DNA of 64,000 nt. Origin: Actinokineospora diospyrosa. Its GTDB lineage: Bacteria; Actinomycetota; Actinomycetes; Mycobacteriales; Pseudonocardiaceae. The DNA lies in NCBI RefSeq assembly GCF_024171925.1, contig NZ_JAMTCO010000004.1:1-64000 (forward strand), in the 5' to 3' direction. A program made the translations under genes and the position numbers. The notes beneath the pieces are model-generated. The model did not search any database and had not been told where the DNA came from. It was given only the letters and a program-made list of their open reading frames with translations. This document shows, piece by piece, positions 1-64,000 of this stretch (position 1 is the stretch's first letter; each line of letters begins with the position of its first letter).

Positions 1-1
1 C

Positions 2-31
2 CCCCACACAAAACAGGTCCACCCCATCGAG
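2..31. repeat. End of a 142-bp palindromic element (partial copy)
   Basis: The window opens inside a copy of the palindromic element that is complete at 36697-36838, 54790-54931 and 61130-61272. Only one 30-base terminal arm is visible, and it matches the arm of the 36.7-kb copy exactly. It is followed by about 69-bp repeats, the same order as at the 61.1-kb copy. The rest of this copy lies before the window. Confidence 0.85.
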
Positions 32-35
32 CATT

Positions 36-440
36 TGGCACCAGCGAGTCCGACTGTCCAGGCGCTGGGAAGGTGGGCTGGGGCGGACCTGACGGAAGGC
101 CAGTTGGCACCGGCGGATCCGACTGTCCAGGTGTTGGGAAGGTGGGCTGGGGCGGACCTGACGGGGCGCAGGTTGGCACCGCAGGGTCCGAGTGTCCAGG
201 TGCTGGGCTGGCAGGGTCGGCGAGGGCGGGCTGGGATGGCACCGGCCGTTCCGGGTGTCCACGGGCTGATCAGGTGGACTGAGGCGGACCTGACGGGGAG
301 CGGGATGGCACCGCTAGGTCCGAGTACCCAGGGGTTGGGGGTGGCACCAGCTGTTCCGAGTGTCCAAGGGCAGGGTTGCGAACCGGGGCCGAACCTGACG
401 GAGGGGCGGAGTGGCGCCGGTGGGGTTCGAGTGCGCCGGG
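36..440. repeat. Degenerate tandem repeat, mostly 69-bp units
   Basis: Units begin with TGGCACC or TGGCGCC at 36, 105, 174, 237, 306, 342 and 412, so most are 69 bases with a 63-base and a truncated 36-base unit. Each unit carries a TCCGAGTGTCCAGGTGCTGG-like core and a GGCGGACCTGACGG-like core. The same units occur at 36.2-36.7, 54.6-54.8 and 61.3-61.66 kb. Because 69 is a multiple of three, a long reading frame stays open with a 23-residue periodic translation. No ribosome binding site or known domain supports it as a gene. Confidence 0.8.
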
Positions 441-532
441 GTCGTGAGTGGGGAGCGAGGTGCCAGGGTCGCCCGTGTGGGGTGGGCTCGGGGACTGCGA
501 GCTCGTGTGGTCGAAAGAGCGGAGAAGGGAGC

Positions 533-1507
533 TCAGCCGGTGAGGGCTAGGGCTCGGCCTCGGTCTCGCCACCAGTGGTCGTAGGCGGCGTTGCAGCCTT
601 GGCGGCGTTGGAAGGCGGCGACGACTTGGGCGTGGATTTCTTCGATGTGGGCTTCGACCGTGGAGGCTGGGCGGTAGTAGAGGCGGAGTTCTTGGGCCAG
701 GGGGTGGTCGTCGATCGCGCGGATCGCTATGGCGCCGGGGTGGTCTCGGCTGGTGGCGAGGGCTGGGCCGATGGCGAAGCGGGCGGTGACCAGTTCCAGC
801 ATCGTGGCCAGGCACTGGGTGCTGTGCGGTTGGTCCAGCACCACGCCGTGGTCTCGGCAGACCTGGTTGACGTAGGTGCCCCAGCGGGTGGTGCCCGGGG
901 GTTCGTCGACCCAGGGGTGTTCGGCGACGTCGGCGAGGGTGATGGTGGGGAGGGTGGTCAGGGGGTGGTCGTGGGCCATGGCGATGAAGACCGGCTCTTC
1001 CGGGTGCACGACCACGCTGCGGACGCCCTGGGGTAGAGGGAGGCCGGACAGGGGTGCCCGGTACACCAGCGCCAAGTCGAGGGCGCCGATGGCGACCTTG
1101 TCCACGCTGATCCGCTCATCGATGTCCTCTTGGACACTGACGCCGGAGCACCAAGGCTGATCATGAAGCCAACGGCTGACCTCTATGTGTAAGAAGCCGC
1201 AGTAGCCGCCTACGCGTAGAGGGTCCGATGGCAACCCGCGCCTAGACCACTCCCCCACTCTGTCGGCGATGGCAGACATGCCAGCGAGAACGACCCGGGC
1301 CTCGTTAAGCACCTCCGCGCCCAGTGGCGTTGGGAGACAGCCGTACTCGGCGCGGAAGAACAGGCGGCCGCCGATGTTGCGCTCTATGCGTTGCAGCAGA
1401 CCGGACAGCGCCGGTTGGGACATGCCGAGGCGGCGGGCGGCCTGGGTGAGGCTGCCGGTGTCGTCGATGGCCGCCAGCGCGCGCAGGTGGCGGATCTCGA
1501 GCTCCAC
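533..1507 (-). CDS. LysR family transcriptional regulator
   Basis: A 324-residue DNA-binding regulator of normal LysR length. The N-terminal winged helix-turn-helix (about residues 4-62) contains GSLTQAARRLGMSQPALSG, the typical LysR recognition-helix sequence. The rest is the effector-binding substrate domain. The GTG start at 1507 is chosen because GGAGGG lies just upstream and the helix-turn-helix begins at once after it. The longer upstream frame has no regulator-like sequence. The target is unknown, because the nearest upstream gene is a degraded remnant and the downstream side is a repeat locus. Confidence 0.9.
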   Translation of the reverse strand: MELEIRHLRALAAIDDTGSLTQAARRLGMSQPALSGLLQRIERNIGGRLFFRAEYGCLPTPLGAEVLNEARVVLAGMSAIADRVGEWSRRGLPSDPLRVGGYCGFLHIEVSRWLHDQPWCSGVSVQEDIDERISVDKVAIGALDLALVYRAPLSGLPLPQGVRSVVVHPEEPVFIAMAHDHPLTTLPTITLADVAEHPWVDEPPGTTRWGTYVNQVCRDHGVVLDQPHSTQCLATMLELVTARFAIGPALATSRDHPGAIAIRAIDDHPLAQELRLYYRPASTVEAHIEEIHAQVVAAFQRRQGCNAAYDHWWRDRGRALALTG

Positions 1508-1572
1508 GGTCCCTCCGCATCCCCACCGCGGCTGGTCCGGCGGTTCAGCGACGGTACCTCTCCCCCGCGCGT

Positions 1573-1614
1573 GCTGTGAAGGGGTGCACGACGCGCCGCG
1601 CACCCCTTCACAGC
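1573..1614 (-). terminator. Perfect 15-bp hairpin
   Basis: Arms 1573-1587 and 1600-1614 are exact reverse complements (GCTGTGAAGGGGTGC) around a 12-base loop. The hairpin lies about 13 bases beyond a stop codon at 1627-1629 of a minus-strand frame and 66 bases before the LysR start. A terminator without a T-run fits best, but an operator or attenuator for the LysR gene is possible. Confidence 0.5.
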
Positions 1615-1626
1615 CCTGCCCGGTGG

Positions 1627-1850
1627 CTACGGCGTGTCCACCGCCAGGGTGAACGGGCCGGAACCACCGTGGGCCCGCACCCGCCACCGGGAGTACTCGC
1701 CGGTACCGGTGTGGTCGGCGCTCACCCGGTCCGCCGGTGACGACCGGGGGTCGAGGTGGCGCGAACCCGCCGGTCGGTCCCGTCCCCGGGCGGTCGCGGC
1801 GGCACGCGACGAGGACCGGTGCAGCGGCGCTCAACAGGGCGAACGCGGAC
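1627..1850 (-). pseudogene. Possible remnant of a small secreted-protein gene
   Basis: A minus-strand frame ending at 1627 translates to a plausible protein C-terminus (ending SGPFTLAVDTP) and is followed by a perfect hairpin, but it has no good start codon. A signal-peptide-like stretch (ESAFALLSAAAPVLVA) is in another frame just upstream at about 1800-1860. A frameshifted small secreted protein would explain this. No family is recognised and the call is tentative. Confidence 0.25.
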
Positions 1851-2061
1851 TCGGGCACGCATGGGGGCTCCTCCGTGCGGGGGCGGCCCCGCCGGGAGCG
1901 CGGGCCCCCGCGGCGGGTGAACTGACGGTAAACCGGGTGTGAGCAGGGCGAACAGATCACAGATCGGTATAACGATTCCCACGATCACAGCCGACACGAT
2001 CGGAGTAGCGAGCCGAACCCGGTTCGGCCGACGGAGATCATCAGCACTAGCCTGTTCAGGT

Positions 2062-2322
2062 ATGGCGGGCGTAGAGGAGATCCGTTCCTGGATCGCGGTG
2101 GCCACGGAGAAGGCGCGGTCGGGGATCGCGGCGATCGCGCAGGCGAGCTTGGAACTGGACGAGGCGCGCGGCGCGTTGGCGACCGCCAGTTCCGGGCAGG
2201 CCCCCGCCGAGCTCGCCCGCTCGCAGGGGCTGCTCGCCGAGGCGGAGCGGGCGCTCGGCGACGCGCGCGAGGCGTTGTACGCGGGCATCTCCGCCGCCGA
2301 GGGATACCTGGGCGGACGCTGA
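2062..2322 (+). CDS. Small helical protein upstream of FtsK-like ATPase
   Basis: An 86-residue protein, almost wholly alpha-helical in appearance. Two Ala/Glu/Leu-rich helices are separated by a short SSGQAPAE turn. Size and helical-hairpin layout recall WXG100 proteins, but the W-x-G motif is absent and the similarity is only general. The ATG at 2062 is preferred because the upstream extension is unlike protein. It lies 143 bases before the FtsK-like gene, suggesting a functional module with it and the following helical protein. Function unknown. Confidence 0.65.
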   Translation: MAGVEEIRSWIAVATEKARSGIAAIAQASLELDEARGALATASSGQAPAELARSQGLLAEAERALGDAREALYAGISAAEGYLGGR

Positions 2323-2465
2323 CCAGGCCGCCGCGATCGGCTTCACTTGATCGGCGGACCACGCCGGTCCGCGCGGGAACGCCGAGGACACCACCCGTCC
2401 GCCCTGAGCACATCCGCAGCACACACGCACGAGTACCGGCCGCAACGAGCTGATGGGGTCCCACG

Positions 2466-5177
2466 ATGCTGGGTAGGCGGGAGCGCAGACAGCGCGCCGA
2501 GAACGCGCTGGCGCGGCTGCGTTCGGTGCTCGGCCTGGCCCTGGGTGCCGCGGTGGGCGGGCACGAGCAGGCCCTGCTGCACAAGCGGCAGTTGGAGTTC
2601 GAGCGCGCGGTGCAGCGGATCGGGTTGGCCAAGGCGACCCGGGACCGGGAGATCGCCGAGCAGTTGACCGACCCCGCGTTGGCCCCGGTGTGGGAGCGGA
2701 TCACCCGCGAGCGCGACGACAGCTACGCCGAGTGGCGCCGCGACGGGCTCGGCGCGGTGCGCGAACTGGTGGCGGCGCACACCCCGGGCCCGGCGGGTCA
2801 GCCGTGGCAGGAGTGGCTGGGCACGCTGGGGACCGACCCCGGGGTGCGCTCGCCGCGGCTGTGGCGGATCGGGACCGCGCACGTGGAGCACGAGTCGCCC
2901 GAGCACGGCTTCCCGCTCGCGGTGCCGCTGCTCGAGCACGCGCACCTGCGGCTGAACTCCGCGCGCGGCAACCGGACGGCGGTGGACTCCATCGTGGAGA
3001 CCCTGCTGCTGCGGCTGCTGAGCACGTTCACCCCGGGCCTGGTGCGGCTGCACCTGTGGGACATCGGGCACCTCACCGGTCCGCTGCCCAACCTGCACCC
3101 GTTGACCGCCGCCGGGTTGCTGGTGGTGCACGACCCGACCCGGCTCGACGACCTGCTGGCGCTGCTGGCCGGGCACATCCGCAAGGTGCACGCGAACGCG
3201 TTGCGCGCGGGGCGGACCACGCTGAAGGACGCCTGCGCGGCCGCCGGGCGCCGGGTGGAGCCGTGGCGGGTGGCGGTGCTCTTCGGCAACGGGGAGCGGT
3301 TGGATGAGGAGCAGTACCGGGAGTTGAACCGGATCGCCCGCACCGGCCCGGACGCCGGGGTGCACCTGGTGCTGGTGGACATGCCGGTGTCGGCGAGCAG
3401 TCCACTGGAGACGGTGACCTTCACCGACGCCGAGCAGGCGAGCTCCAGCATCACCGGGCCCGGTGTGGTGGTGCGCGCCGACCCGCCGGTGTCGGCCTCG
3501 GTGGCCAGCCGGGCGGCGGCGGCGATCCGCGACGACATGGTGGTGCGCCGCGGGCGGCCGCGCTCGTTCATCGATCTGCTGCCGCGGGTGCTCGGGCAGG
3601 AGAGCTCGCGCGAGGAACTGCGCACCGTCATCGGGTTCGACGAGGGTGACCCGATCGAACTGGTGCTGGGCGACGCGACCCCGCACGCGCTGGTGGCCGG
3701 GCCGAGCGGGTCGGGCAAGACGAACCTGCTGTACGCGATGCTCGGGGGGCTCGCCGCGCGGTACTCGCCGCGCGAGCTGGAGCTGTACCTGTTGGACTTC
3801 AAGGAGGGCGTGTCCTTCGCCGGGCTGACGCCAGGCACCAAGGACCCGAGTTGGCTGCCGCAGGCGCGGCTGGTCGGGGTGAACGTCAACACCGACCGCG
3901 AGTTCGGGTTGGCGCTGCTGCGGTACCTGTCGCAGGAGTTGGCCAGGCGCGCGGAGGCGGCCAAGCGCCAGGAGGTCACCAAGCTCGCCGAGTTGCGCGA
4001 CGCGGAGCCGGAGGTGAGCTGGCCCAGGGTGGTCGCGGTGATCGACGAGTTCCAGGCGCTGTTCTCCGGGCGCGACCAGATCACCCAGCAGGCGGCGGCG
4101 CTGCTGGAGGACGTGGCGCGGCGCGGGCGGTCGCAGGGGATCCACCTGGTGCTGGCCAGCCAGGACATCGCCGGGATCGAGGCGTTCTGGGGCAAACCGG
4201 CGGTGTACGACCAGTGCACGCTGCGGATCGCGATGCCCAAGGCGAAGCGGGTGCTGGCGCAGGACAACCTGGCGGCCAACACGTTGCCGCGCTGGCACGT
4301 GGTGGTCAACCACGATTCCGGTATCTCGCACGGCAACGAGGTCGCGCACGTGCCGGACGCGTCGAGCCGGGGCACCTTCGACGAGCTGCAGCGGCGGCTG
4401 TGGCGCGAGGTCGAGTCGAGCGCGCCGCGGTTGTTCGACGGCGCGCACCAGCCGTCGTTGCTGACCACCGCCGAGTTCGCGACGCCGCGCGGTCCGGTGC
4501 TGGGGCAGATCATCGATGTGGCCGACCGGGCGGCGGTGCTGCGGTTGGAGGCGGCGCCGGGGCGCAACCTGGCGGTGCTGGGGACCGCGACCGAGGACGC
4601 GCTGGCGGTGCTGGCGAGCTCGGCGTTGTCGCTGGGGCGCGCGTACGCGCCCGGCGAGTGCGAGTTCGAGTTCTGGTGCCACGTGGAGTCGTTGCGCGAC
4701 AACGTGTTGGCGGTCGCCGACGCGCTGCACCGGCGGGGCCACACGGTGCGGACGCGGTTCGACGCGAGTATCGCCGACATGGCCGAGGAGACGTGCCCCG
4801 GTAAGCGGTTCGTGTTCTTCTACGCCGTCGACGGGGCGACGCAGTTGTTGGAGCGCAAGGAGGTTGGCGCTGTCCAGAGTGGACTCGACAAGTTCCGGTC
4901 GCTGCTCAAGCACGGCCCGGCTGGCAACGTGCACACCTTCGGCTGGTGGCGCGGTGTGGCCCGGCTCAAGGACACCCTCGGCTTCGGCGGCAACGACGAC
5001 GTCGGCGCGTGGGTGGCCCTGGACGTGCAGGGCTCGGAGCTCAACCAGCTCGCCGCGGGGCAACTGGTGGACTGGTCGCCGCGGCCGCACCGGGCGGTGT
5101 TCTTCGACCGGACCACGCACAGCCGCCCGGACGTGCTGATCCCGTTCGACCCGACGAGCGCGCTGGAGGAGCGGTGA
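2466..5177 (+). CDS. FtsK/SpoIIIE-domain ATPase
   Basis: A 903-residue protein with one RecA-like motor. Walker A is GPSGSGKT at residues 412-419, and Walker B is VVAVIDEF with the acidic pair at 527-528, followed by a region rich in ARRGRSQGIHLVLASQ typical of FtsK/SpoIIIE translocases. The N-terminal 400 residues are long and helical, without evident membrane segments. It therefore differs from chromosomal FtsK (N-terminal membrane domain, C-terminal gamma domain) and from ESX EccC (three motor domains). It overlaps the next gene by four bases. It is probably a soluble DNA or protein translocase; the substrate is unknown. Confidence 0.85.
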   Translation: MLGRRERRQRAENALARLRSVLGLALGAAVGGHEQALLHKRQLEFERAVQRIGLAKATRDREIAEQLTDPALAPVWERITRERDDSYAEWRRDGLGAVRELVAAHTPGPAGQPWQEWLGTLGTDPGVRSPRLWRIGTAHVEHESPEHGFPLAVPLLEHAHLRLNSARGNRTAVDSIVETLLLRLLSTFTPGLVRLHLWDIGHLTGPLPNLHPLTAAGLLVVHDPTRLDDLLALLAGHIRKVHANALRAGRTTLKDACAAAGRRVEPWRVAVLFGNGERLDEEQYRELNRIARTGPDAGVHLVLVDMPVSASSPLETVTFTDAEQASSSITGPGVVVRADPPVSASVASRAAAAIRDDMVVRRGRPRSFIDLLPRVLGQESSREELRTVIGFDEGDPIELVLGDATPHALVAGPSGSGKTNLLYAMLGGLAARYSPRELELYLLDFKEGVSFAGLTPGTKDPSWLPQARLVGVNVNTDREFGLALLRYLSQELARRAEAAKRQEVTKLAELRDAEPEVSWPRVVAVIDEFQALFSGRDQITQQAAALLEDVARRGRSQGIHLVLASQDIAGIEAFWGKPAVYDQCTLRIAMPKAKRVLAQDNLAANTLPRWHVVVNHDSGISHGNEVAHVPDASSRGTFDELQRRLWREVESSAPRLFDGAHQPSLLTTAEFATPRGPVLGQIIDVADRAAVLRLEAAPGRNLAVLGTATEDALAVLASSALSLGRAYAPGECEFEFWCHVESLRDNVLAVADALHRRGHTVRTRFDASIADMAEETCPGKRFVFFYAVDGATQLLERKEVGAVQSGLDKFRSLLKHGPAGNVHTFGWWRGVARLKDTLGFGGNDDVGAWVALDVQGSELNQLAAGQLVDWSPRPHRAVFFDRTTHSRPDVLIPFDPTSALEER

Positions 5178-5536
5178 CCGAGGACCCGGTGGCCCGCTAC
5201 AAGGAACTGCTGGAGACCGCCCACCACGCCGCCCGCGCGCACTCCGAGCACGAGCGCCGCCGCGCGGTCGACCTGGTCGCCGAGATCAACGCCGCCGACC
5301 AGCGGGTCAGCTCGGCCGCCCAGGCCCAGGCCCAGGTCGACGGCGAGATCAACGCCTGGTGGCGGCAGGTGATCACCGCGGCGGGCGACCTGAAGTGGCT
5401 GACCACCACCCCGCGCCCGACCCCGGACCCGTCGGCCCGGCCGGAGCAACTGCGCGAGCACCTGCGCCAGATCGAGCCCGCCACCAAGGAGTTCACCACC
5501 GCCCTGCGCCGCGCGGTGTGGCCCCGGCGGGTGTGA
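5174..5536 (+). CDS. Small helical protein coupled to FtsK-like ATPase
   Basis: A 120-residue, mostly helical and charged protein (HAARAHSEHERRRAVDLVAE near the N-terminus) with a Pro-rich break at about residues 80-88. Its GTG start overlaps the TGA of the ATPase gene (GTGA), implying translational coupling and probable physical partnership. No known domain is recognised. It ends five bases before the convergent cation-transporter gene. Confidence 0.75.
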   Translation: MTEDPVARYKELLETAHHAARAHSEHERRRAVDLVAEINAADQRVSSAAQAQAQVDGEINAWWRQVITAAGDLKWLTTTPRPTPDPSARPEQLREHLRQIEPATKEFTTALRRAVWPRRV

Positions 5537-5541
5537 CCGGG

Positions 5542-6195
5542 TCAGCAGCAGTGCTCGCCGCGCCACGCCCCGCGCCCCTCCTTGACGGCGATGGCGGCGA
5601 TGACGAGCGCGACGACCGGGTCGGCCCAGGACCAGCCGAACAGCGAGTTGAGCACCAGCCCCGCCAGCAGGACCGCGGACAGGTAGGTGCACAACAGGGT
5701 CTGCTTGGAGTCGGCGACCGCGCTGGCCGACCCCAACTCCCGCCCGGCACGCCGTTGCGCGCGCGACAGGAACGGCATCACCAGCAGTGAGGTGGCCGCG
5801 AGCACGATGCCAACGGTGGAATGATCGGCGTCCTGCCCACCGAGCAGCGCACGCACTGAGTCGACGGTGACATAGGCGGCGAGCGCGAAGAACGACACCG
5901 CGATCACCTTCAGCGCCACACGTTCCCGCGCCGCCGGGTCCTTGCCCGCGAACTGCCACGCCACCGCACTGGCCGACGCGACCTCAATCACCGAGTCCAA
6001 CCCGAACCCGACCAAAGCTGCCGACGACGCAACAGTTCCCGCAGCGATCGCCACCACACCCTCAACCACGTTGTACGCGATCGTCGCCGCAACCAGCAAC
6101 CGCACCCGGCGCGCCAGTACGGCCTGTCGGGCGGGCTCGGGGGTAGTGGATGGAACCGCACAGCACGAGCACCCCTCGACTTGGGCCCCACTCAT
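5542..6195 (-). CDS. Cation diffusion facilitator family transporter
   Basis: A 217-residue inner-membrane protein with about six hydrophobic segments and the CDF signature GFGLDSVIEVASA (an Asp in the second transmembrane helix and nearby Ser/Glu). It lacks the usual long cytoplasmic C-terminal domain. Unusual Cys clusters stand at both ends (GCSCCAV near the N-terminus, GEHCC at the C-terminus) and may bind a soft metal. The ATG at 6195 overlaps the stop of the upstream metal sensor (TGATG) with GAGGAGG before it, so the two are co-translated. Probably exports a divalent metal such as Cd, Pb or Zn. Confidence 0.85.
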   Translation of the reverse strand: MSGAQVEGCSCCAVPSTTPEPARQAVLARRVRLLVAATIAYNVVEGVVAIAAGTVASSAALVGFGLDSVIEVASASAVAWQFAGKDPAARERVALKVIAVSFFALAAYVTVDSVRALLGGQDADHSTVGIVLAATSLLVMPFLSRAQRRAGRELGSASAVADSKQTLLCTYLSAVLLAGLVLNSLFGWSWADPVVALVIAAIAVKEGRGAWRGEHCC

Positions 6196-6539
6196 CACGC
6201 CTCCTCGGGTTTGTCGTGTGCGCAGGCTTCGGTGGCGTTGACGGCTAGGACGACCTGCACCAGTTCGCTCAAGGCTCGGGCCAGGTGGGCGTCAGCGAGG
6301 GCGTAGCGGACTTGGCGGCCCTCGTAGGTGGCGATGACCAGGCCGCAGCCGCGGAGGCAGGAGAGGTGGTTGGAGACGTTTGACCTGGTCAGGCCCAGGT
6401 GGGTGGCGAGGAGTGCTGGGTACTGCACGCCGTCGAGGAGGGCGGTCAGGATTCGGCAGCGGGTGGGGTCCGCGAGGGCACGGCCCAGTCGGGCCAGGGC
6501 GGTTTCCCGGGTCTCGCACTTCAGCACAGGCGAAACCAT
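6195..6539 (-). CDS. ArsR/SmtB metal-sensing repressor, CmtR-like
   Basis: A 114-residue winged-helix repressor. The recognition region TRSNVSNHLSCLRGCGLV is characteristic of CmtR, the mycobacterial Cd/Pb sensor. Cys61, Cys65 and Cys106 have the same spacing as the known CmtR metal ligands (57, 61, 102). It is the first gene of a two-gene unit with the CDF transporter, fitting metal-relieved autorepression. No clear ribosome binding site precedes the ATG, so the transcript may be leaderless. Confidence 0.88.
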   Translation of the reverse strand: MVSPVLKCETRETALARLGRALADPTRCRILTALLDGVQYPALLATHLGLTRSNVSNHLSCLRGCGLVIATYEGRQVRYALADAHLARALSELVQVVLAVNATEACAHDKPEEA

Positions 6540-6561
6540 ACAGTGGCAGCTGAACTAACGT

Positions 6562-6948
6562 CTAGGCGATCCGGTGGGGGCGGACTACTGAGAGGACTCC
6601 TAAGACCACTGCGGCGGCCAAGCCTGCGATGAGGATCCAGGGCCGGGTGGTGCTCGCCCAGTGGGCGATCTCTTGGCGGAAGAACACGCCCGCGATCCCT
6701 CCGCCGAACCACAGCACTGGGATAAGAGGGTTGAGTCCGCCGAGAACGACCTCCGCGAAGAAGAGGATTCCGGCAGCGAAGTAGAGCAGGGCCACCTGCA
6801 GGTAGTCGTCGGTCGCGCCGAAGGCGAGTCCGGCCGCGCCTAACACGACGAACACCGCGGCGATAACTCGGCGTACTCCGGCGAGGCCTTCTTTCGGCAT
6901 GGCGACGACTAGGACGATGAGGACGATCGCGGCCAAGGCTAAGAACAT
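6562..6948 (-). CDS. Small four-helix membrane protein, unknown function
   Basis: A 128-residue protein with about four hydrophobic segments: residues 1-16, 25-45, 53-70 and 102-120 roughly. No family is recognised. The ATG at 6948 is preceded by TACCGT (6956-6961 on the minus strand) seven bases upstream, an actinobacterial -10 placed for leaderless transcription. It lies 22 bases upstream of the metal sensor gene in the same direction, so it may be part of the metal-efflux transcript. Confidence 0.7.
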   Translation of the reverse strand: MFLALAAIVLIVLVVAMPKEGLAGVRRVIAAVFVVLGAAGLAFGATDDYLQVALLYFAAGILFFAEVVLGGLNPLIPVLWFGGGIAGVFFRQEIAHWASTTRPWILIAGLAAAVVLGVLSVVRPHRIA

Positions 6949-7033
6949 CCCCCGGACGGTAGAGACGCGGCCGGGGCGGCGTGGGTGGTTCGGGGCAGAT
7001 CCGCCCGGACGGCCGCTGGGATTGGGCAGAAAA

Positions 7034-7070
7034 GGCCCCGCTTCCGGGCCGGGGGGCCGGAAGCGGGGCG
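7034..7070 (-). terminator. Rho-independent terminator
   Basis: A 12-bp perfect stem (7036-7047 with 7057-7068) and 9-base loop. On the minus strand it is followed by a TTTT run at 7030-7033. It ends transcription of the secreted-protein gene at 7215-7607. Confidence 0.8.
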
Positions 7071-7164
7071 GCGGGCCCGCGGTGCGACCGGGAGCATCGG
7101 GGTCGCGGGCCCGGGGTGGCCACCTGCCGCGCGGGGTCAGGGCGCGGGGGCGGCGCTGCTGTCT

Positions 7165-7209
7165 TAGGGCAACGGGCTATCTAGGGCAACGAGCTGTCTT
7201 AGGGCAACG
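7165..7209. repeat. Three short direct repeats TAGGGCAACG
   Basis: Exact copies at 7165-7174, 7182-7191 and 7200-7209 (17-18 base spacing) lie just beyond the stop codon of the secreted-protein gene and before its terminator. They may be a slippage product or a regulator site. Function unknown. Confidence 0.7.
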
Positions 7210-7214
7210 GCGTT

Positions 7215-7607
7215 CTACGGCAGTGGCAGCGGGATCTGGGGGAGCGGGAACGGCAGCGGGATCAGCGGCAGTTGCGGCGGCCGCTGCTGGTCGAGCAGGG
7301 CGGCGAGCAGGCGCAGCAGCCCGGGCAGGATCGCGACGACGAAGGCGACCGGGAGGTCGCCCGCGGTGCGGACGAACGCCTGGGTGTTGGCCAGCACGTG
7401 CAGCGCGTCCTGGCTCTCGGTGACCTCGCGCAGGTCGGACAGGACCGGGGACAACCGGTCGAGCACGCCGTCGACCTGCCCGGGGCTCGCGGTGGACAGC
7501 TGGCTCGCGAGGTGGTCGAGGTCGACCACCGGATCCGCGCTCGCGGGGATGGGCAGCAGGGCCAGGGCTGCGGCGATCACGACGGCACGTGACGCGGGGA
7601 ACCTCAT
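7215..7607 (-). CDS. Small secreted protein with proline-rich C-terminus
   Basis: A 130-residue protein with a clear Sec signal peptide (RAVVIAAALALLPIPASA, cleavage near residue 24). A helical body follows (DLDHLASQLSTASPGQVDGV onward), then a hydrophobic stretch and a C-terminal Pro/Leu-rich tail (PLIPLPFPLPQIPLPLP). The ATG at 7607 is chosen because the signal peptide begins there. No enzyme motif is seen. It is probably an extracellular or envelope protein of unknown role. Confidence 0.65.
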   Translation of the reverse strand: MRFPASRAVVIAAALALLPIPASADPVVDLDHLASQLSTASPGQVDGVLDRLSPVLSDLREVTESQDALHVLANTQAFVRTAGDLPVAFVVAILPGLLRLLAALLDQQRPPQLPLIPLPFPLPQIPLPLP

Positions 7608-7887
7608 CAGCGGGGGCGCCCTTTCTGGTCGGAATACGAGGTACTCGGGCTGCCCAAGAGCTAGCAGCGCGCCCGCGCCGCGACCAGTCCGCGCCGCTGG
7701 GTGATGGCGCAAGCACATAGCTGAACCTGGGTCCACACCGGACTGGCATAACCGCTGGTCAGCACCATCGGGGCCGGGTGGGCGGGGCGGGAGCGGCCGG
7801 TGCGCACGCTGCGCTGCCGCCGACCCCCGCGATCGGCGACCGCCGCGCCGATCGGGTGAATTCGGGCATGTCACCCGACCGTGGGTT

Positions 7888-8688
7888 CTACCGGGCGACC
7901 AGCACGGCCGCGTCGAGGACGGCGACGACGAGCATCGCGTGGAAGGTGGCGCGCGAGCGGGGTCGGCTGCCGAGGACGAGACCGATGGCGGTCACGATCA
8001 CCGCGAGGCCCAGCGCGATGAAGCCGAGTGCGGTCGGCAGCCCGGCGACCAAGGCGGCTGACGCACCTAGCACCAACAGTGCGGCGGCCACGCGGGAGCC
8101 GGTAGGTCCAACTCTGTGCGGTAGGCCCACCACGCCGGTCTCACGATCGTCCACGAGATCAGGAAGGGCGTTCGCGAAATGCGCGGCGCAGCCCAAGAGA
8201 GACGCAGTGGCCACAAGCCACCACGGGGGCCAATACGGCGATGGCAGTCCAAGAGTGACGAAAGCGGTCAATAGCCCAAACGACACGGCGTACGGGGCGA
8301 ACGAGAAGACCGTCGCCTTCAGTCGGAGGTCATACGCCCAGGCGGACACAAGAGCCACGACATGCGCGAGCCCGGCAAGAGGCCCGGACAGGAACGACAG
8401 CCCTACCGCCGCCAGAGCACTGATCAGGACCAGAGTCCGTATCAACGAGACAGAGATCTGCCCGAGCGCGACAGGCTTGTCGGTCCGACCGACCCGGGCA
8501 TCTCTGGCGACGTCAACCAGGTCGTTGAGCCAGCCCACCGACAGCTGCCCGGCCAGCACGGCAGCGGCGACAGCGACGGATCCCCAGGCGGTTTGGCCCA
8601 ACCCGGCGGCCAAACCCGTTGCGGCGAGGGTCACCGCGACGGCAGGCTCCGGGTGGGAGGCACGCACGACCGGTGTCACTCGGCCCAC
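7888..8688 (-). CDS. UbiA family prenyltransferase
   Basis: A 266-residue polytopic membrane protein. The first Asp-rich motif NDLVDVARDARVGRTDKP (NDxxDxxxD type) and the second DLVDDRE are the Mg/prenyl-diphosphate sites of UbiA enzymes. It should transfer an isoprenyl chain to an aromatic acceptor at the membrane. It is divergent from, and only 25 bases away from, the methyltransferase/type III PKS operon, so the acceptor is plausibly the polyketide made there. The start is GTG at 8688; a second GTG at 8679 is possible. Confidence 0.88.
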   Translation of the reverse strand: MGRVTPVVRASHPEPAVAVTLAATGLAAGLGQTAWGSVAVAAAVLAGQLSVGWLNDLVDVARDARVGRTDKPVALGQISVSLIRTLVLISALAAVGLSFLSGPLAGLAHVVALVSAWAYDLRLKATVFSFAPYAVSFGLLTAFVTLGLPSPYWPPWWLVATASLLGCAAHFANALPDLVDDRETGVVGLPHRVGPTGSRVAAALLVLGASAALVAGLPTALGFIALGLAVIVTAIGLVLGSRPRSRATFHAMLVVAVLDAAVLVAR

Positions 8689-8713
8689 GGTACGTCAAGC
8701 AGAGGGGGCACCT

Positions 8714-9412
8714 GTGTGCCAGCCTCAGACGGTGACAGCGCTGTACGACGACCTCGCCGCGCAGTGGTGGCGTCCCCGTGGGGCATTCGCGGCGTTGCAC
8801 TGGCTGGCTGAAGCACGCGCCCACCTCATCCCGCCCGCCCGGCGTCCCGGGGCCGTCTTGGTCGACCTCGGATGCGGCGGCGGCTTGCTCGCCCCGCACA
8901 TCAGCGCCAAGGGCTACCTACACGTCGGCGTAGACCTATCGCAGGAAGGTCCTCGCCAAGCAGCCGCGCACGGTGTGAAGGCAATTCGCGGTGACGTACT
9001 TCGTGTTCCGCTCAAGCCTGGATGCGCGGACGTCGTTGTCGCAGGTGAGGTCCTCGAACACCTGTCAGACCTACCGAGGGCCGTTGAGCAAGCCTGTGGG
9101 CTGTTGCGTCCTGGTGGGCTGCTGGTTCTCGACACCCTCGCCGACACGGCGCTAAGCAAGTTCCTCGCGATCACCGTGGCGGAACGGCTGCCCGGGGTAC
9201 CGCGAGGTGTGCACGAGCCGCACCTCTTGGTGAACCGGGCGGTGCTGGTCGAGGAATGTGCCCGGCACGGTGTTCGGTTGCGGCTGCGGGGTATTCGTCC
9301 CGCGGTGCTGGACCTGTTCGGATGGGCGGTGGGTGCCCGCGAAGCGGTGCGGATGGTGTCGGTGCCCACCACAGCCGTTCTGTTCCAAGGGATCGGAACG
9401 AAGGAGGGCTGA
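8714..9412 (+). CDS. Class I SAM-dependent methyltransferase
   Basis: A 232-residue Rossmann methyltransferase. Motif I is VLVDLGCGGGLL, a GVDLS acidic loop follows, and the EVLEHLSDLPRAVEQA region resembles UbiG/UbiE-type enzymes. The GTG at 8714 is chosen for the GAGGGGG five bases upstream. Its stop overlaps the start of the polyketide synthase (TGATG). By comparison with type III PKS/methyltransferase pairs such as srsAB of Streptomyces, it probably methylates the phenolic polyketide. O- versus C-methylation cannot be decided. Confidence 0.87.
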   Translation: MCQPQTVTALYDDLAAQWWRPRGAFAALHWLAEARAHLIPPARRPGAVLVDLGCGGGLLAPHISAKGYLHVGVDLSQEGPRQAAAHGVKAIRGDVLRVPLKPGCADVVVAGEVLEHLSDLPRAVEQACGLLRPGGLLVLDTLADTALSKFLAITVAERLPGVPRGVHEPHLLVNRAVLVEECARHGVRLRLRGIRPAVLDLFGWAVGAREAVRMVSVPTTAVLFQGIGTKEG

Positions 9413-10437
9413 TGGCAATGGTGACCGGGATAGGCGTGGCAACCCCGCCGCAGGTAACGCAAGAGGCCCTATGGGAGGGCTACTTCCGCGCGCACACCGG
9501 CGGGGGCGGCCTCGCGCGACGCATCTTCGCGAGTGCGGGTGTGCGTACCCGGCACACCGTCGTCGACCCGGCCACCGAGGACATCTCCGGGTGGTCGACC
9601 GCGCGGCGGATGGCGCGCTTCGCCGAGCAGGCGCCGCCGCTGGCCACCGCGGCGCTGGTCGACGCGCTCGCCGCCGCGGGCCGCTCCCCCGCCGACCTCG
9701 GCATGCTCGCGGTCGTGTCGTGCACCGGCTACGGCACGCCGGGGGTGGACGTCGCGCTGGCCGACGGGCTCGGGCTCGCGGCCGACACCCAGCGGCTGCT
9801 GATCGGCCACATGGGCTGCTACGCGGCGATCCCCGGCCTGGGCGCGGTGTCCGATTTCGCCACCGCGCGCGGGCTGCCCGCGGCCCTGGTGTGCGTCGAG
9901 TTGACCTCGCTGCACGTGCAGCCGCCGGACGGGGACCCGGCGCAGGTGGTGGCGCACGCGCTGTTCAGCGACGCCGCGGCTGCCGTGGTCGTCGAGCCGG
10001 ACGCGCCGGGGTGGGAGCTGCTCGACATCGCCGCGCACACCGACACCGACAGCCGCGACCTGATGACCTGGCGGGTCACCGACCACGGCTTCCGGATGGG
10101 CCTGTCCGCGCGGGTCCCCGACGTGCTGGCCCGCGCGGCGCGGCCGGTCGTGGAGAAGATGCTGGCCCGCAACGGCGCCGAGGTCGACGACGTGGCGGGG
10201 TGGGCCGTGCACCCGGGTGGGCCCAAGATCCTGGACACGGTGCGCGACGAGTTGGGCCTGGACGAGGCCGCCCTGGCACCATCTCGGGCGGTGCTGGCCG
10301 AGCACGGGAACTGCTCGTCGGCGACGGTGGTGCTGGTGCTGCGCGAGATCCGGGCGCGGCCGGGAGATCTGGTGGTGGCCATGGCGTTCGGACCCGGTTT
10401 GACCCTCTACACGGCGCTGCTGCGGCGGACCGGGTGA
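9412..10437 (+). CDS. Type III polyketide synthase (chalcone synthase family)
   Basis: A 341-residue thiolase-fold enzyme. The catalytic triad is visible: Cys136 in GHMGCYAAIPGL, His267 in GWAVHPGG and Asn300 in EHGNCSSA. The family condenses malonyl-CoA units onto an acyl-CoA starter to give resorcinols, pyrones or naphthols; starter and ring closure cannot be read from sequence. Length is slightly below the usual 350-390. It is translationally coupled to the methyltransferase upstream (TGATG) and to the CorA-type gene downstream (GTGA). Confidence 0.92.
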   Translation: MAMVTGIGVATPPQVTQEALWEGYFRAHTGGGGLARRIFASAGVRTRHTVVDPATEDISGWSTARRMARFAEQAPPLATAALVDALAAAGRSPADLGMLAVVSCTGYGTPGVDVALADGLGLAADTQRLLIGHMGCYAAIPGLGAVSDFATARGLPAALVCVELTSLHVQPPDGDPAQVVAHALFSDAAAAVVVEPDAPGWELLDIAAHTDTDSRDLMTWRVTDHGFRMGLSARVPDVLARAARPVVEKMLARNGAEVDDVAGWAVHPGGPKILDTVRDELGLDEAALAPSRAVLAEHGNCSSATVVLVLREIRARPGDLVVAMAFGPGLTLYTALLRRTG

Positions 10438-11390
10438 GCACAACCCGCGCCTATCGCGGCGGTGAGCTGGTCGAAGAGGACTTCCCACTCGACGGTCTTA
10501 GCGACCGGGTCGCCGACGAGGGCACTGTGGTCTGGGTCGACATCGACCACCACGACGACGCCGCCCTGCGCCAGGTCGGCGGCGAGTTGGGCCTGCACGA
10601 ACTGGCCTTGGAGGACGCGGCGCAGCGGCACCAGCGGCCCAAGGTGGACCTGTACCGCACGCACCAGTTCCTGGCGGTCTACGGGGTGTCGATGGCCGAC
10701 GACGGCACCCTGAGCACGCACGAGGTGTCGGTCTTCGTGACCGCTCGCGCGCTGGTCACCGTGCACGACGGGTTCGACATGACCCGGGTGGCGCGGCGGT
10801 GCGCGAACTCCGTGCTGACCGGCGACCGGGTCGGCGTGCTGCTGCACGCCCTGCTCGACGACATCGTGGACGGGCACCTCCAGGCGACCACAACCCTCGA
10901 CGAGCGGATCGAGGACCTGGAGGGCGTCATCTTCGAGGACAATCCCGATGTGCGGCGGTTGCAGCGGGAGGCCGTTCGCCTGCGCAGGAGTTTGTCCCAC
11001 CTTCGCCGGGTAGTCCTACCGATGCGCGACATCATGACCGGCCTGACCCGGGTGCACGACCTGGTCGACGCTGAGCTTGAGCCCTACTTCAGCGACATCC
11101 GCGACCACGTCGCGCACGCCACCGAGTGGACCGAGTCGTTGCGCGACCACGTGACGGCGTTGCGCGAGACCCAGCTGACCATCCAGGGCAACCGGCTCAA
11201 CCTGGTGATGAAGAAGGTCACCGGGTGGGCCGCGATCATCGCCGTGCCGACCGCGATCACCGGCTTCTATGGCCAGAACGTGCCGTACCCGGGCACCGGG
11301 GAGCCTTGGGGGTTCTGGATGTCGTCGGGCGTCATAGTGGTGTTGGGCGTGGGCCTCTACCTCATGTTCAAGCGGAAGGACTGGCTCTAA
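10434..11390 (+). CDS. CorA-type magnesium/divalent cation transporter
   Basis: A 318-residue protein with a long acidic and helical cytoplasmic domain and two C-terminal membrane helices (about 255-275 and 290-312). The signature loop between them is YGQNVP rather than the canonical YGMN, a variant of the selectivity motif. The GTG start overlaps the type III PKS stop (GTGA), an odd partner for a transporter, so expression is tied to the polyketide operon. Its 3' end overlaps the convergent caspase gene by 23 bases. Confidence 0.85.
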   Translation: MSTTRAYRGGELVEEDFPLDGLSDRVADEGTVVWVDIDHHDDAALRQVGGELGLHELALEDAAQRHQRPKVDLYRTHQFLAVYGVSMADDGTLSTHEVSVFVTARALVTVHDGFDMTRVARRCANSVLTGDRVGVLLHALLDDIVDGHLQATTTLDERIEDLEGVIFEDNPDVRRLQREAVRLRRSLSHLRRVVLPMRDIMTGLTRVHDLVDAELEPYFSDIRDHVAHATEWTESLRDHVTALRETQLTIQGNRLNLVMKKVTGWAAIIAVPTAITGFYGQNVPYPGTGEPWGFWMSSGVIVVLGVGLYLMFKRKDWL

Positions 11391-12702
11391 GGGATTCGGC
11401 CCGGCGTAGGTACGCCTTGGCGACCTCGGGTTCGTCTGCCGCTTCATAGAGGAGGCAGTACGTGAGCATGGCCATCTCAGCCAACTCCGGGTCGGTGGCG
11501 GCCAAGTCGAGATAGCCGCCAACCTTGCGGATGGCCTCGTGGGGGTCGGTCACCATGGGGATCTGGAGTTCGGCGACCTTCAACGCTGCGCGCGGCGACA
11601 CTGCCGGATGGTTGTACTCGACGACCGCCTTATAGGCATCGACGATCACTTCGGGGTTGAACGCGGCAGTCGCTGAGTGGATCGTGTTCTCGGCGATCGC
11701 GTAGGCGGCTTCCGGCGACCACTCGGGATGGTTGGCGGCAACCACTTGGCGGTAGGCCCTGTCGCGCTCGTTCACGTCGTCGGTGAGGCGGGCCAACCGA
11801 AGCGCGGCCAACGTGCTCCAGTCCCCTTGGCCGCCAGCGGCGACGGCCCGGTAGAGGGGAGCCTGGATCCAGGGCTTCGTTTCGGCCTCAGCCCGGAGGA
11901 AGTCAGCGAGGACAACGGAAGAATCGACCGGCAGGTCTACCGGGGCTTTAACTCGCGGGATGGGCAACGGTGTGCGGGCGATGGCGACAGTGTCGACGGT
12001 GTCGTCGAAGGTGCGTTGCGGGGTGGACAGCCCGGCGTCTGCCATGCGGTCGGCGACATGGCTATAGAGGTCGTCGACAGACACATAGCCGTCACCGTCG
12101 CGGTCAGGTTGACCGGTGGCTAAGCAGTCGGCAGCGAAACCTGTGAACGGGCTGGGCTCCCCTGCCTTCTCGGCATCCTTGGTCAGCTGCACCGACAGCC
12201 CGCTGGCGATGACGAAGACCCCCTTGCCGCCGAGGTGGCGGGGTAGGTCGGGAGCGGCTTTGAAGCCACCGGAGTGGCAGCAGTCGAGCAGCACTACCTT
12301 CGCCTTCGCGCGGGAGGCGGTCATCATGTCGACCACGGCGCGGGCGGGGATGCCGGTGGACATGATCCGGTCGGACCGGGTGTCGCGGGCGGCGAGGTGC
12401 AGGTTCCCGTGCAGGTCGAGCTTGCCGTGGCCGCTGTAGTAGAGCAGCAACTGGTCGTCGCGGGTGGCCTCGCCGAAGAACTCGTCCAGCGCGATCAGGA
12501 TGTCGCGTTGGCTGGCGTCGGCCACGACCCGCACGTCGGCGAGCCGGTGCAGGCCGACGCCGGGTGCGGTGAGGGCGGCTCGCAGCACCTCCGCGTCGTG
12601 CTCGGGACCGAGCAACGGGGCGAGGCCAGGGTCATCGGGGAACGCCCAATTGGTCACCAGCAGCGCCCTATAGATGCGCTGTGTGGAAGGGGCCAGTGCC
12701 AT
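11368..12702 (-). CDS. Caspase-family (C14) protease with helical C-terminus
   Basis: A 444-residue protein. The N-terminal half is a caspase fold with the catalytic dyad His92 (YYSGHGKL) and Cys142 (LLDCCHSGGF). A loop DRDGDGYVSVDD (about residues 200-211) matches an EF-hand-like calcium loop often seen in actinobacterial caspases. The C-terminal 200 residues are repetitive helices (AYRQVV, AYKAVV, AYLRRA repeats) resembling TPR units. Such proteins are known in bacterial conflict systems. ATGs at 12702, 12711 and 12714 are all possible; only about ten bases separate it from the divergent baseplate-like gene. Confidence 0.85.
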   Translation of the reverse strand: MALAPSTQRIYRALLVTNWAFPDDPGLAPLLGPEHDAEVLRAALTAPGVGLHRLADVRVVADASQRDILIALDEFFGEATRDDQLLLYYSGHGKLDLHGNLHLAARDTRSDRIMSTGIPARAVVDMMTASRAKAKVVLLDCCHSGGFKAAPDLPRHLGGKGVFVIASGLSVQLTKDAEKAGEPSPFTGFAADCLATGQPDRDGDGYVSVDDLYSHVADRMADAGLSTPQRTFDDTVDTVAIARTPLPIPRVKAPVDLPVDSSVVLADFLRAEAETKPWIQAPLYRAVAAGGQGDWSTLAALRLARLTDDVNERDRAYRQVVAANHPEWSPEAAYAIAENTIHSATAAFNPEVIVDAYKAVVEYNHPAVSPRAALKVAELQIPMVTDPHEAIRKVGGYLDLAATDPELAEMAMLTYCLLYEAADEPEVAKAYLRRAESLRASPSA

Positions 12703-12712
12703 AGTGACCATC

Positions 12713-14545
12713 ATGACCGAGGGGCGCGTCGACGACCGGCGTTTCCAGGACCTGTTGGCCGAGGCCTCGCGGCTGGCCGAGCGGCGCGACCCCGGCGCGG
12801 CCCACGACGGGCGGGTCAAGGCGCTGCTCTCGGGTGTCGCGCACATCGCCGACGAGGTGGTCTTCCAGCTCAACCGATTACCGGAACTGCTGCGCGGCCC
12901 GCTGCTCGACGTGCTCGGCCTGCGCCCCGCCCGCGCGCGGATGGCCAGGGCGGTGCTGGAGGTCCGCTCGGCCGGGCCGGTCACCGTCCCCCGCGGCGCC
13001 CGGGTGTCCACTGTGGATGGTGTGGCGTTCTCGACCGAGCACGACCTGCGGGTGGTGCCCGCCGAGCCGGTCGGCGCGCTGACCCAGGTCGACGGCGGGT
13101 TCGCCCAGGTCATCGACCTCGACCAGGTGCACGCGGTCTCCCCCGCCGCCACCAGCGGCTACTACGTGGGCTTCGCGACCCCGCTGCCGCACTGCCTGGT
13201 GGAGTTCGTCTTCACCATGGCGTCGAAGTCCCGCCTTGAGGACGCCCGGCCGACCTGGGCGGTGGAGGCGTGGGACGGCGAGGAGTGGCAGCCGTGCGCG
13301 GTGCGCCTCGACACCACCGGCGGCCTGTCCGACAGCGGGACGATGCTCGTGCGGGTGCCCGACACCCACGTCGAACTCACGATCAGCGGGATCAGCGCTG
13401 CGTGGATCCGGTTCCGCGGCGCCGCCGAACCGGACGCGAGCCCCATCCGGTTCCGGGTGCTCGCGCGCACGGTCGGCGGGGTCGTGACCGCCGCCCACGG
13501 CTCGCTGGTGCTCGACGAGCCGCTGGGGACCACCAGCGGGGTGCCCGGTCAGGGGCTCGGCGTGCACCACCGCCCGGTGGTCGGCCCGGCGCCGGTTGTC
13601 GAGGTCGGCGGGATCGACGGCTGGGACACCTGGACGGTCGTGCGGGACTTCACCGGCAGCGGCGCCGAGGACCGGCACGTGGTGTTCGACGGCGACACGC
13701 TGCGGTTCGGTCCGGCGGTCACCGAGGACGGCGCGGTCGTCCAGCGCGGCGCGCTCCCCCGGGCGGACGCGCTGGTGCGGGTGCGGGAGTACTGGGCAGG
13801 TGGGGGCAAGCACGGCAACGTGGCGGCTGGGGCGCTGCGCGCGCTCGACGGCTTCCCCGACGTGACCGTGACCAATCCGCTCCCCGCGACCGGTGGGCGC
13901 GACGCGGAGACCGTTGACGAGGTATGGCGGCGGGCGCCGTTCGCGCTGCGGGCCCGGGATAGGGCGGTAACCGCTCAGGACTACGAGTACCTCGCACGGG
14001 AGGCTGCCCCGGAACTGGCGCGGGCGCACTGCGTCCTCGGCGAGGATGGCGCGATCAACGTGCTTCTCGTGCCTAACGCGCCCAGCGACGAGATGGGACG
14101 CGTCGACTTCAACGACCTAGGGCTAGGCCAGAAAACGCTGCTCACCGTTGCGGACTACTTGGACGAGCGCCGGGTCATCGGCACCACGGTCGTGGTGGAC
14201 GTACCGCGCTACGGAGGAGTAACCGTGGTCGCGCAGGTCCAGAGGGCGCCGGGGATGAGCACCGCAAGAACGCATGACGCCGCTCTGCGGGCGCTCTATA
14301 CGTACCTGCACCCGATCATCGGCGGCCCTACCGGGACAGGTTGGCCACTAGGGCGACCGGTGCACGTGGGCGACATCTATGCAGTCCTGCACCAGGTCGA
14401 GGGTGTCTCCGGGGTGGACGACGTGCGGCTCTACCTGGTGGACACGCACAACCGCGCCCGGGGCGACTCCGCCACGAAGATCACCGTCGACCGGGACGCG
14501 CTGCTGTTCTCCGCCGACCACCAGGTCCGGGTGCTCGCCACGTGA
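12713..14545 (+). CDS. Putative baseplate assembly protein (gpJ/gp6-like)
   Basis: A 610-residue protein with the layout of putative baseplate assembly proteins of contractile injection systems and phage tails. An N-terminal helical part (HIADEVVFQLNRLPELLRGP) is followed by a beta-rich middle, then a baseplate-J-like part with ARDRAVTAQDYEYLAREAAP (about residues 415-434). The family forms the wedge ring of a tail baseplate. It overlaps the next gene by four bases (GTGA). No sheath, tube, spike or AAA gene is nearby, so the pair is an orphan module. An in-frame GTG at 12704 is an alternative start. Confidence 0.8.
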   Translation: MTEGRVDDRRFQDLLAEASRLAERRDPGAAHDGRVKALLSGVAHIADEVVFQLNRLPELLRGPLLDVLGLRPARARMARAVLEVRSAGPVTVPRGARVSTVDGVAFSTEHDLRVVPAEPVGALTQVDGGFAQVIDLDQVHAVSPAATSGYYVGFATPLPHCLVEFVFTMASKSRLEDARPTWAVEAWDGEEWQPCAVRLDTTGGLSDSGTMLVRVPDTHVELTISGISAAWIRFRGAAEPDASPIRFRVLARTVGGVVTAAHGSLVLDEPLGTTSGVPGQGLGVHHRPVVGPAPVVEVGGIDGWDTWTVVRDFTGSGAEDRHVVFDGDTLRFGPAVTEDGAVVQRGALPRADALVRVREYWAGGGKHGNVAAGALRALDGFPDVTVTNPLPATGGRDAETVDEVWRRAPFALRARDRAVTAQDYEYLAREAAPELARAHCVLGEDGAINVLLVPNAPSDEMGRVDFNDLGLGQKTLLTVADYLDERRVIGTTVVVDVPRYGGVTVVAQVQRAPGMSTARTHDAALRALYTYLHPIIGGPTGTGWPLGRPVHVGDIYAVLHQVEGVSGVDDVRLYLVDTHNRARGDSATKITVDRDALLFSADHQVRVLAT

Positions 14546-15048
14546 CCGACCCCATCCCTGCCGATCCCATCCCGAACGACCCCATCCCGAACGGCGTCAT
14601 CCCGGCCGACCCGATCCCGAACGGCGTCATCCCGAGTGACGCCATCCCGAGTGACGTGGTGGACGCGGTGGCCGCCCTGTTCGCCGCGCTGCGCGCCACC
14701 GCCGAGGACCCGGGCCCGCTCCTCGACCCGGTGACCGCGGCGCCGGACGTCCTGCGCTGGATCGCCCACGTGGTGGGAGCCGACGCGAACCTGCCGACCG
14801 GCCTGCTGCGCGGGCAGGTGGCCCACGCCATGACCGCGCACCGCCGCAGAGGTACCGTCGCCGGGCTGCACGCCTTGGTCGCCCTCTACGGCGGCACTGC
14901 CGAGGTCACCGAGGAAGGCAGGGCTGTCACCGTCGAGGTGACGCTGCCTGAGGCCGATCTGGCCGATGTCGTGCACGACGCTGTGACGGCGGCGATACCC
15001 GCACACGTCCGCCCCACCGTGCGTGTCCGGGTCCGCCCGAACGAGTGA
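14542..15048 (+). CDS. Phage tail protein (gpI-like) with N-terminal repeats
   Basis: A 168-residue protein. Residues about 35-165 resemble P2 gpI-like tail proteins that partner baseplate J proteins (LLDPVTAAPDVLRWIAHVVG, RRGTVAGLHALVALYGG). The first 35 residues are an unusual tandem repeat of five residues (DPIPN, GVIPA, DAIPS types) encoded by 15-bp repeats at about 14545-14655, a slippage-prone tract. The GTG start overlaps the upstream stop. The next gene, metH, belongs to another unit with its own riboswitch. Confidence 0.75.
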   Translation: MTDPIPADPIPNDPIPNGVIPADPIPNGVIPSDAIPSDVVDAVAALFAALRATAEDPGPLLDPVTAAPDVLRWIAHVVGADANLPTGLLRGQVAHAMTAHRRRGTVAGLHALVALYGGTAEVTEEGRAVTVEVTLPEADLADVVHDAVTAAIPAHVRPTVRVRVRPNE

Positions 15049-15106
15049 TCCAGCGGGGTGGGACATGGCATCGGGGCCGCGCGGTTCGGGTAGTGTGGGT
15101 GCCCGA

Positions 15107-15215
15107 AGCCGAGAGGCGCTGCAACGGGTCCGGGGTGTCCCCGCCCGCCACGCTCGGCTCAGGTCCACCCCCCGCGGGCGGCCCACGCTGCAAGGGCGCC
15201 TCCGGATACCGGAGG
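15107..15215 (+). promoter_or_regulatory. S-adenosylhomocysteine (SAH) riboswitch of metH
   Basis: The leader has the SAH-riboswitch core GAGGCGCTGCAACG at 15113-15126. P1 pairs GAGGCGC (15113-15119) with GCGCCTC (15196-15202), and a second helix pairs GCCGAG (15108-15113) with CTCGGC (15153-15158). Just after it, CCTCCGG (15199-15205) can pair with CCGGAGG (15209-15215), which contains the metH ribosome binding site. P1 and the sequestering hairpin share 15199-15202 and exclude each other, so SAH binding should free translation. This matches the known ON-switch logic upstream of metH and ahcY. Confidence 0.85.
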
Positions 15216-15222
15216 TGTGCAC

Positions 15223-18828
<3,606 letters not shown>

Positions 18829-18834
18829 CTCGTC

Positions 18835-18874
18835 GGCGCTACTGCGGAACCGACGCCGGTTCCGCAGTAGCGCC
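18835..18874. terminator. Strong 17-bp hairpin after metH
   Basis: Arms 18835-18851 and 18858-18874 are perfect reverse complements with a 6-base loop. It lies seven bases after the metH stop and before the end of the convergent small gene, so it probably acts in both directions. Confidence 0.85.
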
Positions 18875-18881
18875 GGAACGC

Positions 18882-19088
18882 TCAGCCGCGCTTGCCCGCG
18901 GTCTCCGCGCCGCGCATCACCCAGTCGACCAAGCCCGCGCCGCGATCACCGACCGACAGGCGGTTCCCGGTGATAGCGGGCGCCGAGGTGAGGGTGAAGG
19001 ACACGGACGCGTACTCGGTGCGCAGCTGCTCCGCGACCTTCTCGAGCAGCTCCACAGCGCGCGACCCGCCGTACTCGAGACTTGTCAA
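18882..19088 (-). CDS. Small hypothetical protein or gene fragment
   Basis: A frame of about 68 residues (MTSLEYGGSRAVELLEKVAE near the start if TTG at 19088 is used) that looks like real protein: amphipathic helix, then a beta-like stretch ASVSFTLTSAPAITGN. No good ATG/GTG or ribosome binding site is present, so it may be the 3' remnant of a larger gene. It lies downstream of dinB in the same direction. No family recognised. Confidence 0.35.
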   Translation of the reverse strand: MTSLEYGGSRAVELLEKVAEQLRTEYASVSFTLTSAPAITGNRLSVGDRGAGLVDWVMRGAETAGKRG

Positions 19089-19120
19089 GTGCGGGGAAAG
19101 CCGGCTCCTCGTCGATCCAG

Positions 19121-20314
19121 CTAGTCCGGCAGGAGTGGCATCTCCACGGGGTCGGGGTGCTTGAGCAGAGCCGCCCGGGTCACGGCTGTGGAGCCGAAGC
19201 GGGTGCGGAGGGAATCGAGGGTCGTGTCCAGCGCGGCGAGGTCGGGCCCGGAGAACGGCAGCTCCAGTTGCACCGCGTCGTCGTCGAAGTTGGAGAGGGA
19301 TAGGCCGATCAGCGTGATTCCCCGGTCCGCGATCATCGGCCACGCGGCCGCCAACAGGCCCCGGGCGGCCGAGAGGATCACCTCCGTGCCCGTTGTCGGC
19401 TTTCGGACCGTGTGCGAGCGGGTCGCGCGTGAGAAGTCCGCGAACCGGAGCCGGAGCGTCACCGTGCGGCAGGCGCGGCCTGCGGAGCGGAGTCGGCGCG
19501 CCAGGCGGTCGGACAGGCCGGAGAGGAACTCGTCCAGCTCGACGTAGGTGCGGCGGCGGGAGCCCAGGGCTCGTTGGGCGCCCATGGACCGCCGCCGTTG
19601 GCCGACGCGCACTCGGCGGGGGTCGCGGTTGTGGGCGAGGGCGTGCAGGTGCCGTCCCGCGCCCGCGCCGAGCATGCTGACCAGTTCGCGGACGTCGAAG
19701 GCGGCGACCTGGCCGACGGTGGTGATGCCGTGGGCGCGGAGTTTGCCGGAGGTCACCTTCCCCACGCCCCAGAGGCGCTCCACGGGGAGCGGATGCAGGA
19801 AGGCGAGCTCCGCGTCGTGCGGTACCACCAACAGCCCGTCTGGCTTGGCCACGCCGCTAGCGACCTTCGCGAGGAACTTCGTTCGGGCGACGCCAACGGT
19901 GATCGGTAGACCTACCCGGCTCGCCACCGCGGCGCGCAAGTTCGCGGCGATCACCCGCGGTGGTCCCGCGATCCGAAGCAGCCCGCCCACGTCCAGGAAC
20001 GCCTCGTCTATAGAGATGCCCTCGACGAGAGGGGTCGTATCGCGGAAGACCTCGAAGACCGCCTTCGACGCCGCCGAGTACGCCGACATCCGGGGCGAGA
20101 CCACAATCGCCTCCGGACACAGCTGCCGCGCTTGGCGGCCGTTCATCGCGGTCCGCACGCCCCGCGCCTTGGCCTCGTAACTCGCCGCGAGGACCACCCC
20201 CGTGCCGACGACCACCGGCCGCCCGCGCAGCGCCGGGTCGTCGCGCTGCTCGACCGAGGCGTAGAACGCGTCCAGGTCGGCGTGCAGGATAGGACCCTCG
20301 TTCGACACGAACAT
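19121..20314 (-). CDS. dinB: DNA polymerase IV (Y-family)
   Basis: A 397-residue translesion polymerase. Catalytic carboxylates are in ILHADLDAFYASVEQ at the N-terminus and in GISIDEAFLDV (about residues 98-108). The thumb helix-hairpin-helix is in LWGVGKVTSGKLRAHGI, and the little-finger domain follows. The C-terminus contains QLELPFSG, resembling a beta-clamp-binding motif. An SOS box overlaps the start codon, so it should be induced by DNA damage. The ATG at 20314 gives normal length. Confidence 0.95.
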   Translation of the reverse strand: MFVSNEGPILHADLDAFYASVEQRDDPALRGRPVVVGTGVVLAASYEAKARGVRTAMNGRQARQLCPEAIVVSPRMSAYSAASKAVFEVFRDTTPLVEGISIDEAFLDVGGLLRIAGPPRVIAANLRAAVASRVGLPITVGVARTKFLAKVASGVAKPDGLLVVPHDAELAFLHPLPVERLWGVGKVTSGKLRAHGITTVGQVAAFDVRELVSMLGAGAGRHLHALAHNRDPRRVRVGQRRRSMGAQRALGSRRRTYVELDEFLSGLSDRLARRLRSAGRACRTVTLRLRFADFSRATRSHTVRKPTTGTEVILSAARGLLAAAWPMIADRGITLIGLSLSNFDDDAVQLELPFSGPDLAALDTTLDSLRTRFGSTAVTRAALLKHPDPVEMPLLPD

Positions 20315-20321
20315 ATGTTCG
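20308..20321 (-). promoter_or_regulatory. LexA/SOS box at the dinB start
   Basis: A perfect 14-bp palindrome CGAACATATGTTCG, matching the actinobacterial/Bacillus-type SOS consensus CGAACRNRYGTTCG. It covers the dinB ATG (20312-20314). A TTGACA motif lies at 20329-20334 on the same strand. LexA bound here would block transcription or early elongation. Confidence 0.8.
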
Positions 20322-20360
20322 CATGAGGTGTCAACGCCGCAGGTCAGCTACCGTGTGCGC

Positions 20361-20759
20361 ATGACCGTCGCCGAGGAGTACGCGCACCGCCACACCGCCG
20401 AGGAGGCCGCGGTGGTGCTCGCGCTGCACGGGGCCGTCAGCGCCGCCCACGAGTTCGACGTGGCGGTCAAGTACGGGCTGCTGATGTACACCGTGGACGG
20501 TGGGTGGCGGCACTGGGTCGCGGGGATCAACGTCACCAAGCGCGGCGCGTGCCTGCGGTTCCTGTGGGGCGTGCTGCTCGAGGACCCGCTGCACGTGCTG
20601 CGCAAGGGCAGTTCCACGCTGATGACCTGGGACTTCGCCCTCGACACCGAGATCGACACGGTGCGGGTCGGCGACTACGTGCGCGAGGCCGTGGCCAAGC
20701 GCGAGCACTTCAAGGCCAACGCCGACGAGATCGCGGCTGAGGCGAAACGCTTGCGTTGA
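20361..20759 (+). CDS. DUF1801 domain-containing protein
   Basis: A 132-residue protein resembling the DUF1801 (YdhG-like) family: a small alpha/beta protein with AVKYGLLMYTVDGGWRHWVA and a conserved aromatic strand RFLWGVLLEDP. The molecular function of the family is not established. The ATG at 20361 follows TACCGT (20349-20354) by six bases, indicating a leaderless transcript. It ends 29 bases before the MerR gene. Confidence 0.75.
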   Translation: MTVAEEYAHRHTAEEAAVVLALHGAVSAAHEFDVAVKYGLLMYTVDGGWRHWVAGINVTKRGACLRFLWGVLLEDPLHVLRKGSSTLMTWDFALDTEIDTVRVGDYVREAVAKREHFKANADEIAAEAKRLR

Positions 20760-20788
20760 CGCGGGCGGCAACGTTTACCGTCGGTCCC

Positions 20789-21178
20789 ATGCGGATCGGT
20801 GAGCTGGCCAAACGTGCCGGGACGACGACGCGCGCGCTGCGCTTCTACGAGGCCCAGGGCCTGCTCGCCGCCCAGCGCGCCGCCAACGGCTACCGCGAGT
20901 ACGACGAGGCCGACCTGCGTGTGGTCGCCGAGATCCGCGCCCTGCAGGCCGCCGGGTTCAGCCTCGCCGACACCCGCCCGTTCGTCGCCTGCCTGCGCGC
21001 GGGCAACGCGGCGGGCGACGCGTGCGCGGACTCGGTCGAGGCCTACCGCCGCAAACTCGCCGAGGTCGAGGCCTGCCTGGCCCAACTCACCGACCTGCGC
21101 ACCGACCTCACCCGCAAACTCGCCGCCGCCCTGGCCCGCGACCCCCACCCCACCTGCACCGTCGAGGAGACCCCATGA
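20789..21178 (+). CDS. MerR family transcriptional regulator
   Basis: A 129-residue regulator. The N-terminal MerR helix-turn-helix and wing are clear (MRIGELAKRAGTTTRALRFY, ANGYREYDEADL), followed by a dimer helix. Several Cys residues in the C-terminal half (VACLRAG, GDACADS, VEACLAQ, HPTCTVE) could sense redox state or metal. A TACCGT box (20776-20781) seven bases before the ATG suggests leaderless transcription. Its stop overlaps the thioredoxin start (ATGA), so it probably controls that gene in response to thiol stress. Confidence 0.9.
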   Translation: MRIGELAKRAGTTTRALRFYEAQGLLAAQRAANGYREYDEADLRVVAEIRALQAAGFSLADTRPFVACLRAGNAAGDACADSVEAYRRKLAEVEACLAQLTDLRTDLTRKLAAALARDPHPTCTVEETP

Positions 21179-21486
21179 TCACCGCCACCGACACCACCTT
21201 CGCCGACACCGTCCTGGCCGCTGACGGCCTGGTCCTGGTCGACTTCTGGGCCCAGTGGTGCCCGCCGTGCCACATGATCGCCCCGGTGCTCGACGAGATC
21301 GCCAAGGAGCGGCCGATCACGGTGGTCAAGGTGAACACCGACGAGAACCCGGGGGTCGCCCGCGACTACCAGGTGCTCTCGCTGCCGACCCTGATGCTCT
21401 TCCAGGACGGCCGCCCGGTGATGACCCTGGTCGGCGCCCGCCCCAAAGTCCGGCTGCTGGAAGAGCTCGACAAGGCCGTTGCCTGA
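21175..21486 (+). CDS. Thioredoxin with CPPC active site
   Basis: A 103-residue single-domain thioredoxin (VDFWAQWCPPCHMIAPVLDE; cis-Pro in SLPTLMLF). The active site is WCPPC instead of the common WCGPC, a change expected to shift redox potential. The ATG overlaps the MerR stop. A cytoplasmic thiol-disulfide reductant; the partner reductase is not in the window. Confidence 0.92.
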   Translation: MITATDTTFADTVLAADGLVLVDFWAQWCPPCHMIAPVLDEIAKERPITVVKVNTDENPGVARDYQVLSLPTLMLFQDGRPVMTLVGARPKVRLLEELDKAVA

Positions 21487-21498
21487 GGCACCGGCCCG

Positions 21499-21738
21499 TC
21501 AGCGCCGGATGTCGGTGCCAGCCTCGGTGACGAACCGGTGGACCAGGTCGAACGGGAGGGGCTCGTCGGTGAACACCCTGATCGTGAAGGCGCCGGTGGT
21601 GTCGTCGAGGAACACCTCGGCGACCTGCCCCCGACCCGCCTCCTCCAGCTCCCAGCCGTAGCCGTCGCGGGTGGAGACGTCGCTGAACGCGGTGACGGCG
21701 TAGTGGCGGCCGTCGTACTCCCACGGTGGTCGGGTCAC
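21499..21738 (-). CDS. Hypothetical protein, 79 residues
   Basis: A small soluble protein rich in aromatic and acidic residues (YGWELEEAGRGQVAEVFLDD, then beta-like TGAFTIRVFTDEPLPFDLVH). No family recognised. It ends 12 bases from the thioredoxin gene, convergent. It lies downstream of a GyrI-like remnant. Confidence 0.55.
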   Translation of the reverse strand: MTRPPWEYDGRHYAVTAFSDVSTRDGYGWELEEAGRGQVAEVFLDDTTGAFTIRVFTDEPLPFDLVHRFVTEAGTDIRR

Positions 21739-21739
21739 C

Positions 21740-22003
21740 GCGCCAGTGTGCGCCTGCTCGCCAGGTGGGTTCGATGGGCAGCCACAGCTCGCAGGTGGCG
21801 GTGCTGAAGTCGGGCGCGCGGTCGAGGATGGTGACGATCGACGGGCCGGGGCGCAGGCGCCACGGGTTGGCGGGGAACCAGTCCGTGGCGGTGGCGGCCC
21901 AGGTGGTCTGCGGGGCGTCCGGGTAGGTACCGCTGGTGCGGAAGACCGCCCAGGTGCCCGCCGGGACCCGCGACCGAGCCGGACCCACTGCTCCGCCGAG
22001 CAT
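21740..22003 (-). pseudogene. Truncated GyrI-like effector-binding domain
   Basis: About 75 residues match the last part of AraC-associated GyrI-like effector-binding domains (VPAGTWAVFRTSG, then TDWFPANPWRLRPGP and TCELWLPIEP). The N-terminal DNA-binding region and first strands are missing. The frame runs without a stop past the normal domain end into the next gene. It begins directly after the hydrolase stop codon (TGAATG). It looks like a decayed 3' fragment rather than a working protein. Confidence 0.5.
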
Positions 22004-22963
22004 TCATCGGGCCAGGTGGGCGAGGGAGAGGATCAGGTGCGCCGACTCCGGGTGGATGATGTCGGCGTGGGCGCCTGCGGGGAGCAGTCGGTGGCCTTTG
22101 CGGAAGCGCCAGGTGGCGTCGACGTTCACCACGGGGGTGGGGAAGTCGGCGGCGGTGTAGGGCTCGTCGAGGCGGTGTAGGCGGGTGGGGGTGATCTGGT
22201 CGGGTGGGAGGGTGGCGCCTCGGAAGCCGACGCCGGGGGTGGATTCGGCGAGGCGGTGCCAGAGGCCGACCGCGCGGTCGGTGGTGGCGTGGGTCAGGAC
22301 GACCGGGCCCGCGATGGGGGAATCCGCTACCAGGCGGGGGAAGCGTTGGGTGAGCGAGTCGTGCGGGGCGGCCATCTGGAACAGGACCAGGGTGTCCGCC
22401 GCGTACGGGTACCGGGGATCGGCGCGGTTCCAGCCGAGGGTGCCCGGCCGCGACTCCGCGGCCCACTGGATGGCCTCGGCGAGGAAGCGGCAGCCGAACG
22501 AGTGGCCGATCAGGTGCAGGTACTGACCGCCCGCGGTGCGCAGGGTGCCGTTCGGGCGGGTCCGGTTGGTGTTGAGGTAGCCGAGGAGTTGGGCGAGCAC
22601 GTCGGCGGCGTGGCCGGTGGTCGACATCAGGTGGGCGCGGTCGCGGACGCGGCGGTACCCGCGCAGGAACGGGCTGCTCTGCGACGGCCACCGGACGATA
22701 ACGTAGTGGCAGGCCCAAGGCAGGGCGGGGTACCGGGGGCCGTAGGCCCCGTCGATGACGGCGATGAACCGCTCCGCCCTGGCCAGGGCGGTCGCCGGGG
22801 TGTTGCGCCAGCCGTGCACCAGCACCACGATGTCGGTCGCCGTCTCGGGTACCGCCAGGTGCCGGTCGAGGAAACCCGCGACGGCCGCGCCGCGCACCGC
22901 CTGGCCGGTCGTCGGGTCCACCGGGTTCCCCTCGGCGTCGAGGTCGAGAACGACCCGGCTCAT
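22004..22963 (-). CDS. Alpha/beta hydrolase, third gene of sigma-CHAT operon
   Basis: A 319-residue alpha/beta-hydrolase-fold protein. The oxyanion segment is IVVLVHGW, and the nucleophile elbow is LIGHSFGCR with Ser155. A late His near LLPAGAHADIIH could complete the triad. Substrate (ester, lipid or thioester) is unknown. The ATG overlaps the stop of the CHAT gene (ATGA), and the CHAT gene overlaps the sigma gene in the same way, so all three are made together. It may be the effector of the system. Confidence 0.85.
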   Translation of the reverse strand: MSRVVLDLDAEGNPVDPTTGQAVRGAAVAGFLDRHLAVPETATDIVVLVHGWRNTPATALARAERFIAVIDGAYGPRYPALPWACHYVIVRWPSQSSPFLRGYRRVRDRAHLMSTTGHAADVLAQLLGYLNTNRTRPNGTLRTAGGQYLHLIGHSFGCRFLAEAIQWAAESRPGTLGWNRADPRYPYAADTLVLFQMAAPHDSLTQRFPRLVADSPIAGPVVLTHATTDRAVGLWHRLAESTPGVGFRGATLPPDQITPTRLHRLDEPYTAADFPTPVVNVDATWRFRKGHRLLPAGAHADIIHPESAHLILSLAHLAR

Positions 22964-24231
22964 ACCCCCTCCCCCGGCGCGAGGTGGACGTCGATGCCCC
23001 GGTAGAGGGAGAAGATCAGGCCGAGCGGGTTGCGGTACCGGTCGAGGAACTCCCGGGTGAGCCCCCGCACGGCGTCGCCCAGCCGCGTGTGCGGGACGAG
23101 GAACGCGGCGAACAGGCGCAGCGCGTAGACCCGCGCGAACGCCCTCGGCAGGTCGATCTGCGGCCCCACCAGGCAGCGGGCACCGTGGTGCAGCAAGTGG
23201 TGCCCGAACGCCGGGTAGAACACCGAGGCGAGCTGACCGCCCTGGCAGGCACCGACGAACACCACCGGGCTGCTCGGCAGCGCCATCCCCGACAACCACG
23301 CCAGCACCTCGGTGCCGTAGATCTTCTCGTCGTCGGCGAGCACGAGGTAGGCGCGCTCGTCGGTACCGCCGACCCGGCCGTGGCAGCCGAAGTACACGAT
23401 GTGGTCGGCGAACGCCGGGTCGCGCATCGCCTCGGCGAGCGCGACCTTGCTCGTGCGCACGGTGGTGACCGCGTTCTCGGTGAAGAAGTCGACGACCGGT
23501 GCCACGTAAGGCGTCGGCGGGTACTCCTCGTCGACCCGGTGGTCCACGTTGAGCCCCACGCGGGCGAGGGCGCCCGGCAGCGCGATGCGGCTGTCGAACC
23601 CGGGCCAGCGGGAGAAGTTGTGCTCCACCAGGTGCTGGTAGCCCCAGAACCCCTCTGGCCGCCACCGGTAGCCGCTCGCCCAGACCGAGTCCTGGTCCGA
23701 CAGCGGGACGTAGAGCATGCACCAGGGCACGAACACGTCGTCGGACTCCACGGTGATCACGTGCTCCCCGCCCCGCAGCGCCCGGGTCAGGTGGTCGGCG
23801 ATCTCCTTGAGCCCGGCGTCGCCGTTGGCGAACAGCAGGCAGAACAGGGTGTACCCGGCCCTGGCGAGCGCCAGGGCGGCCCGGTCAGCGCGCTCGTGCT
23901 CGGCGGGCGCCGACAGGTCCCACTCGTCCACGAACGGCCGCCGCGTCGGCCGGACGCCCGGGTCGACGTGGTCGATGAGCTCCCGCTGCCACACCGCCCG
24001 CAGGTCCTCGATCCCGTCGCGCACGACGTCCACCGACAGCGACAGCGTCCCCTGGTACCCGCCGCCACCGTCCTCGGGGAACGCGCTTCCCCAGGCTTGC
24101 ACCAGGAATCGGTTGCCGACCTGGATGAACCGGAGGTGGATGCCGCGCTCGCGGTTGTACCGGTCGTCGGGAACCGACCGCAGCCGGTCGCTGTGGTCGA
24201 TCGTCACCGAGGTCACCAACGAGGACGTCAC
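22960..24231 (-). CDS. CHAT-domain (caspase-like) protease
   Basis: A 423-residue protein. The C-terminal half is a CHAT domain with the catalytic pair His284 (YFGCHGRVGG) and Cys329 (VFVGACQGGQ). A LSRADDE-like loop separates them. The N-terminal 200 residues are an alpha/beta region without recognised TPR repeats, probably a sensor or partner-binding part. The GTG start overlaps the sigma factor stop (GTGA). CHAT proteases are triggered effectors; the sigma factor or hydrolase next to it are candidate substrates. Confidence 0.85.
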   Translation of the reverse strand: MTSSLVTSVTIDHSDRLRSVPDDRYNRERGIHLRFIQVGNRFLVQAWGSAFPEDGGGGYQGTLSLSVDVVRDGIEDLRAVWQRELIDHVDPGVRPTRRPFVDEWDLSAPAEHERADRAALALARAGYTLFCLLFANGDAGLKEIADHLTRALRGGEHVITVESDDVFVPWCMLYVPLSDQDSVWASGYRWRPEGFWGYQHLVEHNFSRWPGFDSRIALPGALARVGLNVDHRVDEEYPPTPYVAPVVDFFTENAVTTVRTSKVALAEAMRDPAFADHIVYFGCHGRVGGTDERAYLVLADDEKIYGTEVLAWLSGMALPSSPVVFVGACQGGQLASVFYPAFGHHLLHHGARCLVGPQIDLPRAFARVYALRLFAAFLVPHTRLGDAVRGLTREFLDRYRNPLGLIFSLYRGIDVHLAPGEGV

Positions 24232-25166
24232 GGCTCGCTCACCTCCAGCTCCGCGCGGACCTCCTGCAGCAGCTGCCCGCCGCCGACCAGGTAGACCCGG
24301 AAGACCAACCGCAGGGCGCCGCTCTCGCCGGGGACGACCTCGAACACGACGGGCTCGCTCGTGCGGTCCAACCCCAGCTCCACGACACGGGTCATCGGCC
24401 GGACAGCCGCTCCCTCGGCGTGCAGCAACACCCGCAACGGAACGGGTCGCGCGCTTGGCGCACGCAGCCCGACATGGGCGCCGCTCGGGACGACAAAGGC
24501 GAAGTCCACCTCGAGCGGTTGCCCCTGCCGCAACTCATCGCCGGACCGGAGGCCGACGCGGGCCTCGCGGGCGGACAGCGGGATCGGCGCGGACGGGTCC
24601 GGGTCGTACAGGGCGCGCAAGGCGGCCAGACATCGGCTCCTGGTCGGTCCGATACTCCCCGCAGGCATCCGGAGAATCGCGGCCAAGACCTCGTAGTCCT
24701 GTCTGCGCGCGAGGACTGTCAATCGCAACAGCTCCTGGCACCGGGCATCGAGGCGGTGGAACGCTTGCCACAGCGGGTCGTTGCCGACCCAGAGCGGTTC
24801 GGGGGTGTCCCCCCGAAGTCGGGCCACCTGCGCAGCGTCCCTGCGGGACCGCTTGGCTTCCCGCCGGGTCGTGGTGATCAACCATCCGACAACCGCGCGT
24901 GGCTCGGCGATCGAGTCGACGTGGCGCAAGAGGGCCAACCACACCGTTTGCACGACGTCTTCGGCATCGGGAACGTCTAAGCCCACGCCGCGCGCTATGT
25001 GCCACACGACCGGGGACAGGTCGGCGACGAGCGCGTCGAGCGCGCGCCGATCACCGTCGCGGGCGGCGACGACACAGGCGGCGAACCGGTCGGTCCCGGT
25101 CAGGTGTTCCCACGGGATCCCCCCGTGCCGAGTCGTCTTCCAGTCGCTGTCGACCAGCGCCCTCAA
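24228..25166 (-). CDS. ECF-like sigma-70 factor with C-terminal beta domain
   Basis: A 312-residue protein. Region 2 (about 35-100) contains DAEDVVQTVWLALLRHVDSI. Region 4 has a helix-turn-helix, YEVLAAILRMPAGSIGPTRS (about 160-180). Beyond normal ECF length, about 110 residues form a beta-rich extension (PLRVLLHAEGAAVRPMTRVV, then FRVYLVGGGQLLQEVRAELE) that may bind a partner or be cleaved. A TTG start at 25166 is forced by an in-frame TAA just upstream. First gene of the sigma-CHAT-hydrolase operon. Confidence 0.85.
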   Translation of the reverse strand: MRALVDSDWKTTRHGGIPWEHLTGTDRFAACVVAARDGDRRALDALVADLSPVVWHIARGVGLDVPDAEDVVQTVWLALLRHVDSIAEPRAVVGWLITTTRREAKRSRRDAAQVARLRGDTPEPLWVGNDPLWQAFHRLDARCQELLRLTVLARRQDYEVLAAILRMPAGSIGPTRSRCLAALRALYDPDPSAPIPLSAREARVGLRSGDELRQGQPLEVDFAFVVPSGAHVGLRAPSARPVPLRVLLHAEGAAVRPMTRVVELGLDRTSEPVVFEVVPGESGALRLVFRVYLVGGGQLLQEVRAELEVSEP

Positions 25167-25367
25167 CCCCTTCCGCCCCCGTTAACGGAGTATCGGTTCT
25201 CGGCGGCGACCGTTAGCGGGTGTCCCTGCCAGGGTTGCGTTGGTGCGGCTGGGAGCCGCACCGGAACCTGATCGATCCGGTGCGACCGGACGTTCCCGCC
25301 GAACAGCCCGTCATCATGCCGGACGTGCCCTACCGTCCAGACAACGACAGTCAGGGGGGCTGGGGAC

Positions 25368-25760
25368 ATGGGTGCTCGTCGATGGGCAGCGGTGGCGGCG
25401 GCGCTATACGTGGTGTGGGGGCTGCTGCACTTGGGGCTCGGGGTGTCGATGGTGGTCGACGGCCTCGGGGATGGCGTTCCCGAGGCCGAACAGGCGGCGG
25501 AGAGCCTGATGTTCTTCCTCTGCGCGGCGGTGTTCGGCGGCCAGGCCATTTTCGTCGCGCTGGCCATGAACCGGGTCAACAGCCGGATCGGCTACTACCT
25601 CAACACAGTTGTCCTCGGTGTTGTCGACATCGCCTTCCTACTCGTCCTCGCCCTCCCGGGCCATGTCGACCCGGTCGGCGGCGCGTCAGGCCCCGCGATC
25701 TGGCTCGTCGCCACCGTTTGCGCCACCGTGGCCTTGCGGCGCGGTCCGGTGAGCACGTGA
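25368..25760 (+). CDS. Small four-helix membrane protein
   Basis: A 130-residue protein with four hydrophobic segments (about 7-28, 47-66, 80-98, 108-124). No motif or family is recognised. The ATG at 25368 has GGGGGGCTGGGG upstream. It is divergent from the sigma-CHAT operon across 200 bases, so it could be a target of that sigma factor, but no promoter match was established. Confidence 0.65.
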   Translation: MGARRWAAVAAALYVVWGLLHLGLGVSMVVDGLGDGVPEAEQAAESLMFFLCAAVFGGQAIFVALAMNRVNSRIGYYLNTVVLGVVDIAFLLVLALPGHVDPVGGASGPAIWLVATVCATVALRRGPVST

Positions 25761-25770
25761 AAAGGCCGAA

Positions 25771-25800
25771 GCCCCGGCGGGTGGGACTACCTGCCGGGGC
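25771..25800. terminator. Bidirectional hairpin terminator
   Basis: GCCCCGGC (25771-25778) pairs with GCCGGGGC (25793-25800), and the stem extends inward by four further pairs. AAAA at 25760-25763 gives a T-run on the minus strand. It separates the membrane protein from the convergent snapalysin-like gene. Confidence 0.7.
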
Positions 25801-25864
25801 CTCGGGTGGTGCGGTCGACGCGGCGTGGGACCCGCCGGGGGACAGACCGCGGGGGTGGGGCTGG

Positions 25865-26431
25865 TCAGCCGGTGTAGGGGCCGGACTTGACGACGGGGGC
25901 GAAGGCGGCGAGGCGGCCGCCACCGGCGAGCTGGTTGACCCGGGCGGCTTCCTGGGCGTTGGGGTAGGGGTTGCGGCAGGAGGTGCCCGCGGAGCCGCCG
26001 GACATCAGGTAGGAGCAGATGCCGTTGTAGGTGTCGGGCAGGCCGAGGCCGTGGCCCATCTCGTGGGCGACGATGCGCAGGGCGTCGTTGCCCGCGGCGA
26101 CGTCGCGGGTGTCGATGTAGATGGTGGCGCAGCCGAAGCCGCAGGGGTACGCCCGCGAGCCGCCACCGGTCGTGGCGGCGATGCGGATGGTGGCGCTACC
26201 GCCGCGGACCAGGCGCAGGTTGGGGACCCGGGAGTTCCAGATCTGGGCGGCCTGGTCGGCCTGGGCGCTGTAGGAGCTCGCGCTGTAGTAGACCGTGCGG
26301 GCGGCCGCGGCGGCGGGTGCCGCGACGGAGGAGGCGGTCGGGGCGGCCGAGGCGGTGGCCGTGAGACCGGCCAGACCGAGGACCAGGGTGGCACCCGCGA
26401 TGAGGACGCGCGTGTATCCACGCAGGGACAT
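25865..26431 (-). CDS. Secreted snapalysin-type zinc protease (M7)
   Basis: A 188-residue extracellular neutral protease. A Sec signal peptide (VLIAGATLVLGLAGLTATAS) and short pro-region precede the mature enzyme. The zinc site HEMGHGLGLPD is visible with His123, Glu124, His127 and Asp133, the snapalysin pattern HExxHxxGxxD. Two Cys pairs (PCGFGC, and GICSY with TSCRN) fit disulfides. Size fits small neutral proteases of Streptomyces. An AT-richer 230-base region upstream probably holds its promoter. Confidence 0.92.
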   Translation of the reverse strand: MSLRGYTRVLIAGATLVLGLAGLTATASAAPTASSVAAPAAAAARTVYYSASSYSAQADQAAQIWNSRVPNLRLVRGGSATIRIAATTGGGSRAYPCGFGCATIYIDTRDVAAGNDALRIVAHEMGHGLGLPDTYNGICSYLMSGGSAGTSCRNPYPNAQEAARVNQLAGGGRLAAFAPVVKSGPYTG

Positions 26432-26662
26432 AAGGCTCTCCTAGCGTTTGCGATGCAGGGAAAGTGTTCTCGCGAACACCGGCTCACCGAGTGTAGGAAC
26501 CCGCATCACGGTCAGATATAGGTCGGACACATAAAGCGACCTTATTACGCCGAGCTAGTTCACATAACCGCAGGTGACGTGGGCCGATCGTGTGACCCAA
26601 AGGTGACAAGTGGGGATTTCCCAGATGTAACGGGACGATTGTTCGCCGTACAAGAGAAAGTC

Positions 26663-26992
26663 TCATCCACGCAGCGCGTCACCGTGCTCGAGCACCCAGT
26701 CCCCCAATGCGCGCAACGGGCCGTCGACCAGGCTCACGCCCAGTGCCGAGAGCGCGTACTCCACCCGCGGCGGCGCCTCGGCGAACCGGCGGCGCTCGAG
26801 CAGGCCGCGCTCGAGCAGGCGGCGCAGCGACTCGGTGAGCGCCTTGTCGCTGAGCCCGCCGACCGCGCGGCGCAGGTCCACCCGGCGCAGCGGTGCCGGG
26901 CGCAGGGCGGCGAGCAGCACCGGGTCCCACCGGTGCGCGAGCAGATCCGTGCCCGCCCGCAACCGGCAATCAGCGACCCAGTCCTCGCACAT
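26663..26992 (-). CDS. HxlR family transcriptional regulator
   Basis: A 109-residue winged-helix regulator with the HxlR layout: N-terminal Cys (MCEDW), DLLAHRWDPVLLAALRP, GGLSDKALTESLRRLLERGL recognition helix and a wing (PPRVEYALSALG). Divergent from the F420-reductase-like gene; a perfect palindrome lies between them. HxlR members often sense aldehydes or quinones and control the neighbouring oxidoreductase. Confidence 0.88.
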   Translation of the reverse strand: MCEDWVADCRLRAGTDLLAHRWDPVLLAALRPAPLRRVDLRRAVGGLSDKALTESLRRLLERGLLERRRFAEAPPRVEYALSALGVSLVDGPLRALGDWVLEHGDALRG

Positions 26993-27015
26993 GCCACCAT
27001 TCTGCGCGACCCGAA

Positions 27016-27033
27016 GCGCACCGTTCGGTGCGC
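27016..27033. promoter_or_regulatory. Candidate HxlR operator
   Basis: A perfect 18-bp inverted repeat (GCGCACCG-TT-CGGTGCGC) sits in the 64-base gap between the divergent HxlR gene and the F420-reductase-like gene. It lies 11 bases upstream of the TACCGT -10 (27045-27050) of the latter, so a bound dimer would overlap both promoters. Confidence 0.65.
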
Positions 27034-27056
27034 GTCGAACTCCCTACCGTCGCGGC

Positions 27057-27647
27057 ATGCGAATCGGAATCCTCGGCACCGGCGCGGTCGCGACCGCCCT
27101 CGGTGCGTCCTGGGCGGCACACGGGCACACCATCACCATCGCGGGCCGCTCCCCCGAGCGCGCCAAGGCCCTCGCGGACACATGGGGCGCGACAGCGGCA
27201 ACATTGCGCGAAGCGGCTAGCGCAGACGTCGTGTTGCTGGCGATCAGGTGGGAAGGCGTGCCAGACGTCCTCGATGCGACTCAGGGGCTACTCACCGGCA
27301 AGACACTGATCGACCCCAGCAACGCTGTCGAACACGGCGTCGGCGTGCTCCTGCCGCAGACCTCCGCGGCCGAGGAGATCGCTGAGCGCAGCGGTGCGCA
27401 CGTGGTCAAGGCGTTCCACCTGTTCCCCGCCGCCCACTGGGCCGCGGCCGCGGGCACCGTCGTGCCCCTCTGCGGCGACCACCGGGCGGCCCTGGACACC
27501 ACGGCGACCCTGGTGCGCGACCTCGGGGCCACCCCGGCCGTGCTCGGCCCGCTGAGCCGGGCCAGGCAACTGGAGGAGGTGGCGGGCTTCGTCATCGGCC
27601 TCGCGTTCGCGGGCACCAACCCCAACGCGGCCATCCCCCGCACGTGA
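27057..27647 (+). CDS. NADPH-dependent F420 reductase family oxidoreductase
   Basis: A 196-residue Rossmann protein. The dinucleotide loop is GILGTGAVATALG at the N-terminus, followed by AGRSPERAKAL (an Arg after the second strand fits NADP). The fold resembles F420-dependent NADP oxidoreductase-like proteins; actual cofactor use is unproven. The ATG follows TACCGT by six bases, so the mRNA is probably leaderless. Probably regulated by the divergent HxlR protein. Confidence 0.82.
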   Translation: MRIGILGTGAVATALGASWAAHGHTITIAGRSPERAKALADTWGATAATLREAASADVVLLAIRWEGVPDVLDATQGLLTGKTLIDPSNAVEHGVGVLLPQTSAAEEIAERSGAHVVKAFHLFPAAHWAAAAGTVVPLCGDHRAALDTTATLVRDLGATPAVLGPLSRARQLEEVAGFVIGLAFAGTNPNAAIPRT

Positions 27648-27651
27648 AGAA

Positions 27652-27687
27652 GGACCGGCCCCGGGGCAGGGTGCCCAGGGCCGGTCC
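27652..27687. terminator. Hairpin terminator
   Basis: GGACCGGCCC (27652-27661) pairs perfectly with GGGCCGGTCC (27678-27687) just after the oxidoreductase stop. It stands between convergent genes. Confidence 0.75.
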
Positions 27688-27756
27688 GAGTGGACCGCGG
27701 GGCGACCGCCGGGCCGGGAACACCGGCGGCCGTCCCGCGTTGCTCTCACCAGGACA

Positions 27757-30174
27757 TCAGCAGGCGCCGAGGTCCTGCCACACCCCCCACTGCCCGCTCA
27801 GGTCGGGCCGGTCGCCCTGGGTCCACCACTTGTTCTTGTACTGGCGACCGTTGTAGGAGACCGTCGTGCCACCCGCGGCGTAGACCTTCGCCGCGTCCCA
27901 CGCGGCCGCGGTGCACGTCGGCGGCTTGGTGGTGCTCGACGAGGGCGGGGTCGAGCTCGACGGGGGCGTCGAGCTGGACGGCGGGGTGGAGCTCGACGGC
28001 GGGGTCGAGCTGGTGCTGCTCGACGGGGGCGTCGTCGAGCTCGGCGGCGTGGTGCCGCCCGTGCCGCGCAGGTACTCCTGCGCCGCGGTGTAGGACTTGC
28101 CGCCGAAGGTGATGGTGATGTTCGACGGGCTGGCCACCGGCAGGTAGTAGGACAGCTGCACCTCGGCGCTGGCGCCCGGCGCCAGGCTCTGCCAGGACGG
28201 CAGCTTCAGCGAGAAGCGGTGCAGGTCGCCCTTGATGCCGCCCACGTTCGGGCCGGTGTGGCCGGTGGAGACCACCGACAGGCTCCAGCCGGACTGCTGC
28301 CCGATGGTCGGCGGGGCCGAGGTCCCGTAGTCGAACTGGATCTCGGTGCCGCCGGGCAGGGTCGTGGTCGAGGAGTTGGTGACCTTGGCCTTGGGCGTGA
28401 TCGGGTAGTTCGCGTCGCCGACCGGGAAGCCGCCGAGCTGGAACTTCACGTCCAGCACGTCGGTGGGCATGGTGGTCTTCGCCTTGGTGTTGCCGTAGGG
28501 CGAGGCCGCCTTGAACTTGTCGTAGAGCAGGGTGGTCAGCGTGTTGCCCATGAACCACTCGCCCTTGGCCTGGTCGTAGGCGTAGTCGCCGGCCAACTCC
28601 CAGATCATGACGCCGCCGAGGCCGCGGTCGACCACGTACTGCGCCTTGGTGCCGAGCGACTGCTCGTCCTCAGTGGACAGGAACACCTTCTTCTGCGCGT
28701 TCCACAGCCACGGCGCGACCAGGGTCGAGTCGTAGTTGCGGGCGTAGCTGCCGGTGATGCGGTCCTCCGGCTTGTTCACCGGGTCCAGGCCGTAGGAGGC
28801 GGCGTAGCTGCCGACCTTGCCCTCTTGCAGGTTCTTGGTGTGCCACAACGGGTTGGAGCCCGCCGGGACCTCACTGCCCTTGGTGTCCTCGTCGTGCCAC
28901 AGGTTGTCGATGCCGATGGCGCCGTTGCCGCAGGAGACCTTCGAGCCGACCGTGCCACCGGTGCCCGGTGGGCACTTCGTCTGGTCCGGCAGTGGCGCCG
29001 AACCCCACAACCCGTTGGTGCCACCGGTGACGTTCTGCCAACCGCGGGTGTAGTACGGGACGCCGAGGTTGATCCGACCGGCCCCCATGGCGCCGCGGAA
29101 GTAGTGGTACGACCAGTCGCTGTTGAGATAACCCAGACCGGCGTACTGCGAGGTCGTGTAGTACTGCCAGAACTGCAGCTCCGCGTCCTTGCCGTCGTCG
29201 TAGAGCGCGGCGTTCGGGCCGACGAAGTTGTTCCACGCCCCGTGCAGGTCGTAGGTCATCATGTTCAGGTAGTCCAGGTACTGGGTGACCTGGTAGTTCT
29301 CCATGCCGCGCAGCATGTAGCCGGAGGAGGGCGCGGCGACCGAGAGCGAGTAGTACTTGTTGTCGGCCACGGCGGCCGCGTCGAGCTTCTCGCGCAGGGT
29401 CTTCATCAGCGTCACGTACCCGGCCAGCAGCTTGGCCCGGCGCGCGTTGGAGAAGGAGAAGTCGTCCGGGTTGCCCGAGTTCGGCATCGAGGTCGCGTAC
29501 TCGTAGTCGATGTCGACGCCGTTGAACCCGTACTTGCGGATGAACTCCACGGCCGAGTCCGCGAACGTGTTGATCTTCGCGGCGGAGTCGGTCATGGTGT
29601 AGAAGCCGCCGTCGGCGACGCGCTTGCCGTCGGCGCCGAGGTAGCCGCCGGTCTCGGCCCAGCCGCCGATGGAGATCAGCGTCTTGACGTTCGGGTACTG
29701 CTTCTTGTACTTGGTCAGCAGGTTGAAGTGACCCTTGTACGGCAGCGACGGGTCCATCTCGGCACCGGCGACGCCGGGCCAGGTCATGCCGGTCGCGGCG
29801 TTGTCCGGGCCGTCGGGGCCCACGGAGACCTTGCCCGCGCCGTCGATGTGGGCGAAGGCGTAGTTGATGTGGGTGATCTTGGTCCACGGGATGTTGCTGG
29901 CCAGGTAGGCGGGCTGGCCGTTCTTGCCGGTGCGCCAACTGGTGAAGTAACCGATCACGCGGCGCGGGTGGTCGGCGCCCATCTTCTCGCGACCGTCGGT
30001 GTCGTAGGCCAGACAGTAGGGCACCGCGAGGTTCGCGGTGGTGGCCAACCCGTCCGGGCGGCAGTCGTTGTTGTCGGCCGCCGCGGCCTGGTTGCTCGGT
30101 GCGGCCGAGACCGCGATGGTGATACCGGAGAGCAGAGCCAGCAACAGGAGCAGGGGAAGGCTCTTTCTGACCAC
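27757..30174 (-). CDS. Secreted GH18 chitinase with chitin-binding module
   Basis: An 805-residue extracellular enzyme. Signal peptide (LPLLLLLALLSGITIAVSAA), then a GH18 barrel with the catalytic strand NGVDIDYEYA (Glu225; Asn replaces the usual first Asp). A beta-sandwich module (about 570-710) and a Ser/Thr/Pro linker (PPSSSTPPSSSTP repeats, about 715-750) follow. A C-terminal CBM5/12 chitin-binding domain (about 755-805; NGRQYKNKWWTQGDRPD) ends the protein. The GTG at 30174 has AGGAGG six bases upstream. Two dre-like sites upstream indicate control by a DasR-type GlcNAc regulator. Confidence 0.95.
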   Translation of the reverse strand: MVRKSLPLLLLLALLSGITIAVSAAPSNQAAAADNNDCRPDGLATTANLAVPYCLAYDTDGREKMGADHPRRVIGYFTSWRTGKNGQPAYLASNIPWTKITHINYAFAHIDGAGKVSVGPDGPDNAATGMTWPGVAGAEMDPSLPYKGHFNLLTKYKKQYPNVKTLISIGGWAETGGYLGADGKRVADGGFYTMTDSAAKINTFADSAVEFIRKYGFNGVDIDYEYATSMPNSGNPDDFSFSNARRAKLLAGYVTLMKTLREKLDAAAVADNKYYSLSVAAPSSGYMLRGMENYQVTQYLDYLNMMTYDLHGAWNNFVGPNAALYDDGKDAELQFWQYYTTSQYAGLGYLNSDWSYHYFRGAMGAGRINLGVPYYTRGWQNVTGGTNGLWGSAPLPDQTKCPPGTGGTVGSKVSCGNGAIGIDNLWHDEDTKGSEVPAGSNPLWHTKNLQEGKVGSYAASYGLDPVNKPEDRITGSYARNYDSTLVAPWLWNAQKKVFLSTEDEQSLGTKAQYVVDRGLGGVMIWELAGDYAYDQAKGEWFMGNTLTTLLYDKFKAASPYGNTKAKTTMPTDVLDVKFQLGGFPVGDANYPITPKAKVTNSSTTTLPGGTEIQFDYGTSAPPTIGQQSGWSLSVVSTGHTGPNVGGIKGDLHRFSLKLPSWQSLAPGASAEVQLSYYLPVASPSNITITFGGKSYTAAQEYLRGTGGTTPPSSTTPPSSSTSSTPPSSSTPPSSSTPPSSSTPPSSSTTKPPTCTAAAWDAAKVYAAGGTTVSYNGRQYKNKWWTQGDRPDLSGQWGVWQDLGAC

Positions 30175-30233
30175 GCTTCACCTCCTGGGGACATTGGAGC
30201 GCAGGGATGCAGGGATGTGCATGTGATCGTAAT

Positions 30234-30245
30234 TGGTCTAAACCA
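30234..30245. promoter_or_regulatory. DasR-type site (dre-like), chitinase-proximal
   Basis: TGGTCTAAACCA, a near-perfect match to the dre palindrome TGGTCTAGACCA. It lies about 60 bases before the chitinase start and 23 bases centre to centre from the second site. Confidence 0.75.
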
Positions 30246-30256
30246 GCTAACTCAAC

Positions 30257-30268
30257 CGGTCTAGACCA
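30257..30268. promoter_or_regulatory. DasR-type site (dre-like), chitinase-distal
   Basis: CGGTCTAGACCA, with a perfect GGTCTAGACC core (30258-30267). Paired with the site at 30234-30245. Repression here would be relieved by glucosamine-6-phosphate if the regulator behaves like Streptomyces DasR. The M14 carboxypeptidase gene is divergent from these sites, 315 bases away. Confidence 0.8.
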
Positions 30269-30582
30269 ATTATTTCCTTCCCAGTTCTCACGGGCTTCAC
30301 ACACCGGTCATCGGATGATCGCGTGAATCGCCGGCCACCGCGCCGATCTGATGGTCCGAGGTGGACGGTTGACCGGTTCAGCCCGGGTCGAGGTGATCCC
30401 ATTTTCCCAGTACAGGCATAGGGAACCGCTATGCATTGTTGGGATGGGCGCGGCGGCGGGGGCATGGGGCACGCTCGGTGAGATCCGATCGCGCGCTGTG
30501 CACCGCGGCGCGCGAAACCCCTGCGGGTCCGGCCCACCCTGCCTACGCCGGGCCGGTCCCGCGACGCGAGGAGGTGCGCAGG

Positions 30583-31983
30583 GTGTCCATCACCCGCCGT
30601 TCCGCGCTGGCGATGACCGTGGCCGTTGGCGCTGCCACGGCCATGTTGGCCGGCGTCTTCCCCGGGGCGAACGCCGCCCCGTCCCCCACAGCGCAGCAGC
30701 CCGGCACGAGCTACGTCTACCGCGTCCCCGGTGGCGTCGCGAAGTCGGAATCGCTGCTGCGCGAGGGTTTCGACGTGCTCGAGGAACGCCAGGGCGGTGA
30801 CCTGTTCGTCATGGGTCCCGCCGAGGTCGGTGGCAAGCTGCGCGCCAGCGGCCACCAGGTCCAGGTCGAGCAGGTCCTGCCCCCGCTGACCTGGACCCCG
30901 CCCGCCCGCAGCGGGCAGGCGGCGAGCCTGGACGCCAAGGTCGCCGAGGAGACCTACTACGGCGGCTACCGCACGGTGAACGCGCAGTACGCCCACCTCG
31001 ACCAGGTGGCGCGCGAGCACGCCGCGCTGGCGACCGTCGTGGACTACGGCGACTCGTGGCGCAAGAGCCGCGGCTCCGGCGGCTACGACCTCAAGGCCAT
31101 CTGCATCACCAAGAAGAACACCGGCGACTGCGCGCTCTCCACGGCCGCTCCCAAGCCCCGGTTGTTCGTCATGGGCCAACTGCACGCCCGCGAGATCACC
31201 ACCGGTGACGTCGCCTACCGCTGGATCGATCACCTCACCGACGGCTACGGCACCGACACCCAGGTGACGAACCTGCTCAACACCACCGAGGTGTGGGTCG
31301 TGCCGATCGCCAACCCCGACGGCGTCGACATCGTCCAGCGCGGCGGGTCGTACCCGTACCTGCAGCGCAAGAACGCCAACAACACCAACGGCGCGGGCTG
31401 CGGGACCACCGGCGGGTCGAGCCAGGTCGGCATCGACCTCAACCGCAACACCAGCTCCGGCTACGGGGTCGGCAGCAGCACCCAGCCGTGCTCGGAGACC
31501 TACCGCGGCGCGAGCGCCAACTCCGAGGTCGAGACCAAGGCCCTGCAGTCGCTGTGGCGGTCGCTCTACCGCGACCGGCGCGCGACAGGCACCACCGCGG
31601 CCGCGCCTGCCGACACCACCGGCATGGTCATCAGCATGCACAGCTACTCGAACATGGTGCTGTTCCCGTGGGGCTTCAACTCCTCGGTGAAGTCGGGCAA
31701 CGACGCGAGCCTGCGCGCCATCGCCCGGCAGATGGCGTCGCTGGCCGGTGGCTGGCGCTACGGGCAGCCCGGCGAGATCCTCTACAACGCCGGTGGCGCG
31801 ACCGACGACTGGGTCTACGACGACCTCGGCGTGTCGAGCTTCGTCTGGGAGATCGGCAACCCCAGCGGCACCTGCTCCGGCTTCACGCCCGCCTACTCCT
31901 GCCAGACGAGCCTGTACTGGCCGAAGGTCAAGGGCATGCTGCTGTACGCGGCGAGCAAGACGGCACGGCCGTACTCGAGCTAG
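30583..31983 (+). CDS. Secreted zinc carboxypeptidase (M14)
   Basis: A 466-residue extracellular peptidase. A signal peptide (LAMTVAVGAATAMLAGVF) preceded by RR is Tat- or Sec-type. A propeptide of about 100 residues is followed by the M14 domain. Zinc ligands are His201 and Glu204 (QLHAREITTG) and His353 (MHSYSNM); the catalytic Glu423 lies in FVWEIGN. Substrate class resembles the broad-specificity carboxypeptidase T/A group. The GTG at 30583 follows GAGGAGG by eight bases. Ends before a strong terminator. Confidence 0.93.
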   Translation: MSITRRSALAMTVAVGAATAMLAGVFPGANAAPSPTAQQPGTSYVYRVPGGVAKSESLLREGFDVLEERQGGDLFVMGPAEVGGKLRASGHQVQVEQVLPPLTWTPPARSGQAASLDAKVAEETYYGGYRTVNAQYAHLDQVAREHAALATVVDYGDSWRKSRGSGGYDLKAICITKKNTGDCALSTAAPKPRLFVMGQLHAREITTGDVAYRWIDHLTDGYGTDTQVTNLLNTTEVWVVPIANPDGVDIVQRGGSYPYLQRKNANNTNGAGCGTTGGSSQVGIDLNRNTSSGYGVGSSTQPCSETYRGASANSEVETKALQSLWRSLYRDRRATGTTAAAPADTTGMVISMHSYSNMVLFPWGFNSSVKSGNDASLRAIARQMASLAGGWRYGQPGEILYNAGGATDDWVYDDLGVSSFVWEIGNPSGTCSGFTPAYSCQTSLYWPKVKGMLLYAASKTARPYSS

Positions 31984-32074
31984 ACGGTTGAACCGCGGGG
32001 GCGCCCAGTCGACACAGGGGCGGCGGCACCCCCACCCCCGCCGGGGCGATGCCTGCGCTCCCGCGGGGGACATG

Positions 32075-32128
32075 GCGGGGCCGGGCGCACCCTCACGCGC
32101 CCGGCCCCGCGACTCCCCTGATTTTTTT
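32075..32128 (+). terminator. Strong terminator after carboxypeptidase
   Basis: A perfect 14-bp stem (32075-32088 with 32097-32110, loop of eight) is followed by seven T residues at 32122-32128. It ends the M14 carboxypeptidase transcript. Confidence 0.88.
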
Positions 32129-32259
32129 CACACGGCTTTTCACGTACTCCCTGCCCTCAACGGGGGTGCACGCTCTATGGTGTACCCGTTCCCCCGGGAG
32201 GGCGCCTGACCGACGGGAACGCGTTCACGGGTCCGTGCCCTCGCTGTGACCCGAGCGCC

Positions 32260-32296
32260 GGGTCTGGTCGCGTCATGCAGGGGCGCGACCAGACCC
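32260..32296. other. Perfect 13-bp hairpin in an intergenic region
   Basis: GGGTCTGGTCGCG (32260-32272) pairs with CGCGACCAGACCC (32284-32296) around 11 bases. It lies in the gene-free stretch 31984-32531, far from either neighbour's end. It could be part of an untranslated RNA or an operator. No T-run follows on either strand. Confidence 0.6.
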
Positions 32297-32531
32297 TGTA
32301 AAACCCGCTCCGGTATTCGGTGTAGAGACCGTCGAGCGACCCCTGCGCCCCCCAGCACCGCGCCGCACCCGTGCCGTCCCGGGTGCGGCGTTGAGTTCTT
32401 TGTGGACCGACCGTGCCCGGCCGATCACCCGCGGCGCCCGGGTGGACCGGTCCGCGATCGGCGAGTGGACCGGCCCGGCGCACCCGGGGCTGATTTCCTC
32501 CGAGCGTGGACGAACCGCTAGCCTGTCCACC

Positions 32532-32975
32532 GTGGACGCCCTGGACATCGCCGCCGCGGCGGCCGCCGTCGGCGCCGGTCTGGTCGCCGGGCTGTTCTTC
32601 ACCTTCTCCGTGGTCGTGATGCCCGCCCTGGCGCCGCTGCCCGCCGAGGTCGGCGTGGCGACCATGCGCTCGGTCAACCGCGTGATCATCAACCCGCTGT
32701 TCCTGGTCCTGTTCCTGGGCACCGGGGTGCTCGGCGTGCTCGCGGCCCTCGCCGGTCCGTGGCCGAGGGTGCTGGGGGCCGCGCTCTACCTGGTCGGGGC
32801 GTTCGTGGTGACCGGGGTCCGCAACGTGCCGTGGAACACCGAGCTGGACGGGCTCACGCCGGGCACCGCCGAGGCAGCCGAGTACTGGCCCGGCTACCTG
32901 CGGCGGTGGACGGCGTGGAACCACGTGCGAACGGTCGCCTCGACAGGGGCGGCCGTGGCCTTCGTGGTCGGGTGA
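32532..32975 (+). CDS. DUF1772 (anthrone-oxygenase-like) membrane protein
   Basis: A 147-residue protein with four hydrophobic segments and the DUF1772 features (AGLFFTFSVVVMPAL, VNRVIINPLFL, NVPWNTELDGL, WTAWNHVRTVAS). Some members act as anthrone oxygenases, others are uncharacterised. The GTG at 32532 follows TAGCCT (32519-32524) by seven bases, the leaderless pattern. It stands alone. Confidence 0.8.
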   Translation: MDALDIAAAAAAVGAGLVAGLFFTFSVVVMPALAPLPAEVGVATMRSVNRVIINPLFLVLFLGTGVLGVLAALAGPWPRVLGAALYLVGAFVVTGVRNVPWNTELDGLTPGTAEAAEYWPGYLRRWTAWNHVRTVASTGAAVAFVVG

Positions 32976-33197
32976 CCCACGTTCGGGTGTGCCCACTCGC
33001 GCACCGATCATCGCGGCACTGACTATCGCGGGCGAGTGGTGATCATCGAAAGCCGCCGAGCGAACCAGCGGGTTCCTCCCGCACGGGGGTCGTGGCGCTT
33101 CCGTAGTCCCAGCAGGACAGCCGCCACCAGGACGCCGGATCCGGCGCCACTGTTCGCCAATACACTGATATTCCGAAATGCGACGGCGGTGGCCGTC

Positions 33198-33443
33198 TCA
33201 GTCGCACTCGACGAGCGGGACCAGCGGCGCGGGGACAGGCGGGGACTCGCGCAGCCGACGGCAGAGCTGTTCGACGAGGTGGTCGTTGGCGTCGTGGTCA
33301 TTGGCGTCGGCGTTGGCGAGGAAGAATCGCAATAGCGCCTCGGCGGCGTCCGCCCGGTCGACGATGACGGGGTCGCTCACCGGTCGCGGGTAGTCCGATC
33401 CCGCAATGCAGTCAGCGGTCACGTCGTAGACATTCTCGCGCAT
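33198..33443 (-). CDS. Hypothetical protein, 81 residues
   Basis: A small acidic protein (MRENVYDVTADCIAGSDYPR near the start, then ALLRFFLANADANDHDANDH). No family recognised. The ATG at 33443 has a G-rich ribosome binding site (GGGGGTGGGGGAT) directly upstream, which favours a real gene. Standalone, next to the AT-rich gene-free region. Confidence 0.5.
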   Translation of the reverse strand: MRENVYDVTADCIAGSDYPRPVSDPVIVDRADAAEALLRFFLANADANDHDANDHLVEQLCRRLRESPPVPAPLVPLVECD

Positions 33444-34470
33444 ATCCCCCACCCCCTCGAGGTACCGCCCAGTGGCGGTCACGCTGCCAGAATGCCACCC
33501 GAACGCCACGAGGTGATCACGATCGGGTGAATTAGCCGATCTTTTTCCGGACCGCCGGTGGAGGTACCGCCACCCTACCGCCATAACACGGCCGAACGGG
33601 GGATCACCTGGCAAAAAATAAAATCCAAAAGTGCAAGTTGCAAGCGCATTGCCGTGGTGCACGGTCATAACATGTGGCCATTACATGGACGATATATTAG
33701 CCGACCTGAACAATCCGGTGTGGAACGTCGGATCCGATCATTGATCGGCGCGGCGCTAAGGAAGTCCACAACAGTACTCACGACGCCCATCACAACACCA
33801 GGTAGCGCGCCGGGACCGCCCCGCGCGGCCAGCGGAGCGCCAACCCCGGCGGGACCCGGCGGCAGGCCGCGGACGAGACCGACCCACCCGTGGTTCTGCG
33901 AGGCACTGACGGGCCAGTGCGGCGGCTCCCCGTCCCGCTCCAGGAGTGGGCGTCGGTTTTCGGCGGCCCAGCCCGGACCTGGACGGTGGGCGGGCGGTGG
34001 CGCCCGCGGGCGTCCGGCACCGACTGGCCGGAACTGGACTGGTCCATTCCAGCCGCGTCGGGGTGGCCCTCGGCTCGGTGCGGTGCGGCCTGCGGACCTG
34101 CCCGGTGTGGGCGCGCGGGGTAGCACGGACTCGTGTCCGCGATGAGCCCGCTACCGGGGCCCGGACGCGCGCGATCCGGCTCATACCGTCCGGTGGGCGC
34201 GGCTTGGACGGGCCGCACCGGACGGGTCGGGACAAGCGAACGGGCCGCACCCGGCGTCCAGAGCGTCCATATCGGACTCAGGTCACCAAGCGCGGCCCGC
34301 GCGTCGAACTAGTGGCTCGACTCAGGGCGTTGGCCGTGTATCGGCGGGTCCACGGCGTGGCCGGCAAGGCGCCGCAACGTCCTCGTACTGGATGTACTTG
34401 GGCGTTTCGGCAACGCCGCCAGGCGCGTCGTGGACGGGTCGAGACATGGTCGACGTTCTGGGTCGCGCCG
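33444..34470. other. Gene-free region with an AT-rich block
   Basis: About 1 kb without a convincing gene on either strand. Bases 33595-33790 are far more AT-rich than the rest of the window (GGCAAAAAATAAAATCC at 33610 region; GATATATTAG near 33691), suggesting a promoter, origin-like or acquired segment. Bases 34340-34430, downstream of gltX, contain a small hairpin (GGCGTT-TCGGC-AACGCC). No tRNA signature was found. Confidence 0.5.
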
Positions 34471-36120
34471 CTAGCCGGCCAGAGCGCGCAACCGGCGCAG
34501 GGTCTCCTCGGCGCCCAACGCCTGGCTGATGGCGTGCAGGTCGGGGCTGCGGGTCGACCCGCTCAGCGCGACCCGCACCAACTGCGACGCCTCGCGGATG
34601 GAGCCGGGGTAGGCGTCGGGGTTCTTCTTGTAGTCCTTGGGGCTGCCCGCGAAACCGTGCTTGGCGGCCAGTTCACGGACCTGGTTGAACCACTCCTGCG
34701 CGTCGTCGACGTGCTGGTAGCCGTCGGCCAGGTCGCGGGCGTAGGCGGTCACGACGTCGGCGGCGACCCCGAGCGGGGTGACGCGCTCGTCGGTCGGGCC
34801 GGTCAGCGGGGTGAACAGGCTGGGCAGGAAGAAGCCGTACGCGGCGCGGAAGTCCGACCACTTGCGCAGGTCCTTGCGCGGGTTCTCCACGCCCTCGCGC
34901 TCGACCGCGATCGCCCGCAACGCCTCGTCGCGCTGCGCGTCGAGCGCCGCGAGCAACTCCGCGTCGAACTGCTCGGCCCACACCCGCACGGCCTCGAAGA
35001 CCTGCTCGCTGGTCAGCGTCGCGATGTGGTCGGCGCTGATGTCCTCCAGCTTCACCAGGTCGACCAGCGGCCCGGCGACGCCGCACTGGTCGAGCCGGAT
35101 CGGGGTCGCCAGCGCCTCGTCCAGCGGCACCTCGGCGAGGCGGCCGTTGGCCAGTCCGCGCAGGTAGTACAGGATCGCCCGGGCCGGGAACCCCGCCTCG
35201 ATGTAGAAGTCGACGCCCGCCTCGGGGTCCTTGCGCTTGGACAGCTTCCGCTTGCCGCCGGGGATCTGCTTCATCAGCGGCGCGATGTGCGCGTACGGGA
35301 TCGGCTCGAAGCCCAGCGCGGCGAACAGCTGCTGGTGCAGCGGCACCGAGGAGATCCACTCCTCGCCGCGGACCACCAGGTTGACCCGCATCAGGTGGTC
35401 GTCGACCGCGTGCGCGAAGTGGTAGGTCGGCAACCGCGGCGAGGTGTCCGACGACTTGAGGATGACGGTGTCGTTGCGGTTCGCCTCCGCCTCCAGCGCA
35501 CCGCGGATCTCGTCGGTGAACCGCACCCGGGGCGCGGTGTCCTCCGGCACCCGGAACCGCACCACATACGGCGCGCCCTCGGCCAACTTCGCCGCCACCG
35601 CGTCCGCACCGGCGTCGCGCCAGATCGCCCAGGTCCCGTAGTACCCGGTCGGCAACTTCGTCGCCTGCTGCCGCGCCGAGATGTCGGCCAGCTCCTCCTT
35701 GGTGGCGAAGCACAGATAGGCCTTGCCCTCGCGCAGCAGCTCCCGCGCGTACGTGAGGTAGATCCGCTCCCGCGCCGACTGGTGGTAGGGCCCGTACTCC
35801 CCCGCCGCGTCCGACTCGTCCGGGTGCAGGTCGAAGTAGTCGAAGGCCCTGGCGAACTGCCCCAACGCCCCCTCAACCTCCCGCGACTGGTCGGTGTCCT
35901 CGACCCGGACGAAGTACACGCCCCCCGAATGCCCCGACACGTCCTTGTCAATCGTCGAGACGTACACACCCCCCACGTGCACAAACCCCGTGGGCGACGG
36001 CCCGAACCGGGTCACCTTCGCGCCCTCGGGCAACCGCCGAGCCGGGTACCGCTGCTCCCAGTGCTGCGGCTCCGGCAGATCCGCCGGGAACAGGGCATCA
36101 ATGACCGCACGCTCGAGCAT
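34471..36120 (-). CDS. gltX: Atypical glutamyl-tRNA synthetase
   Basis: A 549-residue class I synthetase that charges tRNA-Glu (or tRNA-Gln) with glutamate. The HIGH-type motif is RFGPSPTGFVHVGG (His48-Val-Gly-Gly51), and the KMSKS loop is KLSKR at 292-296. It is longer than the usual actinobacterial enzyme (about 490) and has an N-terminal extension (AVIDALFPADLPEPQHWEQR) known from the Firmicute-type subgroup. It may be a second copy, either acquired or protective. No T-box leader was seen upstream, where a repeat locus lies. Confidence 0.9.
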   Translation of the reverse strand: MLERAVIDALFPADLPEPQHWEQRYPARRLPEGAKVTRFGPSPTGFVHVGGVYVSTIDKDVSGHSGGVYFVRVEDTDQSREVEGALGQFARAFDYFDLHPDESDAAGEYGPYHQSARERIYLTYARELLREGKAYLCFATKEELADISARQQATKLPTGYYGTWAIWRDAGADAVAAKLAEGAPYVVRFRVPEDTAPRVRFTDEIRGALEAEANRNDTVILKSSDTSPRLPTYHFAHAVDDHLMRVNLVVRGEEWISSVPLHQQLFAALGFEPIPYAHIAPLMKQIPGGKRKLSKRKDPEAGVDFYIEAGFPARAILYYLRGLANGRLAEVPLDEALATPIRLDQCGVAGPLVDLVKLEDISADHIATLTSEQVFEAVRVWAEQFDAELLAALDAQRDEALRAIAVEREGVENPRKDLRKWSDFRAAYGFFLPSLFTPLTGPTDERVTPLGVAADVVTAYARDLADGYQHVDDAQEWFNQVRELAAKHGFAGSPKDYKKNPDAYPGSIREASQLVRVALSGSTRSPDLHAISQALGAEETLRRLRALAG

Positions 36121-36189
36121 GATCAGGTCCGTCTCGCTTCCAGGGCAGGCAGCTCAATTCCACCGATAGCTTAGCAATCGCAACTCCCC

Positions 36190-36690
36190 ACCGACCCGCT
36201 CGCCCGCTCAACCGGGTGACGCCCCCGCGCCCAGTGCACCCCCAGAAGCCGAGGTGCCCCCAGCCCGCCTGGCCAGCCCCTGAACCCTCGGAAGCTGTGG
36301 TGCCCATCCCAGCCCCGCCCGAGCCAGCCCTGCCAACCCAGCACCTGAACCCTCGAACGCGACGGTGCCATCCCAGCCTCCGCCAGGACCGACCCCAAAC
36401 CACCCCGCGCAAGATCATCTGCCGCAAGAGCCCCCGATATACAGCCTAACGAGGAAGCCCGACAGGACCGGGGCAGCGATTGCGGCCTGTGGACAACAGA
36501 ACGCGTTGTGGACAACCAACCGCCACCCACCTAGCCGATCCCTGGACACTCGGAAGCCGCCATCCCGGCCTCCCTCAGGTCCGCCCCACCCCACGGTGCC
36601 CGCCCTGGACACTTGGAAGATCCGGTGCCAGGCCAGCCCGCCCTCGTCGGCCCTGCCAGCCCAGCCCGCGCTCGTCGGTGTCGCTGGTGC
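36190..36690. repeat. Degenerate ~69-bp repeats, reverse orientation
   Basis: Units of the family seen at 36-440, inverted (CCTGGACACTCGGAAGC, CCAGCACCTGAACCCTCG, GGTGCCATCCCAGCCTCCG types). Two blocks, about 36190-36420 and 36530-36690, flank 110 bases of different sequence that include the duplicated GTGGACAAC words at 36488 and 36508. The repeats occupy the region upstream of gltX. Confidence 0.7.
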
Positions 36691-36696
36691 CCAGTG

Positions 36697-36838
36697 CTCG
36701 ATGGGGTGGACCTGTTTTGTGTGGGGGGACAACACCCGTAGCGTTTCTCGCGGCAGGGCCAGTCTTTTCGGCCCCTGCTTTGCGGACCTGCCACGGGTGT
36801 TGTAGGGGCCCCACACAAAACAGGTCCACCCCATCGAG
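36697..36838. repeat. 142-bp palindromic element, complete copy
   Basis: Perfect 30-base terminal inverted repeats (36697-36726 and 36809-36838), then an inner inverted repeat ACAACACCCGT / ACGGGTGTTGT and a third GCAGGGCC / GGCCCCTGC pair around a short loop. The whole element can fold as one long hairpin. Hairpin TTGCCGCCAGGCAA lies to its right and 69-bp repeats to its left, the same composite order as in the other copies. No transposase and no obvious target duplication. Confidence 0.88.
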
Positions 36839-36870
36839 CCGACCGCACTGCCGCGCGACCGGGCCCGATG

Positions 36871-36884
36871 TTGCCGCCAGGCAA
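36871..36884. repeat. Small hairpin unit of the composite repeat
   Basis: TTGCCGCCAGGCAA: a 5-bp stem with a GCCA loop, followed by CGAGGCGG. The same unit occurs at 54963, 55004, 55043, 61042 and 61084. It lies eight bases beyond the end of the MarR gene. Confidence 0.75.
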
Positions 36885-36892
36885 CGAGGCGG

Positions 36893-37381
36893 CTACTCCC
36901 CCACGCCCCCAGCGAGATCAGCGAGACCCACATCCCCAATCCGCTCCCGCAACGACCGCCGCCCCAACGCCTCCTCCACCGCCCCCAACAACACACCCAA
37001 CGAACACGGCAACTCCGCATCCAACTCAGTCGCCGCAGCCGCCGTAGCCGCCCACTCAGCATCCAAGAACGGCAACAACCCCACCGCCCGCTCCGTCAAC
37101 CGCACGATCCGCTGCCGAGCGTCCGCCCCCGCCTCCAGCGTCACCAACCCATCACGCCTCATCTGCGCGACAGTCTGGCTAGCAGCGGAATGCGTCACCC
37201 CCACCCCCTCCGCCAGCGCGCGGATCGAGTGCGCCCCACCAGCGGCCAGCAACCGGATGTACGCGCTGAACCGCGGCCGGTACCACCCCAGCCCCGCGTC
37301 GGTGTACACGCGGGCGATGTCGGCCTCCATCAGCTCCAACACGTGCCGCAACCGGGTACCGATGGCCTGCGGGTCGCTCAC
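36893..37381 (-). CDS. MarR family transcriptional regulator
   Basis: A 162-residue winged-helix regulator. The HTH region HSIRALAEGVGVTHSAASQT and wing DGLVTLEAGADARQRIVRLT (about residues 50-95) are clear. It starts at GTG 37381, ten bases after the ABC permease stop, so it may be the last gene of the sugar-transport operon, or separate. The ligand is unknown. Confidence 0.88.
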   Translation of the reverse strand: MSDPQAIGTRLRHVLELMEADIARVYTDAGLGWYRPRFSAYIRLLAAGGAHSIRALAEGVGVTHSAASQTVAQMRRDGLVTLEAGADARQRIVRLTERAVGLLPFLDAEWAATAAAATELDAELPCSLGVLLGAVEEALGRRSLRERIGDVGLADLAGGVGE

Positions 37382-37391
37382 AGCGCGCAGC

Positions 37392-38201
37392 CTACTTGAC
37401 GCCCCCGGCCGTCAGCCCCGCGACGATCCGCCGCTGGAACAGCAGGACCAGCACCACCAGCGGGATCGTCACGATCACCCCCGCCGCCATCTGGGTGCCG
37501 AACGGCGAGTCGAAGCTGGTGGTGCCGGTGAACTGGCTGGTGATCACCGGCGCGGTCTTGAGCTCGTTCTTGTTGACCACCGACAGGGCGATGATGAACT
37601 CGTTCCACGCCGCGATGAACGTGATGATCGCCGTGGTGAACACGCCTGGCGCGGCCAGCGGCAGGATGACCCGGCGGAACGCGCCTGCCGGGGTGCAGCC
37701 GTCGATCTGCGCGGCCTCCTCCAGCTCCAGCGGCATTTGCCGGAAGAACGCGGTCAGGTTCCACACCGCCAGCGGCAGCACGCAACCGACCGAGGGCACG
37801 ATCATGGCCTGGTAGGTGTTGATCCAGCCGATGCCGGAGAACAGCTCCAGCAGCGGGACCAACAGCGAGATCCCGGGGAACATGCTGGTCGCGATGATCA
37901 GCGCCAACACCACGTACTTGCCGCGGAACTCCAAGCGCGCCAAGGCGTAGCCCGCGAACGTGGCCACGAGCAGCACCACCGCGGTGGTCACCCCGGCCAC
38001 GACGAAGCTGTTGAGCAGCGCGCGGAGAAACCCGTTGCCCGTGGCGAAAGCCGCGCGGTAGGACTCAAGCGACACCGGGTCGGGCAGCGGACCGGAGTCG
38101 AAGATGTCGCTGGTGCGGCGCAGGCTCGACACCAGCATCCAGTAGAACGGCGCCAGGCAGTACACCACGATCGCCGCGATACCCAGGTAGCGCCATCTCA
38201 T
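37392..38201 (-). CDS. Sugar ABC transporter permease (MalG type)
   Basis: A 269-residue inner-membrane permease with six hydrophobic segments. The EAA loop EEAAQIDGCTPAGAFRRVIL contacts the ATPase. The ATG overlaps the stop of the MalF-type permease (ATGA). It forms the translocation channel with that protein. The substrate is set by the lipoprotein encoded first in the operon. Confidence 0.92.
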   Translation of the reverse strand: MRWRYLGIAAIVVYCLAPFYWMLVSSLRRTSDIFDSGPLPDPVSLESYRAAFATGNGFLRALLNSFVVAGVTTAVVLLVATFAGYALARLEFRGKYVVLALIIATSMFPGISLLVPLLELFSGIGWINTYQAMIVPSVGCVLPLAVWNLTAFFRQMPLELEEAAQIDGCTPAGAFRRVILPLAAPGVFTTAIITFIAAWNEFIIALSVVNKNELKTAPVITSQFTGTTSFDSPFGTQMAAGVIVTIPLVVLVLLFQRRIVAGLTAGGVK

Positions 38202-39199
38202 CGCGACCGCCTTCCCTTGGTGCCGAACACATCGGCGCCCAGCAGTCGGACGAACGCGAACGCCACCAGGGCCACGTAGACGAACAGCACGACCGCGTAC
38301 GCCGAGGCCGGCCCGTACTTGCCGAACTTCACCGCCTCTTCGAACGCCAGCACAGTGACCGTGTCGGTCGCCTCTTTACCCGGTCCGATCAGGGTGTAGG
38401 GCAGATCGAACATGCGCAGCGTGTCCAGGGTCCGGAACAGCACCGCCACCAGCAGGGTCGGCTTGACCAGCGGGAGCGTGATGGAGAAGAACGTCCGCCA
38501 CGGGCCTGCGCCGTCGAGGCGGGCGGCCTCGTAGATCTCGGCGGAGATCACCTGCAACCCGGCGAGCACGAGCAACCCGATGAACGGGGCCGTCTTCCAG
38601 GTGTCGGCGATGACGACGGCGAACCACGCCTGGACGCCGTCGGTGGTCCACAGGACCGGCGCGCCGGGCAGCAGGTCGTTCGCGACGCCGTCGGCCTGGA
38701 ACACCCAGCGCCACAACAGACCCGCGATCGCGGTCGGCACCGCCCACGGGACCAGGATCGCCGCGCGCACCAGCGCGCGGCCGCGGAAGGCCCGGTGCAT
38801 CACCAGTGCCATCAGGACACCGACGACGACCTCGATCGAGACCGCGACGACGGTGAACGTCGTGGTGTTGGTCAGCGCGTTGAGGAACCGGTCGGCGTTC
38901 TCACCCGTGAACATGTCGGTGAAGTTGTCGATGCCGACGAACCGGTCGCCCTGCACGAGCAGGCCGGTCTCCGGGTCGATGCCGTCGTTGCGTTGGTAGA
39001 AGGCCAATCGGACGGCCGAGATGATCGGGTACAGCACGACCAGGCCGAGCACGAGCAGGGTCGGCGACACCAGCAGCGCGGCGAGCCGTCCGGTGCCCGG
39101 GCGGCGGCCCCGCGCGGAGCCGCCGCCCGGCCCAGTGGGGCCCGATGCGGTGGAGTCCGGTCCGGCGGGGTCCGGTCCAGCGGGAACAAGGGTGACCAC
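38198..39199 (-). CDS. Sugar ABC transporter permease (MalF type)
   Basis: A 333-residue permease with an unusual Gly/Pro/Ser-rich N-terminal extension (about residues 1-35) before six membrane segments. EAA loop: YEAARLDGAGPWRTFFSITL. The GTG at 39199 follows AGGAGG. Second gene of the operon SBP - MalF - MalG. Confidence 0.92.
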   Translation of the reverse strand: MVTLVPAGPDPAGPDSTASGPTGPGGGSARGRRPGTGRLAALLVSPTLLVLGLVVLYPIISAVRLAFYQRNDGIDPETGLLVQGDRFVGIDNFTDMFTGENADRFLNALTNTTTFTVVAVSIEVVVGVLMALVMHRAFRGRALVRAAILVPWAVPTAIAGLLWRWVFQADGVANDLLPGAPVLWTTDGVQAWFAVVIADTWKTAPFIGLLVLAGLQVISAEIYEAARLDGAGPWRTFFSITLPLVKPTLLVAVLFRTLDTLRMFDLPYTLIGPGKEATDTVTVLAFEEAVKFGKYGPASAYAVVLFVYVALVAFAFVRLLGADVFGTKGRRSR

Positions 39200-39257
39200 A
39201 ACCGACCTCCAGGAGGGCAGGCGGCGGGGCCTGGGGGTGCCCCACCGCCTGCCTGGC

Positions 39258-40547
39258 TCACTTGGTGAGTGCCTCTAGCTTGCCCTGCAACGACTTCAGC
39301 GCGTCGTCGACGGGCGTGTCACCGCTCATGGCGCCGTAGGCGGCTTCCTGGATCGCCCGCGACACCTCCTGGTACTTGACCACACCGGGTCGCTTGGTCG
39401 CGCCCTCGATGCTTTTCTTGAGCTGCGTCAGGTACGGGAACTTGGTGACCAGGTCGGCCTCGTCGTAGAGCGCGGACCAGGTCGGCGCCTGCGAGGTCTT
39501 CTCCAGGTTCTTGCGCTGCTGCTCCTCGCTGGCCGAGTACTTGATGAAGTCCACGGCGGTCTTCTTGTTCTTGGTGAAGGCGCTCACCGCGTAGTTGTGC
39601 CCGCCCAGCGAAGAGGCGCCGGGACCGTCGAGTCCGGGCAGCGGCGCGACGGCGAACTTGCCCGCGACGGCGGAGGAACCGTCGGTCGCGCTGGCCTTGG
39701 CGTACTGGTAGGGCCACTGGCGGTGGAACAGCAACTCCCCCGCCTGGAAGGCGCGCCTGCCCTCCTCCTCCTTGAAGGTGCGGGCCTTCTGCGGGATCAG
39801 GCCGGACTTCACGCCGTCGACCAGGAACTGCAAGCCTTTGCGCGCGGCGTCGGTGTCCAGCGTGGGCTTGCCGTCCTCGCCCACGACGGAGCCGCCAGCG
39901 GAGTTGACGGCCTCGCTGAAGTTGACGGTGAGGCCCTCGTACTTCTCGAACTGCCCGGCGTAGCAGGAGACCCCGGCCGCGGTGGGCAGGACTTTCGCGC
40001 ACGCCTCGGCGAGTTGCGACCACGTGGTGGGCGCCTTCAGGCCCGCGGCGTCGAGCAAGTCCTTGCGGTAGTAGAGGAGTCCACCGTCGGAGGTGATCGG
40101 CACGGCGTAGAGGCGCTTGAAGTACTTGCCGGTCTCGACGGTGGCGGGCAGCAGCTTGTCCAGCGGGAAGTCGGCCTCGGGCAACGGGACGACCCACTGG
40201 TTGGCGGCGAACTCGGCCGTCCACACCACATCGAGGTTGAGCACGCCGTAGGCGTCGGAGCGGGTTTGGGCGTTCTGCACCATCTGCTGGCGCTGCGCGT
40301 CGGCGTCCTCGGGGAGCTCGATCACCGTGACCTTCTGGTCCGGGTGCGCGGAGTTCCACTCGTCGACCTGGTTCTGCAGGTTGCCCGAGGTGTCCTTGCC
40401 GGTGACCAGGGAGATCGGTCCGACACCCTCGAGCGCGGCCGGTTGCGGCGGGGCGGGGCTGCCGGAGTCCGAGCCGCAGGCGCTCGCGCCAAGTGCCAGC
40501 GCTGCCGCCGTCGCGGTGACCAGGACGAATCGGCGGGACAGGATCAC
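39258..40547 (-). CDS. Sugar ABC transporter substrate-binding lipoprotein
   Basis: A 429-residue lipoprotein (lipobox LGASAC, Cys24). A family 1 solute-binding protein; its sequence (NLDVVWTAEFAANQWVVPLP) is of the trehalose/maltose or oligosaccharide-binding type, but the ligand cannot be fixed. The GTG at 40547 has AGGAGG upstream. It leads a three-gene operon lacking an ATPase and is divergent from the MsiK-type ATPase gene, which probably powers it. Confidence 0.88.
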   Translation of the reverse strand: MILSRRFVLVTATAAALALGASACGSDSGSPAPPQPAALEGVGPISLVTGKDTSGNLQNQVDEWNSAHPDQKVTVIELPEDADAQRQQMVQNAQTRSDAYGVLNLDVVWTAEFAANQWVVPLPEADFPLDKLLPATVETGKYFKRLYAVPITSDGGLLYYRKDLLDAAGLKAPTTWSQLAEACAKVLPTAAGVSCYAGQFEKYEGLTVNFSEAVNSAGGSVVGEDGKPTLDTDAARKGLQFLVDGVKSGLIPQKARTFKEEEGRRAFQAGELLFHRQWPYQYAKASATDGSSAVAGKFAVAPLPGLDGPGASSLGGHNYAVSAFTKNKKTAVDFIKYSASEEQQRKNLEKTSQAPTWSALYDEADLVTKFPYLTQLKKSIEGATKRPGVVKYQEVSRAIQEAAYGAMSGDTPVDDALKSLQGKLEALTK

Positions 40548-40810
40548 AAGACCCTCCTACAAAGCGTTGCGGGGGAGGCGGAAACCGCCGAGCACGCGGT
40601 GACCGAACCGCCCCGGTGTGGATCGCACTGTTCTCGCACCGGGTGTGCTGGGAAATGCAAAAGTGCACGTCGTTACCGTTTCGTTACCACGCGGTGCGGC
40701 ATTCGGATGACGCTTTCCGGCAATGCGGGACACTCGCCTGGTGCGCCCGGCGCGGATGGGGCATTCTGGTGGGCCTGCGTGGAGTTTGAGCCTGGACGTG
40801 AGGGTGATCG

Positions 40811-41908
<1,098 letters not shown>

Positions 41909-41941
41909 TAACGCGGCGCGACCAGCAACGATCATCCGCCT

Positions 41942-43435
41942 GTGCGGCAAGCCACGGACGTGAGCACCGACGTCGACAAACTCTTCTCGATGCTGGGCCT
42001 CCCCCACTGGGTGACGCTGCCCGTGGTGATCCTCATCGTGCTGGGTGCCGTGGTCGCGGGCACCAACATCCTGTGGCGAGAACTTCCCGGCGCCCGGAGG
42101 TGGCTCGCCCGCCGTCGACAGGGCCAGCGGCGAGTCGACACGCGTGGCCGGTTCGCAGGCTACCTCGAATCCCAGATGCGGCGGACCGACGCCAGGGCGG
42201 ACTGGCGCGACGACCGGTTCGCCGAACTCGAAGCAGACGTCGAGGTGCGCAGGCCGCAGGGGATCCGGCGCCATTCGCGTGGAACCGAGATCCGCAGGGT
42301 GTCCGCCCTGTCCACCACGCTCGAAACCTCGGTGGACAAGGTCGTTGCGCTTGAAGGCGAACCCGGTTCGGGCAAGACCGTCGTGCTGCGGCACTTGGCC
42401 GCGAAACTCGCCTCGCGGGTGTACCGCCGACCATCCGAGACCGAGCCACTCCCGCTCTACGTCAACCTCGAGGAGTTCACAGCCCTGGGAGAGGTGAACA
42501 CCGAGGACCTCCGCGCCTTCGTGCTCGGCGCCGTGAACAGGGGCCGGGACCGCGAGGTCGACCGGTACCTCGAAGAAGAGTTCGACCGGGGGCTCGCTGC
42601 GGGTACCTGGCTGTTCTTGTTCGACTCGCTGGACGGGATCCCGGCGATCCGCAGCGCGACCGAGCCCGCCGCCGAGATCGAGAAGTACACCCAGGTGATC
42701 CACGACTTCCTCCACGGCGCGAACCGGTGCCGTGGGATCGTGGCGAGCCGCGAGTTCCCGGGGGCACCTCGTGTGCACGACTGGCCCAGATTCCGCGTCC
42801 TGGCCCTGTCGCGGGACCGACAGGTGAACCTGGTCCGCAGGGCCGGGTTGAAGCAGGACGAGGAGCACGGCCTGATCGACAATGTCCGGAACGCTCCTGC
42901 CGAGATCCAGGCCATGGTGGGAAACCCGCTGTTCCTGGGGCTGCTGTGCGACCAGAGCCGCTCGGGTGGGTTGTTCCCGGCGAACACGCACGCGGCGGTC
43001 GACAGCTACGTGCGAATGCGGGTCATCCGGGATGCCCTGCGTGTCTCGAAGGTCTTCGCAGTGGAAACGGACTTGCTGCTGGCGGTAGTCGACCAGTTGG
43101 TGCTCCGGAACACCGGCCAGGTGACTCCGGGACGCGGGCACGCTGAACCGTTGCGCCGGAAGGGGTTGGCTGCCGCCGTGGACGCGTTGGAGCGCGTGAG
43201 GCAGGGGTCGGAGGAGGTCACTGGCCGCCACGGGCCGGGCTGGGTGATCGCCGAGGCCTTGGTGGCCAACGGCCGCTGGCGGGACACAGCGGTGACCATC
43301 CTGCAGAGCCAAGGGGACCCGGACAAGCTGGCGGTGTACCAGGCGCTGTGGCTGCTCTGCGGAACTCCACGCCAGCGACCGGAGCTCACCCCTCCGGCAC
43401 TGCTGGATGAGATCGCGGATCCACTGGGACGCTAA
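41942..43435 (+). CDS. Membrane-anchored NACHT-type NTPase
   Basis: A 497-residue protein. A single N-terminal membrane segment (WVTLPVVILIVLGAVVAGTN, about residues 22-42) is followed by a STAND/NACHT NTPase: Walker A GEPGSGKT (139-146), Walker B WLFLFDSLDGI (Asp228, Asp231) and a helical winged-type region. The usual long C-terminal repeat sensor is absent or truncated. Start GTG at 41942, or GTG at 41960. It lies within a sugar-transport island but is unrelated in function. Its stop overlaps that of the convergent kinase. Confidence 0.82.
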   Translation: MRQATDVSTDVDKLFSMLGLPHWVTLPVVILIVLGAVVAGTNILWRELPGARRWLARRRQGQRRVDTRGRFAGYLESQMRRTDARADWRDDRFAELEADVEVRRPQGIRRHSRGTEIRRVSALSTTLETSVDKVVALEGEPGSGKTVVLRHLAAKLASRVYRRPSETEPLPLYVNLEEFTALGEVNTEDLRAFVLGAVNRGRDREVDRYLEEEFDRGLAAGTWLFLFDSLDGIPAIRSATEPAAEIEKYTQVIHDFLHGANRCRGIVASREFPGAPRVHDWPRFRVLALSRDRQVNLVRRAGLKQDEEHGLIDNVRNAPAEIQAMVGNPLFLGLLCDQSRSGGLFPANTHAAVDSYVRMRVIRDALRVSKVFAVETDLLLAVVDQLVLRNTGQVTPGRGHAEPLRRKGLAAAVDALERVRQGSEEVTGRHGPGWVIAEALVANGRWRDTAVTILQSQGDPDKLAVYQALWLLCGTPRQRPELTPPALLDEIADPLGR

Positions 43436-44382
43436 GCGGTGATCTGGGCCGCTGCTCTGTCGTGGGCCGCTTGATCGGCGTCGATCTGAGAAAGGCCCAT
43501 GTGGATGGAGCCGAGGATCGGCGGCTGGGTGGCCACGATCAGGCGGGCGTGGGGGGCGCGAGCGGCATAGCCCGACTCGATCGCCGACATGAGAGTGCGG
43601 GCGCCGCTAGTGAGGACTCCCCCACCTAGAACCACTTCCACAGCCGTATCCAGCAACTCCAGGCGGGTCAGGATGGAGTGGCCGAGCAGGATGATCTCTT
43701 CGGCCAGGCGGGCGGTGATGGTGCGGGCGGTGGGGTCGGTCGAGGAGAGCAGGGCGGGGGTGAGTTCGCCGAGGCGGTGGCGGGGGAGGGTGCCGCGGTG
43801 GATGGCCAGGGCTACCTCAGTGGCCGACGGCGCCGAGAAGTGCTCGCGGACGAGGGAGACGAGTTCGGTGGGGGCGCCGCGGCCGTCTTCGGAGCGGACG
43901 GCGTGCCAGAGGACTTCTTCGCCCAGGTGGCCGCCGCCGCCCCAGTCGCCGGTGAGGCGGCCTAGGGCGGGGAAGCGGGCGACTCGGCCGTCGGGGGCTA
44001 TGCCTGCCGCGTTGACGCCCGCGCCGCAGACGACGGCTATGCCCCAGGGGGTGGTGGTTCCGGCTCGCAGCAAGGCGAAGGTGTCGTTGCCGACCTCGAC
44101 GGAGGTGGCGATACCTCGGCGGAGGAACTCGTCGCGGAGGGCGGTTTCCTCTTCGGGGAGGTCAGCGCCCGCGAGGTAGGCGGCCACGTGGTCGGCGTGG
44201 GGCAACGAGGGGCCGAGCAGCGCCGCGGCGGTGCGGACGACGACGTCGACGGCGGCAGCGATGCCGACCGAGTGCGGTTCGAAGCCCGGGCCCCGACCCC
44301 GGGCCAGGACCGTGCCGTCCGCTCGCACCAGTGCGATGTCGGTCTTGCTGTTGCCGCCGTCGACCGCGAGAACCGTCTTCAT
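43432..44382 (-). CDS. N-acetylglucosamine kinase-like protein (BadF/BadG family)
   Basis: A 316-residue sugar kinase of the actin-like ATPase fold. Phosphate-1 loop DGGNSKTDIALV, and later GDWGGGGHLGEEV and VLGGGVLTSG (adenosine site). The family includes GlcNAc kinases, which fits the ngc-like operon in which it is last. The ATG overlaps the GH4 stop (ATGA). It would make the 6-phosphate from imported amino sugar. Confidence 0.85.
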   Translation of the reverse strand: MKTVLAVDGGNSKTDIALVRADGTVLARGRGPGFEPHSVGIAAAVDVVVRTAAALLGPSLPHADHVAAYLAGADLPEEETALRDEFLRRGIATSVEVGNDTFALLRAGTTTPWGIAVVCGAGVNAAGIAPDGRVARFPALGRLTGDWGGGGHLGEEVLWHAVRSEDGRGAPTELVSLVREHFSAPSATEVALAIHRGTLPRHRLGELTPALLSSTDPTARTITARLAEEIILLGHSILTRLELLDTAVEVVLGGGVLTSGARTLMSAIESGYAARAPHARLIVATQPPILGSIHMGLSQIDADQAAHDRAAAQITA

Positions 44383-45635
44383 GGCGCCCAGGGCAGGTGT
44401 GGCCGGTTGACCTCGACGAGGCGCTCGGCCAGCTTCTCCGCGACCGACGCCTGGCCGATCAGCGGGTGCGCCAGCAGGGCCTCGGCCACCAGGTCCACTC
44501 CCCCGGTCACCGCCGCCCGCACGGCCAGCGACTCGTACGCCGACACGTGCCCGATCAGCCCGGCCAGCAGCGGCGACACCGGCGCGATCGGCCAGGTCTG
44601 CGCGCCCGCGCTGGTCACCGTCGCGGGCACCTCGATCACCGCGTTGTCCGGCAGGAACGGCAGGGTCCCGTTGTTGCGCACGTTGACCACGTGCACGTCA
44701 CCGCCCTCGCCGAACAGCGACGCGAGCAGGGCGACCGCGGCCTCGGAGTAGAACGCGCCGCCGCGGCTGCCGAGCAGGTCCGGCTTGGTGTCGACGGTGG
44801 GGTCGGCGTAGAGGGCGAGCAGCTTGTCCTCGACCTCGGCGACCGCGCTGGCCCGCGACGGGGTCACCCGCTGCTCGGCCACCACGGCGTCGTGCTCGTA
44901 GAAGTAGCGCAGGTAGTACGACGGCACGATCCCCAGCTTGCGCAGCACGTGCTCGGGCAGGCCGACCTGCTTGGCGATCACCTCGCCGTGCTGGTCGAGC
45001 AGCCGGGGCAGCACGTCCTCGCCGCGCAGGTACACCGAGCGGACCCAGGTGAGGTGGTTGAGCCCGACGTGGTCGAGCGCCACCCGCGCCGGGTCGACGT
45101 CCAGCAGGGCGGCGAAGCGGCGCTGGAACCCGATCGCCACGTTGCACAGGCCGATGGCCCGGTGCCCCGCGTCGAGCAGGGCCCGAGTCACGATGCCCAC
45201 CGGGTTGGTGAAGTCCACGATCCACGCCCGCGGCGCGACCGAGGCGATCCGCTCGGCCGCGTCGAGCACCACCGGCACGGTGCGCAGCGCCATCGCGAGC
45301 CCGCCCGCGCCGACGGTCTCCTGACCGACGCAGCCGCACTCCAGCGGCACGGTCTCGTCCTGGTGGCGCATCGCCTGGCCGCCGACGCGCAACTGCAGCA
45401 GCACCGCGTCGGCGCCGGCCACGCCCGGTTCGAGCTCGGTGCTGGTGGTGACCCGCGCCGGGTGCCCGGCGCGGGCCAGGATCCGCGCGGACACCCCGGC
45501 CACCAGCGCCAACCGGTGGGTGTCCGGGTCGACCAGCGACAGCTCGGTGACCGGTAACTCGGTGTGCAGCCGGGCGATGCCGTCCACCAGTTCCGGGGTG
45601 TAGGTCGAGCCGCCGCCGACGACAGCGAGTTTCAC
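44379..45635 (-). CDS. GH4 family 6-phospho-beta-glucosidase-like
   Basis: A 418-residue NAD- and Mn-dependent glycosidase. NAD-binding GGGSTYTPEL (8-17), catalytic-region motifs DFTNPVGIV, GLCNVAIG (metal Cys) and LNHLTW (metal His). The GTG start overlaps the permease stop (GTGA). In this context it probably cleaves an imported beta-linked disaccharide such as chitobiose or its phosphate; exact substrate unproven. Confidence 0.9.
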   Translation of the reverse strand: MKLAVVGGGSTYTPELVDGIARLHTELPVTELSLVDPDTHRLALVAGVSARILARAGHPARVTTSTELEPGVAGADAVLLQLRVGGQAMRHQDETVPLECGCVGQETVGAGGLAMALRTVPVVLDAAERIASVAPRAWIVDFTNPVGIVTRALLDAGHRAIGLCNVAIGFQRRFAALLDVDPARVALDHVGLNHLTWVRSVYLRGEDVLPRLLDQHGEVIAKQVGLPEHVLRKLGIVPSYYLRYFYEHDAVVAEQRVTPSRASAVAEVEDKLLALYADPTVDTKPDLLGSRGGAFYSEAAVALLASLFGEGGDVHVVNVRNNGTLPFLPDNAVIEVPATVTSAGAQTWPIAPVSPLLAGLIGHVSAYESLAVRAAVTGGVDLVAEALLAHPLIGQASVAEKLAERLVEVNRPHLPWAP

Positions 45636-46534
45636 TTGAGGGCTCCCGAGGTGAGGCCTGCTTGGATCTGCCGCTGGAAGATCAGGTAGACCGCCAGCGC
45701 CGGGATGATGGTCATGGTCAGCGCGGCGAACAGGCTCGGCCAGTCGGCCTGGTAGCCGGCGTTGGTGGAGATGTTGGCGATGCCCTGGGTGAGCACCCAC
45801 TTGTCCTCGACGTTGCCCGAGAGCAGCACGATCGGCAGCAGGTACTGGTTCCACTGGCCGATCACGTTGAAGATGGTGATGCTGATCAGGCCCGGCTTGG
45901 CCATCGGCACCATGATCTGGAAGAACGTCCTGGTGTGCGAGGCGCCGTCGATCAGCGCCGCTTCCGCGATCTGCGAGGGCAGGGTGCGGAAGAACGCGGT
46001 CAGGAAGAACACGGTGAACGGCAGCGAGTAGGCGATGTAGACCAGGATCAGCCCGGTGTGGGTGTCGAGCAGGCCCAGGTTGCGCACCACGAAGAACAGC
46101 GGCACCAGCGCCAGGAACACCGGGAACACCATGCCCGAGACGAACATGACGTAGAGGAACCGGTTGCCGCGGAAGGAGAACCGGGCCAGCACGTAGGCCG
46201 CCATCGAGCCGAGCAGCATCGTCCCCGCGGTGGACAGCGCCACGACCACGACGCTGTTGAGCAGGTACTGCCCGATGTTGGCCTTCTCCCAGGCGCGCCC
46301 CCACGAACCCCAGTGCATGGAGCTGGGCAGGCCGAGCGGCTCGCTGAAGATCTCGGTGTTCGTCTTGAAGGAGGCCAGGAACGTCCACAGGATCGGCAGG
46401 ATGACCGTCGCCGCCCAGATGGCCAGCGCGATGTGCGAGAGTCCACCCAGGACACCGTTGCCCCGCTTGCCCGGGCGCCGCACCTCGCCCGCGCCCCCGC
46501 GTTCGACCGGCCGGTCGACGGTGAGGTTGCTCAT
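45632..46534 (-). CDS. ngcG: NgcG-like ABC transporter permease
   Basis: A 300-residue permease with six membrane segments. EAA loop: IAEAALIDGASHTRTFFQIM. The ATG at 46534 overlaps the stop of the partner permease (TGATG). Works with NgcF and NgcE to import GlcNAc/diacetylchitobiose, as known in Streptomyces. Confidence 0.88.
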   Translation of the reverse strand: MSNLTVDRPVERGGAGEVRRPGKRGNGVLGGLSHIALAIWAATVILPILWTFLASFKTNTEIFSEPLGLPSSMHWGSWGRAWEKANIGQYLLNSVVVVALSTAGTMLLGSMAAYVLARFSFRGNRFLYVMFVSGMVFPVFLALVPLFFVVRNLGLLDTHTGLILVYIAYSLPFTVFFLTAFFRTLPSQIAEAALIDGASHTRTFFQIMVPMAKPGLISITIFNVIGQWNQYLLPIVLLSGNVEDKWVLTQGIANISTNAGYQADWPSLFAALTMTIIPALAVYLIFQRQIQAGLTSGALK

Positions 46535-47436
46535 CAGAACTCGATCCGTTCCCGCCGGGTCACCCGCAGGGTGAGCACGGCGAAGGTGAGGCTCAGCACG
46601 AACAGCGCGACACCCATGGCCGAGGCGTAGCCGAACTTGGAGTAGGTGAACGCGGTGCGCCAGATCTCCAGCGGCAGCACCGTGGTCGACTGGTCCGGTC
46701 CGCCCCGGTCGACCGACAGGGTCGCCACGAGCGCGAACCCGTCGAACGCGGCGATCCCCAGGTACACCCACGCCACCTGCACGGTGTCCCACAGCAGCGG
46801 CAGGGTGATCTGGAAGAACATCCTGGCCCGGCCGCAGCCGTCGATCTCGGCGGCCTCGATGACCTCCTTGGGGATGTTGGCCATGCCCGCGGCGAAGAGC
46901 ACCACGTAGAAGCCGACCGCCTGCCACACCAGGACCGCGATCAGCGACCACAGCGCCAGGTTCGGCTTGGTGAGCCACCCGATCGGCTCGACGCCGACCA
47001 GGTCGAGCAGGCCGTTGAGCACACCGCCCTGGTCGGGCCGGTACACCGCCTGGAACAGCACGCCGATCACCGCGACCGCGAGGACCTGCGGGAAGAAGAA
47101 CACCGCTTGGTAGAACTTCGACCCGCGCACGCCCTTGGTCCCCGCGCCCATGTTGAGCAGGAACGCGAAGAACAGCGCGATCGCCAGCGTCGCCAGCGGC
47201 AGCACGAGCAGCAGCACCACGTGGTGACCGACCGCGGTCCAGAAGGTCGGGTCGCTCAGCAGCTTGGTGAAGTTGTCGAAGCCGGAGAAGCGCGGGCTGG
47301 CCGAGACCCCGCGCCAGTCGGTGAACGCGAGGTAGAACGCTTGCAGGTAGGGCGCGATGACGAAGACGACGTAGATGATGACCGGCAGCGCCAGGAAGCC
47401 GATGACGAACCTGGCGCTGCCGCGGGGCATCTTCAT
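46534..47436 (-). CDS. ngcF: NgcF-like ABC transporter permease
   Basis: A 300-residue permease with six membrane segments and EAA loop VIEAAEIDGCGRARMFFQIT. Its ATG overlaps the ngcE stop (ATGA), so the three transport genes are tightly coupled. No ATPase gene is in the operon. Confidence 0.88.
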   Translation of the reverse strand: MKMPRGSARFVIGFLALPVIIYVVFVIAPYLQAFYLAFTDWRGVSASPRFSGFDNFTKLLSDPTFWTAVGHHVVLLLVLPLATLAIALFFAFLLNMGAGTKGVRGSKFYQAVFFFPQVLAVAVIGVLFQAVYRPDQGGVLNGLLDLVGVEPIGWLTKPNLALWSLIAVLVWQAVGFYVVLFAAGMANIPKEVIEAAEIDGCGRARMFFQITLPLLWDTVQVAWVYLGIAAFDGFALVATLSVDRGGPDQSTTVLPLEIWRTAFTYSKFGYASAMGVALFVLSLTFAVLTLRVTRRERIEF

Positions 47437-48857
47437 GAAGTGCGGTTCTGCTTGGTGATGGAGGAGTCTGCCTTGACCGCGTCGGCCTTGGCCTGGACGT
47501 CCTTGCAGAACTGGTCGGCGGTGATGCGGCCGAACATCAGCGCGTTGGTCTTGGAGCGCAGCTCGGTCTCGAACTCCTTGTACCAGTCCTCGAACAGGTT
47601 GTAGGTGATGATGTTGTCGCCTGCCTTGTTCAACGCGTCGTTGGAGCTCTGGGCGCCGGGCGAGAGCTTGAGGCCATCAGCGGCACCCTTGACGACGGTG
47701 ATGTTGCCGGTCTTCTCGGTGAAGCCGCGCGCGCCGTCCTTGGAAAGCATGATGCGCAGGTACTCCAGGCCACCGGCGGAGTTCTTGGCCTTGGACGGCA
47801 CGATGTAGGACTCGCCCGCTGCGGCGCGCACGGCGCCGAAGGGCAGCTTGTCCGAGGAGGTGACGCTCGGGGTGGGCGCCAGCGCGTACTGGAACGCCGC
47901 CGGGGTCTGCTCCTTCTGCTCGTTCTCCAGCCAGGAGCCCGACGGGTAGAAGCCGATCTTGCCCTGGTTCTGCGCGGTCTGCACCTCGGTGTGGGTCAGG
48001 CCCTCGTTGGCCGGGTCGAGGTACTTCTTGCCGATCGAGGCCCACGCCTCGGCCGCTTTGCGGACCGGGTCGGAGGTCCAGACACCCTCCTTGAGGTTGT
48101 CCATGTCGATGAGGACCTGGTTGCCGCCGATCTGCGCGGCGGAGATGGCGATCATCCAGTACTGGTAGTACGAGGCGTTCTTGCCCGCGTAGGCGTAGGG
48201 CTGCAGGCCCGCGGCCTTGATCTTGCCGAGCAGGGCGTCGAACTCGGCGAAGTCCTTCGCCGGTTCCCAGCCCTTCGCCTTGAACAGCGCCGAGTCGTAC
48301 CAGAGGCCGTACACGGTGTAGATGTACTTCAGCAGGTACGGCTTGTCACCGATGAGGCCCGCCTCGACGACGCCGGGCAGCAGGGTGTCGCGCACGGTGC
48401 CGGTGCCGCCGATGGCCGGGGCGGCGAACAGCGGGGACAGGTCGAGCAACTGGCCCTCGCTCTGCAGCGCGCCGTTGTCCATCATGTCCGAGCCCGCGTT
48501 GGAGATCATGTCGGGCACGTTGCCGCCCGCGAAGCGCGGCTGCAGCGTCTGGGCGATCTGCTGGGTGGGGACGTGCTTGATCTCGGCCTGGGGGAAGGCC
48601 TTCTTGTAGAGCGGCTCGTGCACGTCGGTGGCGTAGGCGTCACCGAGGCCGCCCTTGAAGATCACGATCTCCAGCGGGGCGTTGGCCACCACGCCGAACG
48701 GGTTGGTGTTGGACTTCTCGCCGGTCGAGCCACCGGTGCTGGGCTGGTCGGAGGAACCGAACGCGCACGCGGAGAGCGGGCCGGCCGCGAGCGCGGCCAT
48801 GCCGATGCCCTTGAGCACCGACCGACGACTGGGGTTCTGCGGAAGCGCAGCGGACAT
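47433..48857 (-). CDS. ngcE: NgcE-like GlcNAc/diacetylchitobiose-binding lipoprotein
   Basis: A 474-residue substrate-binding lipoprotein. A twin-Arg signal (SRRSVLKGIGMAALAAG) ends in lipobox LSAC with Cys31, so a Tat-exported lipoprotein. The mature part matches the NgcE type (PLEIVIFKGGLGDAYATDVH, NVPDMISNAGSDMMDNGAL). The ATG at 48857 follows AAGGAG. A perfect dre palindrome lies 98 bases upstream, pointing to GlcNAc-dependent control. First gene of ngcEFG - GH4 - kinase. Confidence 0.92.
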   Translation of the reverse strand: MSAALPQNPSRRSVLKGIGMAALAAGPLSACAFGSSDQPSTGGSTGEKSNTNPFGVVANAPLEIVIFKGGLGDAYATDVHEPLYKKAFPQAEIKHVPTQQIAQTLQPRFAGGNVPDMISNAGSDMMDNGALQSEGQLLDLSPLFAAPAIGGTGTVRDTLLPGVVEAGLIGDKPYLLKYIYTVYGLWYDSALFKAKGWEPAKDFAEFDALLGKIKAAGLQPYAYAGKNASYYQYWMIAISAAQIGGNQVLIDMDNLKEGVWTSDPVRKAAEAWASIGKKYLDPANEGLTHTEVQTAQNQGKIGFYPSGSWLENEQKEQTPAAFQYALAPTPSVTSSDKLPFGAVRAAAGESYIVPSKAKNSAGGLEYLRIMLSKDGARGFTEKTGNITVVKGAADGLKLSPGAQSSNDALNKAGDNIITYNLFEDWYKEFETELRSKTNALMFGRITADQFCKDVQAKADAVKADSSITKQNRTS

Positions 48858-48954
48858 ATGCGCAAACTCCTTCGACCGTCACGCGACCGGTTCGCGGGGC
48901 TCGCTCATAGTCGAGGCGGCGTCCCGCGCCGGGCAATCGGACAGATGGGTGATG

Positions 48955-48966
48955 TGGTCTAGACCA
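48955..48966. promoter_or_regulatory. Perfect DasR-type site (dre) upstream of ngcE
   Basis: TGGTCTAGACCA, the exact 12-bp dre core palindrome, 98 bases before the ngcE start. The same motif class stands before the chitinase at 30234-30268. Confidence 0.88.
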
Positions 48967-49089
48967 TACTCCGCCGATATAGCCCTTGGCCAGCACCAAC
49001 GTTGAACGTGATCATGCTGTTTTGTAGCGGACCGAACACCCAGAACAACCCCTTGACGCGAGCTCTCTTGAGGGCCAAAGTGACGCGTT

Positions 49090-49632
49090 TCAGAGTTCGG
49101 CGGAACCCGGGTCCGGTGGCGGCGGCGATAAGTGCCTTCGGTAGAACGTCGTCGGCCGGAGTTCTCCCGCGGGATTCAGCGCGTGACCGGGGACAACCCC
49201 CATCTCCAGCCAGCCAGCCGAGCGGTAGAGGTGCTCGGCGGGGCTGTCGGACTCGGTGTCGAGCAGCAGCAGGGTCAGACCGCGCTCGGCCGCGCCGCGC
49301 TCGGCGCACGCCAGCAACGACCGCCCGATCCCGCGGCCGCGGGCCTCGCTGTGCACGAGCAGCTTGGCCAACTCGGCGCGGTGGGGACCGTTCTCGTAGC
49401 CGGACAGCCGCAGCTGCACGGTGCCGATGACGCGGTCGTCGGCACGGGCGACCCAGAGCAGGACCCGGCCCTCGGCCAGGCCGGATTCCAGGCCGAGCCA
49501 CCACTTGCGGGCCGCCTCGCGCTCCAGCGGGTGCAGGAACCCCACCGACGCTCCCCCGGCGACGGCGTCGACGAGCAGGTCGGCGAGGTCGTCGACGATG
49601 CCGGGGAGGTCGGCGGCAGCCATCACTTCCAT
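49090..49632 (-). CDS. GNAT family N-acetyltransferase
   Basis: A 180-residue acetyl-CoA-dependent acetyltransferase. The acetyl-CoA loop is ARGRGIGRSLL (Q/RxxGxG/A form), and VIGTVQLRLSG and LLLLDTESDSPAEHLYRSAG are typical. It resembles tabtoxin-resistance-type GNATs, but the substrate is unknown. The ATG at 49632 follows AGAGGATG; a longer start at 49683 is possible. Divergent from crcB. Confidence 0.85.
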   Translation of the reverse strand: MEVMAAADLPGIVDDLADLLVDAVAGGASVGFLHPLEREAARKWWLGLESGLAEGRVLLWVARADDRVIGTVQLRLSGYENGPHRAELAKLLVHSEARGRGIGRSLLACAERGAAERGLTLLLLDTESDSPAEHLYRSAGWLEMGVVPGHALNPAGELRPTTFYRRHLSPPPPDPGSAEL

Positions 49633-49697
49633 GGCGGCATCCTCTACACCGGACACGGCGCGCACAACAGTTCGCCGATCCATAACACTGGAGTGCG

Positions 49698-50072
49698 ATG
49701 AGGCGGTCAGCGGTGGTGGCGGCGGTATCCGCAGGTGGCGTGCTGGGCGCGCTCGCCCGCTACGGCGCGGCGGTCGCCTGGCCGACGCCGTGGACGATCC
49801 TGGCGGTCAACGCCGCGGGGTGCCTGGCGATGGGCGCCCTGATGGTGGTGGTCATCGAGGTCCGCACCGCGCACCCGCTCATCCGACCATTCCTCGGCAC
49901 GGGCGTTCTGGGCGGTTTCACCACATTCTCCACCTATTGTGCGGATTTCCAGCGGATGCTCGCAGACAGTCCCGTGGCGGCATTCGGCTACCTCATCGGC
50001 ACCCTCCTGGCAGCCCTTATAGCTGTCTCGGCGGGTACGGCGATCACGCGACGGGTGGTTGCCCAGCGATGA
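49698..50072 (+). CDS. crcB: Fluoride channel CrcB/Fluc, first copy
   Basis: A 124-residue four-helix membrane protein with GGVLGALARYG and GVLGGFTTFSTY, the Fluc signature (Phe-box). Forms a fluoride-export channel; the second gene overlaps it (ATGA), so the channel is probably a heterodimer of the two. No fluoride riboswitch was seen in the short leader. Confidence 0.93.
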   Translation: MRRSAVVAAVSAGGVLGALARYGAAVAWPTPWTILAVNAAGCLAMGALMVVVIEVRTAHPLIRPFLGTGVLGGFTTFSTYCADFQRMLADSPVAAFGYLIGTLLAALIAVSAGTAITRRVVAQR

Positions 50073-50419
50073 ACGAGGTATTTCAAGTCGCCCTTGGTGC
50101 GGCCGTCGGAGCCCCATTGCGCTATTTGGTCGACCGGGCCATCACGCGACCGTCCGGCTTTCCCTGGGGAACGCTGGTGGTGAACGTCGTGGGCAGCCTG
50201 GTGCTCGGGGTGGTGATCGGCGTGGGCCACTGGCAGGCCGCCCTGGGGACGGGGTTCTGCGGCGCGCTGACGACGTACTCGACGTTCTCCTACGAGACCC
50301 TGGCCCTCGCCGAGGGGGGCGAACGGGGACGCGCGCTGGGCAACGTGGTGGTGTCGGTGATCGCCGGACTCGGGGCATTCTGGGGTGGCCTGGCCGGTGC
50401 GCACGCCCTCACCGGCTGA
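50069..50419 (+). CDS. crcB: Fluoride channel CrcB/Fluc, second copy
   Basis: A 116-residue Fluc subunit (GAAVGAPLRYLVD, FCGALTTYSTFSYE). The ATG overlaps the stop of the first copy, implying coupled synthesis of the two channel halves. Ends 20 bases before a two-helix membrane protein. Confidence 0.93.
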   Translation: MNEVFQVALGAAVGAPLRYLVDRAITRPSGFPWGTLVVNVVGSLVLGVVIGVGHWQAALGTGFCGALTTYSTFSYETLALAEGGERGRALGNVVVSVIAGLGAFWGGLAGAHALTG

Positions 50420-50439
50420 CCCCCGGCTCGAGGAGACCG

Positions 50440-51042
50440 ATGAAGATCTACGCCGAGCGCCCCCAGCGCCTGCTCCGCCAGGTGCTCGCCGACGTCGCGG
50501 CGGTGGTCGTGGTCGCGCTGGCGGTGTGGTTCGCGCTGACGGCGCGCGAGACCCTCCTGGCGCTGCGGCTGCCCGGCGACCGGCTGATGGACGCCGGGAC
50601 GGCGCTGCAGGGGACGTTCAACACGGCGGCGGACAAGGCCGACGGGATCCCGCTGGTGGGCGACTCGGTGGCCGAGGCGCTGCGCGGCGGGGCAGGCGCG
50701 GGGGCGCGGATCACCGATGCGGGGTGGCGGCAGGTCCAGGCGGTGGAGACCCTGGCGTTCTGGTCGACCGTGCTGCTGGTCCTGGTGCCGATCGCGGTGC
50801 TGCTGGTCGCGTGGCTGACCCCGCGGCTGCGCTACGCCAGGCAGGCGAGCGGGGCGGTGCGGCTGCGCGCGCTGGGCGAGGCGGGTCAGGACGTGCTCGC
50901 GGCGCGGGCGTTGACCACGCAGCCGTTCACCCGCTTGGCGGTGGCGGGACCGGTCGCGCGGGGCTGGCGCTCCGGTGACCCGGAGGCGCTGCGCGCGCTG
51001 GCCGGGCTGGAGTTGCGCAGGCTGGGGCTGCGCGAGGGGTGA
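50440..51042 (+). CDS. Two-helix membrane protein, unknown function
   Basis: A 200-residue protein with membrane segments at about 17-38 and 106-128 and a soluble middle loop (GTALQGTFNTAADKADGIPL). The C-terminal 70 residues are Ala/Leu/Arg-rich. No family recognised. The ATG has GAGGAGACCG upstream. It may belong with the crcB pair by position, 20 bases downstream. Confidence 0.65.
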   Translation: MKIYAERPQRLLRQVLADVAAVVVVALAVWFALTARETLLALRLPGDRLMDAGTALQGTFNTAADKADGIPLVGDSVAEALRGGAGAGARITDAGWRQVQAVETLAFWSTVLLVLVPIAVLLVAWLTPRLRYARQASGAVRLRALGEAGQDVLAARALTTQPFTRLAVAGPVARGWRSGDPEALRALAGLELRRLGLREG

Positions 51043-51189
51043 GCCCGGATCCGCTCGCGGGTCCAGCAGGGCACCGGGAGGTCCGGGAGGTATCGAAGGG
51101 AGGCACGAGCCCCTCCGGTCGGCGCTATCGAGGCGGGCCCGCACCGTGGTTTGGTGCAGTGACCTGGTCGTTCGCGCGGGGAGGTCCAC

Positions 51190-54100
51190 ATGGGTCGGGG
51201 TGGGGCGATCGCTCTGGCGGCGCTGCTGTGGGCGACGGTGGTCGTGCCCGCGGCGGTGGCCGCCCCGGTCCCCAGCGGGGTCCCGGTCACCGTCGCCGGT
51301 CAGGGGGCGGGGCGACTGGCGGTCGGGGAGGTCGTGGACATCGCGCCGGGGGTGCGCCCGCGGGATCGCGAGCTGGCGCGGACAGCACCGCGACCGGACC
51401 TGACCGGGGAGCGGTTCTACTTCGTCATGCCCGACCGGTTCGCCAACGGTGATCCGCGCAACGACCGGGGCGGGTCGGCGGAGACCGATCGGCTCAAGAC
51501 GGGGTACGACCCGACCGACAAGGGCTTCTACCACGGGGGCGATCTGGCGGGGTTGCGGTCGAAGCTGGACTACCTGCGCGGGATGGGGATCACCGCGATC
51601 TGGATGACCCCGATGTTCGCCAACAAGTGGGTGCAGGGCAGCGGCGCGGACGTCTCCGCCGCCTACCACGGGTACTGGACGACGGACTTCACCCGGCTGG
51701 ACCCGCACTTCGGGTCGACGGCGGACATGCGCGCGGTCATCGCGGACGCGCACCGGCTGGGGATGAAGGTGTTCTTCGACATCGTCGCCAACCACACCGC
51801 GGACGTGATCTCCTACGCCGAGGGCGGCAACCAGTACCGCGGCACGAGCGCCTACCCCTACCGCGACGCGCAAGGCGCAGTTGTCGACATCAAGGCCCAC
51901 GCGGGTAAGCCCGACTTCCCGCGGATCACCTCATTCCCGTACACGCCCGTGGTGACGGACCCGACGGCGAAGACGCCCGCTTGGCTGAACGATCCCGCGT
52001 TCTACCACAACCGGGGCGACTCCACCTTCGCCGGTGAGTCCACTGAGTACGGTGACTTCTCCGGCCTGGACGACCTGATGACGGAGCACCCCAGGGTCGT
52101 GCGGGGGATGACGGACATCTTCACGAACTGGATCGACGTGCTCGGCATCGACGGGTACCGGGTCGACACGGTCAAGCACGTGAACATGGAGTTCTGGCAG
52201 GCACTGGCGCCGAAGGTGAAGGCCTACGCGAAGGCGCACGGCAAGCCGGACTTCTTCGTGTTCGGCGAGGTGTACAGCGATGACGCGGCGCTCACCTCGA
52301 CCTACACGACCACCGGCACCATGCAGGCCACCCTCGACTTCCCGTTCCAGGCGGGCGCGGCGGACTTCCTGGCCGGTCGCGGCGCCACCCACCTCGCGGA
52401 CGTCCTGCTCGCCGACGACCGTTACACCGACGCCGATTCAAACGCCGCGTCGTTGCCCACCTTCCTCGGCAACCACGACATGGGGCGGATGGCGTGGCTA
52501 CTGCGGGACCGGCGGCCGGGGATCAGCGACGAGGAACTGCTGGCGCGCCTGCGGTTGGGCAACACCTTGATGTACCTGTGGCGCGGGAACCCGGTGGTGT
52601 ACTACGGGGATGAGCAGGGGTTCGCCGGTCGTGGCGGCGACAAGTTGGCGCGGCAGGACATGTTCGCCAGCCGCACACCGGAGTTCGTGGCCGAGACGTT
52701 CGTGGGCGCGGGTCGCACCGGTGGGCAGGACAATTTCAACCGGTCGCACCCGCTCTACCGCCAGCTCGCTTCGCTCGCGTCCTTTGTGGATGGCGACGAG
52801 GTGTGGGCGGACGGCGCGCAGACGCGGCGGTTCGCCCAGGGCGATGTGTTGGCGTTCAGCAGGGTGTCGGCACGGGAGCGGCGCGAGCACGTGGTCGTCG
52901 CCAATGCCGGGTCGACACCGACCACAGTGGACATTCCGGTGTCGTCCGCGTCGTACCGGGTCGAATTCCCCGCGCGCGGGGAGCACCTCCGGGCCGAGGC
53001 CGGGAAGGTGCGGGTGACCGTGCCAGCGCTGTCGGTGTTGGCATTGCGGGCGAGCGACCGGCTGCGGGACGGCCCGGTCGCACCGACGCTGGTTGCCCCG
53101 GCGGCGGGCACGGTGCTCGACGAGCGCGTCGAGTTGCGGGCAGAGGGGATCTCGGCGCCGTTCGCGCAGGCCACGTTCGCGGCGCGGGTCAAGGGAACAC
53201 GGGGGTGGACGGTGCTGGGAACCGACGACGCGGCGCCGTACCGGGTGTTCGCCGACGTGGCCGCGCTGCCAGGGGCACGGGAGGGGGCGGAGGTGGAGTT
53301 CCGGGTGGTCGCGCGGGACGGGTCAGGACCGCTGGGCGCCGATGGTGCCGCGGTGAGCTTGGTGGCGGCGCCGCCGGACCCGGTGGGCCCCGCTTGGCTG
53401 GTCGTGCACTACAACCGGCCCGCGGGCGACTACGCAGGCTGGGGCCTGCACGTCTGGGGCGACGTCGAGTCACCGACGGCGTGGGACCGTCCGCTGCCGT
53501 TCGCCGGTGAGACCCACTACGGCCGGTTCGCGTGGTTCCGACTGCTGCCGGGAGCCCGGCAAGTCGGCGTGATCGTGCACCAAGGAGACCTCAAGGACGG
53601 CGGCGATCGCCTGATCACCCCCACCAACCAGATCTGGCTGCGCCAGGGCTCGGATACGCAGTACCTGTCCGACCTGGCGGCGACGGGGTCGGTGACCGTG
53701 CACTACAACCGCCCCTCCGGCGACTACAGCGGCGTCGCGGTGCGGGTCGCGGGCCACCCGGACATCCCCCTGACCGGCCGCGACGCCTTCGGCGCCGTCG
53801 CGACCGCGCCCGCGTCGGACACCATCGAGATCGTCGCCAACAACACCGTCCTCCGCCGCGTGCAACCCCGCACATCCGCCGTGTGGCTGCGCGAAGACAA
53901 CCCCCGCGACTTCACCTCCTTGGCGGCAGCGGAGAACCGCGCGGTCATCCACTACCACCGCCCAACAGGCGACTACCCCGGCTGGACGCTCTACCACTGG
54001 ACCGGCTCACAACACCCCAGCCCCGACTGGTCCGCCTCCAGTCCCCCGACCGGCCAAGACGCCTTCGGCGCACTGTGGTCGATCCCGCTGACAACGGACA

Positions 54101-54255
54101 CGGGCGGCCTGAGCCATATCATCCACCAAGGCGACACCAAAGACCCCGGCGCCGACCAGTACCTCGACGTGAACACCACCGGCCACGAGGTCTGGTTCAC
54201 CTCAGGCTCAACCCACCCAGACGGCTCCGCCTCGTACGTGCTGCCACCCACGTAA
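51190..54255 (+). CDS. Secreted GH13 amylase/pullulanase with PUD-like repeats
   Basis: A 1021-residue extracellular enzyme. Signal peptide (AIALAALLWATVVVPAAVAA), then a GH13 barrel with nucleophile Asp326 (GYRVDTVKH), acid/base Glu360 (FGEVYSDD) and Asp430 (LGNHDMGR). A beta domain follows, then three pullulanase-associated-type modules starting near residues 738, 836 and 918, each with HYNRP/HYHRP...GDY. The middle one is shorter and lacks the Trp. Degrades starch or pullulan-type glucans; exact bond specificity not determined. Confidence 0.93.
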   Translation: MGRGGAIALAALLWATVVVPAAVAAPVPSGVPVTVAGQGAGRLAVGEVVDIAPGVRPRDRELARTAPRPDLTGERFYFVMPDRFANGDPRNDRGGSAETDRLKTGYDPTDKGFYHGGDLAGLRSKLDYLRGMGITAIWMTPMFANKWVQGSGADVSAAYHGYWTTDFTRLDPHFGSTADMRAVIADAHRLGMKVFFDIVANHTADVISYAEGGNQYRGTSAYPYRDAQGAVVDIKAHAGKPDFPRITSFPYTPVVTDPTAKTPAWLNDPAFYHNRGDSTFAGESTEYGDFSGLDDLMTEHPRVVRGMTDIFTNWIDVLGIDGYRVDTVKHVNMEFWQALAPKVKAYAKAHGKPDFFVFGEVYSDDAALTSTYTTTGTMQATLDFPFQAGAADFLAGRGATHLADVLLADDRYTDADSNAASLPTFLGNHDMGRMAWLLRDRRPGISDEELLARLRLGNTLMYLWRGNPVVYYGDEQGFAGRGGDKLARQDMFASRTPEFVAETFVGAGRTGGQDNFNRSHPLYRQLASLASFVDGDEVWADGAQTRRFAQGDVLAFSRVSARERREHVVVANAGSTPTTVDIPVSSASYRVEFPARGEHLRAEAGKVRVTVPALSVLALRASDRLRDGPVAPTLVAPAAGTVLDERVELRAEGISAPFAQATFAARVKGTRGWTVLGTDDAAPYRVFADVAALPGAREGAEVEFRVVARDGSGPLGADGAAVSLVAAPPDPVGPAWLVVHYNRPAGDYAGWGLHVWGDVESPTAWDRPLPFAGETHYGRFAWFRLLPGARQVGVIVHQGDLKDGGDRLITPTNQIWLRQGSDTQYLSDLAATGSVTVHYNRPSGDYSGVAVRVAGHPDIPLTGRDAFGAVATAPASDTIEIVANNTVLRRVQPRTSAVWLREDNPRDFTSLAAAENRAVIHYHRPTGDYPGWTLYHWTGSQHPSPDWSASSPPTGQDAFGALWSIPLTTDTGGLSHIIHQGDTKDPGADQYLDVNTTGHEVWFTSGSTHPDGSASYVLPPT

Positions 54256-54322
54256 AGAGCGGGTGTGGGGATCACCCGGAACGGGTACCTCCCGAACGCA
54301 ACCGATCGGAGGAGCCCCACTG

Positions 54323-54634
54323 GTGGAGACGGATCCCCACACCCTCGACATCACGCGCCTGGTCGACGGCGGCCTAGCGCTGAGCGGGGACCTGGACTAC
54401 GCCACAGCCCCCGAACTAACAGCAATGGTGGCGGCGCTGGACCTGGGGCAGGGAGCCGTACTGACCTTGGACTTGGGGCGACTGGTCTTCTGCGATTCCA
54501 GCGGACTGTCCGCATTGCTAGCAGCCTACCGACGGGCACTAAGCGTCGGCGGGCGCTTGTCGGTAAGTGCAATCGACCCGAACGTAGCTCGAATGCTGGC
54601 AATCACCGGGTTGGAACACCTGTTTCGCCCTTGA
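54323..54634 (+). CDS. STAS-domain anti-sigma factor antagonist
   Basis: A 103-residue SpoIIAA-like protein. Phosphoacceptor region VFCDSSGLSALLAAY with Ser59 as the likely phosphorylated residue. Such proteins release a sigma factor by binding its anti-sigma kinase. The GTG at 54323 follows GGAGGAG by eight bases. No partner kinase is adjacent. A repeat locus starts right after its stop. Confidence 0.9.
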   Translation: METDPHTLDITRLVDGGLALSGDLDYATAPELTAMVAALDLGQGAVLTLDLGRLVFCDSSGLSALLAAYRRALSVGGRLSVSAIDPNVARMLAITGLEHLFRP

Positions 54635-54635
54635 G

Positions 54636-54789
54636 GTTCCGGTGCCAACCCAACCCCCACCAGGTCCGCCTCAGCCCACCTACCCAGCGCCTGGACACTC
54701 GAACCTGCGGTGCCAACTGCCCTTCCGTCAGGTCCGCCTCAGCCCACCTGATCACCCCGCGCTCCTCGGAGTCGCTGGTGCCAGGCCGG
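54636..54789. repeat. Degenerate ~69-bp repeats
   Basis: Two reverse-oriented units (GCGCCTGGACACTCGAACC; GGTGCCAACTGCCCTTCCG) plus a partial one, right after the STAS gene stop. Left part of the third composite repeat locus. Confidence 0.7.
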
Positions 54790-54931
54790 CTCGATGGGGC
54801 GGACTTGTTTTGCGTGGGGGGACAACACCCGTAGCGTTTCCACGCGGCAGGGCCTGCTTTTGGGCCCCTGCTTTGCGGTTCTGCGTCGGGTGTTGTAGGG
54901 GCCCCACGCAAAACAAGTTCGCCCCATCGAG
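54790..54931. repeat. 142-bp palindromic element, complete copy
   Basis: Terminal arms of 30 bases (54790-54819 and 54902-54931) pair with one mismatch. Relative to the 36.7-kb copy, both arms carry matching changes (GTGTG to GCGTG with CACAC to CACGC; CCTG to CTTG with CAGG to CAAG), so pairing is kept. The inner ACAACACCCG pairing is retained too. Confidence 0.88.
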
Positions 54932-54962
54932 CAGCACGCATTGCCGCGGATCGGGCCCGATG

Positions 54963-55056
54963 TTGCCGCCAGGCAACGAGGCGTCCGATCCGGCACGCCG
55001 AGCTCGCCGCCAGGCGACGAGGCGGTGATCCGGACCCCGAGGTTGCCGCCAGGCAA
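54963..55056. repeat. Three covarying hairpin units
   Basis: TTGCCGCCAGGCAA at 54963-54976, TCGCCGCCAGGCGA at 55004-55017 and TTGCCGCCAGGCAA at 55043-55056, 39-41 bases apart, each followed by CGAGGC. The T-A pair in position 2 becomes C-G in the middle unit, a compensatory change. They lie between convergent genes. Confidence 0.82.
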
Positions 55057-55097
55057 CGAGGCCGACGGGCCCGGGTCGCCGAGGTCGCCGCCGACCA

Positions 55098-55673
55098 CTA
55101 AACCGACGCGTGCACCCGCCCCCGCAACGGCGCCAGCGCCTCACTCCACGACACCACCTGATCCAGCAACGTCGTCACCGCGGGCAAGTTGTACTCCCCC
55201 GGCTTGAACACACTGAAGTTCTCGAACTCCGTGATCAACGACAACGCCACCTGCTGCCGCACATCCGCCATCTGCAACTCACCCGCGATCAACCGCAGGT
55301 GCTCCACCGCCCGGGCCCCACCCACCGACCCATAAGACACGAACCCGATCGCCTTGTTGTTCCACTCCGCGTACAGATAGTCGATCGCGTTCTTCAGCAC
55401 CCCCGACGTGCTGTGGTTGTACTCGGGCGTCACCACCACGAACCCGTCGAACGAGGCGATCTTGGCCGCCCACTCCTTGGTGTGCTCGTTCTCGTACTGC
55501 CCCATCGACGGCGGGGTTGGTTCGTCCAGGTGCGGCAGCGGGTAGTCGCGCAGGTCGACGAGTTCGTACTCGGCGTCGGTGCGGCGGGCCGCGATGTCGT
55601 GCACCCACCTGGCCACCTGCTCACCGTTGCGGTTGGGCCGGGTGCTGCCGAGGATGATGCCGATCCGGGTCAC
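55098..55673 (-). CDS. NADPH-dependent FMN reductase family protein
   Basis: A 191-residue flavodoxin-fold quinone/flavin reductase. FMN phosphate loop GSTRPNRNGEQV; PEYNHSTSGVLKNAIDYL for the isoalloxazine site. The GTG at 55673 follows AGGAGG by nine bases. Substrate may be quinones or azo dyes. Ends close to the repeat locus. Confidence 0.9.
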   Translation of the reverse strand: MTRIGIILGSTRPNRNGEQVARWVHDIAARRTDAEYELVDLRDYPLPHLDEPTPPSMGQYENEHTKEWAAKIASFDGFVVVTPEYNHSTSGVLKNAIDYLYAEWNNKAIGFVSYGSVGGARAVEHLRLIAGELQMADVRQQVALSLITEFENFSVFKPGEYNLPAVTTLLDQVVSWSEALAPLRGRVHASV

Positions 55674-55739
55674 CGTGTGCTCCCTCCTGAGACCGTCCAC
55701 TTCGGTCCCAGGCTACGACGGGCACCGCGGCCGGGCGAC

Positions 55740-56972
55740 TCAGCCGAACAGCCGCTCCCCCCAGAAGGAGCCCTCCGCCACGCCGGGCGGGCACGCGAAG
55801 TGACCGGATCCGGTGTGCTCCAGGTACTCCATCATCCGGTCGCGTGAGGACAGTGCCCGCTGCATCGGGACGAACTGCGTGCGCGAGTCCCGGTTGAAGC
55901 ACACGAAGAACAGACCCGCGTCCAAGTGCCCGAACCCGTCCGACCCGTCGGTGAAGTTGTAGCCGCGGCGCAGGATCTTGGCCCCGCCGAGGTTCTCCGC
56001 GGCCAGCCGGACGTGCGAGTCCTCGGCGACCAGCGCCACCCCGCCCGCGCCGCGCACGTTCGGGTCGACCGGGTCGAACTCGTCGCGCTGGCCCAGCGGC
56101 GCGCCGCTGCCCTTGGCCCGGCCGACGATGTCCTCCTGCTCGGCCAGCGAGGTGCGGTCCCAGATCTCGATGTGCATCCGGATCCGCCGCGCCACCAGGT
56201 AGGTCCCGCCGAGCATCCACTCCGGACCGTCGGTCACCCACACGTGCTCGGCCAGCGCCGCCGGGTCCTCCGCTTTGAGGTTGTTCGTGCCGTCCTTGAA
56301 CCCGAACAGGTTGCGCGGGGTGGCCTGGCTGGTCGAGGTCGACGACGTCCGGCCGAACCCCAGCTGCGACCAGCGCACCGCGACCTTGCCGAACCCGATC
56401 CGGGCCAGGTTGCGGATGGCGTGCACCGCCACCTGCGGGTCGTTGGCGCACGCCTGCACGCAGATGTCCCCGCCGCCGCGCCGGGGGTCCAGGTCGTCGC
56501 GGGGGAACCGGGGCAGGTCGATGAGCGCCTCCGGCCTGCGCGCGGCCAGCCCGAAGCGGTCGTCGAACAGCGTCGGGCCGAACCCGATGGTCAGCGTCAG
56601 CGCCGAGGCGGCCAGGTCGAGCGCCTCGCCGGTGTCGGCCGGTGGCGCCTCCGGGTGCCCGCCGACCGCGCCGCCCTCGGTCGCCTCCTGACCGGCGGTC
56701 ATCCGCTCCGCGGCCGCGGTCCACGCCCGCAGCAGCGCCACCAGCTCGGCCCGGTCCTTGGTGGTCACGTCGAAGGCCACGAAGTGCATCCGGTCCTGCG
56801 CCGGGGTCACGATCCCGGCCTGGTGCTGACCGCGGAACGGCACCACCGACACCGGCCCCGCGGGCTGCCCGCCCGGCTCCCCGGTCGCGAGCACGCCTGC
56901 GGCAGCGCCCAGCCCGGCGACCGCGACACCCGCGCCCGCCAGGCCGAACAACCCGCGCCGGGACACACTCAC
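55740..56972 (-). CDS. efeB: Dyp-type peroxidase/deferrochelatase EfeB
   Basis: A 410-residue Tat-exported heme peroxidase. Twin-Arg signal SRRGLFGLAGAG, then the Dyp fold with GFKDGTNN (GxxDG distal site). Works with EfeU and EfeO in ferrous iron uptake and may extract iron from heme. The GTG start overlaps the efeO stop (GTGA). Confidence 0.94.
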   Translation of the reverse strand: MSVSRRGLFGLAGAGVAVAGLGAAAGVLATGEPGGQPAGPVSVVPFRGQHQAGIVTPAQDRMHFVAFDVTTKDRAELVALLRAWTAAAERMTAGQEATEGGAVGGHPEAPPADTGEALDLAASALTLTIGFGPTLFDDRFGLAARRPEALIDLPRFPRDDLDPRRGGGDICVQACANDPQVAVHAIRNLARIGFGKVAVRWSQLGFGRTSSTSTSQATPRNLFGFKDGTNNLKAEDPAALAEHVWVTDGPEWMLGGTYLVARRIRMHIEIWDRTSLAEQEDIVGRAKGSGAPLGQRDEFDPVDPNVRGAGGVALVAEDSHVRLAAENLGGAKILRRGYNFTDGSDGFGHLDAGLFFVCFNRDSRTQFVPMQRALSSRDRMMEYLEHTGSGHFACPPGVAEGSFWGERLFG

Positions 56973-58117
56973 TTCTGCGCCACGACCTCGGCGACCTTGC
57001 TGATCGGCTCACCGAGGGCGTCCACCGCCTCGGCGAACGCCTTGACCTCGGCCTCGGTCAGGTCGGTGTAGAGCTTGTAGCCCTCGCCGGTGTGCTGCTT
57101 GTCCAGCAGGTCGGTGACCACCTTGAACCGCTGCTCCAGCGTCTTGGCCAGCTCCGGGTCGCGCTCGTTGACGACCTCGCGCAGCGCGTTCACCGCGGCC
57201 GCCGAGCCCTCCACGTTCGCCCGGAAGTCCCACAGGTCGGTGTGCGAGAAGATGTCCTCCTCGCCGGTGATCTTGCCGGTGGCGACCTCGTCGAGCAGCT
57301 CCTTCGCGCCGTTGGCCAGCTGCAGCGGGGTCAGCTCCACCGCCTTGGCCTTGGTCGCGATCTCGTTGACGTCGGTGGCCAGCCGCTCGGCGATGGCGCC
57401 GCTGTCGGCCTGCAGGCCGCTGACCCACAGGTCCTTCTCCAGCCGGTGGAACCCGGTGAACTCCTGCCCCGGCTCCAGGTCGGCCTCGCGCGCGTCGATG
57501 CGCGGGTCCAGGTCGCCGAAGCTCTCCGCCACCGGCTCGATGCGCTCCCAGTAGGTCCGCGCGACCGGGAACAGCGCCTTGGCCTCGTCGACCTTGCCCG
57601 CCTTCACCGCGGCCACGAACTCGCCTGTCTTGGCCACCAGCGGCTCGACCTGGGAGGTGACGTAGGTCTTGTAGCTCCTGGTCGCTTCGGCCAGCTTGGT
57701 GTTGGTGTCGACCTGCCTGGTCGCCGAGCCCTTCACGGTGAACCCGGCGCGGATGCCGTCACCGGTCATCCCCGGCCTGCACGAGGTCTGGTACTTGCCG
57801 CCGTCGGGGACCTCGACGATCAACCGCCTGGTCAGCCCGGGGGTGATGTTCTCGACCTCACCCATGATCCGGTCGCCCTCGCCGTAGAGGTAGAACTCGG
57901 TGACCCGGGTGCCCTTGTTGCTGACCTCGAAGGTGATCGTGCCCGCGTCGGCCTCCGCGCGGGTCAGCCCGCACGCGTCGTCCTTGGCCTCGACCGCGAT
58001 CGGGCCGCCCGCCTGGGCGCCGGTGCCACCGCCGGTGTCGCCGCCGGAGCCGCAGGCGGTCAGGGGGAGCAGGACGGCCAGGCCGGTCAGGCAGACGCCC
58101 AGGTCCTTGAGTCTCAC
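56969..58117 (-). CDS. efeO: Iron-uptake lipoprotein EfeO
   Basis: A 382-residue periplasmic-type lipoprotein (lipobox PLTAC, Cys22). An N-terminal cupredoxin-like domain (about 40-135) is followed by an M75-type helical domain with the HxxE motif GFHRLEKDLW. Binds iron and passes it to EfeU. The GTG overlaps the efeU stop (GTGA). Confidence 0.93.
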   Translation of the reverse strand: MRLKDLGVCLTGLAVLLPLTACGSGGDTGGGTGAQAGGPIAVEAKDDACGLTRAEADAGTITFEVSNKGTRVTEFYLYGEGDRIMGEVENITPGLTRRLIVEVPDGGKYQTSCRPGMTGDGIRAGFTVKGSATRQVDTNTKLAEATRSYKTYVTSQVEPLVAKTGEFVAAVKAGKVDEAKALFPVARTYWERIEPVAESFGDLDPRIDAREADLEPGQEFTGFHRLEKDLWVSGLQADSGAIAERLATDVNEIATKAKAVELTPLQLANGAKELLDEVATGKITGEEDIFSHTDLWDFRANVEGSAAAVNALREVVNERDPELAKTLEQRFKVVTDLLDKQHTGEGYKLYTDLTEAEVKAFAEAVDALGEPISKVAEVVAQK

Positions 58118-58959
58118 GGGGTGGCTCCTTGCGCGGGGACGGGGCCAGCGGCTTTGCGCGCGGGCCAGAGGAAGACGGTGAGGGTGATCGCCACGTAGGC
58201 GACCCAGGCGACGGCCTGCACCACGCTGGTGCGCGCCGAGTAGTTGAAGATCCCCTTGAGCAGCGCGCCGTACCAGGAGTCCTCGGGCACCGGTCCGGAC
58301 AGGTCGAACGCGAGGGTGTTCAGGCCGGGCAGCACCCCGGCCTCCTGCAGGTCGTGCAGCCCGTAGCCGAGCACCCCGGCGGCCACGAAGACCAGCAGCA
58401 CGCCGGTGTAGGTGAAGAAGCGGCTCAGGTTGATCCGCAGCGCGCCCCGGTAGAGCGCCCAGCCGAGCAGGACCGCGAGGGCGATCCCGATCAGGAAGCC
58501 GACCAGCGGCCCGCTGTTGGTGCCCGCGGACTGGGTGGTGGCGTAGAAGAAGACGGCCGTCTCCAGCCCCTCCCGGCCGACCGAGAGGAAGGCGAGGCCG
58601 ACGATCGCGAGTGGACCGATGGCCAGCGCGTCGGAGAGCCGCCCGCGCAGTTCCCCGCTGATCTTGCGGGCCGCGCCGCGCATCCAGAACACCATCCCGG
58701 TGACGAACGCGACGGCGACCAGCGACATCACGCCGCCGAAGGTCTCCTGCGCCTGGAAGTCCAGCGTGCTGCTGGTGAAGGTGATCAGCGCGCCGACCGC
58801 GACCGAGAGCACCACCGCGACGCCGACGCCGAGCCACACCCAGCGGATCGCCGGGCGCCGGTCGGACTTGACCAGGTAGGCCAGCAGGATGCTCACCACC
58901 AGGGTGGCCTCCAGGCCCTCGCGCAGCCCGACCAGCGCGCTGGCGAACACGTACTCCAC
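58114..58959 (-). CDS. efeU: Ferrous iron permease EfeU
   Basis: A 281-residue membrane permease of the Ftr1 type with seven hydrophobic segments. Both REGLE iron-binding motifs are present (residues 13-17 and 129-133). The GTG at 58959 has GGAGG five bases upstream; a GTG at 58965 overlaps that site. First gene of efeUOB, behind two iron boxes. Confidence 0.94.
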   Translation of the reverse strand: MEYVFASALVGLREGLEATLVVSILLAYLVKSDRRPAIRWVWLGVGVAVVLSVAVGALITFTSSTLDFQAQETFGGVMSLVAVAFVTGMVFWMRGAARKISGELRGRLSDALAIGPLAIVGLAFLSVGREGLETAVFFYATTQSAGTNSGPLVGFLIGIALAVLLGWALYRGALRINLSRFFTYTGVLLVFVAAGVLGYGLHDLQEAGVLPGLNTLAFDLSGPVPEDSWYGALLKGIFNYSARTSVVQAVAWVAYVAITLTVFLWPARKAAGPVPAQGATP

Positions 58960-58976
58960 GGTCACCTCCCGGCCGG

Positions 58977-58995
58977 TTCGGTAAGCCTTACCTGG
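58977..58995. promoter_or_regulatory. DtxR/IdeR-type iron box 1
   Basis: A 19-bp site with core GGTAAGCCTTACC, a close match to the DtxR/IdeR consensus. It lies 18 bases before the efeU start. Confidence 0.85.
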
Positions 58996-59001
58996 TCGAA
59001 C

Positions 59002-59020
59002 CTAGGTAAGCCTTACTTGG
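59002..59020. promoter_or_regulatory. DtxR/IdeR-type iron box 2
   Basis: A 19-bp site with core AGGTAAGCCTTACTT, 25 bases centre to centre from box 1. Two boxes imply tight iron-dependent repression of efeUOB. Confidence 0.85.
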
Positions 59021-59160
59021 CCTGTCCAGTGCGACAAGCGCGACACCACGCCGCCAACCAGGGGAAATGTCCGGATCCTCCTGCTAGACACGCTTGTAGA
59101 GGCTCGCCGGGACATAACAAATCGGTAGCCTGCCCAGGAGGGAACCCGGGGAGGGGTGCG

Positions 59161-60846
59161 GTGCGCGAACTGCAGGTCCACGATCCGCGACGGGTCGGTG
59201 ACTACGCGCTGCTCGGCAGGCTCGGCCGGGGCGCGATGGGCACGGTCTACCTGGGGCGCTCCCCGGGCGGGCGCTACGTCGCGGTCAAGGTCGCCAGGGG
59301 CGGGTTGGCCGAGGACCCGGACTTCCGGCACCGGTTCCGCCTGGAGATCGAGATGGCCCGCGCGGTCGGCGGCTTCTGGACCGCCGCCGTGGTCGGCGCC
59401 GACCCGGACGCCGACCGGCCCTGGCTGGCCACCGAGTACGTGCCGGGTCCGACGCTGACCGAGGCCGTGCGCTCCGGTGGTCCGCTGCCCGAGCCCGCGC
59501 TGCGCGCACTGCTGGCCGGGCTCGCCGAGGCACTCGCGGCCATCCACGCTGCCGGTCTGGTGCACCGCGACCTCAAGCCGTCGAACGTGCTGCTGGCGGA
59601 GGACGGGCCGAGGGTCATCGACTTCGGTATCGCGAAGGCGGTGCGCACTACCGCGTTGACCGCGACCGGGGTGCTGTTCGGGACTCCTGGCTACCTATCG
59701 CCAGAACAGATCTCCGGTGGCGAGGTAGGGCCGCCTAGCGATGTGTTCGCTCTTGGCGCGGTCATGGTCTATGCCGCTACGGGGTCTGGGGCCTTTGGGG
59801 ATGGTGAGGTTGCGGCACTGCTCTATAGGGCGGTGCACACGGTGCCGGACTTGGTCGGGGTGCCTAGTGAGCTGCGGCCGGTGGTGTCCCGGTGCCTGAA
59901 CCCACGTGCTGAGGCGCGACCGACTCCGGCGGACCTGTTGGCGGAGGTGGGAGAGGCACCGACCGGCCACTGGTTACCGGCGGTGGTGCGGACGCTGGTG
60001 GAACAGCACCAAACCGAGTTCCTCAAGCCGGTGACCCCGCGCACGCCAACCCTGGTGGAGCACCCGGCCCCGCCCGCAGCCCGACCCCGCAGCGCTTCAC
60101 CGCCTACCGCTCAGCCTGCTGCCGCGCGCTCTACTGTCGCCCAGTCTCCCGCTGCGCACCCGCCTGCTGCTCAGCCTCCTGTTGGGCGCCCTTCGGTCAT
60201 CCCGCCTTCCGCTCCCCAGTCTGCTGCCGCGGGGGCTCCTGCCGTCCTGCCGCCCGTTCCCCGGTCTGCGGTCGGCCGGTCGCCTTCCCCCGACAAAGCC
60301 CCTGCGTCTACCCGCCGCGCAGCCTCCCCCACGGACTCCCTGCGATTGCGCACCACCCGAACCGCGCCCCTGCTCTGGACCTTGACCACAGGTGCCTGCA
60401 CGATCCTGGCTCTGGCCGCTGCCGCCAAGAGCGCCCACTACGGCGTGGAAGCCTTAGCCGCCGCTATGGGCGCACTCGCGGTCCTACTGGGCCTCTCAAC
60501 AATCCGGGCCCTGTTCCGAACCCTCAAGGCCCGCCCCCGCACCGTGGTCATCGCCGACATAGGCCTCTGGATCTCCTCCACCGACGGCGAACGCCTCATC
60601 CCCTGGGCCGAGATCTCCCGAGTCCAAGTACTCACCGACCGCCGCAAACCCTGGCTGATCCTCTGGCTAAAGGACCCAGCCACCGCCGACGCCGCCCTGG
60701 GCAAACGCCACTCCCGCCGCCACGGGGGTTTCCGCCTCTACCCCATCTCCCACCACCACCCCAAACCCCGCCAATCCCGAGACGTGTTGGAACTTCGTTC
60801 CTCTCTTCAACAACACGCGGGCAGTGCCTACGATCCAACTCCGTGA
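59161..60846 (+). CDS. Membrane Ser/Thr protein kinase (PknB type)
   Basis: A 561-residue kinase. Gly loop GRLGRGAMGTVYLG, Lys43 (VAVKVARG), catalytic loop VHRDLKPSN (Asp137) and DFG at 154. After the kinase domain (about 1-265) comes a long Pro/Ala/Ser linker (about 290-395), two close membrane segments (about 402-445) and a C-terminal PH-like beta domain (VIADIGLWISSTDGERLIPW). No PASTA repeats. The GTG at 59161 follows GGGGAGGGG. Confidence 0.92.
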   Translation: MRELQVHDPRRVGDYALLGRLGRGAMGTVYLGRSPGGRYVAVKVARGGLAEDPDFRHRFRLEIEMARAVGGFWTAAVVGADPDADRPWLATEYVPGPTLTEAVRSGGPLPEPALRALLAGLAEALAAIHAAGLVHRDLKPSNVLLAEDGPRVIDFGIAKAVRTTALTATGVLFGTPGYLSPEQISGGEVGPPSDVFALGAVMVYAATGSGAFGDGEVAALLYRAVHTVPDLVGVPSELRPVVSRCLNPRAEARPTPADLLAEVGEAPTGHWLPAVVRTLVEQHQTEFLKPVTPRTPTLVEHPAPPAARPRSASPPTAQPAAARSTVAQSPAAHPPAAQPPVGRPSVIPPSAPQSAAAGAPAVLPPVPRSAVGRSPSPDKAPASTRRAASPTDSLRLRTTRTAPLLWTLTTGACTILALAAAAKSAHYGVEALAAAMGALAVLLGLSTIRALFRTLKARPRTVVIADIGLWISSTDGERLIPWAEISRVQVLTDRRKPWLILWLKDPATADAALGKRHSRRHGGFRLYPISHHHPKPRQSRDVLELRSSLQQHAGSAYDPTP

Positions 60847-61041
60847 GCTAGCGTCCTTGGCTCGGCTGCGGCCTGATGCTGTTGTCCACAGGGCGTTGGT
60901 TGCTGCTCCCGGGTTGTCGGTGTGCGTCGGTAAGCTGTGTATTTGGGGGCTTTCGATCAGGTTGATCTTGGCGTGGGCCGTGGTTGGGAGTGCGGGGCAA
61001 GGGATTCGGGCCTCCGCCTTCGGCTGCGGTGGTCGGCCTCG

Positions 61042-61097
61042 TCGCCTGGCGGCGAGCTCGGCGACCCGGGATCGGACGCCTCGTTGCCTGGCGGCAA
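61042..61097. repeat. Two covarying hairpin units
   Basis: TCGCCTGGCGGCGA (61042-61055) and TTGCCTGGCGGCAA (61084-61097), the reverse complements of the units at 54963-55056, 42 bases apart. Left part of the fourth composite locus, in inverse orientation to the loci at 36.7 and 54.8 kb. Confidence 0.8.
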
Positions 61098-61129
61098 CAT
61101 CGGGCCCGATCCGCGACTTAACTGCGAAG

Positions 61130-61272
61130 CTCGATGGGGCGAACTTGTTTTGCGTGGGGCCCCTACAACACCCGTGGCAGAACCGCAAAGCAGGGGCCCA
61201 AAAGCAGGCCCTGCCGCGTGAACAACGCTACGGGTGTCGTCCCCCCACGCAAAACAAGTCCGCCCCATCGAG
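61130..61272. repeat. 143-bp palindromic element, complete copy, inverted
   Basis: Same element as at 54790-54931 on the opposite strand, with one extra base. 30-base terminal arms (61130-61159 and 61243-61272) with one mismatch. The inner ACAACACCCG arm is kept. Followed by 69-bp repeats. Confidence 0.88.
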
Positions 61273-61278
61273 CCGGCC

Positions 61279-61660
61279 TGGCACCAGCGACTCCGACTGT
61301 CCAGGCGCTGGGTAGGTGGGCTGGGGCGGACCTGGCGGGAGCTGAGGTGGCGCCGCTGGATCCGAGGGTCCACGGGCTGAGCAGGTGGGCTGAGGCGGAC
61401 CTGACGGGGGGCGAGCTGGCACCGCTGAGTCCGAGTGTCCAGGTGCTGCGTGGGTGGGTTGGGGCGCACCTGACGGGGGGCAAGGTTGGCACCGACGGGT
61501 CCGAGTGTCCAGGTGCTGGGTAGGTGGGCTGGGGCGCACCTGACGGGAGCCGGGCTGGCAGTGGGACTTGCGAGTGTCCAGGGGGGCTAGGTTTGTGGGT
61601 TGGGGCCAGTCCTGACGGAGGGCGGGATGGCACCAGCGGGGTTCGAGTGTCCGGTGGTCG
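61279..61660. repeat. Tandem ~69-bp repeats
   Basis: Units start at 61279, 61348, 61417, 61487, 61556 and 61628 (69, 69, 70, 69, 72 bases). The first begins like the first unit at 36-104 (TGGCACCAGCGA, CCGACTGTCCAGGCGCTGGG), so the junction with the palindromic element is conserved. Confidence 0.85.
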
Positions 61661-61740
61661 GAGTAGGGAAACTGGCTTGGCGCCGAAATCTTTGGGGGGC
61701 TGGCGGTCGGCACTGCTGCGCGGGGGGTGGGGGATGCGAG

Positions 61741-62589
61741 CTAGGTGGCGAAGGGGTCTTTGGGGGGCACGGGTGGGGTGATGGGCTCGTTGTCGGTCAG
61801 GGGGCGGGCGGGGCCGACTAGGGCGCGGAGTTCGGCGGCGGTGACGCAGCGGGCGGGGAAGGCGGTGTTGGCGGCTCGGGCGGCGATTTGGTCTGTGGGG
61901 AGTTCTACGGCGGAGGCGGCTAGGACGATGTTGCCGAAGCGGCGGCCGCGCAGGACTGCGGGTTCGGCGAGGAGGAGGACGTTGCCGAAGACCGCGGACA
62001 GGGTGGCGACGACGCGGCTGGCGAAGGGGAAGCCGGGGCCGTCGGAGAGGTTGGCGAGGTAGACGCCGTTGGCGCGCAGGACGCGGGAGAGTTCCCTGGT
62101 GGCCTCGACGCTGAACAGGCCTGCGGACACCATGCCGCGCTCGAACGCGTCGACCACGACGACGTCGGTGGAGAGGTCTTCACGGGCGGTGGCGCCCGCT
62201 CGGCCGTCTCCCACGTGGACGGTCAACCCGGGGATCGCGTCGATGCCGAACTGGTCGCGCACCAACGCGACCATGCCCCCGTCGGCGTCGACGACCTCCT
62301 GGCGGGATCCGGGCCGGGTGGCGGAGAGGTACCTCGGCACCGTGCACGCCCCACCACCCAGGTGCAACGCGTCGACCGCCGCCCCCTCCTGCCCCCAGCA
62401 GTCCAGCACATCCGCGATCCGCCGCACGTAGTCGAACTCCAAGTGCGTCGGATCGTCAACGTCGACGTAGGACTGGGCCACGCCATCGACACTGAGCAAC
62501 CACCCGTTCACCCGATCCAGGTCCCGCACCACCTCCGCGGTCCCGAACCGCACGGGAAAACGCCCCTGTCTCGGACCAGTCACCCGCAC
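61741..62589 (-). CDS. Spermidine synthase-like methyltransferase-fold protein
   Basis: A 282-residue Rossmann protein of the spermidine synthase-like group (LHLGGGACTVPRYLS motif I, EVVDADGGMVAL, VVVVDAFERG). Lacks membrane helices of the fused MFS form. The DAF replaces the synthase Asp-rich proton-acceptor motif, so true polyamine synthesis is doubtful. Start GTG at 62589 or 62583. Confidence 0.8.
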   Translation of the reverse strand: MRVTGPRQGRFPVRFGTAEVVRDLDRVNGWLLSVDGVAQSYVDVDDPTHLEFDYVRRIADVLDCWGQEGAAVDALHLGGGACTVPRYLSATRPGSRQEVVDADGGMVALVRDQFGIDAIPGLTVHVGDGRAGATAREDLSTDVVVVDAFERGMVSAGLFSVEATRELSRVLRANGVYLANLSDGPGFPFASRVVATLSAVFGNVLLLAEPAVLRGRRFGNIVLAASAVELPTDQIAARAANTAFPARCVTAAELRALVGPARPLTDNEPITPPVPPKDPFAT

Positions 62590-62629
62590 AGCACACCACG
62601 CCGCGCCCGCACGGGCTAGGCAGGGGCGG

Positions 62630-64000
62630 CTAGGGCACGAACGGCGTGGAAAGACCCGATCGGTAGGGCTTCCCCCGCGGGAGGCCGGTCAGGCCTTCGG
62701 CCACTCGGCGGGCGGTCGACGAGTCCTCCTGCGCGAGAATCGCTGCACGAAGCCCTGGACCGTGGGCGTTGTTGACCTCGACCAACCAGTCGAGCTCACC
62801 TTTCGGATCGAGATCCGCTATCCACAGCACACAGCTCACCACCACCGGGATATCCCAATCGGCGCATCGGGTACGCAGAACGTGTTTGGCCAGCTCCACA
62901 ATCGGTACCAATTGGGCCGGATCGACGGAACCCGAAGGTGGGGCTGCGGGGAACCCTCGGAAATGAACGCCGACGGCCGCCGCTACCAGCGAGGAGAAGG
63001 CGTAGTGAGCCCAATCCTCATGGTTGGAGTAGTAGGTCATCGTGGTGAAAACCGCATTCCCGGTCCGCAACCGCAACTCCAGAGAAGGGTCGCCCATCAA
63101 CCGGGCAGCAGCCAGATCAGGCGGAAGCCCTCCAGGTGTTCGATTCCGGTAGACCCGAATCAGGTGCAGTTCGAGGCCAGCGCAGACAGTGCTTATCCCA
63201 GTCGCGTCCAATCCAGCGGTCCACAGACGCACCAACGACTGCCATTGCTCCTTCGGCCCATGTGGCCATATCGTCGGCAGGTGCAGATCGCCGCCCGGCA
63301 CCGCGGTACGCAACAAGACCAGGTTCGCGCTGTACGAGGCAGCGCGGCGGATGGCGTGGTAGGGCGTCGGCCGGTAGTTGTCGAGGTGGCCACTCACCCT
63401 GTGCTCGTGGTAGCAGGCCAGCAACTCTTCCAGTGCCTTGGCGACGTTCTCCCGTTCGCCAAGGGCGAGCTTGGCGAGCTTGGCAGCGGCGAAATCCAGG
63501 ACCGGGCGCTGGTTGGACAGCGGTTGGTGGGACAGGAGCGCGAACAGCAGATCGTCATCGGGGCGATGCCCGGCACGTGCGCCTGCGACATCTCGAAGGA
63601 CTTCCACCACTCGGTCGGCGACCAGGTACTCACCGAATGTGGCGTGCAGGAACTCGTAGGCGCGGTGTTCGACGTCGGTGCGGGCCTGCGGGGAGTGCAC
63701 GAAGTAGAACTCGGCGAGCAGGCGCTTGCCGCTGGTCACCGGTTCGCCGAGCGCAGTCAGGTCCGCGGCGAGTTCCGTTTCGGCGATCCACTGCGCGCCG
63801 CGGTTGAGCATGCCGAGGGCCGCGACCGACAATCGTCGCAAAGTCGACTGGACAGCAGCGTCCAGGTTCTGGGTGGTTCGTTTCTCGGCCTCGCGGCGGG
63901 CGAATAGGGCGAACATCCGCTCGTAGAGGTCGGTCAGCGACATCTGCGCGGTCGGTTCGGGTGCCGCCCAGTCCGCGTAGTAGACCGCCAGCATCATCAG
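62630..64000 (-). CDS. NACHT-type NTPase, C-terminal part (cut by window edge)
   Basis: At least 456 residues visible; the gene starts beyond the window. The region has SLTDLYERMFALFARREAEK and YEFLHATFGEYLVADRVV, typical of the helical domain after a NACHT module in actinobacterial STAND proteins. The following 300 residues form a long helical sensor-like region. The Walker motifs are outside the window. Possibly an immune-type sensor. Confidence 0.75.
   Translation of the reverse strand: MMMLAVYYADWAAPEPTAQMSLTDLYERMFALFARREAEKRTTQNLDAAVQSTLRRLSVAALGMLNRGAQWIAETELAADLTALGEPVTSGKRLLAEFYFVHSPQARTDVEHRAYEFLHATFGEYLVADRVVEVLRDVAGARAGHRPDDDLLFALLSHQPLSNQRPVLDFAAAKLAKLALGERENVAKALEELLACYHEHRVSGHLDNYRPTPYHAIRRAASYSANLVLLRTAVPGGDLHLPTIWPHGPKEQWQSLVRLWTAGLDATGISTVCAGLELHLIRVYRNRTPGGLPPDLAAARLMGDPSLELRLRTGNAVFTTMTYYSNHEDWAHYAFSSLVAAAVGVHFRGFPAAPPSGSVDPAQLVPIVELAKHVLRTRCADWDIPVVVSCVLWIADLDPKGELDWLVEVNNAHGPGLRAAILAQEDSSTARRVAEGLTGLPRGKPYRSGLSTPFVP

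Follow-up and report, generated by a model that had tools for sequence, protein, structure and literature searches.

A multi-copy hairpin of Actinokineospora with homologous hairpins around DUF222 genes in related genera

The DNA analyzed here (the window) comprises bases 1-64000 of contig C4 of the source genome, G000, an 8.11-Mb draft in 29 contigs. It contains three complete copies of a 142-143 bp hairpin, designated P, and one partial arm, located where an earlier sequence-only reading of the window had placed them. The first complete copy (36697..36838, + strand, 142 bp) has co-directional genes on both sides. The other two (54790..54931, + strand, and 61130..61272, − strand) lie between convergent genes, as the same reading had proposed and as gene context confirmed; copy 54790 has an FMN-reductase gene facing it, and a kinase gene and a spermine-synthase-like gene enclose copy 61130. 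The partial copy, truncated by the contig start, is an outer arm at 1..31 (arm 2-31) that was assigned to the − strand from its C run and from the array to its right. P arms are 30 bp long, and each window copy with its flanks folds as a single hairpin (−121.8 to −133.4 kcal/mol). A search of the window at Rfam gathering scores gave no matches, indicating that P is not a known Rfam RNA family. P arms also occur no more than 300 bases from the start of nine G000 contigs (C1, C2, C4, C5, C6, C7, C11, C12, and C16), from which the draft assembly seems to break at P hairpins.

Each copy is accompanied by other repeats. Arrays of a 69-bp unit are found at 35..313 (− strand), belonging to the partial copy, and at 61292..61656 (− strand, 5.2 units), adjoining copy 61130. 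Repeats of the same type, with limits set by eye, lie left of copy 54790 (54640..54788, + strand) and left of copy 36697 (36204..36695, + strand), the latter interrupted by a second kind of module. This module, termed M (∼92 bp), was absent from the earlier reading; its limits in the window, also set by eye, are 60880..60974 (− strand, with the DnaA-box word TTGTCCACA) and, left of copy 36697, 36407..36500 (+ strand, with a DnaA-box word). Small hairpins, again delimited by eye, are located right of copy 54790 (54945..55092, + strand), right of copy 36697 (a single hairpin at 36859..36892, + strand), and adjoining copy 61130 (61008..61115, − strand). The small right-flank hairpins, such as those at 54945-55092, have GAA, GCA, or GCCA loops on interchangeable stems, and we presume that these loops resemble those of very stable DNA minihairpins.

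A search of the whole genome and of its relatives, as suggested by the sequence-only reading, found at least 174 copies in G000 and further copies across the genus, which excludes an element that occurs only in the window. A pattern for the arm matched 195 times in G000 and a once-per-copy pattern 174 times, compared to zero matches for the reversed-pattern and once-per-copy controls; the P family is not a chance pattern. The once-per-copy pattern was matched in 10 of 16 genus genomes (elsewhere than G000, 51 matches each in G006 and G014, 29 in G012, 23 in G005, 17 in G002, 13 in G003, 11 in G010, and 1 each in G001 and G008), with none in the remaining six. A second pattern, run against 200 genomes, gave 25 matches in G009 and 17 in G001; the 190 of these genomes that belong to other genera had none. 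G004 was matched by R2, a covariance model of P, and similarity and pattern searches found no P in G007, G011, G013, and G015. At least 55 named stretches carry the P pattern, all from Actinokineospora among the matches listed. The G006 hairpins are the most similar to those of G000 (90%). With its terminal inverted repeats, short length, lack of coding capacity, and many copies, P has the form of a MITE. For the analyses below, 115 copies were extracted from part of the G000 DNA (against 174 pattern matches genome-wide), 112 of them full. At one G006 locus (L224:15168-16124), four P copies occupy about 1 kb, three co-oriented and the last reversed.

The fixed internal order that the sequence-only reading had noticed holds outside the window as well, with the 69-bp unit on the same side and in the same orientation at most of the copies examined. 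The unit lies left of P in the same orientation in 92 of 112 full G000 copies, 12-14 bp away in 90 of these 92, and the flanks of all 112 contain 361 unit matches, of which 349 are on the left and co-oriented with P, 8 on the left with the opposite orientation, and 4 on the right. M gave 150 matches around these copies, of which 117 were to the right and 27 to the left in the same orientation, 4 were left and reversed, and 2 were far away. The usual composite is ordered as 69-bp array, P, small hairpins, and M, and spans about 0.4-1.2 kb. When the same profiles were applied to 40 G006 loci, all 19 unit matches lay left of P in the same orientation, and the 17 M matches comprised 13 on the right and 1 on the left in the same orientation and 3 that were far and reversed. 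At 62 loci of other congeners the unit profile had no matches and the M profile had 11, which indicates that the 69-bp unit and M are clade-specific. Four array-less G000 copies (C3:64459, C2:97356, C9:82405, and C4:81007) have other flanks in common, with several CATCGAG words.

The word TTGTCCACA, contained in M, is given in PMC4285127 as the high-affinity DnaA box for Mycobacterium tuberculosis and Streptomyces coelicolor. Non-coding DNA near P (119 kb) contains it 195 times, compared to 12 times in other non-coding DNA (83 kb) and 3 times in coding DNA (528 kb); in the flanks of the 112 copies, where overlapping flanks may count one box twice, 212 boxes point one way and 12 the other. In G006, 19 boxes are near P and 1 is far. 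Furthermore, 34 of 51 G006 copies are co-oriented with replication (p 0.024, with the terminus assumed to lie opposite dnaA). These features would be expected if the composite were a DnaA-binding (titration) or other replication site and P a single-strand signal on the lagging-strand template. We nevertheless consider this improbable, because the boxes sit outside P itself, 27 of 112 G000 copies have none within 1.2 kb, none was found near P in 23 A. iranica loci and only 2 in 7 bangkokensis loci, and the replication bias arises from one chromosome arm (18 to 4, versus 16 to 13 in the other). The sequence-only reading had also suggested a nucleoid or chromosome-organization site, which in view of the DnaA boxes of the companion module is a conceivable role. 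The composite offers a case of repeat-borne dispersal of DnaA boxes. We also considered by eye, and dropped, a promoter role for M and for the inner motif of the hairpin. Among the listed G000 P places none is near that genome's dnaA, and three G006 copies (G006:C1:1381846-1382570) lie ∼4 kb from a dnaA match.

Among the 112 G000 copies with both neighbors called, 74 lie between convergent, 32 between co-directional, and 6 between divergent genes, 3 further copies lack a called neighbor, and none is inside a called gene; these counts are approximate, as the simple home-made codon-based gene caller misses genes such as the kinase gene beside copy 61130. For genes longer than 300 bp in the same stretches, convergent gaps make up 72 of the 107 that contain P and 34 of the 348 that do not, and the median convergent gap is 1043 bp with P versus 32 bp without, a comparison in which the choice of stretches around P depresses the figure for P-less gaps. 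A function of P as an intrinsic terminator was rejected, since no T run follows it (by eye) and co-directional gaps hold both orientations (17 and 15). The convergent-gap bias is consistent with P being a resident structured RNA or single-strand signal that has a cellular role between convergent genes and is not mainly mobile. The about equal use of the two orientations in co-directional gaps argues against such a role, as does locus C4_96150, where the terminator-like hairpins of both genes, recognized by eye, lie outside the composite. We regard the resident-signal reading as unlikely overall, and further evidence on both of its sides is given below.

The hairpin is maintained while its sequence changes. 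Across 33 genus sequences, 98.0% of 977 outer-stem cells are paired, both sides have changed at 19 of 30 pairs, and the covariation is 0.434 versus 0.137 in shuffles, with none of 500 shuffles reaching any of five measures. The clamp and bulge (GGGG and AGGGGCCCC) are nearly invariant across the genus. We then compared the two strands by pairing, along the 30-bp arms, the bases that lie equally far from the two ends, a procedure that involves no structure prediction. The ratio of G.T to A.C cells was 156:4 in G000 (109 copies, 3 dropped) and 86:0 in G006 (57 copies, 1 dropped). It was 23:2 in globicatena and 23:0 in terrae (8 copies each, together 46:2 in 16 copies), 7:1 in bangkokensis (8 copies), 5:0 in auranticolor (2 copies, 1 dropped), 2:0 in pegani (1 copy), and 0:0 in NBRC 105648 (3 copies). 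A. iranica yielded 7:4 (18 copies, 3 dropped), with G.T at 2 positions and A.C at 4. Positions 13, 24, and 26 account for most of the cells; because related copies have inherited them in common, the cells are not independent. Counts based on predicted structures were 353:12 in G000 (239:9 without a doubtful 3-bp helix) and 163:0 in G006, values biased toward G.T by the use of forward-strand structures; prediction on the reverse strand of the G000 alignment gave only 43:26 in forward terms. The forward fold was energetically lower in 107 of 112 G000 copies, in 58 of 58 G006 copies, and, across seven named species, in 44 of 52 copies, the last comparison omitting four listed rows that had no end or were too long.

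A C>T strand bias was rejected as the source of the G.T cells: C>T changes are not enriched on the G.T-favored strand of the unpaired repeats, being approximately equal to G>A per consensus column in the 69-bp unit and lower than G>A in M. Selection for one folded strand, either RNA or single-stranded DNA, is well supported in the source clade, and this asymmetry, along with the covariation of the outer stem, also favors the resident-signal reading. The structured RNA that the sequence-only reading had offered is upheld insofar as pairing is kept and one strand is favored in this clade, while RNA and single-stranded DNA are indistinguishable on these data. Outside the genus the forward-strand preference is absent: of 18 hairpins examined in other genera, 11 had a forward fold of higher energy than the reverse one, 6 had a lower one, and in 1 the two were equal, and among 12 hairpins that flank DUF222 genes (see below) the forward fold was lower in 5 and the reverse in 7. 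A repeat whose stems turn over with pairing kept, in dozens to hundreds of copies per genome, provides natural replicates.

Positions and sequences of P follow different courses. Of the 40 G006 P loci, which were fetched because they bear P, 11 two-sided gaps and 2 one-sided gaps match P-bearing G000 gaps, other one-sided matches being left uncounted. Orientation at these 13 shared gaps, judged by hand, was the same in 10, opposite in 1, and unclear in 2; a further shared gap with matching orientation brings agreement to 11 of 12 clear cases (p 0.006), which again favors a resident signal. In 15 shared-position comparisons, the G000 counterpart ranked 4th to 109th of 112 in similarity (middle 67th), and three fell within the first 13 ranks. 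The nearest-neighbor hairpin was within the same genome for 57 of 58 and 111 of 112 copies. Same-genome nearest neighbors and low counterpart ranks fit homogenization or repeated replacement. Selfish palindromes kept perfect through template switching or arm-to-arm correction, with no selection on folding, would likewise yield perfect arms and such within-genome sameness, and the weak asymmetry in A. iranica and its absence outside the genus fit this explanation too. It predicts neither the 156:4 and 86:0 ratios of G000 and G006 nor the conserved unpaired parts, however, and we judge it a little less probable even than the replication-site reading.

Orthologous sites without P were also found. 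In G006 stretches chosen because G000 has P there and G006 few, five of six two-sided gaps lack P; the matched protein parts on either side of them are 6, 55, 93, 340, and 727 bp apart. The A. globicatena gaps corresponding to C2_33410 and C9_82405 are also empty (17 and 217 bp). The missing copies at orthologous gaps, together with the four genomes in which no P was found (G007, G011, G013, and G015), speak against a resident signal. The proposal of a MITE-like element in the sequence-only reading gains from the dispersed copies, the empty orthologous sites, and the homologous hairpins that flank DUF222 genes, but no target-site duplication was recognized when flanks were inspected by eye. 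Relative to locus L196 of G006, gene order around the two P copies at window positions 54790-61272 is rearranged, and the breakpoints fall at or close to P. Inside the L196 pair of G006 lie IS3-type-transposase-like frames (by eye), which we took as a separate insertion.

A probable relationship of P to a protein-coding element emerged from other genera. Of 110 family genomes, 18 had matches to model R2, which was built from Actinokineospora only and used at E up to 0.01 per genome; 4 of the 18 were Actinokineospora, and the remaining 14 were spread over 8 further genera. Some of the matches reached only E 1e-3 to 1e-5, and palindromic pairing as such contributed to the score. In G095, many R2 matches form inverted pairs ∼1.5 kb apart, and all 10 fetched loci consist of an inverted hairpin pair (two arms ∼98% alike) around a 415-aa frame; nine of the encoded proteins are 93-96% identical to the first. 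This protein is DUF222 by Pfam (E 3e-21) and, as we read it, has an HNH-like end; NCBIfam and PDB sequence searches with it returned nothing. G145 has the same hairpin-gene-hairpin layout with a 66%-identical protein. DUF222 protein was detected in 60 of 200 family genomes and 21 of 46 genera at E 1e-25. Thirty DUF222 loci, among them that of the query itself, were compared. Both R2 and R3, a further model, found hairpins at 8 of them, 4 two-sided, in three genera (5 of 6 loci in g20, 1 in g57, and 2 in g50), and the other 22 showed no hairpin. All 12 of the DUF222-flanking hairpins point outward. The L304 hairpin, which was outside the R3 training set, scored 53.7 bits, and R3 applied to 359 kb of G006 identified only places that the P profile also finds. 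An inner motif, YAARCY, is present in 18 of 32 hairpins versus 1.1 in shuffles, and in 16 of 28 outside the genus; it was chosen after looking, and 4 of the 32 hairpins are from Actinokineospora. A loose pattern for the bulge fits 30 of 32, but it was drawn up after inspection and had no control.

Within Actinokineospora the situation differs. DUF222 is absent from 14 of 16 genomes, G000 included, so that P is gene-less there and, in G000, at most a relative of the hairpin-DUF222 gene-hairpin form. G003, the one P-bearing genome with DUF222, has no hairpin beside that gene. Homologous hairpins flank DUF222 genes in three other genera, and none was seen to do so in Actinokineospora. A DUF222 gene of the genus itself was rejected as the present mobilizer, given its occurrence in 2 of 16 genomes without hairpins. 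Close inverted P pairs in G000 and G006 point outward in 10 cases and inward in 1, with 8 more close pairs co-oriented, and bangkokensis pairs also point outward, like the DUF222 hairpins; the close pairs among the matches listed for A. sp. NBRC 105648, A. auranticolor, G001, and G003 are mainly inward, which speaks against a simple derivation.

The simplest account of these observations is that P and the ends of DUF222 elements share ancestry. With roughly even confidence, we favor the reading of P as a gene-less end hairpin from a family of DUF222-type mobile elements, amplified in Actinokineospora without the gene. The complete element, in other genera of the same bacterial family, would consist of a DUF222 gene with an HNH-like end between inverted hairpins; in Actinokineospora, P would have multiplied without this gene, usually in the directional composite and mostly in convergent gaps. 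Several observations weigh against this reading: the rarity of DUF222 in Actinokineospora, the 22 DUF222 loci lacking hairpins, the concentration of the strand asymmetry at three positions and its absence beyond the genus, the inward pairs of some congeners, and the lack of any recognized target-site duplication. As for the mobilizer, the mechanism, and the present function of P, we infer that a DUF222/HNH-type protein may have helped it to spread by reading one strand in folded form, as single-stranded DNA or as RNA, and that gene conversion or repeated replacement may homogenize the copies within a species. A stronger proposal, which we offer tentatively and think rather doubtful, is a new class of mobile element in which a DUF222/HNH-type nuclease would read folded single-strand ends (DNA or RNA) with a conserved bulge, the gene-less ends having become a genus-wide repeat system in Actinokineospora with concerted evolution in each species. 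In its boldest form, the folded strand would be the RNA partner of the DUF222/HNH-type nuclease. DUF222 ('13E12') proteins form a multi-copy actinobacterial family of unknown function, and the link, if it holds, would give them a testable role as movers of hairpin-ended DNA.

Searches of open-licence PMC literature found no description of these hairpins, and several known systems offer comparisons. MITEs and the enterobacterial ERIC and RU sequences are short gene-less palindromes with many intergenic copies and no transposase of their own. P shares these properties, but its stems diverge between species yet still pair, it has fixed companion modules, and homologous hairpins surround DUF222 genes. 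BOX of pneumococcus and BIME of Escherichia coli are composites of ordered modules in intergenic DNA, as is the P composite, which differs in its 142-bp hairpin with 30-bp outer arms, its one-sided 69-bp arrays, and its DnaA-box module. Integron attC sites conserve a palindromic shape with divergent stems and bulged bases; P does the same, although it is dispersed and was not seen in cassette arrays. REP/RAYT systems (PMC3733652) are likewise multi-copy extragenic palindromes. A REP/RAYT-type element moved by a Y1 (IS200/IS605-like) transposase would explain the dispersal of such palindromes and could involve the reading of a folded strand; we consider it very unlikely for P, which is much longer and whose genomes lack the enzyme: among the 16 genus genomes, Y1_Tnp was detected in two, G015 and G007, in neither of which P was found, and it was not detected in G000 or G006, which argues against a Y1 transposase as present mobilizer. 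The sequence-only reading had allowed that the arms could be part of a known insertion sequence, and for the Y1 (IS200/IS605) type, the one tested, they were not. The REP13E12/DUF222-HNH repeats of Mycobacterium feature a multi-copy DUF222 gene (PMC10589994); as distinct from REP13E12 as described there, the loci compared here, from outside Mycobacterium, have inverted hairpins of ∼115-165 bp at 8 of 30 DUF222 genes.
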